Origin: Bacteroidota bacterium
Lineage (GTDB): Bacteria; Bacteroidota; Rhodothermia; Balneolales; HLUCCA01
Length of the DNA stretch: 46,473 nucleotides
Direction: 5' to 3'
Assembly (NCBI GenBank): GCA_020832235.1
Contig: JAFIEZ010000002.1
Location: 1-46,473 of the forward strand
Shown: positions 1 through 46,473 of the stretch, piece after piece
How the letters are laid out: every line of letters begins with the position of its first letter
Numbering within the stretch: position 1 is the first letter of the stretch
Translations under genes and position numbers: made by a program
The notes under the pieces: generated by a model
What the model saw: only the letters and a program-made list of their open reading frames with translations
Databases searched by the model: none
What the model was told of the DNA's origin: nothing

Positions 1-94
1 CGGCCAGATTTCTGTTTATTCTGTTGAGCGAAAGCTGCGAATCCAGTGATTGGATGTTCGTGTTCACTCTGTTGATATCACCAAAACTAGACAT
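1..94 (-). CDS. fliC: Flagellin, N-terminal fragment cut by the window edge
   Basis: Only the first 31 codons lie inside the window; the rest continues beyond base 1. The visible N-terminus (MSSFGDINRVNTNIQSLDSQ, then a SLNRIN segment) is the start of the D0 helix of bacterial flagellin, the extracellular filament subunit exported by the flagellar type III apparatus. It matches the next flagellin (1462 leftward) in this stretch except for one base visible in the coding part. Upstream it carries the same leader with a GGGGAG ribosome site and the same sigma-28-like promoter. It is therefore a fourth array member, recently duplicated together with its 5' control region. Confidence 0.9.
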   Translation of the reverse strand, partial: MSSFGDINRVNTNIQSLDSQLSLNRINRNLA

Positions 95-147
95 GATAAT
101 CTCCCCAGATTGAGGTTAGTGTATGTTTGTTGTGTCCGTTAGGGTGA

Positions 148-174
148 TTATCGTACGCAAAATGCCAGTCTTTA
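148..174 (-). promoter_or_regulatory. Sigma-28 (FliA)-type flagellin promoter
   Basis: On the minus strand the sequence reads TAAAGACT, 11 bases, TACGATAA. This is close to the FliA consensus TAAAGTTT-N11-GCCGATAA, with the TAAA and CGATAA cores intact. It lies about 55 bases upstream of the flagellin start at 94. Confidence 0.8.
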
Positions 175-323
175 AAAAAAAATGAAATTTTTATTGGCCA
201 AAACAGAACTAGATGAATGATGGGTTATTCTTCGACAGTGAAGTAACGGCGTACCATGCTATGAAACGTTTAAGTAACAGTAGATTCATGAACGTTTCTG
301 TATATCTGCAGAACTATATAAAT

Positions 324-403
324 AAAAAAAGACCGGCAAGTTCCGCCTGCTTTGGAGATTTCAAAGAAGGACAGAACTCACACGGTCTGATAATTTGCCG
401 GGC
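324..403 (-). terminator. Flagellin 3' structured terminator element, copy A
   Basis: Lies just after the stop of the flagellin that ends at 476. Read leftward, CCGGCAA pairs with TTGCCGG and is followed by a run of seven U. Inside is a small CUUUG/CAAAG hairpin and the segment CTCCAAAGCAGGCGG, which is shared with copies B (3592-3648) and C (5184-5240). The closing stem differs from the other copies while the internal segment is conserved. Confidence 0.7.
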
Positions 404-475
404 TTAATTCCAGCTATTCAATAATCAATAAACCAAAGATTTGAGGCCGGATGTGAACCCAGCCTCAATCAGATC

Positions 476-1462
476 TTAACGAAGGAATCCGAGTACAGAC
501 TGCGGTCCGGCGTTGGCCTGAGCCAGTGCGGAGGTAGCCGTTTGCTGCAGGATCTGCAGTCGTATAGACTCACTCTGCTCTTTGGCGAAGTCGGTATCCA
601 TGATACGGCTGGCCGCGGAGCTGTTGGCACTGATCGATTGTGACAAGGTCACTTCGCGAAGTGTAAGCGAAGACTGAGTTACCCCGATGTCGTTCACACG
701 ATCGGCCATACGTGTTATTGCTTCATCCACATCAGAAAGGAAGGCTCTGAAATCATTTGAGTTAGCACCAAACGTTCCAGTGGCAAAGACAAGTGATCCA
801 CCTTGTGTATTTGCCGTCTGTGCCGTTACAGCTATAGCTGCGCCACCTGCTGTTCCACCGTTCGCAGCTGCACCAAGGTTTGTTGCGGTACCAGCTCCAT
901 CACTTGAGAACAATCGGGCTACGTTTACTGCCTCAAGGCTTGTAGTAATCGTGTCTTCAGCTCTTTCCCCAACCTGAAATGTCAAGTCAAGAGATCCTGC
1001 TCTGAGAGCACCACTGGTCTGACCAGTTCCATTAAGAAGGCTGAAATCCTGAAATACCGTTTGATTAGCGATTTCGTTGATATCGTTGGCCAGCTCAGTT
1101 ATTTGTTTGCCAATGAATTCACGCTCGGTTTGGCCAAGGGTATCGTTGGCAGCCTGGGTAGCCAGGGCTTTCATTTCGATAAGCTGATCCATCACAGTAT
1201 CGAAGCTGGATTCCGCAATATCGAGTACCGACTTGGCGTCGCCTACGTTTTGCAGGGCTTGGTTCAAACCCGCAACACGTGCGTTAAGCTTGGTTGCAAT
1301 AGAGTAGCCAGCGGCATCGTCTTCTGCACGGTTAATACGTAAACCAGTCGACATCCGCATTTGGTTGTCGGCCAGATTTCTGTTTATTCTGTTGAGCGAA
1401 AGCTGCGAATCCAATGATTGGATGTTCGTGTTCACTCTGTTGATATCACCAAAACTAGACAT
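476..1462 (-). CDS. fliC: Flagellin
   Basis: A 328-residue flagellin, filament subunit of the flagellum. The N-terminal D0/D1 region (about residues 1-140, including the NQMRMSTGLRINRAEDDAAG segment) and the C-terminal D1/D0 region (about 245-328, ending in a QQTATSALAQAN helix and VLGFLR) are highly conserved across the array. The middle (about 150-235, rich in Ala/Gly/Thr) is specific to this copy and should be the surface-exposed part. The ATG at 1462 is preceded by GGGGAG in the leader and by a sigma-28-like promoter. It ends with Arg where the two copies to the right end with Gly. A structured terminator follows. It is one of four leftward paralogues, each apparently its own transcription unit. 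Confidence 0.96.
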   Translation of the reverse strand: MSSFGDINRVNTNIQSLDSQLSLNRINRNLADNQMRMSTGLRINRAEDDAAGYSIATKLNARVAGLNQALQNVGDAKSVLDIAESSFDTVMDQLIEMKALATQAANDTLGQTEREFIGKQITELANDINEIANQTVFQDFSLLNGTGQTSGALRAGSLDLTFQVGERAEDTITTSLEAVNVARLFSSDGAGTATNLGAAANGGTAGGAAIAVTAQTANTQGGSLVFATGTFGANSNDFRAFLSDVDEAITRMADRVNDIGVTQSSLTLREVTLSQSISANSSAASRIMDTDFAKEQSESIRLQILQQTATSALAQANAGPQSVLGFLR

Positions 1463-1515
1463 GATAATCTCCCCAGATTGAGGTTAGTGTATGTTTGTTG
1501 TGTCCGTTAGGGTGA

Positions 1516-1542
1516 TTATCGTACGCAAAATGCCAGTCTTTA
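1516..1542 (-). promoter_or_regulatory. Sigma-28 (FliA)-type flagellin promoter
   Basis: TAAAGACT, 11 bases, TACGATAA on the minus strand, the same as the promoter at 148-174. The flanking leader is also duplicated, so promoter, leader and gene start were copied as a block. Confidence 0.8.
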
Positions 1543-1683
1543 AAAAAAATCTCAACTTTTTTGAAAGAGGGTTCTTGTGAGGTTCTCGCTATACACTCAG
1601 AATCAATACTGTATATAGAATAGGCGTACATTTATTAATGGTAGGCATCGGAAGAGTTTCCTGCCTTGGGTTATCCAGAAATA

Positions 1684-1719
1684 AAAAAGCCCCCATTCGG
1701 TGAAGAAAAGGGGCTTTTT
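1684..1719 (-). terminator. Intrinsic terminator, bidirectional
   Basis: AAAAAGCCCC pairs with GGGGCTTTTT around a 16-base loop, with A/T runs on both sides. It lies between the end of the flagellin at 2092 and the promoter of the next flagellin, so it most likely terminates the former. It is unrelated in sequence to the structured elements A to C. Confidence 0.8.
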
Positions 1720-2091
1720 CTGATAATTGGCAGTGCTTGCAACGTTCGGGAACGGACTACCCTATGTTAGATGACTGCCTTTTCAATATTTTTTGCAAGA
1801 TCATCCAGAGGACGCTCACTGACGGCCTGGTTGAGCCGGATCAGTGCCTTGGAGATTTTCGAGCCGTTACTTTCGAAGCCATGCAGTGTGCATCCTTCTG
1901 ATCGGCAAATTATTCTGATGGAGGAGGAGTATCGTTAACCTCGGGTGAGGCCCGAACCAGTTGTTTTGATACCCTCTGCCCCATTTTTAGTCCGGGTACT
2001 CGGTGGGGAAATGTTTGTGAGCTTTTGCTCTTCATTACCCCTGCCGAACGATCACCGCCCAGTCGCCCGGGCGGCTTCCCGTCCTGCTAGA
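1720..2091. other. Intergenic stretch with an open, startless leftward reading frame
   Basis: No complete gene is evident. On the minus strand 55 codons are open between in-frame stops at 1935-1937 and 1767-1769. The last 32 residues (starting GSKISKALIRLNQAVSERP) look protein-like, but there is no ATG, GTG or TTG start. It could be the degenerate tail of a small gene lost when the array expanded, or chance. Short palindromes occur at GAGCTTTTGCTC and in the GC-rich segment just before the flagellin stop. Confidence 0.3.
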
Positions 2092-3051
2092 TTATCCGAG
2101 GAATCCGAGTACAGACTGTGGGCCGTTATTGGCCTGAGCCAGGGCTGAGGTAGCTGTTTGCTGCAGAATTTGCAAACGGATAGATTCACTTTGTTCTTTA
2201 GCGAAGTCGGTATCCATGATACGGCTGGCTGCAGAGCTGTTCGCGCTGATTGATTGTGAAAGAGTAACCTCGCGCAAGCTTAGCGACGATTGTGCCACAC
2301 CAATTTCATTTACACGTTCTGCCATAGAATCGATGGCTTTATCAATAGCTCCAATGAAGTTTCGGAAGTCGCCTGATTCCGCGTCATTGAAATTGAATGT
2401 ACCTCGTACGTTGGTGGCATCTTGTACAATTGTGATATCTGCTATCGCTACATTTGCACCGTTGGCATCAACTCCTTGTACTGCACCTGTATTGAATAAA
2501 GCAGCTATGTTTACGGCTGAGATAGAGGTGCCAAGAGTGTCTTGTGCTCTTTCACCAACCTGGAAGGTTAATGTAAATGCGTTTGTGAATGTAGAATTAC
2601 CTCCTGCATTTACTTCTCCATCAAGTAATTGATAATCTTGAAATACAGTCTGCGCTGCGATTTCATTAATATCGTTTCCTAAAGCTTTAATCTGATCGGC
2701 GATGAACTTGCGTTCGGTAGAACCGAGGGTATCGTTGGCCGCTTGTGTTGCCAGGGCCTTCATTTCGATGAGCTGATCCATTACGGTGTCAAAGCTAGAC
2801 TCGGCAATTTCGAGCACCGATTTTGCGTCACCAACATTTGCCAAGGCCTGTTCCAAACCTGCAACTCGTGCATTTAATTTGGTGGCAATTGAGTATCCTG
2901 CAGCGTCGTCTTCGGCGCGGTTAATGCGCAAACCGGTAGACAAACGCATCTGATTTTCGGCGAGGCCTTTATTGATGCGGTTCAGGGAAAGCTGGGAATC
3001 CAGGGCCTGAATATTCGTATTAATTCTATTGATATCTCCAAAGCTAGACAT
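2092..3051 (-). CDS. fliC: Flagellin
   Basis: A 319-residue flagellin. Residues about 1-143 and 235-319 are the conserved D0/D1 coiled-coil regions. The central region (about 148-225) is shorter than in its neighbours, Asn-rich and divergent. The last ~140 bases are the same as in the flagellin ending at 3684, and the first ~180 bases (plus leader) nearly so, which suggests gene conversion between the two. The ATG follows TTTGGAGAAACATC, giving a clear GGAG ribosome site. Expression should depend on the sigma-28-like promoter just upstream. Confidence 0.96.
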   Translation of the reverse strand: MSSFGDINRINTNIQALDSQLSLNRINKGLAENQMRLSTGLRINRAEDDAAGYSIATKLNARVAGLEQALANVGDAKSVLEIAESSFDTVMDQLIEMKALATQAANDTLGSTERKFIADQIKALGNDINEIAAQTVFQDYQLLDGEVNAGGNSTFTNAFTLTFQVGERAQDTLGTSISAVNIAALFNTGAVQGVDANGANVAIADITIVQDATNVRGTFNFNDAESGDFRNFIGAIDKAIDSMAERVNEIGVAQSSLSLREVTLSQSISANSSAASRIMDTDFAKEQSESIRLQILQQTATSALAQANNGPQSVLGFLG

Positions 3052-3081
3052 GATGTTTCTCCAAAGCGTTTGTTAAAGTTA

Positions 3082-3112
3082 AGACCGTAACCGAAAGCGG
3101 CGGCTGCGGTCT
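3082..3112 (-). promoter_or_regulatory. Hairpin in flagellin 5' leader
   Basis: In the transcript AGACCG pairs with CGGTCT around a GC-rich interior containing CCG-CTTT-CGG. The hairpin lies between the promoter and the ribosome site. The same hairpin recurs at 4686-4716 with one changed base that still pairs (C-G to U-G), hinting at a retained structure. Confidence 0.45.
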
Positions 3113-3119
3113 AAAAGAG

Positions 3120-3145
3120 TTATCGCACGGAAAATCGCATCTTTA
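3120..3145 (-). promoter_or_regulatory. Sigma-28-type flagellin promoter, one base shorter spacing
   Basis: Minus strand: TAAA, 14 bases, TGCGATAA. The promoters at 148 and 1516 have 15 bases between TAAA and the -10 octamer. The elements are otherwise equivalent. It directs the flagellin starting at 3051. Confidence 0.7.
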
Positions 3146-3591
3146 AAAAAAGATGCACCTGTTTGACTAAACTGTTTTTATTTTCAATCAAAATGCCTTC
3201 ATACGCTACAATAAGCGCAGTTTTAGTTGGTGTTTATCGGCTATGTTTGCTATAAAATCAGGAGCGAAAGTCAGGAAAACTTTTCCACTGGAGGCATTTA
3301 TCGCCGTTTTGGGTAATGTTGCGATGAAAAGCTCTTTACAGAAAACATTTACCCTGCATACTGCGAGTAAACGGATCGGGGCGTTGAAATAGATGGATTA
3401 CCGGATGGAAGGATAATCTTCTGGGTTGCTCGATCAGAAACTCTGTGGGAAGAACAGTCAGTGCGAACCATAATCAACAGATTAAATGGAGGGGCTCCAG
3501 GATCAGTACAAACGGAATGACTGCTATTATAACCTTAAAATTAGGTAGATCGACTTTGTGAGCGCTTTGAATTAGCCAAAACTGATAAAAT
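3146..3591. other. Intergenic region between flagellin genes
   Basis: About 450 bases without a convincing gene. A 49-codon rightward ATG frame (3243-3392) is open, but it has no obvious ribosome site and its translation suggests no family. It lies between the promoter of one flagellin and the terminator of the next. Nothing else is recognised. Confidence 0.4.
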
Positions 3592-3648
3592 AAAAAACGG
3601 TGAGCCCCGCCTGCTTTGGAGAAAATCCAAATAGAACGGAGCCCACCG
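3592..3648 (-). terminator. Flagellin 3' structured terminator element, copy B
   Basis: Read leftward after the flagellin stop at 3684, an 11-bp stem (CGGUGGGCUCC with GGGGCUCACCG, two G-U pairs) encloses a UUUGGA/UCCAAA hairpin and the conserved CTCCAAAGCAGGCGG segment, and is followed by six U. The G-U pairs become A-C mismatches in the opposite strand, so the fold favours the flagellin-sense transcript. Confidence 0.8.
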
Positions 3649-3683
3649 TAAGGTTTTGTGCTGTAGTAGCCGTTGTTTTAAAA

Positions 3684-4655
3684 TTATCCGAGGAATCCGA
3701 GTACAGACTGTGGGCCGTTATTGGCCTGAGCCAGGGCTGAGGTAGCTGTTTGCTGCAGAATTTGCAAACGGATAGATTCACTTTGTTCTTTAGCGAAGTC
3801 GGTATCCATGATACGGCTGGCCGCAGAGCTGTTCGCGCTGATAGCTTGTGAAAGGGTAACCTCACGCAATGTGAGCGACGATTGGGTTACACCGATGTCA
3901 TTGACACGGTCGGCCATGCGCTCAATTGCAGTATCGATAGACTTTAAGAAATTCCTGAAATCAGCCGATTTTGGTGCGTTTGCTCCGGTCGCAAATGTTA
4001 GTTCTCCTCCGCCATTTGCGGTAGCTGCTGTCGCTCGAATGGACGTTGCACCCGCACCACCACTTCCTGCGCCGACGCCAAAGTCAGCAACGGTTGTACC
4101 GTCCGAGAACAGCATAGATACGTTTACTGCATTTAATGTGGTTTCTATGATATCCTCAGCACGCTCACCAACCTGGAAGGTTAACGTTAGTCCACCAACA
4201 CGAGTTGCGGCTGTAGCATTACCGTTTAAAAGCTCGAAATCTTGAAATACGGTTTGATCAGCGATTTCATTGATGTCGTTGCCGAGCTCTTGAATCTGCT
4301 TGCCTATGAAACGTCGTTCTGTATCTCCGAGGGTGTCGTTGGCCGCCTGTGTTGCCAGGGCCTTCATCTCGATGAGCTGATCCATTACAACATCGAAGCT
4401 GGCCTCAGCAATGTCGAGCACCGACTTTGCGTCGCCAACATTTGCCAAAGCCTGATTCAGGCCTGCAACGCGAGCATTTAATTTGGTGGCAATTGAGTAT
4501 CCTGCAGCGTCGTCTTCGGCGCGGTTAATGCGCAGACCGGTAGACAAACGCATCTGATTTTCGGCGAGGCCTTTATTGATGCGGTTCAGGGAAAGCTGGG
4601 AATCCAGGGCCTGAATATTCGTATTAATTCTATTGATATCTCCAAAGCTAGACAT
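3684..4655 (-). CDS. fliC: Flagellin
   Basis: A 323-residue flagellin with the conserved N-terminal (about 1-140) and C-terminal (about 240-323) D0/D1 regions and a variable, Gly/Ala/Thr-rich centre. The centre resembles the 476-1462 copy in composition, while both ends are essentially those of the 2092-3051 copy. The gene therefore looks like a mosaic produced by recombination within the array. The leader has a GGAG ribosome site, a hairpin and a sigma-28-like promoter; the 3' side carries structured element B. Secreted through the flagellar export apparatus, no signal peptide. Confidence 0.96.
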   Translation of the reverse strand: MSSFGDINRINTNIQALDSQLSLNRINKGLAENQMRLSTGLRINRAEDDAAGYSIATKLNARVAGLNQALANVGDAKSVLDIAEASFDVVMDQLIEMKALATQAANDTLGDTERRFIGKQIQELGNDINEIADQTVFQDFELLNGNATAATRVGGLTLTFQVGERAEDIIETTLNAVNVSMLFSDGTTVADFGVGAGSGGAGATSIRATAATANGGGELTFATGANAPKSADFRNFLKSIDTAIERMADRVNDIGVTQSSLTLREVTLSQAISANSSAASRIMDTDFAKEQSESIRLQILQQTATSALAQANNGPQSVLGFLG

Positions 4656-4685
4656 GATGTTTCTCCAAAGCGTTAGTTAAAGTTA

Positions 4686-4716
4686 AGACCGTAACCGAAA
4701 GCGGCGGCTGCGATCT
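4686..4716 (-). promoter_or_regulatory. Hairpin in flagellin 5' leader, second copy
   Basis: AGAUCG pairs with CGGUCU in the transcript. It is the counterpart of the hairpin at 3082-3112, with a G-U pair replacing G-C. Confidence 0.45.
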
Positions 4717-4723
4717 AAAAGAG

Positions 4724-4749
4724 TTATCGCACGGAAAATCGCATCTTTA
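4724..4749 (-). promoter_or_regulatory. Sigma-28-type flagellin promoter
   Basis: Same TAAA-N14-TGCGATAA arrangement as at 3120-3145, driving the flagellin that starts at 4655. Confidence 0.7.
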
Positions 4750-5183
4750 AAAAAAAAGATACTTTTTTTGTCCTTTTGCATAAACTCGGGACAAAAACGG
4801 CGTTTCCCGACAATGAGAGCCTTATATAAAGCAGGGGAGGTACGCGCATACGGCTACGTCCGACAGAAAAGGAGCCGCAATACCGGCGGAAATTCTTTCC
4901 CGCAGAGGCAAGGTATTGCCGAAGGAAACGCAGAAAAGGGCTGGGCATCAGACTGAAAAGCTACACTGACGGAAACCGTAAACACGGGATGACAACACCG
5001 GTACGAGGCCTGTTCATAACGTAACATAGACATGCTTGTGTTCCGTAATTAAGTCTATGTGTTGGAAATCTGCACACGTTCACAACGGTCTTCTTTTGGG
5101 TAACGATGTAGAGTGCATGCACAATGTTGCCAGTGCCAATACCTTGCTCACCAGACTTGGATGCAATATTCCCTCCACAACAT
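4750..5183. other. Intergenic region at the right edge of the flagellin array
   Basis: No gene is supported on either strand: the open frames are short and show no family resemblance. Together with element C this ~680-base gap separates the flagellins from the response regulator. It may hold the decayed remains of a further flagellin gene, but no flagellin coding sequence can be recognised in it. Confidence 0.4.
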
Positions 5184-5240
5184 AAAAATCGGCGAGCCCC
5201 GCCTGCTTTGGAGAAAATCAAAACAGGTCAGAGCCCACCG
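5184..5240 (-). terminator. Structured 3' element, orphan copy C
   Basis: Homologous to copy B: CGGUGGGCUCU pairs with GGGGCUCGCCG, the CTCCAAAGCAGGCGG core is intact, and AUUUUUA follows. Similarity to B continues about 30 bases to its right (the TTTGTG..GTAGTA.CCGTTGT stretch), i.e. into what would be the sequence just after a flagellin stop. The nearest upstream leftward gene is the response regulator ending at 5434, not a flagellin. It may now terminate that gene, or mark a lost flagellin. Confidence 0.65.
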
Positions 5241-5433
5241 AAATTGTTTGTGTCGTAGTATCCGTTGTGGAAAAGAACAATATGAATCTGTAATCCAAAG
5301 CTTCTTTTCAATACTAAGAATCCTGATTCAATTATCGAACGAAAACGTACTTTTTTAAGCGAAAAAAATAATTTGTTTTAAGCGAATAAAAATCAATCTG
5401 GTAACTTCTGTGTGCTTGAGGTCACAGTAAGTG

Positions 5434-5892
5434 TTACGCCTCCGTAATCAGGTTCAGCGCTTTTAGCTCGGCAATGAGCTTGTCTTTGTGCAGGGGCTTG
5501 GTCAAGTATCCGTCGCACAGTTCAAAATAGGAGGTTTTAACACTTGCCAGGGAGTCGATGGCTGTTGTCATCAGAATCTTGACACCGTCGCTGGGTAATA
5601 CTTTTTTGTCTTGCTCTACTGCGCGAATCTGGCGCAGCGCATCGTACCCGTTCATGTTGTGCATCATAATGTCCAGACAAATAAGATCGTAGCCTTTACC
5701 AGCATTCAGCGACGATGTGAACTCCTGCAAACCGGTGAGGCCATCGGTTGCTACGGTGCAGGTGCCGTAATTTTTTAACATATGCTGCAACAGGGTTCGT
5801 GCGGTGTAATCGTCTTCTATTATAAGGATGTTTAAACCGGGGTTCATTTCAGTAAGTGTTGTTGGGTCGGTTGAAGGGTCTGAATTCAACAT
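5434..5892 (-). CDS. CheY-like single-domain response regulator
   Basis: A receiver (REC) domain protein with nothing attached. It shows the acidic pair (IIEDD), the phospho-acceptor Asp in LICLDIMM, the Thr in ILMTTA and the Lys in YLTKP, all features of an active receiver. The frame stays open to 5985, but the first ~31 residues of that version read across an AT-rich, promoter-like stretch, so I chose the ATG at 5892; 5847 (MNPGLNILII) is another good option and would give 137 residues. It lies next to the flagellins in the same direction, so a role in chemotaxis or flagellar control is plausible but not shown. Element C follows downstream. Confidence 0.85.
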   Translation of the reverse strand: MLNSDPSTDPTTLTEMNPGLNILIIEDDYTARTLLQHMLKNYGTCTVATDGLTGLQEFTSSLNAGKGYDLICLDIMMHNMNGYDALRQIRAVEQDKKVLPSDGVKILMTTAIDSLASVKTSYFELCDGYLTKPLHKDKLIAELKALNLITEA

Positions 5893-6194
5893 AACAAGAA
5901 GGATTGTAAAGATATAGTATAAAGTAACGCATTTTTGACCCATCAGGCGCAATGGGGCAGCCGTTAACGGTGCATTGCAGCACATGTATTAGCAAACTCT
6001 CTCTGTTATCGGTTCATCCGCTTGCTGGCTTAACCCATTCAAAGTCTATCGACAGCCCTGATGAACGGCTTGGTTGCATCTGTAACTGACCATTTTACTC
6101 ACGCAACTCGATCATCTGCGCTTTTGGCCTACGATTTCGTTAGTATGCGGCCGCTTCCTGGCTTAACCCCGCCTATCTGCATCGCCAGACCTTC
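5893..6194. other. Intergenic region
   Basis: About 300 bases upstream of the response regulator. The 93 bases next to it could be coding if the longer start is used. A TATACT-like -10 lies near 5915-5920 on the minus strand. Two similar GCTTNCTGGCTTAACCC segments occur (around 6030 and 6154). No gene is seen. Confidence 0.3.
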
Positions 6195-6875
6195 TTAATT
6201 GCCAGATTTCATTTTTTCCAGGTCGCTGCTTACCGGTATCTGCTCGGTGTAACGAACCACATCATTGGCATCTTCCGCGCAATTTGAGCAGATCTGGTAG
6301 TTTCCAACTTTGAAGACATCCCGCGCATATTTCGATAGGTAGGCACCGCAATATTCGCACGACTCAATGGTATATTTTACCTTTGCGTTATATACTGTTT
6401 TCAAAGGCTTTACGGTGGACTTGTGCGAGGGGCGGGTGTAGGTATTCTTCAGATAGGTGTTAATCCGACCGATATTATTCAAAAAGATGGGATGTTTGTC
6501 TTCGGCTACCAATATCACATATTCTTCGTGCCTATCGTACTTGAGTGCCAGAATGGAGTGATCCATGAACTCCGCCTGAAACATGTATGTTTTCTCTCCG
6601 ATGGTTACCATCAGCGTTCGGTCGCTCACTATTTCCCACTTTCCTTCTTTGGCTGTATTATTTTGGTGTACAATGACTTTCCCACTGGGACGGAACAGGT
6701 AAATCGTTTTTTCTTTGAGCTGTTCACTGAATAATACCCAGGTGGTGTCGGTAAGAACCCCCATTTCTCCCAATCTCAAGCTGAAACAACGCACCTTCGG
6801 CAAGATCTGCACTGCATACGAGCGTAAATCAGAGCCGGGTGTGTACTCTTTCTTGAAAATGGACCAGTTAAACAT
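6195..6875 (-). CDS. Uncharacterised protein with C-terminal zinc-ribbon-like motif
   Basis: 226 residues, no signal peptide or membrane segment. The first ~135 residues alternate short beta-strand-like segments (for example WEIVSDRTLMVTIGEKTYMF), as in small beta-barrel or lipocalin-like folds. The C-terminal third has two CxxC knuckles (CEYCG and CSNC, about 25 residues apart), suggesting one bound zinc ion in a treble-clef or ribbon. Family unknown to me. The frame extends to a TTG at 6899, but the ATG at 6875 (MFNWSIF) is preferred. It stands alone between gaps. Confidence 0.7.
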   Translation of the reverse strand: MFNWSIFKKEYTPGSDLRSYAVQILPKVRCFSLRLGEMGVLTDTTWVLFSEQLKEKTIYLFRPSGKVIVHQNNTAKEGKWEIVSDRTLMVTIGEKTYMFQAEFMDHSILALKYDRHEEYVILVAEDKHPIFLNNIGRINTYLKNTYTRPSHKSTVKPLKTVYNAKVKYTIESCEYCGAYLSKYARDVFKVGNYQICSNCAEDANDVVRYTEQIPVSSDLEKMKSGN

Positions 6876-7109
6876 GCGATTAAGTGAAATTGCAACCAAT
6901 TATAGTGGGTTCATTGCTATAGCATTATCGGCCTTGAACACCAATTATTAATGAATTTGCACAAATTATGCCAAAAACGTTGTCGATTTTGAATAGGACG
7001 ACTTGTCTGTACGACTACACGAAGGTATTACGGCATAAATGTGCCCATTTATAATTTCATAATAACCAAATACCAGATACTATTTGCAGAATAGCTGCAT
7101 ATCGTTTGC

Positions 7110-7149
7110 AAAAAAAATGAGCAGTCCCCTTTTACAGGAAACTGCTCAT
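7110..7149 (-). terminator. Intrinsic terminator
   Basis: Read leftward, ATGAGCAGT pairs with ACTGCTCAT around a 15-base loop and is followed by eight U. It lies about 105 bases after the stop of the secreted protein at 7255. The space from 7150 to 7254 holds nothing else recognisable. Confidence 0.85.
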
Positions 7150-7254
7150 CTATAGGTGTCGTCTTTTAGTGTCGTTCAATCTATATGTATGGAGCGACAT
7201 CCATCTCTCTGTAGCGTCTCACTATTATATATGAAATACGGGCTCGTAATTCCG

Positions 7255-7794
7255 TCAGTCAACCACAATATCCAGCTCCGTTATACTAAGTGTGCCGGCG
7301 ATATAGTCACCTTCGGAGTAGCTGCCTACCCATATGTCGTATTGACCAACCATGGGGTTGGTGATGATCACCATCGGATTCAGCGTTTCGAATGTGGCGT
7401 CGTCGTTACAGCTCCAGGTGCCATCAGGCAGATTTATAATTAACGTGGCATCATCGTCGCCATCGTAGGCTTCAAATAAGATGCGCAGTTCATCGCTGTC
7501 GCCCGACCAATTGAGGCGATAGTCGGGTGCTTCAGATGCCCACCCGGTGCAGGAACCTGGCAGGTAGCTGGCGTTTACAACCCCGCCTGATGTAACTTCA
7601 ACGGTGAAAGGGTCTGGTAAAAAACCTGCGCTCAAAGCGCGCTCTCCAAACGTTGGGTTTTGCGAGAAGTCGAGACGATCGACCGGCATTTCAGCAGCGT
7701 TCAGATTTGCGAGTTGGGTGAAGAGAAGTAAAGCTGCTGTTAGAATTATGCCCCTTTTCCATCCGTTTGTTTGTGATGATTGTACCATATTCAT
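7255..7794 (-). CDS. Secreted protein with PPC-like beta-sandwich domain
   Basis: 179 residues. An N-terminal signal peptide (basic NGWKRG, hydrophobic IILTAALLLFTQ, cleavage near LNAAE) sends it out of the cytoplasm. The mature part resembles stand-alone pre-peptidase C-terminal (PPC) type domains: FTVEVTSGG near its start, the Cys pair in GSCTGW and WSCNDD, Asp-rich EAYDGDDDAT, and the closing MVGQYDIWVGSYSEGD signature. Such domains bind carbohydrate or assist secreted peptidases, but here no catalytic domain is attached, so function is open. A second in-frame ATG two codons in is possible. A terminator follows. Confidence 0.75.
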   Translation of the reverse strand: MNMVQSSQTNGWKRGIILTAALLLFTQLANLNAAEMPVDRLDFSQNPTFGERALSAGFLPDPFTVEVTSGGVVNASYLPGSCTGWASEAPDYRLNWSGDSDELRILFEAYDGDDDATLIINLPDGTWSCNDDATFETLNPMVIITNPMVGQYDIWVGSYSEGDYIAGTLSITELDIVVD

Positions 7795-7998
7795 AGACGT
7801 AGATTATGTGTTATTCATAGAAGGTTTTCCCAAACCGAATTGAAGTATACATGGTTACGCAGCGCTTTTTTGGGGAGACTCTGTATTCGTCAATAATCTA
7901 AGTGATTGGTTTAAATGAACAAAGAGCTAGTGAGTTAACGGTAGCTTCTGGTGTGTCTGCGGTGGGTTGAGCCAATTCAGGTAATTAATTTTCTGGTA

Positions 7999-8466
7999 TT
8001 ACTTGCGGAAATCGTATTTACAGTATCCATCCTCCGGACGGTACTCAAGCAGGCAACGCTCATGGGTTTCTTCGTCGGTGAATGTGAGGCGCACAACCTG
8101 CATTAGTTCCAGTTCATCAATTTCGGAGGGCCGAATCTCCAGGCCTGTAAGTGTTTTTTCGGGTAAAGATCGGAGCTCATTAAGGCGGGTATTCAGGAAG
8201 TCGAGATACTCTAGCGATGGTTTTCCGTCTTTGAGCCAGTTGGTGAGCAGGCTGTATACTACATGTCCGCAGTACCGAAGCTGTTCGGCCATTTCATTAC
8301 TGATATGGTGTTCGTCAACATGGCGGGAGAAAATGTATAATTTGATAGCTTTCTCAAAGAACTGCTTGTCATAGCCCTCCAGCTTGATACTGTTCACCAG
8401 TTCCGGCTCCTGCAACTGAGGTCGTAATCCAAATTTTTTCAACCAGCTAGGTATATATTTTTTCAT
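7999..8466 (-). CDS. Uncharacterised small soluble protein
   Basis: 155 residues, charged, no signal peptide. It is predicted mainly helical in residues 25-100 and ends in a beta-rich tail (MQVVRLTFTDEETHERCLLE). No recognised family. The start MKKYIPSWLKKFG follows directly on a non-coding repeat-containing gap shared with the divergent histidine kinase. No partner in an operon is seen. Confidence 0.65.
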   Translation of the reverse strand: MKKYIPSWLKKFGLRPQLQEPELVNSIKLEGYDKQFFEKAIKLYIFSRHVDEHHISNEMAEQLRYCGHVVYSLLTNWLKDGKPSLEYLDFLNTRLNELRSLPEKTLTGLEIRPSEIDELELMQVVRLTFTDEETHERCLLEYRPEDGYCKYDFRK

Positions 8467-8550
8467 GAGTTGGGAAATTTGTCATACAGACAAATCTATC
8501 AGGTTGTTATATTAGCGTCTATGTTCGAGCTATCCATTTCCGTATTCATT

Positions 8551-8664
8551 CATTATTTTAGCAATCCGTTATCGTAGCAGTAAACACCTTTCGCGTTCAT
8601 TGTTTAAGCACTCCGTTATTGCAGCAGCCTACACCTGTTGCGTTCCATATTTTTGCAATCCGTC
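8551..8664. repeat. 47-bp imperfect direct repeats, 2.4 units
   Basis: Units at 8551-8597 and 8598-8644 are each 47 bases and share blocks such as TCCGTTAT and TACACCT-like segments; a partial third unit at 8645-8664 keeps GCAATCCGT. They fill much of the 322-base gap between the divergent genes at 8466 and 8789. Nothing else is recognised in that gap. Confidence 0.6.
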
Positions 8665-8788
8665 TAAAGATACCCTTTTGCACACAACCATATTTGTTTT
8701 GCATCAGAAGTAGTTGTGTTGCCCGGCTGCCAACTGCGTATTTTTAGAGTCGGTTATGGTGACAATCAGAATTTTTCAATAAGAACTA

Positions 8789-10924
8789 ATGCATCTTCAA
8801 ACACGGTTTATCCTTTTTATCGGAATTATTCTTACTGCGGTTGCAGCGACGGTGTGGTTCGGAATTCGTCCGGCATACGAGTCGGCCATTCTTGCCGAAC
8901 GTATTACCATTATATCTGAGCAGCAACGGGAGCGCATTGAATTGGGCGAAGCTCAGCTAGGTTCCTGGACGGCAGTGCTCGTAGAAATCCAGGAAAACCT
9001 GCGACAAAACGGTGATATTCAGCAGAGTCGTATTCTCTTTTCCGGGTTTTCAACACTTATCCCCGAGCTCATCGGCCTTCGCTTAATCGACCAGAACAGC
9101 GGTGAATTTGTAGAGCTCCGGTCTGTTCAGAGTAACACCTTGCCGTCTATGAGCGGTGCCGAGCTCAGTCCACTTGGATCGCCTGCTTCTGCACAATTTG
9201 ACTCTGATGCAGCGACTAACCTATTCGTAGGCTGGGACACCGATTCGGGTTATCTCACATTAAGCTCCGTTTTTAATCTGGGTAACGAGAGCTATCGATT
9301 AATGGCCGTGTACAGCGACGAAGAATTCCGAAACACGTTACTCAGCGATGCCCTTGGTGTAGATTCCAGAACAGTCATTTGGCTGAAAGGGACTGAACGT
9401 GGGGTTGTTTCGGGCGGTGCGCTACCTGATACCCGCCCTGAGTATGAACCGGTTACCCGCTTTCGCGAGCTTTCGGTTGACGGTATGCAAACTATTGTTG
9501 TTTCTACCCCCATTGCTTCATTGCAAGCACTTCATGCGATGTATATTGATCCCTCCGCCATACGTGGACCCATCCGCCGTCTTTTCAGTCAGAGCATGAT
9601 GGTCTTGACTATGGTGTTTTTCACCTTAACATTGGCATCGCTGGTCGTTTTTAATCAGCTCAGCCGGCCTGTGCGCCATTTTCTGCAAGACATCCTGCCG
9701 ATGGCAAACTATGATTTCAGCAAACCGGTGCGCGCCAGTTCTGTTGCCGAGCTTCAGGAACTTACCTCTCAGATGGATCAGATACGCGAAAAACTGGCAT
9801 ATTACCAGCGTATTAATGTAGAGCAGATTATCACGAATCAGGAGCGCATTAACCTGTTGATGGAGTATGCCTCCGATCCTATTGCTGTATTTAATGGCAA
9901 TGGTGAGTTTACGTTCCGAAATAATCCTTTTGTGGATTTGTTTTTGCATGCCGATGAACCTGCCCCGGGGAGCATCCTGAAATTCGACGAGTCTCATTTG
10001 TTTATCTCGGTTAAAGAGTTGGAAAATCGGGAATATCGTATCAGGCCTCTGCTTGTGCGCAGTGAAGGCCGAGAGGTAAAGCTGATAAACGACGATAGTG
10101 AAAAGGTCTATTTCTACAATCAACAACGGGTGTCGGTATTTAACGAGGAGGGGAGCCTGGCCGGAGGATTGCTCATTTTATATGATCTAACCCGTGAGCG
10201 GGAGCTGGACCAGCTCCGAAATGATATGATCAATATCATTGTGCATGAGCTAAAAAATCCAATAGCGGGTATCAGGGGGCTCACCTCGGTGCTGATTGAT
10301 GATCCGGAATTTACCCAAGAAGAATTTGCCGAAATCTATGGACTTATTGACGACAGTGCGGCCTCCTTGCAAGAGCTGGTTGAGCGATTTATGCAGGTTT
10401 CACGTCTCGAGTCGAACCTGGCTAATGTGGAGTTTAATTCCGTTGATATGAGCTTGTTAGTGAAGGAAACGGCTGATGAATTGAGTATTTTGCTTAATGA
10501 AAAGTCACTGAAATTTAACCTCAAGCTCTCCGAAGAAATTCAGCCTGTGATGGCATCATATGAATTGCTTAAAGATGCTGCCCGGAATTTGCTCTCGAAC
10601 GCGATTAAATATGGTGGCAGAGACAGGGTTATTGATGTGGAAGTGAGGTTGGATGCATTCGGATATAACCAAACCGATTTATTGTTCTGTGTTACCGATT
10701 ATGGCTATGGAATTCCCGAGGAACACAGGGAAAACATTTTCAAGAAGTTCTATCGCATTAAAGAACACAACATGGAAAAAGGTACCGGCCTGGGACTGCC
10801 GCATGTGCGTGAAATTGTGCGCCTTCATGAGGGTAGTATACAGGTTGAATCTAATAAACAGATTGGCTCCCGTTTTACCATTCGAATTCCGTACAGACCC
10901 ATAGCAGGCGGTGATGCCAGTTAA
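8789..10924 (+). CDS. Membrane sensor histidine kinase (periplasmic sensor-HAMP-PAS-HisKA-HATPase)
   Basis: 711 residues. TM1 at about 5-25, a ~240-residue periplasmic sensor region, TM2 at about 269-290, a HAMP linker to ~340, a PAS domain about 365-470, then HisKA with the phospho-acceptor His (~485) in IIVHELKNP and HATPase_c with the N box (NLLSNAIKYGG), G1 (DYGYGIPEE) and G2 (GTGLGLPHV). It should autophosphorylate in response to an envelope signal. No response regulator lies next to it; the downstream genes encode a FecR-domain protein, a PKD protein and a Crp/Fnr regulator. The gap to the next start (11037) is about 110 bases. Confidence 0.93.
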   Translation: MHLQTRFILFIGIILTAVAATVWFGIRPAYESAILAERITIISEQQRERIELGEAQLGSWTAVLVEIQENLRQNGDIQQSRILFSGFSTLIPELIGLRLIDQNSGEFVELRSVQSNTLPSMSGAELSPLGSPASAQFDSDAATNLFVGWDTDSGYLTLSSVFNLGNESYRLMAVYSDEEFRNTLLSDALGVDSRTVIWLKGTERGVVSGGALPDTRPEYEPVTRFRELSVDGMQTIVVSTPIASLQALHAMYIDPSAIRGPIRRLFSQSMMVLTMVFFTLTLASLVVFNQLSRPVRHFLQDILPMANYDFSKPVRASSVAELQELTSQMDQIREKLAYYQRINVEQIITNQERINLLMEYASDPIAVFNGNGEFTFRNNPFVDLFLHADEPAPGSILKFDESHLFISVKELENREYRIRPLLVRSEGREVKLINDDSEKVYFYNQQRVSVFNEEGSLAGGLLILYDLTRERELDQLRNDMINIIVHELKNPIAGIRGLTSVLIDDPEFTQEEFAEIYGLIDDSAASLQELVERFMQVSRLESNLANVEFNSVDMSLLVKETADELSILLNEKSLKFNLKLSEEIQPVMASYELLKDAARNLLSNAIKYGGRDRVIDVEVRLDAFGYNQTDLLFCVTDYGYGIPEEHRENIFKKFYRIKEHNMEKGTGLGLPHVREIVRLHEGSIQVESNKQIGSRFTIRIPYRPIAGGDAS

Positions 10925-11036
10925 TGTTTAACTCACCTCCCCCGTAACTACCTGCTGCTACTATTAAGGGGCTCTAACAACACAAGTGTATTCAAGTGTG
11001 TATTTTGAGTCAAAATTTAGTTTCAAATTCTTATTT

Positions 11037-12839
11037 ATGCGTGTGTTGATTTACATGGTGCTTCTGTTGGTTGGCTTATCGGGGACGTATGCTGCGCCTC
11101 TTTATTCACAAAATGTGAATAATTTTATTGAGCTAACACAACAAGACACCCTCAACTTTCCGGCTTCGAGACTTTCAGAAGCGGCAGCAACGTATGCCGG
11201 AGGGGCTCAGAACTGGCCTATTATCAGTTATTTGGCCGATTACGATTCCCGTTCTAATCGATTCTCCATCTCTCCTGACCGGTTTCCAGACCTGCTTCGG
11301 TTCCGTGAGTCATGGCATCAACTTGAAGAAAGTCGGGCTACGTTCTCGCGACTTATTCTGGAAGGGGGACGCGTATTTGCCGCTGATGAACTGCTCGTCA
11401 TCGATTCCCTGTTAGTGCGGCACCGGCGCGAAGTAAGCGACGCTAATATCGATGGCAGCATTCAGGCCGCCAATCAAATCCGCCAGCGTATAGTCCAGGT
11501 AGACGAGCTTATAACTTCCCGCCGCAAGGCCGATATCGAAGCCCGCCTCGAACAAAAAACCGGTCAGGTAGATCGCCGGCAGGGTTTGCTTGCTCAGTGG
11601 AATCCAGCTCTTTTAGGTGAATTGTTTGCCCGCCAGGATGGTATTCGAACCGGGGCCGAGTCGCTCGCGCAACTGGTGTTTCTGGATGGAAGTGACGTCG
11701 TTCTGTATGAAAATACCACAGCTATTATCCGCCAGTCGCAGGTTGATCGATTAACGAATCGATCGGAAGTCGAAATCGAGCTTTCGAACGGAGGGCTGCT
11801 CACCCGACTTTCCACCGCCGCCCGAAATCAATCGGAATATACGCTCAACGCCGGATCGGCCAGCACGAATGTACGTTCCAATAACTTCTTCGCTGAAGCA
11901 GCATCAGCCGATCGGGTAAGTATGTCTAATTTTGATGGGGAAGTACTCGTACGCGCAGAGGCCGGACAAGTACTCTTGCAGGAAAATGAGGGTACCATCG
12001 TGGTTCGAGGTCGTGAACCCTTAGCCCCCATTCGCCTGCTGGTTGCCCCTGAACTCGGCTGGGCCAGTCAAGACTCCGTTATCTACAACGACAATGTAAT
12101 ACTTCGATGGGGGCGGGTAGACGGAGCGGAATTTTATGAGGTAGATGTTGCTTCCAATAGAACCTTCGATGCCGGACTTCGAACAACGCGCACCGGCGAA
12201 ACAAGGGTGGAGGTTACCCAAATTCCAACCGGTATCAGCTATCTTCAGGTCCGGGCCTTCGACGAAAATGGTCTGCGTGGCAACAACACCCGTCCTTTCA
12301 GACTGCTTCGCATTTCCACCGATGCTCCTCCGCCTATTATTCTGGACCAGCGCGACCGCTCGGTAATCTATTCCTTCGAGCGTGATTTCATCCTATCCGG
12401 AACAACCCAGCCAGGCGCTGAACTCACCCTAAATGGGGAGCCGGCAGCCATAGATGCTGTCGGTCGCTTTGCCCTGCCCATTACAATAGACGACCAGTTT
12501 ACAGCCCAGTTAACTTCCACCGATCCAGCCGGGAACACCCGCAGTATAACTCAGGCAATTCAGTATATTAACACCGATGCGTTGTTCAATATACGCTGGT
12601 CTGTGCCCGTAAGCGGTAACCGCGTGCAACGAGCACCCCGAATATTACTCAGCGGAACAGCGTATAGTTTCATGCAGGTGCATATACAAGCCGGCGACCA
12701 GTCCTGGCGCATGCCCGTTGGGGCAAACCGGTCGTGGAGTCGACAAATAACACCGGGAACCGCATCCGAAATCAAACTTATTTTCACCGATCGTACAACC
12801 GGCGAGGTGATCGCCGAACGAACCTACGAACTCAACTAA
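11037..12839 (+). CDS. Secreted FecR-domain protein with Ig/Fn-like C-terminal domains
   Basis: 600 residues. Signal peptide (MRVLIYMVLLLVGLSGTYAA). Residues about 40-190 are mostly helical and charged. Residues about 212-325 form a FecR-type beta-helix-like domain (VVLYENTTAIIRQ through the VLVRAEAGQVLLQENEGTIV repeat), normally a perisplasmic signal-transmitting module. Behind it are two or three Ig/Fn3-like beta-sandwiches (around 340-430, 440-515 and 520-600). A GTG 17 codons upstream keeps the frame open, but the ATG at 11037 starts directly with the signal peptide. There is no N-terminal anti-sigma segment, so it is a surface or periplasmic scaffold rather than a classical FecR. The next gene starts 20 bases on. 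Confidence 0.85.
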   Translation: MRVLIYMVLLLVGLSGTYAAPLYSQNVNNFIELTQQDTLNFPASRLSEAAATYAGGAQNWPIISYLADYDSRSNRFSISPDRFPDLLRFRESWHQLEESRATFSRLILEGGRVFAADELLVIDSLLVRHRREVSDANIDGSIQAANQIRQRIVQVDELITSRRKADIEARLEQKTGQVDRRQGLLAQWNPALLGELFARQDGIRTGAESLAQLVFLDGSDVVLYENTTAIIRQSQVDRLTNRSEVEIELSNGGLLTRLSTAARNQSEYTLNAGSASTNVRSNNFFAEAASADRVSMSNFDGEVLVRAEAGQVLLQENEGTIVVRGREPLAPIRLLVAPELGWASQDSVIYNDNVILRWGRVDGAEFYEVDVASNRTFDAGLRTTRTGETRVEVTQIPTGISYLQVRAFDENGLRGNNTRPFRLLRISTDAPPPIILDQRDRSVIYSFERDFILSGTTQPGAELTLNGEPAAIDAVGRFALPITIDDQFTAQLTSTDPAGNTRSITQAIQYINTDALFNIRWSVPVSGNRVQRAPRILLSGTAYSFMQVHIQAGDQSWRMPVGANRSWSRQITPGTASEIKLIFTDRTTGEVIAERTYELN

Positions 12840-12859
12840 CCGTTTTTACGCTGCGCAAC

Positions 12860-15800
12860 ATGGGGAAACACTACATCAACATGCAAAACCTGCTCATTGG
12901 AATGCTGCTGGTAATGCTCATACTCCCAACCCTAACCCAGGCACAGGAAGTTTACTTCTCCATATCCGGCAGAAATGTGACTGTTACTTCCGGCGACCGT
13001 ACCGGTCAGTACGATTATTGGTTCCGTCCGGCCGAGGGTGTCACCGCACCCCGCCCCGCCACCGTCGAAATATTTGATGCCGGCCTGGGCGGATTCGCCG
13101 ATGTTATTATCGGTCAGCCCAACACCGTAACCACTTACAGCCTGCATCGTTTCGACACCCTGTACGAACTTGGTCAACGCTCCATCGAACCCCGCTCGGC
13201 CACCGCCACTGCACTCGAATCGCTATCTGCCGCCAACGAGAGTCGTTTTTTGAACCGATGGGTACCCTTTTTTACCATGCATAACCGGGGCAGCGCCGAA
13301 GGCTATATCGTTCGCGTTTCTACAGATGATGGAAACGATGTGAACGACTTCCGTATTCGGTTAACCGGCGAAGGAGCCGCCGACTGGGAACTCATCACCC
13401 TAAACCTCTCGGTTGGACTTTACGAGTCGGGTCCTCAAAACCGGTTTCAGTTTCGTCCGCTTTGGAGTGATGTACCTCCACCGGTGTTCACGCTGGAAGG
13501 CGAGGAAGATAGTCGTGTATATCTGATGGATGCATTCGGCGATACCAGCTCGGTTGACCGCCCCTGGTCGGGCTGGCAGTCGACCCGTTTTGACCGGCCG
13601 AACACCTGGGCCGTTGAAATGACCGGATCTAACATGCGTATTAACAACCGGGTGTTAAAAGGTGTCGATGGCATTATTCCCTTCCGATTCGATCCTGTAA
13701 TTCTGAGCGAAGCCGAGGCCGGAACGCCCGAAGTTCGTCAGATTCCGGGAGGAGAATGCCTGGTTTACGGCCTGGAGGCTGTTTTTCGAGGATTTTCACT
13801 GGATGTTGCCAATGCACAATGGCACATCGACAATACCTCCTTCAACGGAGCATCCTTTCAGCATACTTTCCCTGATTTTGGTCGATATCCGTACCGTGTT
13901 CTGGTGCCTACCCGTGGCCGGCACGTACCTCAATTCGTTGCTGTACAGGGCGAGTTATTGGTGAATACGCCGCCATTTGCTCAGGTAAACAACTATCGCC
14001 CGATTGTTTCACCCGGGGAGCGCATTACGCTGGACGCTTCTATGTCGTTTGACCCGGAAGGTCGCGACCTGCAGTACCAATGGTTCGTAAACGGCGACTT
14101 CCGTGGCAGCAGTTCAACATTCACATTTTCCAGCAGTGTATCGGGTCGATATGACATACGTCTGGTGCTCAACGACAACGAACCCAACTCCAGCTGCACC
14201 GAAACGACCGAGTTTTTACCGATTGTGGTCAATACCCAGCCTTACGCTGAAATTCAATATAATCCGGTTATTGCCCGCGGGGTGGAGAATCGGGTCTCGG
14301 TGATCAACGATCTCGATGCCGATGGCGATGAGCTCACCTTTACCTGGGAGGGAGCGGGCGTTGTGGGAGCGGGGCGCGGCAGGGATGTGGCGATTTCGCA
14401 CGATGAGCCGGGTCTTTACACGGTCACACTGCGCGTGAACGATCAGACGGGCACGGCGAATGCCGAGTATGCTACGCAGGTTTCCTACAAAGTGAATGCG
14501 GCGCCGGTGCCGGACTTCACCTTGCCTGAGTTCCTTGCGCCGGGTCAGCCGTTGGCGCTGGATGCCCGTGGCAGTCGGGATCCTGATGGGGATGACCTCG
14601 CGTTTGCGTGGCAGTTGTCGGATGGAAGGCAGCTGAGCGGGGTATCGCAGGAGGTAACCTTTTCAACGCCCGGTCGCTACGAAATAACCCTCAGCGTTGA
14701 CGATGGGGAGAACGTGGAGAACTCGGTTCAAACCCTCACCCGCAGTGTGCATGTGAACGCCGCTCCGGTACCGGTCATCACCGCAACCGACTTCACTAAC
14801 AATCCGATCGTGGCATTTGATGCCGGTGAAAGTACCGACGCCGACCAGCAGATTGTTTCCTACGAGTGGGACTTCGGTGATGGGAACACCGCCTCCGGAC
14901 CCACTGTTACCCACACCTTTTCCGACCACGGAACCTATACCGTACAACTCACGGTGGATGACGGTACGAACGTACCCAACAGTCGCCAATCCGTTACTCA
15001 TCAGGTTCGGGTGAATAAAAATCCGATTGCCTCCGCAACCGGTCCCAACGTCGTTGCTCCGGGACAGTCCTTCCAACTGGATGCTTCCTCCAGCAGCGAT
15101 CCCGATGGCGGTCCGCTCACCTTCCGCTGGACCCGCAACGGAGAACTCATCGGTGAGTCGGCCACCCTGGATTTCAGCATCGACCGTCCGGGCATTCACG
15201 ATCTGGATGTCACCGTTCGAGACAACACGCCTTTCGAGGATGCCTCCGATAACACCACCGTTACCGTACGCGTAAACCATGCTCCCGTTATCGTATATGA
15301 TATGGCTCCACAGGTAACCGCACCCGGTCAGCCAACCACCTTTGATGCCACCCAAAGCTTCGATCCCGACAACGAAACACTCGACATACGATGGGAATTT
15401 AGCGATGGTATATCGTTGGATGGGGCTTCGGTTCAACGAGAATTCGGTGAGCCGGGAGAGTACTATTTTACCATTATTGCCGACGATGGGGAAGGTCTCC
15501 AGAACTCGATAACCACCGAAATGGGAAGTATTCGTGTAAATCAGGCACCCATCATTGTAACCGAACCGAGAATTCGGTCCAACGATATGACGGTGTTTCT
15601 GGATGCGTCCGACAGTTATGATCCCGATGGCGAGGAGCTCCGCTTTACCTGGACCCTCCCAGACGGCACTACCCGCAACGATGCTTCGTTCCGCTGGACG
15701 GCCCCCGAGCCGGGTGTTCATGCCATCAGTCTGAGGCTCGACGACGGTGAGGAATTGCCAAACAGCTCTGTCACCCAACGTATCGAAGTGCTCATCAATC

Positions 15801-17722
15801 AACCCCCGGTTGCCGTTGTTGAAGGACCGATACAATCCTGCACCGACCAGGTCATTATTTTCTCCAGCGCCCGTAGCTTCGATCCCGATGGCGACAGCTT
15901 CCGAACCCTGTGGGACTTCGGCGACGGTAATACCAGCCTGGAACCAAACCCAGTTCACAGTTACGATACTCCAGGTCGATTCACCGCCCGTCTCACCTTA
16001 GACGATGGATTCAGCGCTTCACCAACCGTGCAGGAGATTCCGGTTATCATTGAGGGCTCCCCTCAGGCCCGCATCCAGGCTTCCGAGTTTACCGTGTGTG
16101 CCAACAGTCCGATTACCTTCGATGGCAGCGGAAGTACCGATCCCAATGGAATGATTGGATCGTACAGCTGGGATTTCGGCGATACCAATAGCGCCGTTGG
16201 CGAAAAAACGACCCATCTTTTCACCCGTCCGGGAACCTACAGGGTAACCCTCACCATCACCGGATCGGGTACCGGGACCTGTCCGAATATTAGTCAGGCC
16301 ACGGCCCTGGTGACCGTTGTGGCCGCTCCGATGGCGCAATTTACCGTTCCATCCGTGGTGAGTCCGGGCGAGGCCATCGCTCTGGATGGCACCGATAGCG
16401 AGTCGGCCGATACCATTACCGAGGTGAACTGGACGGTCCGCCGCAACGGAGAGACCGTTACCACATTTACTGGCATGCGCAATAGCTTCACGCCACAAGA
16501 GCCGGGCCGCTACGAAATTGAGCTTGCCATCACCACCGACAATGAGGCTGGATGCAGTCTGAACAGTATTACCCGTGTTGTGCAAGTAAACGCTCCTCCG
16601 GTTGCGTCGTGGAATTTGCCGGAGTCGTGGGCGCAGCACGAACCGTTTCGCTTGTCGGCGGATGGAAGCACCGATGCCGATGGATTTATCCGTCGGTACA
16701 CGTGGCTGTTTAATGGCGAGGAAATCGGCGATGGACTCACCACGCCGCTGCCGACCGATACATACGGTACACACCGTGTAGAACTGATGGTGCGGGATAA
16801 TGCAGATGTTGCCAATAGCGTGGTCCGCCTGTCGGGCGAGGTTGTGATTAATCCTGCTCCTGAGCCCATGTTTACGTTGCCCGAAACGGTGTTTCTGGGT
16901 GAAACGGTGAATATTCGCGCTGCGGCAACAACCGATGCGGGTGGCAATGCGGTATCGTCGGTTTGGATGGTGAACGGTGAGGAACTGGCTCCGGGCGACG
17001 ACCGACTAAGCGCCGGCGGGGCAGTACTTCGATTTACCGCCAACGAGCAACGCTACGATATTGAACTGCGCCAGGATGACGGTCTGGGCTTGTCGAACTC
17101 CGTGCAGTCGGTGCGTAAGGTGCTGCCTGTGAGCGGGTTCAGGGTGCCGCGCGTGGCGTTGCCTGCAGTGGTGGTTGCCGGAACGGTGATCAGCGCGGCG
17201 AATCTTGATTTGCCGGCCGGGTATGTGGTGCTCGACTCGCGGGAGTGGGGCGCGGCGCAGGCGTTTACGCCGGGGGAGGCGCTGGTAGGTGAGTCCATGC
17301 CGGCGGAGCGGGTGAGGGCATCGCAGTGGCGTGCTTCGGTGGATGGGGAGCAGGGCTCGGGTCGGTTGTTTGTGGGGTGGCAGCCGCGGGGCGAGGATTC
17401 GCCGGTGCTGGCGGTGTTTGGTTTCGAGGTTGCGGTGGTGGCACCGTTACGTGCGGATGCTTCGCAGCTGGATGTGCGGGCGGCGTTTAATCCGGTGAAT
17501 AGCTCGGTGCTGGTGGAGGCTCCGGGGCTGAATCGCGGCTCGGAGGCTTCGGTTTCGTATGGGTGGCGCCGGGCCGGTTCGGGCGACCTCGTGGCGCGGG
17601 GTGGTGTGGCGCGGTTGGGCGTGGAGCGGGGTGTGAATCGGTTTGAGCTGGTTATCACCGATGATATTACCGTGCTCGGTCGACAAGAACTGGTGATTCC
17701 GGTCACCATCACGGTTGAATAA
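12860..17722 (+). CDS. Giant secreted protein with about 12-13 tandem PKD-like domains
   Basis: 1,620 residues. Signal peptide (MQNLLIGMLLVMLILPTLTQ, cleavage after AQA); the ATG at 12860 gives seven extra residues, and 12881 is an alternative. Residues 30-340 are a unique N-terminal region. From about 371 to 1418 run roughly 12 PKD/REJ-type domains of 85-90 residues, each with a proline entry (APVP, QPPV), an FDxxxSxDPDG core and a WDFGDG or equivalent strand. Residues 1419-1620 are non-PKD beta-rich. No T9SS sorting domain, LPXTG or lipobox is visible, so anchoring is unclear. Codon use changes within the gene: two segments (about 14280-14640 and 16590-17660) are much richer in G-ending codons. 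Likely adhesin or extracellular scaffold in an operon with the FecR protein and Crp-type regulator. Confidence 0.88.
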   Translation: MGKHYINMQNLLIGMLLVMLILPTLTQAQEVYFSISGRNVTVTSGDRTGQYDYWFRPAEGVTAPRPATVEIFDAGLGGFADVIIGQPNTVTTYSLHRFDTLYELGQRSIEPRSATATALESLSAANESRFLNRWVPFFTMHNRGSAEGYIVRVSTDDGNDVNDFRIRLTGEGAADWELITLNLSVGLYESGPQNRFQFRPLWSDVPPPVFTLEGEEDSRVYLMDAFGDTSSVDRPWSGWQSTRFDRPNTWAVEMTGSNMRINNRVLKGVDGIIPFRFDPVILSEAEAGTPEVRQIPGGECLVYGLEAVFRGFSLDVANAQWHIDNTSFNGASFQHTFPDFGRYPYRVLVPTRGRHVPQFVAVQGELLVNTPPFAQVNNYRPIVSPGERITLDASMSFDPEGRDLQYQWFVNGDFRGSSSTFTFSSSVSGRYDIRLVLNDNEPNSSCTETTEFLPIVVNTQPYAEIQYNPVIARGVENRVSVINDLDADGDELTFTWEGAGVVGAGRGRDVAISHDEPGLYTVTLRVNDQTGTANAEYATQVSYKVNAAPVPDFTLPEFLAPGQPLALDARGSRDPDGDDLAFAWQLSDGRQLSGVSQEVTFSTPGRYEITLSVDDGENVENSVQTLTRSVHVNAAPVPVITATDFTNNPIVAFDAGESTDADQQIVSYEWDFGDGNTASGPTVTHTFSDHGTYTVQLTVDDGTNVPNSRQSVTHQVRVNKNPIASATGPNVVAPGQSFQLDASSSSDPDGGPLTFRWTRNGELIGESATLDFSIDRPGIHDLDVTVRDNTPFEDASDNTTVTVRVNHAPVIVYDMAPQVTAPGQPTTFDATQSFDPDNETLDIRWEFSDGISLDGASVQREFGEPGEYYFTIIADDGEGLQNSITTEMGSIRVNQAPIIVTEPRIRSNDMTVFLDASDSYDPDGEELRFTWTLPDGTTRNDASFRWTAPEPGVHAISLRLDDGEELPNSSVTQRIEVLINQPPVAVVEGPIQSCTDQVIIFSSARSFDPDGDSFRTLWDFGDGNTSLEPNPVHSYDTPGRFTARLTLDDGFSASPTVQEIPVIIEGSPQARIQASEFTVCANSPITFDGSGSTDPNGMIGSYSWDFGDTNSAVGEKTTHLFTRPGTYRVTLTITGSGTGTCPNISQATALVTVVAAPMAQFTVPSVVSPGEAIALDGTDSESADTITEVNWTVRRNGETVTTFTGMRNSFTPQEPGRYEIELAITTDNEAGCSLNSITRVVQVNAPPVASWNLPESWAQHEPFRLSADGSTDADGFIRRYTWLFNGEEIGDGLTTPLPTDTYGTHRVELMVRDNADVANSVVRLSGEVVINPAPEPMFTLPETVFLGETVNIRAAATTDAGGNAVSSVWMVNGEELAPGDDRLSAGGAVLRFTANEQRYDIELRQDDGLGLSNSVQSVRKVLPVSGFRVPRVALPAVVVAGTVISAANLDLPAGYVVLDSREWGAAQAFTPGEALVGESMPAERVRASQWRASVDGEQGSGRLFVGWQPRGEDSPVLAVFGFEVAVVAPLRADASQLDVRAAFNPVNSSVLVEAPGLNRGSEASVSYGWRRAGSGDLVARGGVARLGVERGVNRFELVITDDITVLGRQELVIPVTITVE

Positions 17723-18362
17723 CGAATACCCCCATTCTTTGGAAAAGCTCACCTTTATACCCGATTTCCGCAAGTCCGATAAGCTTATCGAAGAGTTGAA
17801 GTCTGTCGGCATTATTAAAACCTTTACCAAAGGCGACATCCTGCTCAATGAACACGCGCACATTGCCAGTGTACCTATCGTGCTTTCGGGAAGTCTGAAG
17901 GTGTTTCAGTCGGATGATGACATCCGCGAAATGCTGCTCTATTACCTCAAAGCAGGCGAAACCTGCATCATGTCGGTACTGGGCGGACTGTTCAACGAAG
18001 TGAGCAAAATTCGGGTGGAGTGTGATGAGGATGCCGAAATTTTGATGGTTCCGGTGACCAAACTGGGTCCCCTCCTGCAAGAACATCCCGCCTGGACAAA
18101 TTACATCTTCCGTATTTATCATCAGCGTTTTGAGGAACTCCTCGATGTTGTGAACGCCGTTGCGTTTAAAAAAATGGATGAACGCATGGTTGACCTCCTC
18201 GAAAAAATGGCCGCATCCGCCGGAAAACGCACGATTAATATTACCCATGAGGAGCTGGCTAATGCGTTGGGAACAGCTCGTGTGGTGGTGTCGAGACTGC
18301 TGAAACAGATGGAAAAAGAGGGACTGGTGCGCCTGGGCCGAAATCAGATCACGCTTCTTTAA
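17715..18362 (+). CDS. Crp/Fnr-family transcriptional regulator
   Basis: 215 residues. An N-terminal cyclic-nucleotide-binding-like beta-roll (about 20-125, with KGDILLNEHAHI and LSGSLKVF), a dimer helix (about 130-160) and a C-terminal HTH_Crp winged helix whose recognition helix is in ALGTARVVVSRLLKQMEKEG. No Fnr-type Cys cluster is visible (single Cys in AGETCIMSV and one in VECDED). It starts with TTG inside the stop region of the PKD gene (TTGAATAA, 8-base overlap), which points to translational coupling; there is no ATG near the expected N-terminus. It probably controls its own cluster or the thioredoxin-OsmC genes that follow. Confidence 0.9.
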   Translation: MNNEYPHSLEKLTFIPDFRKSDKLIEELKSVGIIKTFTKGDILLNEHAHIASVPIVLSGSLKVFQSDDDIREMLLYYLKAGETCIMSVLGGLFNEVSKIRVECDEDAEILMVPVTKLGPLLQEHPAWTNYIFRIYHQRFEELLDVVNAVAFKKMDERMVDLLEKMAASAGKRTINITHEELANALGTARVVVSRLLKQMEKEGLVRLGRNQITLL

Positions 18363-18394
18363 TTTCGCTACGAAGGCGACTTCCGGACTCCCTT

Positions 18395-18558
18395 GCATAG
18401 AACCTGCAAAGACTACATCCCCGAAAGTTCACGAGTGATGACTTGATTCGTATGCAACCTGCATAAAGCCTGCAAAGGCTACATACCCAAAAATTCACGA
18501 GTGATGAATTGATTCGTATGCAACCTGCATAGAGCCTGCAAATGCTACATCCCCAAAA
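18395..18558. repeat. 66-bp direct repeats, about 2.5 units
   Basis: Units at 18395-18460 and 18461-18526 (seven differences by eye) and a partial unit at 18527-18558. The unit holds GCATAGAGCCTGCAAAGGCT, TTCACGAGTGATGA and GATTCGTATGCAACCT. Because 66 is divisible by three, the leftward strand is open through all units and reads as a Cys-rich 22-residue repeat (CRLYAGCIRI then SSLVNF), but no ribosome site supports translation. It lies just behind the Crp/Fnr gene. Confidence 0.75.
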
Positions 18559-18979
18559 CAGACTCAACCGTCTAACGGGTGATCTTCATGCCCGAGGCAG
18601 CTTCTCCGCAATCAGATAATTTATTCGTGTGTAACAAAAGTAGCGGAACAGGGTTGGGTATGGTCGTAACTTTAGACCATAAAATGAAGAAAGGTTACTC
18701 CGCCGGGTGAAATTCCCGGATTGTTTGTTTGTTGATTGGGGACGCGAGGCGATCCGGGTACCATCAGAACCCCGGACGCCAAGCTCACCAACGCTTGCCG
18801 TTTTTGTGGATTCTTACGAATCCGGTACCTTGAATATGCGGCTCGCATGATAGACTTTCATATTGATGGCGATTATGTGTACGGAAGATATACTCCCGTG
18901 GTACAGCGCAACGCTTCAGGTGAAACAAGGCAAACAGGCGAGTAGTCTGATTTAATCGAAATCCATTGTCCCCAAGAAT
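18559..18979. other. Structured intergenic region before thioredoxin
   Basis: About 420 bases with no trusted gene; a TTG-started 69-codon frame (18736-18945) exists but lacks a ribosome site and family resemblance. The region holds the palindrome at 18659-18681 and two successive CCGGG/CCCGG hairpins (18703-18719 and 18753-18776), so it may be a leader or a small RNA. Confidence 0.35.
18659..18681. promoter_or_regulatory. Perfect inverted repeat, candidate operator
   Basis: TATGGTC-N9-GACCATA, 7-bp perfect arms over 23 bases, a size that suits a dimeric regulator. It lies downstream of the Crp/Fnr gene and upstream of thioredoxin. The sequence is not the Fnr (TTGAT) or Crp (TGTGA) consensus, so the binding protein is unknown; it could equally form an RNA hairpin. 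Confidence 0.35.
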
Positions 18980-19312
18980 ATGTCAGCAGAAACTGTTTCC
19001 AAATCGTTTTCCGATCTTATTAAAGGCGATACCCCCGTGTTGGTTGATTTCTATGCCGACTGGTGCATGCCTTGCAAAATGATGTCCCCCATCCTGAAGG
19101 AACTGAAATCCCGCATGGGCGATAACATTCATATCATTAAAATCGACGCCGAGAAGAATCCGGCTGCATCCATTCAGTACCAGATTAGAGGTATTCCAAC
19201 GTTGATACTGTTTAAAAACGGACATATTCTATGGCAGCAGGCCGGTGTAGTACAGGCCAGTCAACTCGAAGCTATTATTAATCAAAAAATTGAACATTAT
19301 GAGCATGCCTGA
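18980..19312 (+). CDS. trxA: Thioredoxin
   Basis: 110 residues, the usual thioredoxin length. Cytoplasmic dithiol oxidoreductase that reduces protein disulfides. The active site is WCMPC instead of the common WCGPC, within VLVDFYADWCMPCKMMSPIL. The cis-Pro loop GIPTLILFKNG is intact. The Gly-to-Met change between the cysteines should alter redox potential or partner choice. It overlaps the following OsmC-family gene, so the two are co-translated and likely form a thiol/peroxide-stress pair. Confidence 0.95.
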   Translation: MSAETVSKSFSDLIKGDTPVLVDFYADWCMPCKMMSPILKELKSRMGDNIHIIKIDAEKNPAASIQYQIRGIPTLILFKNGHILWQQAGVVQASQLEAIINQKIEHYEHA

Positions 19313-19742
19313 AGAACACACGTATTCCGTAAACCTGAAATGGACAGAAGGTCGCAAGGGCGTACTTTCTTCCCCTGAGCTGCACGATACGATTGAAGTG
19401 GCGACGCCCCCGGAGTTTGATGGTGGTGTGCCCGGAGTATGGTCGCCCGAACATTTATACACAGCCTCGGTTGTTAGCTGCCTGATGACATCCTTTTTGG
19501 CTATCGCTGAATATTCCAAGTTTGCGTTTGTGAATCTGGAGGTGGAAAGTGATGGCGTCATGACCAAGGAAGACGGGAAGTATATCATGAGTAAGGTGGT
19601 TTTACGTCCGGTGTTAACCGTGAGTGATGCCGCTCAGGAAGCCAAAGGGATTCGCCTCCTGGAAAAAGCCGAGCATATTTGTCTGATTTCACGGTCAATA
19701 AAATCGGAAATTGTATTTGAGCCCCGCGTAGTAGTAGGTTGA
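19299..19742 (+). CDS. OsmC-family peroxiredoxin-like protein
   Basis: 147 residues. OsmC/Ohr fold: N-terminal strands with a KWTEGRKG segment, the WSPEHLYTASVVSCLMTSFL helix carrying the conserved Cys, and a C-terminal helix with the second conserved Cys (EKAEHICLISRSIKS) followed by a last strand. Members reduce organic hydroperoxides using these two Cys. The ATG at 19299 overlaps thioredoxin by 14 bases; 19305 is an alternative and a TTG at 19290 is less likely. Thioredoxin may be the reductant. Terminator downstream. Confidence 0.9.
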   Translation: MSMPEEHTYSVNLKWTEGRKGVLSSPELHDTIEVATPPEFDGGVPGVWSPEHLYTASVVSCLMTSFLAIAEYSKFAFVNLEVESDGVMTKEDGKYIMSKVVLRPVLTVSDAAQEAKGIRLLEKAEHICLISRSIKSEIVFEPRVVVG

Positions 19743-19913
19743 TTACCGCCTTTCGGGTCACTGTCTACTGAGCCGCTGCTCGCTGCATATTGTCATTACA
19801 CATGCAAGCTGCTCAAATGATGCGTGTTTTATGTTCGATCCGGAGGTAAAGTCAGCCCATCTCATTTACAGCGTCATCCCGCAAAAAATTTAGTAGTGAA
19901 GGTGAAAACAACA

Positions 19914-19947
19914 AGCCATCGGAGGTAGTAGTCCGGTGGCTTTTTTG
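19914..19947 (+). terminator. Intrinsic terminator of the trx-osmC operon
   Basis: AGCCATCGGA pairs with TCCGGTGGCT (one G-T pair) around an 8-base loop and runs into six T. The rest of the space between the OsmC gene and the hybrid kinase (19743-20130) holds nothing else I can name. Confidence 0.9.
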
Positions 19948-20130
19948 TTATACTTGAATATCGGCGTATTCTATTTAGAAATATCGGTTTTGGTCGATGA
20001 TGGAGTTATGTGTGAATCCATTTTTGTTGCGTACGGGCGGTCCACATGGTGATCGACTTTCAAAAAACAGCTAGGAGGGTTCATATCGGAATGGTATTAT
20101 TCTACAATTGCAAACCACTGATAGATAAGC

Positions 20131-22965
20131 ATGCGTAATCTCGGAGTTCGTACTGATGTATTTTTGGAGGAAGCCTCCTTTGGTTATATGAGCATAGAAC
20201 TCATTTCAGATGCAGATGGTGTTACTGATGCAGAAATACGCTACTGTAACCCTGCAATGGCTAAAATTCTGAATCATTCGGATCCTACCCAATTAATTGG
20301 CAAACGTATGCGGCAGGCCGTTCCTTACATTTCGGATGCAAGCAGAGTTGATTTCTTTAAGGTGTGTCGCGAAGCACTTCGTTCTGCTGAAAAAAAGGTG
20401 GTTTCAGAATATTCGCGCTTTAGTAAAAAGTGGCTACAAGCTGAAATCTATCCTGTCGACAAGACGCACCTGAGTATAACCATCACCGATATTTCGGAAA
20501 TGAGGGAGAAGCTGGCTGATGCCCTGAGCTATAAAGAGTCTCTGCTGCAAGCTATCCCCGACATTGTTTTTGTAATTAGTCGTGAGGGCACCTTTCTGGA
20601 TAGGTACAGTAGAGAGGGTACGCCAATACTTCATGATGTGGAGGATATACATGGAAAAACCATTTTCGATCTTTTACCCGAGAAACTTGCTCAAAAGGTC
20701 TTTGACGGGATTCAGTTTGTAATGGAGCAAAATAATATGTTCCAGACGGAATACGATCTCTCGATAGATAACGAAGAACGCCATTTTGAGCTTCGCATGT
20801 TGCCAAAAGATGAAGCGCACGTTCTTGCAATAATTCGAGATACTACAGATCAGTTTGGTACTCAAAAGGCATTGACCAGCGCTAAGGAGATGTTGCTTCG
20901 TACGGGTAGAATTGCCAAAGTTGGTGGATGGGAAAAAAATTTGGTAACCGGGCATGATACCTGGTCGGACGTAACCCGTGAAATACATGAAGTAGCCGAT
21001 GATTTCGACCCTAATTCGGTAGAGCGATTTCAGTTTTATGAGAAAGGCGATTCGTACGATTCTGTCGTGAAAGCCGTTAATTCAACCTATGAAACGGGTA
21101 AACCCTTCGATATTGAAACCCGTATTGTTACGGCAAAAGGTAACCGGCGCTGGGTCCGTATTTTGGGTTATCCTACGCTGGTGGGAGGTAAACCTGTTTA
21201 CGTTCATGGTATTTTTCAAGACATTACCGAGCAAAAAGACCAGCGTGACCAACTAAAGCAAAATAGCAACTTTCAACGCCTGCTTGCAGAAATGTCAACC
21301 AGGCTGATTAATGTTAACTCTGAGAATTTCGACCGTAGCGTACATTTCATCCTTCAGGGTTTTGGGGAGTTTTTTGATGTAGACCGCAGCTATGTATTCC
21401 GCTATAGTGATGACATGTCTACAACATCGAACACGCATGAATGGGTGGCGGAGGGCGTTGAGCCGTATATAGATCATCTGCAGGAAATAGATGTAAAATC
21501 AATGCCGTGGTCGGCAAACAGAATGCGTGCCAACATCCCTGTAAACTTTTCTGATATAAACGATTTGCCTGATGAAGCCGCAGCTGAGCGTGAGCTTTTT
21601 AAGATTCAGCATATTAAGTCTGTTTTATTATTACCCATATTCCTTCATGGCAAGTTAATCGGATTCTGGGGCTTTGATGCTGTTAAAGAACCTCGAACTT
21701 GGCTTGGAGAAGATGTGCGTAAACTCCGTCTGGTATCAACCATGCTCAGCGATGCCATTGATAAGCTTCGCCTCGATCAGGAGTTAATTGCGGCTAAAGA
21801 AAGAGCGGAGGCTGCCAGTAGGGCAAAATCACAATTCCTTGCCAATATGAGTCATGAAATTCGTACTCCATTAAACGGGGTAATCGGATATACAGAGTTG
21901 CTTTTTGATACGTCTCTCTCCGAACAACAACAAAAATACCTGCAGACGGTACAAGGGTCGGCCAAGTCGTTGCTTGGTATTGTTAACGACATCCTCGACT
22001 TTTCCAAAATTGAAGCCGGTAAAATGGAACTGGATCCGGGTCCGGTAAATATCCGCTACCTGGCTGAAAAAGCAATGTTGATGTTCAAGTATCAGGCTGA
22101 ACGTAAGGGGCTGAACCTCGAACTTGATGCCGAAGCAGACACAGATTACCATATTATTGCGGACGCAAATCGATTAAACCAAATCCTGCTAAACCTCATC
22201 AGCAACGCCGTTAAATTTACCGAAGCAGGATCTATCACGGTAGAGGTGCAGCTTGATGAAATGGCCAGTGGTATGGGTAGACTGCGCCTCGGAGTAAAAG
22301 ATACGGGCATTGGTATCTCGCATGACGTTCGCGAGAACTTGTTTCAGGCATTTACGCAGGCAGATGCATCAACAACCCGTCGCTTTGGCGGAACCGGTCT
22401 GGGACTTGTAATCTCCAGCTTACTGGTAGAAAAGATGGGAGGGCAGATTTCCATACATTCAGAACCCGGTTCGGGGTCTGAGTTTTATTTCACCATTCAG
22501 GTGCCCCTCATAAAACAAACTAAGGTAAAGGCTTCCGAGAATAACGAGGATAAACCACAAACAGTTAGTGCCAAAGAATATCATTTCATTCCATCTCCGG
22601 TAATTCTAGTTGCAGAAGACATCCCGCTGAATGCCAATCTTATTAAGCTGGTACTTAAAAAACTCATACCCGACGCAGAAATAATTGTTGCTGAGAATGG
22701 TAAGATAGCCACTGATATTGCATTTTCACGCCATATCGACGTAATCTTGATGGATGTTCATATGCCCGAAATGGACGGGCTGGAGGCTACCCGTCTGCTC
22801 AGAAGTCGCGATCATGATATCATTATTATAGCACTTACGGCCGGCGTAGTGAATGAGGACCGTGAACGCTGTATGGATGCAGGAATGGACGACTTTCTTG
22901 CCAAACCCGTGCAACAGAAACAGGTTGCAGAAATGTTACAAAAGTATATTGGCGTAACATCTTGA
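20131..22965 (+). CDS. Hybrid histidine kinase (PAS-PAS-PAS-GAF-HisKA-HATPase-REC)
   Basis: 944 residues, no membrane segment, so a cytoplasmic sensor. Three PAS domains (about 1-125, 135-250 and 255-375), a GAF domain (about 385-555), a short coiled coil ([20 protein letters not shown]), HisKA with the acceptor His (~575) in [12 protein letters not shown], HATPase_c with [18 protein letters not shown] and [11 protein letters not shown], and a C-terminal receiver (about 825-940) with Asp ~875 in [13 protein letters not shown]. The catalytic set is complete. No separate output regulator is adjacent, so the phosphate probably passes to a protein encoded elsewhere. It stands alone, about 65 bases before a TetR gene in the same direction. 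Confidence 0.95.
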
Positions 22966-23030
22966 TTGTATTGTCTGTTTAGCTAAGTTTTAATAGTTTA
23001 GAATGATATTCTATACCTCATTCTATATTT

Positions 23031-23684
23031 ATGGCATATCGACGTACCGAAAAAATGCAGCAACGGGTTGATGAACGCCGTAAGTCTATACTGAAGGCTG
23101 CCGAAAAGCTCTTTGCTGAAAAAGGCTTTGAAGCCACAACCATGAAAGATATTACCAAGGCCGCTGGTACGTCTATAGGAAATTTGTATTTCTATTTTCC
23201 GAATAAAGAGGAGCTGATGATGCGACTTATTGAGGAGGTCATCAGTGAAATATGGGACCATGAGTTTGATCCGGAAGAGTATGGCCTGAGTATAGATGAG
23301 CTCACACATGAAGCTGTGGACGACTATCTTAAAATTCAGGCGTTTTTTTCAAATGAAACGTTTGCGAAAAATATGCTGAATATTGTGCCACACAAGTTAT
23401 TCAGAAAGCACATCCTCCGTTATATGGAAGGAATGTCGAGGCTTCGATACCAGGCCTATGGGGAGCGTTTTAGCCATCTGGATATTGACGTGGTGCTGGC
23501 ATATCACCTGGGCGGCTTGCTGACCATACTCGAACGGGTGCTGGTTGGTGAGCTCGATCGTAGTCCTCATCAGATTGGTATGTATTTGGCAGAAAGTAAG
23601 CTGCAGATTCGAGGAGTGTCCAAAGATGATGTAGCAAAAATATTGGCTGAAATGGCATTCGTACTTAATACCATCAAGCGGTAA
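23031..23684 (+). CDS. TetR/AcrR-family transcriptional regulator
   Basis: 217 residues. N-terminal TetR DNA-binding domain (about 15-65: ILKAAEKLFAEKGFEATTMK, then DITKAAGTSIGNLYFYFPNK) and a divergent all-helical ligand-binding C-terminus. Likely a repressor that responds to a small hydrophobic molecule. It is followed by a 200-base gap and a kinase gene, so the regulated target is not evident; autoregulation is usual in the family. Confidence 0.93.
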   Translation: MAYRRTEKMQQRVDERRKSILKAAEKLFAEKGFEATTMKDITKAAGTSIGNLYFYFPNKEELMMRLIEEVISEIWDHEFDPEEYGLSIDELTHEAVDDYLKIQAFFSNETFAKNMLNIVPHKLFRKHILRYMEGMSRLRYQAYGERFSHLDIDVVLAYHLGGLLTILERVLVGELDRSPHQIGMYLAESKLQIRGVSKDDVAKILAEMAFVLNTIKR

Positions 23685-23890
23685 AAAAGTGAACAAGGTA
23701 CAGGTATAGCTTGCATTTTGCCAGAAAATGATGGTTTTTAGAGCAGTTATCCTGCCTGTGTCGGATTATTCTGATATTCTCCGCTTATAGGGTAAACGTG
23801 CAGCACTTGCACGGCTCGTTGCAGCAGCTATGATTGGCACTCGGTGAGGGCAGCTGGCGATTACAATGAAATGATTGAAATGAATTTCCG

Positions 23891-26386
23891 ATGAATAGCG
23901 ATACCTGGACACGTGCTTACGCTCTTTTTGATGATTTATTCGAGATGAGCGAGGAAGAGCAGCAAAATTATTTGAAAAAGCTGGAGCAGTCGGATCCGGA
24001 GCTGCATGCAAAGATGCTTAATATTTATGGCTTTTCACTCGCCGAAAATGCTTTTATGAATGAGGGTGTTTTCAAGGGGTATTCCGATTTTATCGGTGAT
24101 TTCGCCGGAGAGGCTGTAGATCCTGAGCCTATGGAAGGGCGCCTGATTGGCTCTTATCGAATTCTGAAGCAGATTGGCTATGGTGGAATGGGTGCGGTGT
24201 ATCTGGCAGAACGTGCCGACGGAGCATTTGACCGTATGGTTGCGCTAAAGTTTATACGAAGCGAACTTCAGCATAAAACGGTTATTGAGCGATTCAGGAG
24301 AGAACAAAGGATTCAGGCCAGCTTACACCACGAAGCTATTCCACGACTTTACGATGCCGGAACCGATGAGCACGGTACTCCATACATCGTGATGGACTAT
24401 GTTGAGGGTGAGCCGGTAACCGATTATGTGAAGCGTACTAAGCCAGCATTGCAAAATGTATTGCAGCTTTTTATACGAGTCTGTGAGGTTATTCATTTTG
24501 CTCATCAGAACTTAATCATTCACCGCGATCTCAAGCCGTCCAATATTTTTATTACTGCAGACGGTGATATAAAACTCCTTGATTTTGGCATCGCTAAATT
24601 AGTTGATATTCAGCCCGAAATAGATTCTGATGAAGTCTTTTCCAGTGCTGAAGCTGATATGGGAGCCCGTACCTTGTTGAATTTTTTCTCACTCAAGTAC
24701 GCAGCTCCGGAGCAGATTAAGGGTGGGCTGGTTACTACCGGAACCGATATATATGCTCTCGGACTTATTTTGCACGAGCTTTTATGCGGTGCCTTGCCTT
24801 ATGATATACGTGATAAGAGTCCGGCTGAAATCGAAGATCTTATCTGCAATAGCCGTGTACACATGCCTCCTACGGAGTTTATCGGTTCCGGTGAAAATCC
24901 CCGGCTGCTCAAAGAACTCAAGGGTGATCTGGGTACGATTATGGTCAAAGCACTGGAGAAGGAGCCCGGCAGAAGATACAAGTCTGTAAGCGCTATGGCC
25001 GATGACCTTCGCCGATATCTTGAGAACAAACCGATTCTTGCCCAGGCCCCTGGCGCTGTGTATACATGTAAGAAATTTATTCAGCGAAACAGCGCATGGG
25101 TGGTCTCGGTTTCAGTGATATTGTTAGTGATGTTATCCGGCATGATATATCATTCGGTTACGGTTAGTGCTGAACGTGATCTGGCTCGTGTTGAGGCCGA
25201 AAAATTCTCGCAAATGGCTGGTTTTTTAATTGATTTGTTTGATTATGATGAGCTGGCTGTGCCACCCGAGGAAGCAACAGTTGTAAACCTGCTGGATGCC
25301 GCCGTTGAAAAACTGGAGTCTGATCCGCTTGCGTACCCGGAGGTACACGCTGAAATGATGATGGCGCTGGGCCGGTCGTTTGCAGCGTTTGGAGATAATG
25401 TTCGGGCTCATGAACTCATCACCCGTGGCGCAGAGGCCATGCTTGAGATGGGCGCAAGCTTTTCTATTAGTCCAGGTGAAGCTTATGCTGAGCTGGCCCG
25501 CGCAAATTTCTTGATTGGCAACCCCTCAAGTCTGGAATTAATTGATGTTGCCCTGGAGGTTATTGAGCAGGAACACGGTATATATTCACCTCAATATGCA
25601 GCCGCATTGCACAAAAAAGCAATCTATTTATATCGTGCTGAGGAAGGTAACGAGGAGAACAGAATTCAAGCGGAAGCTCTTTTAGATCAATATCTGCATA
25701 TTGCAATGCAAATATTTACCCCCGATGATTCCCGTTATACCCTGGCATTTGTTGAGCATGCCATGTATATCACAGATTTTGATGAACGTATGAATGCTTA
25801 TGAAAGAGCCTTGGCATTAACTAAGGAAGTCCATGGTACTTATCATCACCGGGTAGCAAATATTTACAACTCCATTGCATTTGATATCAGAACGACCGAA
25901 CCGGAGCGGAGTGTGATGTACTTTCATAAGTCGCTGGATATCTACAATGAGCTGTATGGTGCAAATCATCATAGAACCATCACAACAATGACGAACCTGA
26001 GCTCTGCTTTACGGCGTCTGGGGCGGACGGATGAGGCTATAGACATCCTTGCCGAGTCTGTGCAAGGTGCAAAACGTCTTTACCGTCCTGGAAGTGTGCG
26101 TATTGCCGATCAGCAGTTCTGGCTGGCAAACGCGCACATGAGCAATGGGAATCTGGAGCTTGCCGGTCAGCTCTTTTTAGAGGTACTTGATGTGTACGAT
26201 ATTCAATACGAGGCAGGGAGTCAGAAACCGGAGCTTGCCCGAACGTTGGCAGGACAAATTTTGATGAACACTGGAGAAGCAAATCGGGGAAGGAGAATGA
26301 TAGAACAATCTATCCGTAATACCATAGAACTGCACGGAGAGTCGCACAGTATGGTAGCATTTTCCCGAGCACGCCTGAACAACTGA
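23891..26386 (+). CDS. Membrane Ser/Thr protein kinase with C-terminal TPR region
   Basis: 831 residues. An ~85-residue N-terminal segment, then a PknB/Hanks-type kinase domain (about 86-375): glycine loop GYGGMGAVYLAE, Lys in VALKFI, catalytic HRDLKPSN (~211), DFGIAKL (~230) and the AAPEQ motif. One TM helix at about 401-420 (WVVSVSVILLVMLSGMIY) is followed by a ~400-residue TPR-like helical region outside the membrane. All catalytic residues are present. It is tail-to-tail with an ECF sigma factor with only 3 bases between the stops. Kinases of this build are regularly encoded next to ECF sigma factors of the group that lack anti-sigma partners and are activated by phosphorylation. Confidence 0.95.
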   Translation: MNSDTWTRAYALFDDLFEMSEEEQQNYLKKLEQSDPELHAKMLNIYGFSLAENAFMNEGVFKGYSDFIGDFAGEAVDPEPMEGRLIGSYRILKQIGYGGMGAVYLAERADGAFDRMVALKFIRSELQHKTVIERFRREQRIQASLHHEAIPRLYDAGTDEHGTPYIVMDYVEGEPVTDYVKRTKPALQNVLQLFIRVCEVIHFAHQNLIIHRDLKPSNIFITADGDIKLLDFGIAKLVDIQPEIDSDEVFSSAEADMGARTLLNFFSLKYAAPEQIKGGLVTTGTDIYALGLILHELLCGALPYDIRDKSPAEIEDLICNSRVHMPPTEFIGSGENPRLLKELKGDLGTIMVKALEKEPGRRYKSVSAMADDLRRYLENKPILAQAPGAVYTCKKFIQRNSAWVVSVSVILLVMLSGMIYHSVTVSAERDLARVEAEKFSQMAGFLIDLFDYDELAVPPEEATVVNLLDAAVEKLESDPLAYPEVHAEMMMALGRSFAAFGDNVRAHELITRGAEAMLEMGASFSISPGEAYAELARANFLIGNPSSLELIDVALEVIEQEHGIYSPQYAAALHKKAIYLYRAEEGNEENRIQAEALLDQYLHIAMQIFTPDDSRYTLAFVEHAMYITDFDERMNAYERALALTKEVHGTYHHRVANIYNSIAFDIRTTEPERSVMYFHKSLDIYNELYGANHHRTITTMTNLSSALRRLGRTDEAIDILAESVQGAKRLYRPGSVRIADQQFWLANAHMSNGNLELAGQLFLEVLDVYDIQYEAGSQKPELARTLAGQILMNTGEANRGRRMIEQSIRNTIELHGESHSMVAFSRARLNN

Positions 26387-26389
26387 CCG

Positions 26390-26968
26390 TTATCCGTTTT
26401 TAAGGCGTTCATGCAGCCAGGCTCGTGCTTTAATCCAATCACGATTTACCGTTCTGCTTGAAACATCCAGACTTTTTGCCGTTTCCTCCAGGTTTAGTCC
26501 GGCATAAAATCGTAACTCAATAATTTTGGCCAACCGTTCGTCGAATTGCGCCAGTTCGGTTAAGGCTTCATCCAGATCAATTAGTTCGGAGGCCTGTTTT
26601 TCCACGGCCATTGTACGCTCGTCGATGGGGACCTTGTCGGGATTGCTTCCACGTTTATCAGCCAGTTTCTTGCGGGCGTGATCGGTTAATATCTGCCGCA
26701 TCGCTTTGGCTGCAATAGCATAAAAATGGCCTCTATCTTGCCAGTCTGTTTCTGAAACAGCCATGATTTTAAAGAATACCTCGTGCACGAGGTCAGTTCG
26801 GCTCAGGGTGTGGTCAGGACCTTCTTTACGAAGCTGGTTTCGGGCAATTATACGCAGATTGTCATAAACCAGATCGAACAGCATTTGCCTGGCATTCTCG
26901 TCACCTTTCCGTAGGCCACCGAGCAAGCGTGTTACATCGGATTGATTTGATTGTAGAGAAGATTCCAT
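26390..26968 (-). CDS. ECF sigma factor of the Ser/Thr-kinase-linked type
   Basis: 192 residues. Sigma2 region (VTRLLGGLRKGDENARQMLF through DLVHEVFFKIM) and sigma4 helix-turn-helix (FYAGLNLEETAKSLDVSSRT), no sigma3. The DWQDRGHFYAIAAKAMRQIL segment is typical of the TIGR02999-like ECF family. I used the ATG at 26968 (MESSLQSNQ); the frame is open to an ATG at 27025, which would add 19 atypical residues. No anti-sigma gene is adjacent. The convergent Ser/Thr kinase is the probable regulator. Convergent rather than co-directional order is less usual. Confidence 0.92.
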   Translation of the reverse strand: MESSLQSNQSDVTRLLGGLRKGDENARQMLFDLVYDNLRIIARNQLRKEGPDHTLSRTDLVHEVFFKIMAVSETDWQDRGHFYAIAAKAMRQILTDHARKKLADKRGSNPDKVPIDERTMAVEKQASELIDLDEALTELAQFDERLAKIIELRFYAGLNLEETAKSLDVSSRTVNRDWIKARAWLHERLKNG

Positions 26969-27645
26969 AAAGAAATTACGACACGGCTGCAATTTAGTAC
27001 CGGCCCATTTGGTTTTATAATACACAAGCGATTATTGACTGAGTAAACATGTTCAAGTTTGTTTGAAAAAGCAAATTAAAATGGCGCACTTCACAGGCAT
27101 TTAACGCTAAATATTGTAAGCATACGAATTCAGGAGAGTAACGCTGCGCTAAAATTGAGACACAAGCGACAAAACGGGAACCTCTTGGCGGGGTCCCCGT
27201 TCATTTTTTTTTACCTGAACTAGTTGTAAAAAAATAAACATAAGGCTGTCGGTTAAGTAGCTATAAAAATTAAGTTTACAGATGTAAACCGATTTTATGC
27301 CGAATCTGTGATATTAAGCTTACAATTTAAACGGCGATAATCATATGAACGCTAACCACGTAAGGATGTTCCCGCACTAACCATACGTATTTCAACTCGT
27401 ATTGAACGCTAACGGCGTCTTTAAAGTTAAGTGTATCTGCTGAAGTAAGATGCAGTGAATTTAGTCAATGGGTGCCAGAATTCGTTTCCCTTACATGTTT
27501 CCTGATTAACGCTCACCACATTATGTATTGCTGCTCAATGTATATGCAAGAGGGTCGCAAATGATTTCGCAACATAAATGAATCTACCTCCAACACAGTT
27601 TCCGTTAAACCCTCTAATTATACAGGGGATGCGTATTTAGACGCC
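26969..27645. other. Long intergenic region between ECF sigma and PAS kinase
   Basis: About 600 bases. It contains the orphan hairpin with T-run at 27174-27212. The last part (27565-27645) is open in frame with the broken PAS kinase gene but lacks a normal start: the codon where an ATG could be expected is ATA (27574). An ATG at 27578 is in another frame and gives only 20 codons. No other gene is seen. Confidence 0.4.
27174..27212 (+). terminator. Intrinsic-terminator-like hairpin without an upstream gene
   Basis: ACGGGAACC pairs with GGTCCCCGT (one mismatch) and is followed by CATTTTTTTTT. No rightward gene precedes it, since the ECF sigma gene runs the other way. It may end a small RNA starting in the preceding 150 bases, or be a relic. 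Confidence 0.5.
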
Positions 27646-29822
27646 TTGCAGGACGGGTTCTGTGAGCTTAATAGTGATGGAATAATTACCAGAGTAAATA
27701 AGTCATTTTGTAAAATGACCGGTTATGGTGTTGATGAGATCTTGGGGACTGCTATGCCGTACCCTTTCTGGCCCGATGAGGAGATTGAGAAATTGCAAAA
27801 GTTATACTTTACTCCCATCGAGGAGGGGCAGACGCACAGGGTTGCATTTCGGCGTAAAAACGGAGAGCGTTTACTGCTTTGGTAAGTCCCTCTGTTGTAA
27901 CGAATGAACTAGGGGAAATGGTATCCTTTTTCGCAATTATCAAAGACATTTCTGTGATATCTGTGGGTAACAAAAGGGAGCGTATACTGTCGTTGGTTGC
28001 AGATAAAACAACCGATGCGGTTATTGTAGCAGGCCCCGACTACAGAATTATCTGGGTAAACGATGCCTTTTCTAAACTCACCGGGTATTCGCTTCAGGAA
28101 ATACAGGGTAAGGTGCCGGGGCGATTTCTTCAAGGTCCAAAAACATCTGCAAAAACCCGGAAAGTAATCAGAGAGCATCTCCGCAGAAGAGAGTCGGTAG
28201 CCGTTGAAATTCTGAACTATGCAAAAGACGGTACTGAATATTGGCTCGATTTGAACATTAATCCGGTTTTCGATGAGAATGGAGAATTGGAACTGTTTAT
28301 AGCCGTTGAGCGGGATGTAACCACGAAAAAGCGGGCGGAGCAGGCTTTGCAACTAGCCAACGATCAGCTTGAGGAAATTCAGGAAATTGCCAAGATAGGT
28401 TATTGGGAGCTTGAGTACGAGACCGGTCGCCTGAATATGAGCGAAGTTTGTTATGAAATCTTTGGTGTTGATAAGAAAACATACAATGGCACTATTCGTG
28501 GATTGATGAAGTATGTGCATACCGACGATTCTAAGATGGTTCGCAATGCCATGAATGATGCGCTAGATTCCGGGTTCTACGATCTTGTTTATCGGGTTAA
28601 ACGCTCAGACGACCAGGTACGATTCGTGCAAGAGCGTGGGGTTGTAATATCCGACCCGATGAACGGGGGTAAGATATTGAGAGGTACGGTGCAGGATATT
28701 GACGGGTCGGTCAGGGCTCGAATGGAGCGTGAAACCATGAGTGAAATACGGCAGGTTATAGACACATCACCTGTCGTGCACTTCAAGCTGGTTATGATGC
28801 CCGACGGCAACATCCGATTTGCTTATGTTAGCGAGAGTATTGAGAAAATTGACCCTAGGTTGAACGCTGCCTTACTCATGAGAGGACGTCAGAATCCGAT
28901 TTACATTGTTGGCAGAACCCAATTCGAGCTGGTAATTAAAGAGCTAACCTCCTCTGCTGAAAAAGACTCCCCCATGCAGATGGAACTACTCGTTGATAAT
29001 GAAAAGGGGCAGCGGCATATTGAGTTATACGCCGAGCCTGAAGTCAGTATTGATGGGAAATTAGTGTGGTATGGTCACCTTCAGGATGTGCCGGCAACGT
29101 ATCAGCGAAACCTTGAACTGGAGCGCCTGGTCTCGATCACAGAGTCTCAAAATCAACGATTACTGGACTTTGCCCAGGTTTTGTCGCATAATGTACGGCT
29201 GCATTCAAGTACGATGGATGGCCTGATTATGGCGATAGATGAAAGCTCCGATCCGGATGAACTGGAGTTGTATCACCGCTACCTCAGAGAAACATCCGAA
29301 AAATTAGATGATACTCTTCGGGATTTGAATACGGTATTGACCATCAGAAGCGGTGCCGAGCGTAAGCTGGAAGCCGTAGACGTTGCGTCATTGCTGGAGA
29401 ACGGCAAAACAGAGTGGGCATCACGTTGTGAACTAGCCGGAGGCAAGCTGGATTTCAAAGTTCCCTCAAAGCTGGAAGCCGTAACCTCTAAGAAGGTATT
29501 AATTTCGATTTTGGATGAACTCATTGATAACGCGATCCGTTTTCGATCGGTCGACAGGCCATTGCGGGTAGAGGTGTCGGCAAGTATAGATTACAGTAAA
29601 CGAAGCTTAGAGATCAGGGTGTCGGACAATGGTATTGGTATCAACCAGGAGCTGGTTAAAGAAAACATGTTCGGTATGTACCGCACATTCCATGAAGGGA
29701 TAAGTGGAAAAGGGATAGGCCTGTTTTTGGCTAAAAATAGAGCGGAGGCAATTGAGGGGGATCTGGCACTCACTAAATTCAAAAAACATGGGGTATGTTT
29801 TACACTTACGTGTCGCATGTAG
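27646..29822 (+). pseudogene. PAS-domain histidine kinase gene with a one-base frameshift
   Basis: Two overlapping frames together make one kinase. The first (27646-27885) encodes a PAS domain up to KNGERLLLW; the rest of that PAS domain (VSPSVVTNELGEM onward) continues in the frame 27879-29822. Restoring one G at the TTTGGTAAG site joins them. Beyond are three more PAS-like domains (one with a LOV-like GRFLQGPKT loop lacking the flavin-binding Cys), a dimerisation helix with His in VLSHNVRLHSS and an ATPase domain with DELIDNAIRF, DNGIGI and GKGIGLFLAK. The beginning also lacks an ATG. It is either a recent pseudogene or a sequencing slip; the downstream part is otherwise well preserved. TTG at 27879 could start a 647-residue shorter kinase. 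Confidence 0.8.
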
Positions 29823-30038
29823 TAAGGTAAACTCACATCTTGTGATGGGTATTGGTTACTGAAGACGGGCTAACATTAATCGCTGTCGGATTCAGTTTGC
29901 CGCGCTGGCCAACACTGGCTCATATCAAAAACAGCCCAAAATAAATCCGGCTTGTATGGTATTTAGCATGTTGATAAGTTAACGCTGTAGCGTTGTTTTA
30001 ATGTGTATTTATTTAAACTAACTGGCCGTCAATACTTT

Positions 30039-30998
30039 ATGGGGTTTATACAATCAACCGAGCCTGAGCCGCACGTCGCTCGTCGCCGCGAAATTTTAGC
30101 AAAGTATCCACAGATTAAGACACTAATGGGCAGAGACCCGAAGACAGCACTATACATCATTCTCCTTGTTTTGTTTCAAATTGGTATGGCCTGGTTTGTC
30201 TCACAGCAATCGGTATGGGTGATGCTGGCCAGTGTTTTGCTGATAGGTGCATTTGCCAATCATGCCTCCTTTGTATTGGTACATGATGCTATTCATAATC
30301 TTGTATTCAAAAATGCTGCATTGAATCAGATATTTGCCATTCTGGCCAATCTGCCGTCGGCAGCGCCATCGGCTGTCTCCTTTAAGACATACCATCTAAA
30401 ACATCACGCGCATCAGGGTGTAGAAGAAATGGATGCGGACCTCCCCAGAAAGTGGGAAATATGGCTGTTTAACAGAGGGTTTTGGGGCAAAGCGCTATGG
30501 CTGAATATGTATCCGCTGATTATTATTTTCCGTCCGTTGGATATCCGGAGTTTCAGTACGCCCTTCGACTGGACGTTCGTTAACTTCGTGGTTGTACTGG
30601 GTTTCGATGCGTTGATACTGTACTTTTTTGGATTCCAGGCTTTTGCCTACCTCCTGTTATCATCATTCTTCGGTCTGGGGTTGCATCCGGTTGGAGCACG
30701 ATGGATTCAGGAACATTTTGTGATGAAGGAAGATCAGGAGACGTATTCATACTATGGCCCGTTGAATAAGATAGCCTTTAATGTTGGGTATCATAACGAA
30801 CATCATGATTTCGCTGGAATTCCCTGGAGTCGGCTGCCGAAAGTACGTGAAATGGCTCCCGAGTACTATAACACCCTCGAGTACCATACTTCCTGGAGTA
30901 AGCTGCTATGGCGATTTCTTACCGATCCGAACATAACGCTGGAAAGCCGCATTGAGCGGGAAACCCGATTTGGATTGAGAAAGCCTAAGGTGGCCTGA
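30039..30998 (+). CDS. Sphingolipid delta-4 desaturase-like membrane enzyme (DES1 family)
   Basis: 319 residues. Integral membrane di-iron desaturase with the three His boxes HDAIH, HLKHH and HNEHH. Beyond the generic boxes it carries features I recall as specific to eukaryotic dihydroceramide delta-4 desaturases: RRREILAKYPQIKTLM near the N-terminus, YYGPLNKIAFNVGYHNEHHD, LPKVREMAPEYYNTL and a closing SWSKLLWRFLTDPNITLESR. Hydrophobic segments at about 38-80, 155-175 and 185-215 fit the family topology. It would introduce a trans 4,5 double bond into a ceramide-type backbone. A GTG 12 codons upstream is possible; the ATG at 30039 matches the family start MG. It stands alone; no serine palmitoyltransferase gene is in the window. 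Confidence 0.88.
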   Translation: MGFIQSTEPEPHVARRREILAKYPQIKTLMGRDPKTALYIILLVLFQIGMAWFVSQQSVWVMLASVLLIGAFANHASFVLVHDAIHNLVFKNAALNQIFAILANLPSAAPSAVSFKTYHLKHHAHQGVEEMDADLPRKWEIWLFNRGFWGKALWLNMYPLIIIFRPLDIRSFSTPFDWTFVNFVVVLGFDALILYFFGFQAFAYLLLSSFFGLGLHPVGARWIQEHFVMKEDQETYSYYGPLNKIAFNVGYHNEHHDFAGIPWSRLPKVREMAPEYYNTLEYHTSWSKLLWRFLTDPNITLESRIERETRFGLRKPKVA

Positions 30999-31149
30999 AA
31001 AACCCACTTCCGAGCAACTCAGACTGTACACTCAACTACAACGGTGCGTTCACGTGATGCTTGTTAATGTATGCTTTTGAATGAACAGCAAAAAACATAT
31101 CATGTAAGACTGCATTCTCAGAACCCCAAAATAATATCCCCTTCAAGCT

Positions 31150-31716
31150 TTGTTTAGGTATTATACAGTTATATTAATATTGGTAATCTTGCCATACTCA
31201 GCCTCAGGGCAATTCCTTGAAACGTTTGATTTAGGACTTGGTTTACGATCTACATCACATTTGACCCAATTGTACCAGGATCTATATCAACCGGCTAACC
31301 ATCTTAACTTTTCTGCCCAAACACCGTTTCATATTGGGTATTTACAAGCTCATGTACGTTATGTGAAATCATCCGCTATACCCGAAGGTTCTAGTGGTTA
31401 CACTCAGGTAAATAATGAACTGTTTTGGCTTTTAGGTGTACCGTTATCCCCTTCATTAAACTTGTATGGTGGCATTGGTATGGGGATTGAAATCTATTTC
31501 ATCGATGCCCCCTGGGATGGGAAAAAGGCGAATGAAACTGAAATCCTTTTTGCAACGAAGGCCGAACTACAGTATAACTGGCGTAATCTGATTTTCTTTT
31601 CTGAAGTAAGCCTGACAAGGGTACATATTTATTACAAGATGGACTATATAAGCTTCGGGGCAGGGCTCCGCTATCGTATTCGTCCATCACAGGAGCTGCT
31701 TGATGCTATTCGATAA
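31150..31716 (+). CDS. Small outer-membrane beta-barrel-type protein
   Basis: 188 residues. Signal peptide (TVILILVILPYSASGQ). The mature part is a series of amphipathic strands with aromatic ends (LNLYGGIGMGIEIYF, ELQYNWRNLIFFSEV, YISFGAGLRYRIRPS), as in 8-10-strand outer-membrane barrels. TTG is the only plausible start, as no ATG lies near the signal peptide. It overlaps the next gene by 14 bases, so the two are an operon. Family unknown; possibly an accessory to the receptor-like partner. Confidence 0.75.
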   Translation: MFRYYTVILILVILPYSASGQFLETFDLGLGLRSTSHLTQLYQDLYQPANHLNFSAQTPFHIGYLQAHVRYVKSSAIPEGSSGYTQVNNELFWLLGVPLSPSLNLYGGIGMGIEIYFIDAPWDGKKANETEILFATKAELQYNWRNLIFFSEVSLTRVHIYYKMDYISFGAGLRYRIRPSQELLDAIR

Positions 31717-33670
31717 ACGTTTTATTCTACTGTTCGGTGTATTTCTTTTTGGAATCAGTATCTGTTCGGTTTCTGCCCAAGGTTTCGATGCAAATACTTC
31801 TAAAGAGTCATTCAATGTGAATCCCGGGGTACTTGTTGTCAAACCAGATCATAACGGGCGATTTGATTCATATTCACTCACCGAATGGATGTTTACATCC
31901 ATAGGCTGGTCATTTACATCCTACGATAATGTCGTATTTCAACCTGCGCCACATGGTCAAAACTGGCAAGGTACACGTGGCATAGACGTTTACATAAATG
32001 GTATGCAGCTTCAAACCAACTGGCTGCAACACAGCTATTTGCACATGCTTGAATTTTCTCCGGAAATAATTGACTCTGTAGTGGCATATCCACCGGGTTC
32101 ATTTGTACGGAACCGGATGTCGCTAGCAGGTGCAATCGATATCTATCTGCGTGATGACTACCTTGTAAGGGCAACAGGCAATGTAGCCAATCAAGAGAAT
32201 GATTTCGGACCAATAAATCAGGAGGGCGTCAGAGATAACGTTGAGCGAGTATTGCAGACACTTGAAGTCTCCGGGAACCTGCATGTTGGGCGATATCGCA
32301 CGCAAATTATGGCCAATATCTCCGATTTTAGTTACTCGAATAAAATATTTTATGACAAAGAAGTACGACCTGATTTTGTGCGTCGTCGCCCTCTGGAGAT
32401 TCCCGGTAATTGGGGGTATCAAACTCCATTAAGCCTATTGCAGACGCATCAGTTTGAATCGTCGTCTGCGGTATATCAGGCGATGACCTCACTGTCGTAT
32501 TTTACGCATTATTTTTTATGGGACGATTGGACAGGTAATGAAATCAGTGGTCGTCACAGGCTGTACAATGTTGCGGCCAGTCGGCAGGCAAAAACTACAA
32601 ATGGGTTGTTTCTGGGAGTTTCATATGCTTTGGCGAACACGAAACCTGTACGTGAAGACAATGATTTCAACTACGATTTGAATCAACATGGTTTTAAATT
32701 GAATGCATTGTATTCCTATCGGTTGCCTAATCATTCTACGGTCGCTGTGGGGTTTGTTTCTGACCTCAAGATGTACGAAGATCTGGCCGTTGGTGAGACG
32801 TTGGAATCAAATCTGAATCATGCTACGGTATCGTACAGGCAAAGACAATTTCAGGCTGATGCAGCACTTGGCAGAAACTATAGTGGTGCTTCCGTGCTTT
32901 GGTCACGTAATAATGTGTTTTCGATATTCAATTATCAACATGATACTACGCAACGGCTGGCTGAGGTTATGCCTCGTTTAGATACGGGATTTGGCATACG
33001 TGGTACGAACAACACTGCCACAATGCACGTTCTTGACAGGCCTGAGATGCAGTTTATAAGTCAGGTAGTTGGTTATGCCGGAAATACATCGTCTATTCAA
33101 GAGTATCGTTTTACGCTTAACTATACCTGGTTTTTAAAACTACCTCATCGGGAAACCCAATTTCGTCACCCGGAACCTGGAATCATAGGGTATCCACTGG
33201 TTACCCGTTTTGCATATCGAACCATTGAAGGAGTGGGCCAGGTTCAACTCAGTGGATTGGTACGAAAAAAATGGGGTGAGCTTGCTTCAGCTACTCAGTT
33301 TAACCTTACCGCTTATACATGGGGTGATGCGCTGTATCAGGTTGGGGTCAGCAGGTATCCTGATCTTGTATTCAGCCAGTATTTGCGGTACAAGCTTCAT
33401 CCAACGTTTACTATTCATGCCAGCTATCATTATGAAGGGGAGCGAACCTTCGCGGAGTTTATAAGCACTGATGCGTCTATAGAATTATGGCCACCACCCG
33501 ACACACGAGCCTTTCATAATATAAGCCTGGGGTTTGAGCAGACGCTCGCCGGTGAACGCGTAAGTCTGAGTTTCATTCTCAGAAACTTGTTGAGCAATAC
33601 AGAGACGTATCATCCCAACGGACTTTACCATAATTTGAGCTTAAATGTTCGTGCACGGGTTCAGATTTGA
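31703..33670 (+). CDS. TonB-receptor-like outer-membrane protein
   Basis: 655 residues. Signal peptide (FILLFGVFLFGISICSVSAQ). Residues about 25-150 resemble a receptor plug (VYINGMQLQTNWLQ, then IIDSVVAYPPGS and SLAGAIDIYL, as in the usual VDG..l and ErIEV..Gp..G..a..G.INI segments). The rest is beta-barrel-rich and ends in an aromatic-poor strand RVQI. There is no carboxypeptidase-like N-terminal domain and no clear TonB box. AGGAG stands just ahead of the ATG at 31703; start and preceding stop overlap. The substrate is not predictable. The 3' end abuts an IS21 remnant, but the coding end looks natural. Confidence 0.78.
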   Translation: MLFDKRFILLFGVFLFGISICSVSAQGFDANTSKESFNVNPGVLVVKPDHNGRFDSYSLTEWMFTSIGWSFTSYDNVVFQPAPHGQNWQGTRGIDVYINGMQLQTNWLQHSYLHMLEFSPEIIDSVVAYPPGSFVRNRMSLAGAIDIYLRDDYLVRATGNVANQENDFGPINQEGVRDNVERVLQTLEVSGNLHVGRYRTQIMANISDFSYSNKIFYDKEVRPDFVRRRPLEIPGNWGYQTPLSLLQTHQFESSSAVYQAMTSLSYFTHYFLWDDWTGNEISGRHRLYNVAASRQAKTTNGLFLGVSYALANTKPVREDNDFNYDLNQHGFKLNALYSYRLPNHSTVAVGFVSDLKMYEDLAVGETLESNLNHATVSYRQRQFQADAALGRNYSGASVLWSRNNVFSIFNYQHDTTQRLAEVMPRLDTGFGIRGTNNTATMHVLDRPEMQFISQVVGYAGNTSSIQEYRFTLNYTWFLKLPHRETQFRHPEPGIIGYPLVTRFAYRTIEGVGQVQLSGLVRKKWGELASATQFNLTAYTWGDALYQVGVSRYPDLVFSQYLRYKLHPTFTIHASYHYEGERTFAEFISTDASIELWPPPDTRAFHNISLGFEQTLAGERVSLSFILRNLLSNTETYHPNGLYHNLSLNVRARVQI

Positions 33671-33843
33671 ATGTTCGTGCCTGCGTTCAGGGTGTGTCCA
33701 CTTTGTTCAGTTTGACGAAGGTAACCGCGTACGGTATTGCGCGATAGCCCTGTATCACGTGCTATACGTCGCCGGGATATGCCACTGTGGGCTTGTTGGA
33801 TAATAATTCGAATCTGATCCATAGTAATCGGGTTTGCTGCCAT
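33661..33843 (-). pseudogene. istA: IS21-family IstA transposase, N-terminal remnant
   Basis: About 60 codons from MAANPITMDQIRIIIQ, with the HTH typical of IstA (GISRRRIARDTGLSRNTVRG). IstA is normally about 500 residues and followed by istB; both the catalytic DDE part and istB are missing. After LRQTEQSGH the sequence leaves the family and ends at a stop that lies within the end of the outer-membrane protein gene. The fragment is the leading part of a largely deleted element. Confidence 0.85.
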
Positions 33844-33989
33844 ATGCCTTCGCTTTGGTGAAATAAAGCAAAGGTACAATGCTCCGTGGGGTGGGTCAGC
33901 TTCGAGTGAAACGGGTGGGTCAGTTTACACTGAAACAGGTGGGTCACTTTCGAGTGAAATGGGTGGGTCAGTTTGTACTGAAATTGTCA
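33671..33989 (-). mobile_element. IS21-family element, left-end remnant
   Basis: Runs from the terminal TGACAATTTCAG at 33989 through four 24-bp transposase-binding repeats to the 5' part of istA. The inner body and the other end are absent. The terminal TG dinucleotide, multiple long subterminal repeats and gene order match IS21 ends. The outer end has cut an AbiEii-type gene. Confidence 0.85.
33891..33986. repeat. Four 24-bp tandem repeats at the IS21 end
   Basis: Four consecutive 24-base units starting GTGGGTCA at 33891, 33915, 33939 and 33963. Units 1 and 3 share TTCGAGTGAAA; units 2 and 4 share an ACTGAAA ending. The alternation suggests two classes of transposase site. Confidence 0.9.
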
Positions 33990-34124
33990 TGCATCTCGTG
34001 CAATGGCTCCAAGCAGATAGAAATCTACATCACATTTTATAAACACTTTTTCTACTACTTGTAGTAGTTCTTTGAGCTGATCTTGCCGCAGATCTTCAAG
34101 CTTTATCTGTAGGGGTTTTCGCAT
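33987..34124 (-). pseudogene. AbiEii-type nucleotidyltransferase toxin, truncated after 45 residues
   Basis: Starts with ATG at 34124, overlapping the end of the AbiEi gene by 29 bases. The peptide (start MRKPLQIKLEDLRQ, end VDFYLLGAIARDA) matches the N-terminus of Bacteroidota AbiEii/nucleotidyltransferase toxins, whose FYL.GAIARD segment opens the catalytic fold. The reading frame stops at a TGA that is the first three bases of the IS21 terminus, so the insertion both breaks the gene and supplies the stop. Catalytic acidic residues beyond this point are lost; no toxic product is expected. Confidence 0.85.
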
Positions 34125-35097
34125 AAATTTCTTTAGCTATTTTGATATTCCTTGGATCACCGGTAATCATTAAATCCGTATATACTACAAGACGAGGAGC
34201 TATATTTGGTGGGTCATTTTTTACTGACCAGTATGGTTCTCTGACTTCAATTTTACCATTTTCGTCAGGTATTAGTTTGAACTCCTTTATGAGCTCACTT
34301 CGATTCTTTTTGGCATAAAGTATGTACTCCACGGGTTTGAGATCGTTCGTTAAAAGATCCGCTGCAGGCTCACCTCCCCATTGATCCAGCCCACCCAATA
34401 GCAGCTTCTTCCAATTTTGTTCGATCCCTTTATTCATGAAATTATATCTCCCTTTTTGGATACGGGGTTTGAGTTCATCCGCGAAGGCAGTAATCCATTG
34501 ATCTAAAAGCTTTTCCCTGTTTTTAAGTTTAAGGGTATCTTTGTTTTTGGCATATATGAGGCCATGCTCCTTCAGCCCATCCAAAACATGTTTGATGTTT
34601 CCCAATGAGACATCTGCAGCCTCAGCGATTTCTCGATACGTTTTATTTAGCCAAGCTTCATCATAAAGAAACAAAAAAACGACTTTTAAGCCGGTTTTGG
34701 TAAAGGCTCGGTTTTTCATTTGCTGAAGGGGGGTTGTGGTGTGAAGATCAATCCATACAAGGGTTTCCTCTTCTTCTAAATGAATATTTCCGGCCACATC
34801 TATCCAATCAATCCCCGCCTCATTCAAAGCTTTTTTAATATTGGGGTATAACCGTTCGGCCACCAATATGAGTGGGCCAACCTTATCTTGTAGCTCCTTC
34901 AATTGGGGAATATGATGTTTACGAATCTCCTTTTTGATCTCCGCATTTCGAACAATAGCTTTCTTTTTATTTGGATTGAATGTTACCCTGGCATCTACTT
35001 TTAAACTATGTCCAGGGACATAGGCCTCCCATTCCGTCTTATGACCGATTTTTGGTGGAAGATTCTGAAGTGCTTTTTCGAGGATTGTTTGCTTCAT
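34096..35097 (-). CDS. AbiEi-family antitoxin / transcriptional regulator
   Basis: 333 residues, full length. It matches the larger AbiEi-type antitoxins of Bacteroidota: N-terminal region to ~75, PLILVAERLYPNIKKALNEA and IDWIDVAGNIHL (about 75-105), RAFTKTGLKVVFLFL, then a winged helix (YREIAEAADVSLGNIKHVLD, about 155-185). The C-terminal domain carries EPAADLLTNDLKP. In type IV TA systems AbiEi represses the operon and counteracts the AbiEii nucleotidyltransferase. Here the toxin partner is broken, leaving an orphan antitoxin. AT-richer than the genes around it, as expected for a transferred module. Confidence 0.88.
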   Translation of the reverse strand: MKQTILEKALQNLPPKIGHKTEWEAYVPGHSLKVDARVTFNPNKKKAIVRNAEIKKEIRKHHIPQLKELQDKVGPLILVAERLYPNIKKALNEAGIDWIDVAGNIHLEEEETLVWIDLHTTTPLQQMKNRAFTKTGLKVVFLFLYDEAWLNKTYREIAEAADVSLGNIKHVLDGLKEHGLIYAKNKDTLKLKNREKLLDQWITAFADELKPRIQKGRYNFMNKGIEQNWKKLLLGGLDQWGGEPAADLLTNDLKPVEYILYAKKNRSELIKEFKLIPDENGKIEVREPYWSVKNDPPNIAPRLVVYTDLMITGDPRNIKIAKEIYAKTPTDKA

Positions 35098-35338
35098 GTG
35101 TTCATTATTATAATTTGTTCACGAATCGTATACACCATTAATTAATGAACAATATCAGTGAATAGCAACATTAATGAACGATTAGGCTTACATGATATTC
35201 CTACATAATTCTCTTGCTGGTTCCTGTCACTCGATCATACCTAGGAACGCATGGAATAATGGAAGTGGGATTACAACCACCTCTGACCACATAGGTCTTT
35301 AGGAGATTCTACAAAAATGAGTATTATGACCCCACAAA

Positions 35339-35379
35339 CAAAAAAGCCCTGAACTGCGTTTGAAGCAATTCAGGGCTTT
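35339..35379 (-). terminator. Intrinsic terminator behind the tRNA fragment
   Basis: AAAGCCCTGAA pairs with TTCAGGGCTTT around a 15-base loop; leftward it runs into six U. It lies 3 bases beyond the CCA end of the tRNA fragment, which implies that an intact leftward tRNA gene once ended here. The rest of 35098-35338 shows no gene. Confidence 0.85.
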
Positions 35380-35382
35380 GTA

Positions 35383-35432
35383 TGGTACACCCGCCAAGAT
35401 TCGAACTTGGAACCGCCTGATTCCTAGTCAAG
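35383..35432 (-). tRNA. 3' fragment of a tRNA gene (probable attachment-site scar)
   Basis: Reading leftward: anticodon stem CUUGA/UCAGG with loop CUAGGAA, variable GGUU-type loop, T arm CCAAG-UUCGAAU-CUUGG, acceptor 3' strand CGGGUGU, discriminator A and encoded CCA. The 5' half is absent: no D arm and no ACACCCG acceptor partner precede it. The loop suggests anticodon AGG, but its identity is uncertain because a recombination junction may lie in the loop. Integrative elements that use tRNA genes leave such 3' copies at one end. Confidence 0.8.
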
Positions 35433-35763
35433 CAGATTGTGGTCTTAATGTGTATTTAAATGCACATTTAAAAATTTGTGACCACACTTTTGACCACACT
35501 TGATGGGAAAAACGGGAATTCAGTCTTCCCGTTTTCTTGCAAATTCCAACTCAATCGAGGTATGCACTCGCTCCCCAAAGTGGCAAAGTGGCGAAAATTC
35601 TAACTTGAGCAGCGGGTCGTCTTTCCAAGAAAATACAAACAGTAGCATCCAACCTCCAACTGGACTTACAACTTTCGCCACTTCGCCACTCCCCTAATCC
35701 CCCCTCCTTTCTGGTATAAGAACAATGAGCCTTGCTCATTAATACTCACCAAATTCTTATACC
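35433..35763. other. Element-end region with direct repeats and a terminator hairpin
   Basis: No gene supported. TGACCACACTT occurs twice (35479-35489 and 35491-35501), with inverted GTGGTC at 35439, as expected for integrase arm sites. A hairpin AACGGGAA/TTCCCGTT with T-run follows (35511-35536). No integrase gene lies nearby. The DUF932 gene begins at 35764 after a GC-poor stretch. Confidence 0.45.
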
Positions 35764-36531
35764 ATGAACCTACAAAACTTCATGTTTCCGGTTACCGAGC
35801 GCCAGGTAGCTGTGAACGATTTACATCATAACGGCGCGCGATGGAAGGATAATCAAACCTTCCTTGCATCCCCGTACAAAGCCATCGTACGTGAAGACAC
35901 CAACGAGGTGATCTCCATCGTTCGCGACACCTACCAACTGGTCCGCAACGAAGAACTAATCCGCTCCCTTCTGAATCAGCTGGTCGGACTAAGTACATCC
36001 TTTCGACTCGACCCTTCGCATTCCTTCGTTCAAAACGAGCGCATGCGACTGCAAATCACCTTCCCAGAGCTACGCATGCAGGACTCCGAAAGCGACATCG
36101 CTTTAAGCTTGTTCCTGCACAACTCCTACGACCAGAGCGAGGGCGTACGCATGTACTTCGGTGCTATTCGAAGCATCTGCTCCAATGGCATGATTTTCGG
36201 GGATGTCATGGCCAAAATGTACCATCGACACACCCGTGGATTCGAGCTGAGTCAGCTCAGTGAGAAGCTGGATGAGGCCATCGAAACCTTCCCGGTCATC
36301 AACCACCGTATCCGTCAGCTTGAACGCACTCCCGTGGACGCTGAGCTGGTCGATCGTGTGGAGAAGCACATCTCCAAGCGTCTGGCACAACAGGTCATCG
36401 AGGAGCAAGAGCTGGACTCCATCAGCCAGTGGAAGCTTTTCAACAAACTCACCTACTTCGGGTCGCACGATCTGGAGCAACACAAACGGGCGCGTTACCA
36501 ACAGCAAATCGCCAAGGTGTTCGCCCTTTAA
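35764..36531 (+). CDS. DUF932 (phage/plasmid-like TIGR03299) protein
   Basis: 255 residues. It shows the family pattern: substrate-like YKAIVREDTNEVISIVRDTY near residue 40, FRLDPSHSFVQNERMRLQIT, SLFLHNSYDQSEGVRMYFGA and an ICSNGMIFG segment. DUF932 proteins are common on phages, plasmids and ICEs next to single-strand-annealing or exonuclease genes; the molecular role is not established. Cytoplasmic. First gene of a four-gene rightward set (DUF932, small ORF, YqaJ-type nuclease, DUF669-like). Confidence 0.85.
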   Translation: MNLQNFMFPVTERQVAVNDLHHNGARWKDNQTFLASPYKAIVREDTNEVISIVRDTYQLVRNEELIRSLLNQLVGLSTSFRLDPSHSFVQNERMRLQITFPELRMQDSESDIALSLFLHNSYDQSEGVRMYFGAIRSICSNGMIFGDVMAKMYHRHTRGFELSQLSEKLDEAIETFPVINHRIRQLERTPVDAELVDRVEKHISKRLAQQVIEEQELDSISQWKLFNKLTYFGSHDLEQHKRARYQQQIAKVFAL

Positions 36532-36560
36532 CCCTAAACCCGTTCGGAGGAGACGATGCA

Positions 36561-36737
36561 ATGGGCGATCCAATGCAACGACAGCGAGGTGAGATTTTCT
36601 TCCTGAGAGCCATTATAGAGCTGACAGGAGAGCTGGTCAAAGAGCTCTTGAAGCTCCTGCTCAAGGATAAAATCCCACCGCAACCAGAGCAAAAACACGA
36701 ACCCAACACAGAGGCTGCCACTAGGCGGCCTTTTTAA
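36561..36737 (+). CDS. Small basic helical protein in the recombination module
   Basis: 58 residues, start MGDPMQRQRGEIFFLR. GGAGG ends 10 bases before the ATG, the gene stops 17 bases before the next start, and direction and spacing fit the operon. The sequence forms one amphipathic helix (ELTGELVKELLKLLLKDKIP) and a polar tail rich in Pro, Gln and Glu. Family unknown. It may be an accessory of the nuclease gene that follows. Confidence 0.6.
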   Translation: MGDPMQRQRGEIFFLRAIIELTGELVKELLKLLLKDKIPPQPEQKHEPNTEAATRRPF

Positions 36738-36754
36738 TTTAACGGAGGCATACT

Positions 36755-37702
36755 ATGGCAACAGCCGTAAAATACCTGGATAACATCCCCACAAAAAAGT
36801 GGGTAGCTGACCGCAAAGCCAGCCTAGGAGGCTCGGAGGTCGCCGCCGCACTCGGACGCTCCGAGTACACGACCCCGCTGCGCTTATGGATGATCAAGAA
36901 AGGGCTTATAGAGCCCATGAAGGGCAACGCGGTAACCGAGTTCGGACACGTATTCGAACCGGTCATGGCCGAGAAGTTTACCAAGCTGACCGGACTCAGA
37001 ACCCGGAATGCTCCCAAAACCTACGCCCACAGCCAGTACCCCTTCCTGCGTGGAAACATCGACCGGCAGATTATCGCCAGTGATAACCATCCCGGAACGG
37101 GCTTGCTGGAGCTGAAGACAACCACCTCCAACCGCCTGAAAAACCTGAGCGGACCCTATCCGCTGGAGTGGAAGTATCAGATACAGTTTTATCTGGCCCT
37201 TACCGGCTACGAGTACGCCTATCTGTTCATCTACGAGCGTGACAGCGCCGAGTACCACAAGCCTATCATCATCTTTCGTGATGACCGGTTCATCGCCGAG
37301 ATGATCAGCGAAGTGGCAAAGTGGTGGAATAAGCACATCGTTGGAGGAGTTCGACCTGATCCGGTAAACGGCGAGGACAGAATCATCCTGTTCCCGGAGT
37401 CCAAGGGTGATGTGGTCGTGGAGGCTACCCCAAAGGCCTACGGCTACTACACCGAGCTACTGGATATTCGCCAGCGGATGGAGCGTCTTGAAGCGCTGGA
37501 GGACCATTACAAAAACCTGCTCAAGGATCACCTGAAGGAGGCTGAGCGAATGGTAGCCGGTGGAAGGACGCTGGTAAGCTGGAAGAGCAGCACCTCTACC
37601 CGACTGGACACGACGCGGCTCAAAGCAGACCATCCCGATCTGTATCAACAGTACGGTGTGGAGTCCAGCAGCAGACGTTTTCTACTCACCAAACCCAAAT
37701 AG
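36755..37702 (+). CDS. YqaJ-type viral recombinase / lambda-exonuclease-like nuclease
   Basis: 315 residues. PD-(D/E)XK nuclease of the YqaJ family: SLGGSEVAAALGRSEYTTPL at the start of the domain, then FGHVFEPVMAEKF, the catalytic Asp in RGNIDRQII and the E-x-K pair in GLLELKTTT, followed by WKYQIQFYLALTGYEYAYLF (conserved Gln). C-terminal ~90 residues form a helical region with MERLEALEDHYKNLLKDHLK. It is expected to resect double-stranded DNA ends for phage-type recombination. GGAGG lies just ahead of the ATG. Ten bases separate it from the next gene. Confidence 0.9.
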   Translation: MATAVKYLDNIPTKKWVADRKASLGGSEVAAALGRSEYTTPLRLWMIKKGLIEPMKGNAVTEFGHVFEPVMAEKFTKLTGLRTRNAPKTYAHSQYPFLRGNIDRQIIASDNHPGTGLLELKTTTSNRLKNLSGPYPLEWKYQIQFYLALTGYEYAYLFIYERDSAEYHKPIIIFRDDRFIAEMISEVAKWWNKHIVGGVRPDPVNGEDRIILFPESKGDVVVEATPKAYGYYTELLDIRQRMERLEALEDHYKNLLKDHLKEAERMVAGGRTLVSWKSSTSTRLDTTRLKADHPDLYQQYGVESSSRRFLLTKPK

Positions 37703-37711
37703 GAGGCCACA

Positions 37712-38221
37712 ATGCCACTTATCATTCAAGAAGATCCGAATAAATATCCCCTGCCACCAGAAGGCCTGCACAAAGCCGTTTGTGTGGATGTGGTAGACTT
37801 AGGAGAGCTGGACACGAAGTTTGGGTCCAAGCACAAGCTGTCCATCATCTTCGAGCTGGAAGAGGAAGATGAAGAAGGTCGGCGGTTTATCGTAGGCAAA
37901 CGCTACACGTGGAGTCTAAACGAGAAGTCCAACCTGAGAAAAGATCTGGAGCGATGGATCGGTCGGAAGTATCGCTCCGAGGAGCTACTAGCCGGCATTG
38001 ACCTGGAAGAGATGCTCGGACTCAACGCTACCCTGTTCATCGCGCATAACGCTGGAGAAGAACGCACCTATGCCAACATAGAAACGATTCTACCGGCGAA
38101 TGGCAAAGGCGCAGATAAGTACGGTCTGAAGCCGAGCAGTCAATACACCCGTGTAATTGACCGAGAGGGCTACAAAGAGCCATCCGAATACGCTGCATCC
38201 GTCAACGGCGCTGCGGTGTGA
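37712..38221 (+). CDS. DUF669-like phage protein
   Basis: 169 residues. The pattern (LHKAVCVDVVDLGEL, KHKLSIIFELEEED, GKRYTWSLNEKSNLRKDLER, LNATLFIAHN) is that of DUF669-type proteins, which accompany phage recombination or replication genes and may bind single-stranded DNA. It is preceded by AGGAGG and starts 10 bases after the YqaJ gene, closing the module; a terminator follows 7 bases after the stop. Confidence 0.75.
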   Translation: MPLIIQEDPNKYPLPPEGLHKAVCVDVVDLGELDTKFGSKHKLSIIFELEEEDEEGRRFIVGKRYTWSLNEKSNLRKDLERWIGRKYRSEELLAGIDLEEMLGLNATLFIAHNAGEERTYANIETILPANGKGADKYGLKPSSQYTRVIDREGYKEPSEYAASVNGAAV

Positions 38222-38227
38222 CGGCCA

Positions 38228-38257
38228 AAGTACGCTCCCGACCGGGCGTGCTTTTTT
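38228..38257 (+). terminator. Intrinsic terminator of the recombination module
   Basis: AAGTACGC pairs with GCGTGCTT (one G-T pair) and runs into a T tract. The remaining bases to 38497 hold no recognisable feature. Confidence 0.8.
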
Positions 38258-38497
38258 AGGTTGGGATGTGGAGTGGTTGAACAGGTTTAAATATTCACAT
38301 TATGTGATTATTTAGGTTCGATTAGGTACCCAAGGCGTTACAGTTGAAGGCTGATGGAAGCAAAATAACGCTGGTATTTAAGTTGCATATCAAGAACTTA
38401 TTGAGCAACTTGCACCTCAATATCTTGTTGTATAGGGGGAAAACTCTTCGTCCAATAAACTTAAGAAGTTCGAGTTAACAGTAATTCAAGAGTCATC

Positions 38498-39643
38498 GTG
38501 AACGAAACAATATTTCATTTAGACAATAGCGGAAAACTCTCAGAGTTGAACGAAGAAAACTACATTTCAGAAGATCTTCTTCAACAGCTTTTGGCTGATT
38601 ATCCGAACTTAATTTCGGGTGCACAGATCAATAGTCTACGACCAAGAAGATGGTTACTAATTTCAAGAGAGTTTCGAGTTCCTGACGATAAAGACGCGAG
38701 TGGTCGTTGGAGTTTGGACCACTTATTCATTGACCAAGACGGCATACCAACTTTGGTGGAAGTAAAACGCAGTACCGATACAAGAATAAGAAGAGAAGTT
38801 ATTGGTCAAATCCTCGATTATGCTGCGAACGCTGTTACATATTGGACGATTGAAGAAATAAAGCATCGTTTTGAAGATCAATGTAATTCCCTAAATAAGG
38901 ATAACCTCGAAGCATTAGAGGAATTTCTTCAAAAGGAAAATGAACCTGAGAATTTTTGGGAGTTAACGAAAACTAACTTAAAAGCTGGAAAAATCAGAAT
39001 GCTAATCATTGCCGACAGCATTCCAAAAGAACTACAACGAATTATTGAGTTCTTAAATGAGCAAATGACACCAGCCGAAATTTTAGGCCTAGAAATCAAA
39101 CAATTTGTAGGTCAAGACAATGTGAAAACACTTGTTCCGAGAGTAATCGGTCAAACAGCAACTGCTGATAAAACGAAGGGTGTCAATAAAGGAAAAGAAA
39201 ACAGTTGGAACGAAGAAACCTTTTTCGCCGAACTAACAGCACAGCGTGGAGTTGCTGAAACTGAGGTAGTCAGAAAACTTTTAAATTGGATAAAACCGCA
39301 AACAACTCGGATTTGGTTTGGTGCAGGAAAACGAGGTTCTATGGTACCAGTTTTCTCACATTTAAGAGTAGATCATTATCCATTTGCTTTATGGACAACA
39401 GGTGCAGTTGAAATCTATTTTCAGTGGTATAAACACAGGCTCCCATTTGAAAGTGAGCAAAAAAGACTGGAGTTGTTAGACAAGCTCAATCAAATTAATG
39501 GCGTTAGCATTCCAGTAGACAAAATTGATAAACGTCCTAGTATTCCATTAAACTTACTTGTTGATGAGAAGGAGTATCAGAAGTTTTTAGACATCTATAA
39601 ATGGTTTATAGGGGAAGTAAAGGTTTCTAAACCCACTATATAA
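38498..39643 (+). CDS. PD-(D/E)XK-type nuclease-like protein of unknown role
   Basis: 381 residues, GTG start (no better in-frame start). The N-terminal ~130 residues carry a nuclease signature: Asp in SLDHLFIDQDG and E-x-K in TLVEVKRS, then the QILDYAANAVTYW helix with a conserved Gln, like DUF91/NucS-type and other restriction-like folds. The rest (about 230-375) has a winged/beta region with FSHLRVDHYPFALWTTGAVE. The gene is visibly more A/T-rich than the phage module to its left, suggesting separate acquisition. It stands alone behind a terminator. A defence role is possible from fold and location but not shown. Confidence 0.75.
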   Translation: MNETIFHLDNSGKLSELNEENYISEDLLQQLLADYPNLISGAQINSLRPRRWLLISREFRVPDDKDASGRWSLDHLFIDQDGIPTLVEVKRSTDTRIRREVIGQILDYAANAVTYWTIEEIKHRFEDQCNSLNKDNLEALEEFLQKENEPENFWELTKTNLKAGKIRMLIIADSIPKELQRIIEFLNEQMTPAEILGLEIKQFVGQDNVKTLVPRVIGQTATADKTKGVNKGKENSWNEETFFAELTAQRGVAETEVVRKLLNWIKPQTTRIWFGAGKRGSMVPVFSHLRVDHYPFALWTTGAVEIYFQWYKHRLPFESEQKRLELLDKLNQINGVSIPVDKIDKRPSIPLNLLVDEKEYQKFLDIYKWFIGEVKVSKPTI

Positions 39644-39906
39644 CATCTTTCAAAGAGGATAAAATCAACAGGGCAAACGAATGCCTGTCCGTAGATTGTA
39701 ACGGATGTATTCAAGGTTGTTAGTAGTATCGTCAACGAACTTCCGGCGGTCTGTTTGTGATCTTCATGTAACGCTACTGGCGTCTAAACATCTTTGCGGG
39801 CTTGGCGGTATACCATGTCAACTGCCTACGGAAGCATTCACCTGTATCATAAAGGAATTTCGATTAACTTAGGCTCAATCAAATCCAACGAATTAAGTAA
39901 ACAAAC
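39644..39906. other. Intergenic region ahead of the hsdM::glnS chimera
   Basis: No gene. It would be the native 5' flank of the island's hsdM, since coding for HsdM begins at 39907. A TAACGCTACTGGCGTCT segment resembles AACGCTAACGGCGTCT near 27410, maybe a dispersed short repeat. Confidence 0.35.
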
Positions 39907-40824
39907 ATGACAAGCACCCAACAGCGCGCCGAACTACAACGCCGAATCTGGCAAATTGCCAATGACGTTCGCGGTGCGGTAGACGGATGGGATGATCCAC
40001 GGATGCCAACCATTTCCGGACTTCGCCGACGAGGCTACACACCCAAATCCATACAAGAGTTTTGTGCCCGTATCGGTGTTGCGAAACGCGATAACTTGAT
40101 CGACGTATCATTGCTGGAATTCTGCGCCCGCGAGGATCTCAATAAAATCGCCCTCCGTCGCATGGTGGTGTTCGATCCCGTTAAACTGGTGATCACAAAC
40201 TGGCCGGAAGGCAAGGTCGAAATGCTCGAAAGTGAGAATAATCCGGAGGATGCATCCACCGGTGAGCGCTCAGTTGCATTCAACGGCACGATATATATAG
40301 AGCGGGATGATTTCATGGAAGACGCTCCGAAGAAGTACTTCCGCCTGTCGCCGGGTGCCAGTGTACGACTTAAAAGCGCCTACATCATTACTTGTGAGGA
40401 TGTAGTAAAAGATGCATCCGGCACCGTTACCGAAATCCGTTGTATGTACCATCCCGATTCACGGTCGGGCAGCGATACCTCTGGTATCAAGGCTAAAGGA
40501 ACACTCCACTGGGTGAGCACGGAGCATGCCGTTGAGGTAGAAGTACGCGATTACGATCGCCTTTTCCGGGTTGAAAATCCGGCTGAGGAAGAGGGTGATT
40601 TCCTGGACTATGTAAATCCGGATAGTTTAACGGTTATTGCGAAAGCGTATGCTGAACCGGCGCTGATTGATGATGCTGTTGAAGCCGCATCATCAGGCGT
40701 TCTACCACACTACCAATTTATGCGCAAAGGCTATTACTATGCCGACAAGTCTTCCACCCCAGAGAAGCTTGTATTTAACCAGACGGTTGGACTTCGCGAC
40801 ACCTGGGCGAAGTTGAATAAATAG
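39907..40824 (+). pseudogene. In-frame chimera: HsdM N-terminus joined to GlnRS C-terminal half
   Basis: 305 residues, one open frame. Residues 1 to ~29 (MTSTQQRAELQRRIWQIAND, then VRGAVDGWD) match the start of type I restriction HsdM subunits (EcoR124I type), which continue FKQYVLG. From WDDPRMPTISGLRRRGYTP to TVGLRDTWAKLNK the protein is instead glutaminyl-tRNA synthetase, C-terminal part: the end of the catalytic region and the two anticodon-binding beta barrels (KIALRRMVVFDPVKLV, LRDTWAK). The GlnRS Rossmann half with HIGH and KMSKS-type motifs is absent, so it cannot charge tRNA. The junction falls in VDGWD, which both families share. It looks like a deletion fusing hsdM to glnS, or an assembly join. 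Confidence 0.85.
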
Positions 40825-40835
40825 TATTTCAGATA

Positions 40836-40859
40836 ATGCCCGGTTTTTTAACCGGGCAT
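40836..40859 (+). terminator. Hairpin after the glnS 3' end
   Basis: Perfect 10-bp stem ATGCCCGGTT/AACCGGGCAT with a TTTT loop, 12 bases after the stop. There is no U tract right after it, so it could be a weak terminator or RNA-stabilising hairpin; it probably belonged to the original glnS gene. Confidence 0.6.
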
Positions 40860-41092
40860 GTCGCTCTTCTTATATATAGTGCGCTAAATAAGGTATGCGG
40901 GAATACATGTGTATTTACCGCTTTTCAACACGTCGCTAAACCCTTAATACAGAATCTGCTGTAAAACTTGTCGAATTCTCTGAATTTCAACGGCTAGAAC
41001 GTCTACACTTCTGCCTGAATCTGACAAACGGTCACTCCTTTGTGACTGTCATTACTCCAACTGCAGCAAATCATTCTGAAATACCACCTGCT

Positions 41093-44000
41093 ATGTGCAC
41101 AACCTTACGATTACAATTACTGGCGTTATCATTAATAAGCATATTATTTATAGATTATAATCTTTTATATGCACAAAATTCATCCGCTGAATCACTGTTT
41201 CAGCTTGGCGCAGACGCCCCCATAGTTGCCATGATTGAAGATGAACAGGGCAATCTGTACTTCGGCGGGCAATTTGCTGAACTAGGTGGACAGACCGGAC
41301 GAGTTGTGATGTACGACGGCGAGAATTTCCATAGCCTGGGATTTCCCGATAGAACAACAACCTCCCCACGAACCACTTCGGTTAATGCACTCGCCATACG
41401 TGGTGATTACCTGTACGCTGGTGGATTCTTCAACGTCATTGAACACAACGGCGAAACCATTCCAGCCCGAAACCTGGCAAAGTATCATATTCCAACAAAT
41501 ACATGGACGGAAGCCGGTGGAGGTGTGAACGATATGGTATCTACCATAGTACTAGACGGCAACAATCTATACGTAGGCGGTGCATTTACATTTGCATATG
41601 GAGAAGTTGCGAATATCACTCTGAATCGTATTGGAATCCTAAGTTCAAACGATAACTGGAGCCAAATTAAAGTGGGTACAACAGACCATGAATTCATTGG
41701 CTTCGCTGAAGGTGGAGTTTCGGTAGTTTATCGTGACCCATTAACAGACAATCTCTATTTTGGAGGTTCTTTCGAACGAGTCAGGATGTTCGATTCCGAT
41801 TTTGAGCAATTCGACGGCTACCGTTCAAGAAATGCTGGTGGAATTGTTCGCTGGACTGGCAGTGCTTTTCAGCTTGTTGGAGGTGGATTGCATCGGCAGT
41901 TGGCATCAAGCATTGTTAATGGCGTTGTGAGAGGTATACACAGAGATCCCTATGGATCAGGTCTTTACGTTACCGGTAGTTTTGGGATTGCATACAACAG
42001 CGAACGTACTGAAAACGCACTGTCATCCCATAATCCTGATATACATCCTCCGAGCAGTGGTATAGCTGTATGGTCTGGCGGATCATGGAGTGGAGAAATG
42101 GCCGTAGAATCGGGCAGAGGTGGCGGAGGAAGCGTAACACACGGTGTGCACTTCACCGAAGACCGTATCTATCTTTATGGGAGTTTTAACAATTTTGTTC
42201 AGCCTCCTGCAAACAACGTTACATCATCTCAGCGTGCCGGTGGCATGATTGCATGGGATCGCTCAGCAGGCCGATATCTTATAGAGAATGGAGAAAGCTC
42301 CATCGGGTACGCGATGGGTGAAAATCTGGGTGCAACCAATGCTCCGATACGCGTTGCATTACAACGTGACGATGGATTGTATCTGGCGGGAGATAATGTA
42401 CGCCAACGACAGCCAGATGGCCAAATTGTACGTGCCAATCGCCTGATGCGATACGATGGTGAGAGCTACTGGCAAGTAGGTAACGGTACAGATGGCACGG
42501 TTATGGATATCGTTCGGGAGCTTTCCAATGGCGACATCCTATTAGGCGGGAATTTTGAACGCATTTACAACAGCGATAATACCAACTATGAAACGCCGTT
42601 AGTGGCCAGGTATAATACAGAAACAAATAAATTAAGTCCTATTGGCGGGGGAATTTCGAGGGCTGGTCTTACCAATGCAAGGGTATATACTGCCATTGAA
42701 GATACCCTCAGCGGCGACATTTACATAGGTGGCAGCTTTTTGACCGGCATTAATTCGGATGGATCAGAGGTTCAGTCCAGAAGCCTGTTACGATGGAGTG
42801 ATGGTGCCTGGCATGCTGTTGGCAATGGATTCGCCGGTCCAAGTACGGGTTCGTATTCCAGTAAAGTTAGAGCGCTGAAAATCATCGATGGATACCTGTA
42901 TATAGGCGGTTATTTCAGCAATATTCCCGACCGTGATCCCAATCAATATTCGATAGGCCGGTTAAACCTCGAAACACAAGAGTTTTCTCCCATCCCGATA
43001 CCCGATGATCTCACACTAACCAACAGGCTGGTAGTCGACTTCGAAGCAACCGATGAGCATATCTACGTTATGATGGAGTCACGTTTTAATGCGCCATCCT
43101 TTAATGGATCTATATTCAGAATCCATCGCGAAACGGATGAAATAGATCGTTATAACCGGCGCTTCATGGGCGACAGAAGTCATCAAAGCATACAGGCATT
43201 GGGTGACTTCCTGCTAGTTTCTGGTCGATTCAGCACATATCAGACATTGGATGACGATGGCAATATACTCGAACAACTACCTACCGGTTCAAGTTCTTTG
43301 GTGTTTCACCCGGAAACGGATACCTGGTGGCCGGTCGAAAACTGGCCTGAGGACACAAATTTAAACCAGTTTTACTTCTCGAATCAGGCGTTAGTTTATG
43401 AAAACAGTCTGTATTTCATAGCCAATTCAAACGTACCCGGCAAATTGCTGCAGCGCAAAGACCTGGGTACTGGAGAATGGTCTGTTCCCGATGAAAACCT
43501 GTTTGCAAACTATCTGGTTGGCAGCTCTTTTGTAGGTTCTCAGCATATTGAAGTAATTGGCGACAGGTTATGGGTTGGTGGATCATTCACCGTGCCGAGC
43601 AAAAATGTAACCAACGTCCCCCTGGATGCAGGTACTCCGGCACCGCACCTCATGTTCACACCTCCATCAGACGAATTCAACATCAGCAGCGGTTCCATCG
43701 ATACCCTCACACTTGCCTTTGCCAACATTGGCAGCGAGTCCTTGAACTGGAGCATATCAGCCGGCGGACAAAACATCCCCGAAAGCTTGATTCGCTTTTC
43801 TGCAACGCAGGTACACACAGCTGAAAAAAGCATTGCGAATAATGATGCGTTTACAGCCGGCGCCGAAGCTGACGGCATTATTGCGCCTCGTCGCTATGGC
43901 ACCATTACGGTAATCATAGATGCGTCGGAAGTACCTACAAGCCTGAATGAAGTTGAAATCACCATCACCACTAACGATGCCCGTTATAGCGAAATCACCA

Positions 44001-45823
44001 TACCATTAAATGTTTACATCGATCGACTAACCGACGTTGAATCGCCGAATCCTGCAGATGGTGGCACAGATGTAGCCATTAACGGCACATTGCGCTGGGT
44101 TGGTGACCAAATTGCCGATTCAGTAGTGGTTTATCTTGGTTTGAGTCCCGATTTCACAGAAGAGAACATCGTATACGCCGGTGCCTTCACCGATTCTCTT
44201 TCCCTAGGTGGATTGGTTGACTACTACACCGACTATTTCTGGAAGGTTCATCAATACAACGCATCATCAGCCACTGAAAGTGATGTGTGGAGCTTCCGAA
44301 CAGAGCTCAATCCGGACGAAAACATCTGGGTTTTGCGCGAAACAGATTTCACAACACAACTCACTGATATACACTGGGCAAGTGCTGATACCGGTTTTGT
44401 GATGGGATCAAACATCATCTATCGCACTATTGATGCCGGAGATTCATGGTCAGTACTTGATGGTCTGGCCAGTGGAACCCGATTTGGGTTAAGTGCCACT
44501 GGCAGAACGTTGTGGCAGGGTAAGTCGAGCGGAAACCTGATTGTCACACATAATGCCGGTGATACCTGGAATCAAATAAATACCGAGGTCTCTACAAACC
44601 TTCGTTCGGTTTATTTTATGGATGAACAGCGTGGCTGGGTCGGCGGCGATAATGGCTCCATCCAGTATACCACAGATGGTGGCGAAATCTGGACGGTATC
44701 CACCTCAGACAACATCCGCCGTATTAACAAAATAGCTTTTGCTGATGAAAACACAGGCTATGCCGTTGGCCAGTTTGGTACACTCCTAAAAACTACGGAT
44801 GGAGGAAGTAACTGGAGCCAAATTGATCTGGAGACTACCAGCCATCAGTTATCATTGTACGTAAAAAGTGCGGATACATTATTTGTAGGGGGAGCCAGTG
44901 CCCGACTCCTCAAAAGCACCGATGGTGGACAAAACTGGATTACTCAATTCGAAACCACTCGAAACCAAAACCAAATTCAGGACATCCGCTTTCTTGATGA
45001 GAACACAGGCTGGGCAGTAGGGCTTGTTGAGTTTACGACTCCACTTATGCTTACAACGTTTGATGGAGGAGTAACGTGGGCGCAACGTCCTACCGGGTTA
45101 GAATCTGGAATCATAAACGGCCTGTTTACCTCGGAAACACTCGGCGTGTGGGCCGTCGGCGTTAACGGGGCATTACTTCACTATGTAGCACCTGAGGAGG
45201 ACGATCCCACAGAGCCGGGCGATGGCGATGCACCGACCTTGCCATTGGCAATTGCTCTAACTGGACCGGATAATAATGCTGTTGACGTTGATCGTCAGCC
45301 GACATTTGAGTGGGAAGCCGACACAATCGCTGTGAGTTATCAGATACAGGTAGCATTGGATGCCGATTTTGATGATATACTAGTTAATGTTGCTTCCATC
45401 GAAACAACCGATTTCACACCAGGTGAACAGCTAAACGCAAACACTCTCCATTATTGGAGGGTTAGGGGTATCGGCGCTGATGGAAGTGGTGAATGGAGTG
45501 CAGTCTGGTCGTTCACTACGCGTACCGGAGTTGGGCTTAACGACGGCTCAGATTTACCAACGGTGGTTACCCTCGACCAAAACTATCCCAATCCGTTTAA
45601 TCCTACCACGACCATTCGTTTCGGGTTGCCGGAAGCAGTGGATGTTCGCCTGGAAGTTTTCAATGTACTTGGCCAACGAGTTGCAATACTGGCTCAGGAT
45701 ACCCGTACAGCCGGATGGCATACCGTTCAGTTTAACGGATCTTCGCTTTCAAGCGGCACCTACATATATCGCCTGACAGCCGGAAATACCGTTCACACCC
45801 GGATGTTCATGTTAATAAAATAA
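41093..45823 (+). CDS. Giant T9SS-secreted beta-propeller protein
   Basis: 1,576 residues. Signal peptide (RLQLLALSLISILFIDYNLL, cleavage after YAQ); a GTG 17 codons upstream is possible. Residues ~30-850 hold repeated propeller-like blades with LYxGGxF motifs (NLYFGGQFAELGG, LYAGGFFNVIEHN, IYIGGSFLTGINS). Then an Ig-like region (~870-990), an Fn3-like domain (~1000-1090), YCF48/BNR-type repeats (TTDGGEIWTV, KTTDGGSNWS, KSTDGGQNW; about 1095-1375), another Fn3-like domain (~1390-1480) and the C-terminal type A sorting domain with NYPNPFNPTTTIRFGLPE and GTYIYRLTAG. It should be exported and attached to the cell surface by the type IX system. No enzymatic motif is seen; role probably adhesion or binding. 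Confidence 0.93.
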   Translation: MCTTLRLQLLALSLISILFIDYNLLYAQNSSAESLFQLGADAPIVAMIEDEQGNLYFGGQFAELGGQTGRVVMYDGENFHSLGFPDRTTTSPRTTSVNALAIRGDYLYAGGFFNVIEHNGETIPARNLAKYHIPTNTWTEAGGGVNDMVSTIVLDGNNLYVGGAFTFAYGEVANITLNRIGILSSNDNWSQIKVGTTDHEFIGFAEGGVSVVYRDPLTDNLYFGGSFERVRMFDSDFEQFDGYRSRNAGGIVRWTGSAFQLVGGGLHRQLASSIVNGVVRGIHRDPYGSGLYVTGSFGIAYNSERTENALSSHNPDIHPPSSGIAVWSGGSWSGEMAVESGRGGGGSVTHGVHFTEDRIYLYGSFNNFVQPPANNVTSSQRAGGMIAWDRSAGRYLIENGESSIGYAMGENLGATNAPIRVALQRDDGLYLAGDNVRQRQPDGQIVRANRLMRYDGESYWQVGNGTDGTVMDIVRELSNGDILLGGNFERIYNSDNTNYETPLVARYNTETNKLSPIGGGISRAGLTNARVYTAIEDTLSGDIYIGGSFLTGINSDGSEVQSRSLLRWSDGAWHAVGNGFAGPSTGSYSSKVRALKIIDGYLYIGGYFSNIPDRDPNQYSIGRLNLETQEFSPIPIPDDLTLTNRLVVDFEATDEHIYVMMESRFNAPSFNGSIFRIHRETDEIDRYNRRFMGDRSHQSIQALGDFLLVSGRFSTYQTLDDDGNILEQLPTGSSSLVFHPETDTWWPVENWPEDTNLNQFYFSNQALVYENSLYFIANSNVPGKLLQRKDLGTGEWSVPDENLFANYLVGSSFVGSQHIEVIGDRLWVGGSFTVPSKNVTNVPLDAGTPAPHLMFTPPSDEFNISSGSIDTLTLAFANIGSESLNWSISAGGQNIPESLIRFSATQVHTAEKSIANNDAFTAGAEADGIIAPRRYGTITVIIDASEVPTSLNEVEITITTNDARYSEITIPLNVYIDRLTDVESPNPADGGTDVAINGTLRWVGDQIADSVVVYLGLSPDFTEENIVYAGAFTDSLSLGGLVDYYTDYFWKVHQYNASSATESDVWSFRTELNPDENIWVLRETDFTTQLTDIHWASADTGFVMGSNIIYRTIDAGDSWSVLDGLASGTRFGLSATGRTLWQGKSSGNLIVTHNAGDTWNQINTEVSTNLRSVYFMDEQRGWVGGDNGSIQYTTDGGEIWTVSTSDNIRRINKIAFADENTGYAVGQFGTLLKTTDGGSNWSQIDLETTSHQLSLYVKSADTLFVGGASARLLKSTDGGQNWITQFETTRNQNQIQDIRFLDENTGWAVGLVEFTTPLMLTTFDGGVTWAQRPTGLESGIINGLFTSETLGVWAVGVNGALLHYVAPEEDDPTEPGDGDAPTLPLAIALTGPDNNAVDVDRQPTFEWEADTIAVSYQIQVALDADFDDILVNVASIETTDFTPGEQLNANTLHYWRVRGIGADGSGEWSAVWSFTTRTGVGLNDGSDLPTVVTLDQNYPNPFNPTTTIRFGLPEAVDVRLEVFNVLGQRVAILAQDTRTAGWHTVQFNGSSLSSGTYIYRLTAGNTVHTRMFMLIK

Positions 45824-45860
45824 CTACGGGAAACAGCTTGTAAAATAGCCATACACCTAA

Positions 45861-45920
45861 CGAATATGCCTCTGCATCTGTTGATTGTATAACACGAAAT
45901 CCAGACTGCAGGGGCATTCG
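45861..45920 (+). terminator. Terminator-like hairpin
   Basis: CGAAT(AT)GCCTCTGCA pairs with TGCAGGGGCATTCG (2-base bulge, one T-G pair) around a 30-base loop, followed by TTTATAT. It lies ~40 bases after the T9SS protein. The rest to 46090 shows nothing recognisable. Confidence 0.5.
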
Positions 45921-46090
45921 TTTATATAGACATTAGAAGAAAAATCATACTACTTACCGTTCTCCAAATCCGTTGGCCTAACTACAGAATAACTAGCAAG
46001 TTATTGATTATATTATTCAAAATTGGAATCCTACAGCTACGATGATTAGATTGGTCTGAATAAATTAATAACAACCAAGGGTCAACGGTC

Positions 46091-46279
46091 ATGTACAAAG
46101 CGCTCACTTTGACTATACTAATTATCAGCCTATCTTCATCAGTTACTTTTGCTCTGCCAACCGTTTCCGCACAAGCCTACACGCCGAGTAACGACTCAAC
46201 TGACGGTCCTGAGCTTCACGTAGGCGGGGCATTACGGTACAATTTGTTCTATCGTGATTTTTTCATAGGTGTAAATTAG
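46091..46279 (+). pseudogene. Porin-like outer-membrane protein, N-terminal remnant cut by an IS3 element
   Basis: 62 residues: a clear signal peptide (ALTLTILIISLSSSVTFALP) and the start of a mature chain with LHVGGALRYNLFYRDFFIGV. That segment resembles the first barrel strand of a porin family common in this group, which would be several hundred residues. The reading frame meets a TAG one base before the IS3-type terminus, so truncation by the insertion is the likely cause. Family assignment is tentative because so little is left. Confidence 0.6.
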
Positions 46280-46280
46280 G

Positions 46281-46380
46281 TGACCCCCTCCCTGTAATTC
46301 AGCCAGTCAGAAGTAGAGAATCGGGACTGTTGACCCCCTCCCTGTAATTCAGCCAGTCAGAAGTAGAGAATCGGGACTGT
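46281..46380. repeat. Perfect 50-bp tandem duplication of the IS3 end
   Basis: 46281-46330 and 46331-46380 are the same 50 bases (TGACCCCCTCCCTGTAATTC through TCGGGACTGT). Only the inner copy overlaps the transposase stop; the outer copy is an extra terminus. Confidence 0.95.
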
Positions 46381-46473
46381 TTTGCAGGTTAGATTTAATA
46401 TACTCATCGGGTGTTAATCCTCCTAGTGAACTGTGTGGCCGGTAGCTGTTATACTCCTGGCGCCACGCCTCGA
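46349..46473 (-). CDS. IS3-family transposase OrfB, C-terminal part (window edge)
   Basis: The last 40 codons are inside the window. EAWRQEYNSYRPHSSLGGLT followed by PDEYIKSNLQ is the classic C-terminal signature of the IS3 OrfB rve-type integrase, where the Glu of the DDE triad lies not far upstream (outside the window). It ends with SLLLTG and TGA within the inner copy of the duplicated end. Completeness of the rest cannot be judged. Confidence 0.88.
   Translation of the reverse strand, partial: EAWRQEYNSYRPHSSLGGLTPDEYIKSNLQNSPDSLLLTG

Follow-up and report, generated by a model that had tools for sequence, protein, structure and literature searches.

A double bond between C4 and C5 sets ceramide and sphingosine apart from the saturated dihydroceramides of bacteria. 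Sphingolipid delta-4 desaturases have a specific N-terminal domain, Lipid_DES, and DEGS2 is mainly a C4-hydroxylase. By published assignment DEGS2, a C4-hydroxylase/desaturase, belongs to the DES family (PMC10940770, PMC6920741). Missense variants of human DEGS1 at N113, H132, L175, N189, N255 and A280 impair or abolish its activity, which is undetectable in N113D and lost in H132R (PMC10940770). Bacterial sphingoid bases have been stated to be fully saturated (PMC9045371), which counts against the function proposed below, and we found no characterised bacterial DES family member in the literature searched. Bacterial spt/cerS/cerR gene sets have been described, with Caulobacter cerS as the N-acyltransferase of such a set (PMC11324152). 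Caulobacter CC_0202, a DesA-type sphingolipid acyl hydroxylase, and the NCBIfam DesA/DesB enzymes share the PF00487 superfamily with the desaturase reported here. Lipid_DES is absent from the Caulobacter control genome, and CC_0202 thus probably represents another subfamily.

The window encodes a member of the DES family

We analysed a stretch of 46,473 nucleotides (the window) from a Bacteroidota genome of the order Balneolales; named relatives indicate a family other than Balneolaceae. It encodes a protein with Lipid_DES and FA_desaturase domains (Table 1), whose reading frame is uninterrupted and which is present in one copy in the genome. We place the start at the ATG at 30039; with a GTG of the same frame at 30003 as start, the protein would be 12 residues longer. 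Both Pfam matches are far above chance (Lipid_DES: E 6.4e-14, 51.5 bits against a cut-off of 23, and 55.1 bits for the same stretch in another search; FA_desaturase, PF00487: E 5.7e-29, 102 bits against a cut-off of 29.7). The original prediction had pointed to an N-terminal segment and to YYGPLN- and EYYNTL-type blocks beyond generic histidine boxes. All are literally present (RRREILAKYPQIKTLM, residues 15-30; YYGPLNKIAFNVGYHNEHHDF, residues 238-258; EYYNTLEYHTSW, starting at residue 276).

Table 1. Coordinates of the desaturase and of the candidate sphingolipid synthesis genes of the same genome (numbers without prefix, window; prefix L047, locus of the candidate serine palmitoyltransferase, SPT)
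Feature	Position	Strand	Basis or remark
Lipid_DES / FA_desaturase protein, predicted sphingolipid delta-4 desaturase	30039..30998	+	319 aa; Pfam and family alignment
N-terminal Lipid_DES domain (PF08557), residues 6-35	30054..30143	+	Pfam
First histidine box HDAIH, residues 82-86	30282..30296	+	both His invariant in family alignment; HEIAH in DEGS1
Second histidine box HLKHH, residues 119-123	30393..30407	+	last His corresponds to DEGS1 H132
Third histidine box HNEHH, residues 252-256, within FNVGYHNEHHDF	30792..30806	+	invariant in family
Candidate SPT (alpha-oxoamine synthase, G000:C10)	L047:9511-10749		solved-structure match and residue at PLP-Lys+30
GNAT ceramide synthase-like N-acyltransferase	L047:10761-11885		directly downstream of SPT
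SDR reductase	L047:6071-7150	-	near SPT
Two glycosyltransferases			upstream of SPT in same cluster

The histidine boxes follow the HxxxH, HxxHH, HxxHH pattern of the DES family. Four NCBIfam models match the protein with 22-35 bits against cut-offs of 350-500, and the bacterial DesA/DesB equivalog cut-off is not reached (22-23 bits versus 500). An AlphaFold model (pLDDT 82.5) has a membrane di-iron fold, for which the best named match is AlkB (PDB ID 8f6t, Z 15.4, r.m.s.d. 4.0 over 253 residues); higher scores were obtained only for two unnamed chains from Chlamydomonas Ycf2/Orf2971-FtsHi complexes. A sequence search of solved structures returned no DES structure. Membership in the membrane di-iron DES family is firm on these sequence and domain matches, whereas the reaction is a prediction.

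Comparison with human DEGS1 and the family tree

The window desaturase resembles DEGS1/DES1 in domain architecture (PF08557 followed by PF00487), in length (319 versus 323 residues), in its three histidine boxes and in the ETYSYYGPLN and FNVGYHNEHHDF blocks. It differs in its bacterial host and in having GARWIQEH where DEGS1 has GHFIAEH, ahead of the ETYSYYG block. Identity is about 43% over 307 residues to a provisional human DEGS1 sequence (323 residues) that has the right residue at 8/8 positions of the variant table in PMC10940770. At all six missense sites named above the human wild-type residue is kept in the window protein. These comparisons, together with the Pfam domains, bear out the proposed homology to sphingolipid delta-4 desaturases. 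The Asn equivalent to DEGS1 N113 is N104 in the window protein; Asp occupies this site in 37 of 112 rows of the family alignment, in members from Saprospiraceae and Ignavibacteria, which may accordingly differ in activity.

The original prediction had named placement among acyl-lipid desaturases as contrary evidence. Our tree does not show it: the non-DES desaturases of relatives lie outside the DES family, on long branches. Within the family, five Balneolaceae proteins form a clade with the motif GHFISEH (L017-L020 and L166, from genomes G191, G089, G262, G187 and G398) and carry both Pfam domains of the window desaturase. One of them, L017, is 49% identical to the provisional human DEGS1 sequence and 45% identical to the window protein. 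This clade groups with human DEGS1 at 100/99, the window protein lying outside the group; with a single eukaryotic row that is provisional and long-branched, we treat the grouping as a lead only. The clade may reflect gene transfer from bacteria to eukaryotes or the reverse. GARWIQEH or a near variant replaces GHFISEH in the window protein and in the other rows inspected, and by motif and tree position the window protein is assigned to a bacterial GARWIQEH subfamily, distinct from the clade nearest the human enzyme.

Distribution of the family and the desaturase locus

The DES family is widespread in Bacteroidota, and the window gene is no one-off. Lipid_DES occurs in 39 of 394 genomes of the phylum (25/170 genera), in 10/129 genomes of the source order and in one of five in the source family. 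A scan of GTDB confirmed relatives in at least 581 stretches, and almost all of the 80 listed are from Bacteroidota in the broad sense; the same query found no relative in viral, phage or plasmid collections. Within the source family, absence of Lipid_DES is firm for a genome of the same genus (G223, 98% complete), which has no PF00487 protein at all, and less firm for the others; in one of these, G448, a contig end adjoins the expected desaturase site.

Contamination is an unlikely explanation for the window contig: the segment at 18.2-26.9 kb shares synteny with G223, and that at 31.2-33.6 kb has a match in G448. The synteny with G223 stops at 26.9 kb, short of the desaturase. We compared gene neighbourhoods at 98 loci (the window and 97 others) and found no conserved sphingolipid neighbour of the desaturase. 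The neighbours in common track taxonomy only, and we rejected a functional link by this route. At nine Mucilaginibacter loci (L145:7207-8118 and eight others) an FA_hydroxylase gene (PF04116) adjoins the desaturase; its product could carry out a further modification of the sphingoid base or acyl chain.

Downstream in the window, a segment of about 310 bp (33677-33989) is 93% identical to its copy in G223, whereas the flanking genes are 65-79% identical. It overlaps a small HTH_23 reading frame, has a partial second copy in contig C10 of the same genome and is probably an insertion-sequence remnant. The region 34096-40824 encodes an AbiEi-type antitoxin regulator, a DUF932/TIGR03299 protein, a YqaJ recombinase and an NGO0469-type replication protein, followed by a 305-residue C-terminal piece of a glutamyl/glutaminyl-tRNA synthetase; the arrangement suggests that an element has integrated next to a synthetase gene, now truncated. 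Tandem flagellin genes lie on the minus strand at 476-1462 and 2092-3051, and a third reading frame, at 3684-4655 on the same strand, resembles this pair in size and spacing.

Candidate sphingolipid synthesis genes in the source genome

A search of the genome for serine palmitoyltransferase, a check suggested with the original prediction, returned a candidate with ceramide-type neighbours (Table 1), so that the other contrary result named there, a genome lacking any sphingolipid synthesis gene, did not occur either. Its best solved match is the Sphingobacterium SPT (397 bits, versus 287 for KBL and 228-232 for SulA/CFAT), and its best NCBIfam model is SerpalmtaseCFB, with 490 bits and thus below the equivalog cut-off of 640. 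A Lys at PLP-Lys+30 has been proposed to distinguish SulA from SPT (PMC9304779); the candidate has Ala at this position. The adjoining GNAT protein shares 36-37% sequence identity with N-acyltransferases from Rubrobacter, E. coli plasmid records and Sphingomonas, which are accompanied by SPT and SDR in the Rubrobacter and E. coli plasmid records and lie near an SPT-like gene in Sphingomonas. A desaturase adjoining the Sphingomonas GNAT was considered as a DES relative and rejected, having neither Lipid_DES nor a BLAST match.

The SPT, GNAT and SDR genes appear to match the published description of the spt/cerS/cerR sets, and the cluster, glycosyltransferases included, is conserved in G223. The genome therefore looks capable of making dihydroceramide, possibly in glycosylated form. 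We found no cysteate acyltransferase in it, which leaves lipids of the ceramide type as the only sphingoid-like substrates in evidence.

Partner enzymes across the phylum

All 39 Lipid_DES genomes encode an SPT or a SulA-type enzyme (SPT only in 17, SPT and CFAT in 16, CFAT only in 6), and a sphingoid-type substrate is therefore possible in each. SPT-like genes are found in 300/394 genomes of the phylum, and for this reason the desaturase is not enriched alongside SPT: it occurs in 33/300 genomes with and 6/94 without SPT-like genes. As this difference is not a clear enrichment, we rejected co-occurrence as proof of function.

The six CFAT-only carriers lack an SPT-class enzyme (G146, G150, G249, G371, G387 and G391). 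Matches of about 340 bits to NF047600 in the SPT-less genomes were considered as SPT and rejected, as they are KBL-type (GTLGKALGG); a second class has the SulA Lys. Among the SulA-type enzymes of these six genomes, 4/4 sequences inspected have Lys at PLP-Lys+30. The six carriers suggest that sulfonolipids might also be desaturated. Flavocristamide A is presumably a known 4-ene sulfonolipid; its structure was not found in the literature searched.

Predicted reaction and its alternatives

The window desaturase probably acts on dihydroceramide at C4-C5. In the pathway we envisage, SPT would condense serine with an acyl thioester, and reduction and N-acylation would yield dihydroceramide. With O2 and some electron donor, the desaturase would then remove hydrogens from C4 and C5 of the sphingoid base. 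The product would be a (4E)-unsaturated ceramide resembling those of eukaryotes, and the two glycosyltransferases might glycosylate it. Counting against this function are the separation of the desaturase from the sphingolipid genes, the score of the SPT below its equivalog cut-off and the lack of enriched co-occurrence.

Desaturation and hydroxylation have the first hydrogen abstraction at C4 in common, which favours the main rival, that the enzyme hydroxylates C4 of dihydroceramide to form phytoceramide or, like DEGS2, catalyses both reactions. DEGS2, of the same family, increases the cellular levels of phytosphingosine and phytoceramide (PMC10940770, PMC6920741). No sequence feature examined favours hydroxylation, DEGS1 being the only enzyme compared directly, and we consider this reaction unlikely, although the sequence does not separate desaturation by DES from DEGS2-like C4-hydroxylation. 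Action at another sphingolipid site, on the amide-linked fatty acyl chain or at a different position of the base, has a precedent in CC_0202, a DesA-family desaturase/hydroxylase reported to hydroxylate the amide-linked acyl chain (PMC11324152). The absence of Lipid_DES from the Caulobacter control genome, and the conservation of this domain, which points to the C4 site, make this quite improbable.

A generic acyl-lipid desaturase acting on glycerolipids, the sole one of the cell, would fit with the window desaturase being the only PF00487 protein in the source genome, a fact that counts for the delta-4 reading too. Set against it are the Lipid_DES match above cut-off, the 43% identity to the provisional DEGS1 sequence and the position of relatives' non-DES desaturases outside the family tree. 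G223, moreover, has no PF00487 protein, which argues that a glycerolipid-type desaturase is dispensable in the genus, and we judge this explanation very unlikely. The six genomes with SulA/CFAT-type and without SPT-class enzymes, with Lys at PLP-Lys+30 in the four whose sequences we inspected, could be taken to mean that sulfonolipid (N-acyl-capnine) is the general substrate of the family and ceramide a secondary one; the 17 of 39 carriers with SPT and no CFAT, the source genome among them, leave this the least probable reading of all. Delta-4 desaturation of dihydroceramide is the best-supported function on the sequence comparisons made here, with C4-hydroxylation as its main rival.

Significance

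Pfam already includes this family and its genes are common, so the finding does not open a new category. What makes the prediction interesting, and easily tested, is that our literature searches turned up no work on a bacterial member and that bacterial bases have been stated to be saturated (PMC9045371). We tentatively propose that this uncharacterised, widespread bacterial DES family may make 4E-unsaturated sphingoid lipids, namely eukaryote-type ceramides where SPT is present and unsaturated sulfonolipids where there is only a SulA-type enzyme, and that one Balneolaceae clade may be specifically related to the eukaryotic enzyme. If true, eukaryote-like bases would be expected in genera available in culture, Mucilaginibacter and Chitinophaga among them, whose type strains allow a direct test of the claim. 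Environmental lipidomics that relies on sphingosine as a marker of eukaryotes would be affected, and the family would have a bearing on the origin of the eukaryotic delta-4 desaturase.
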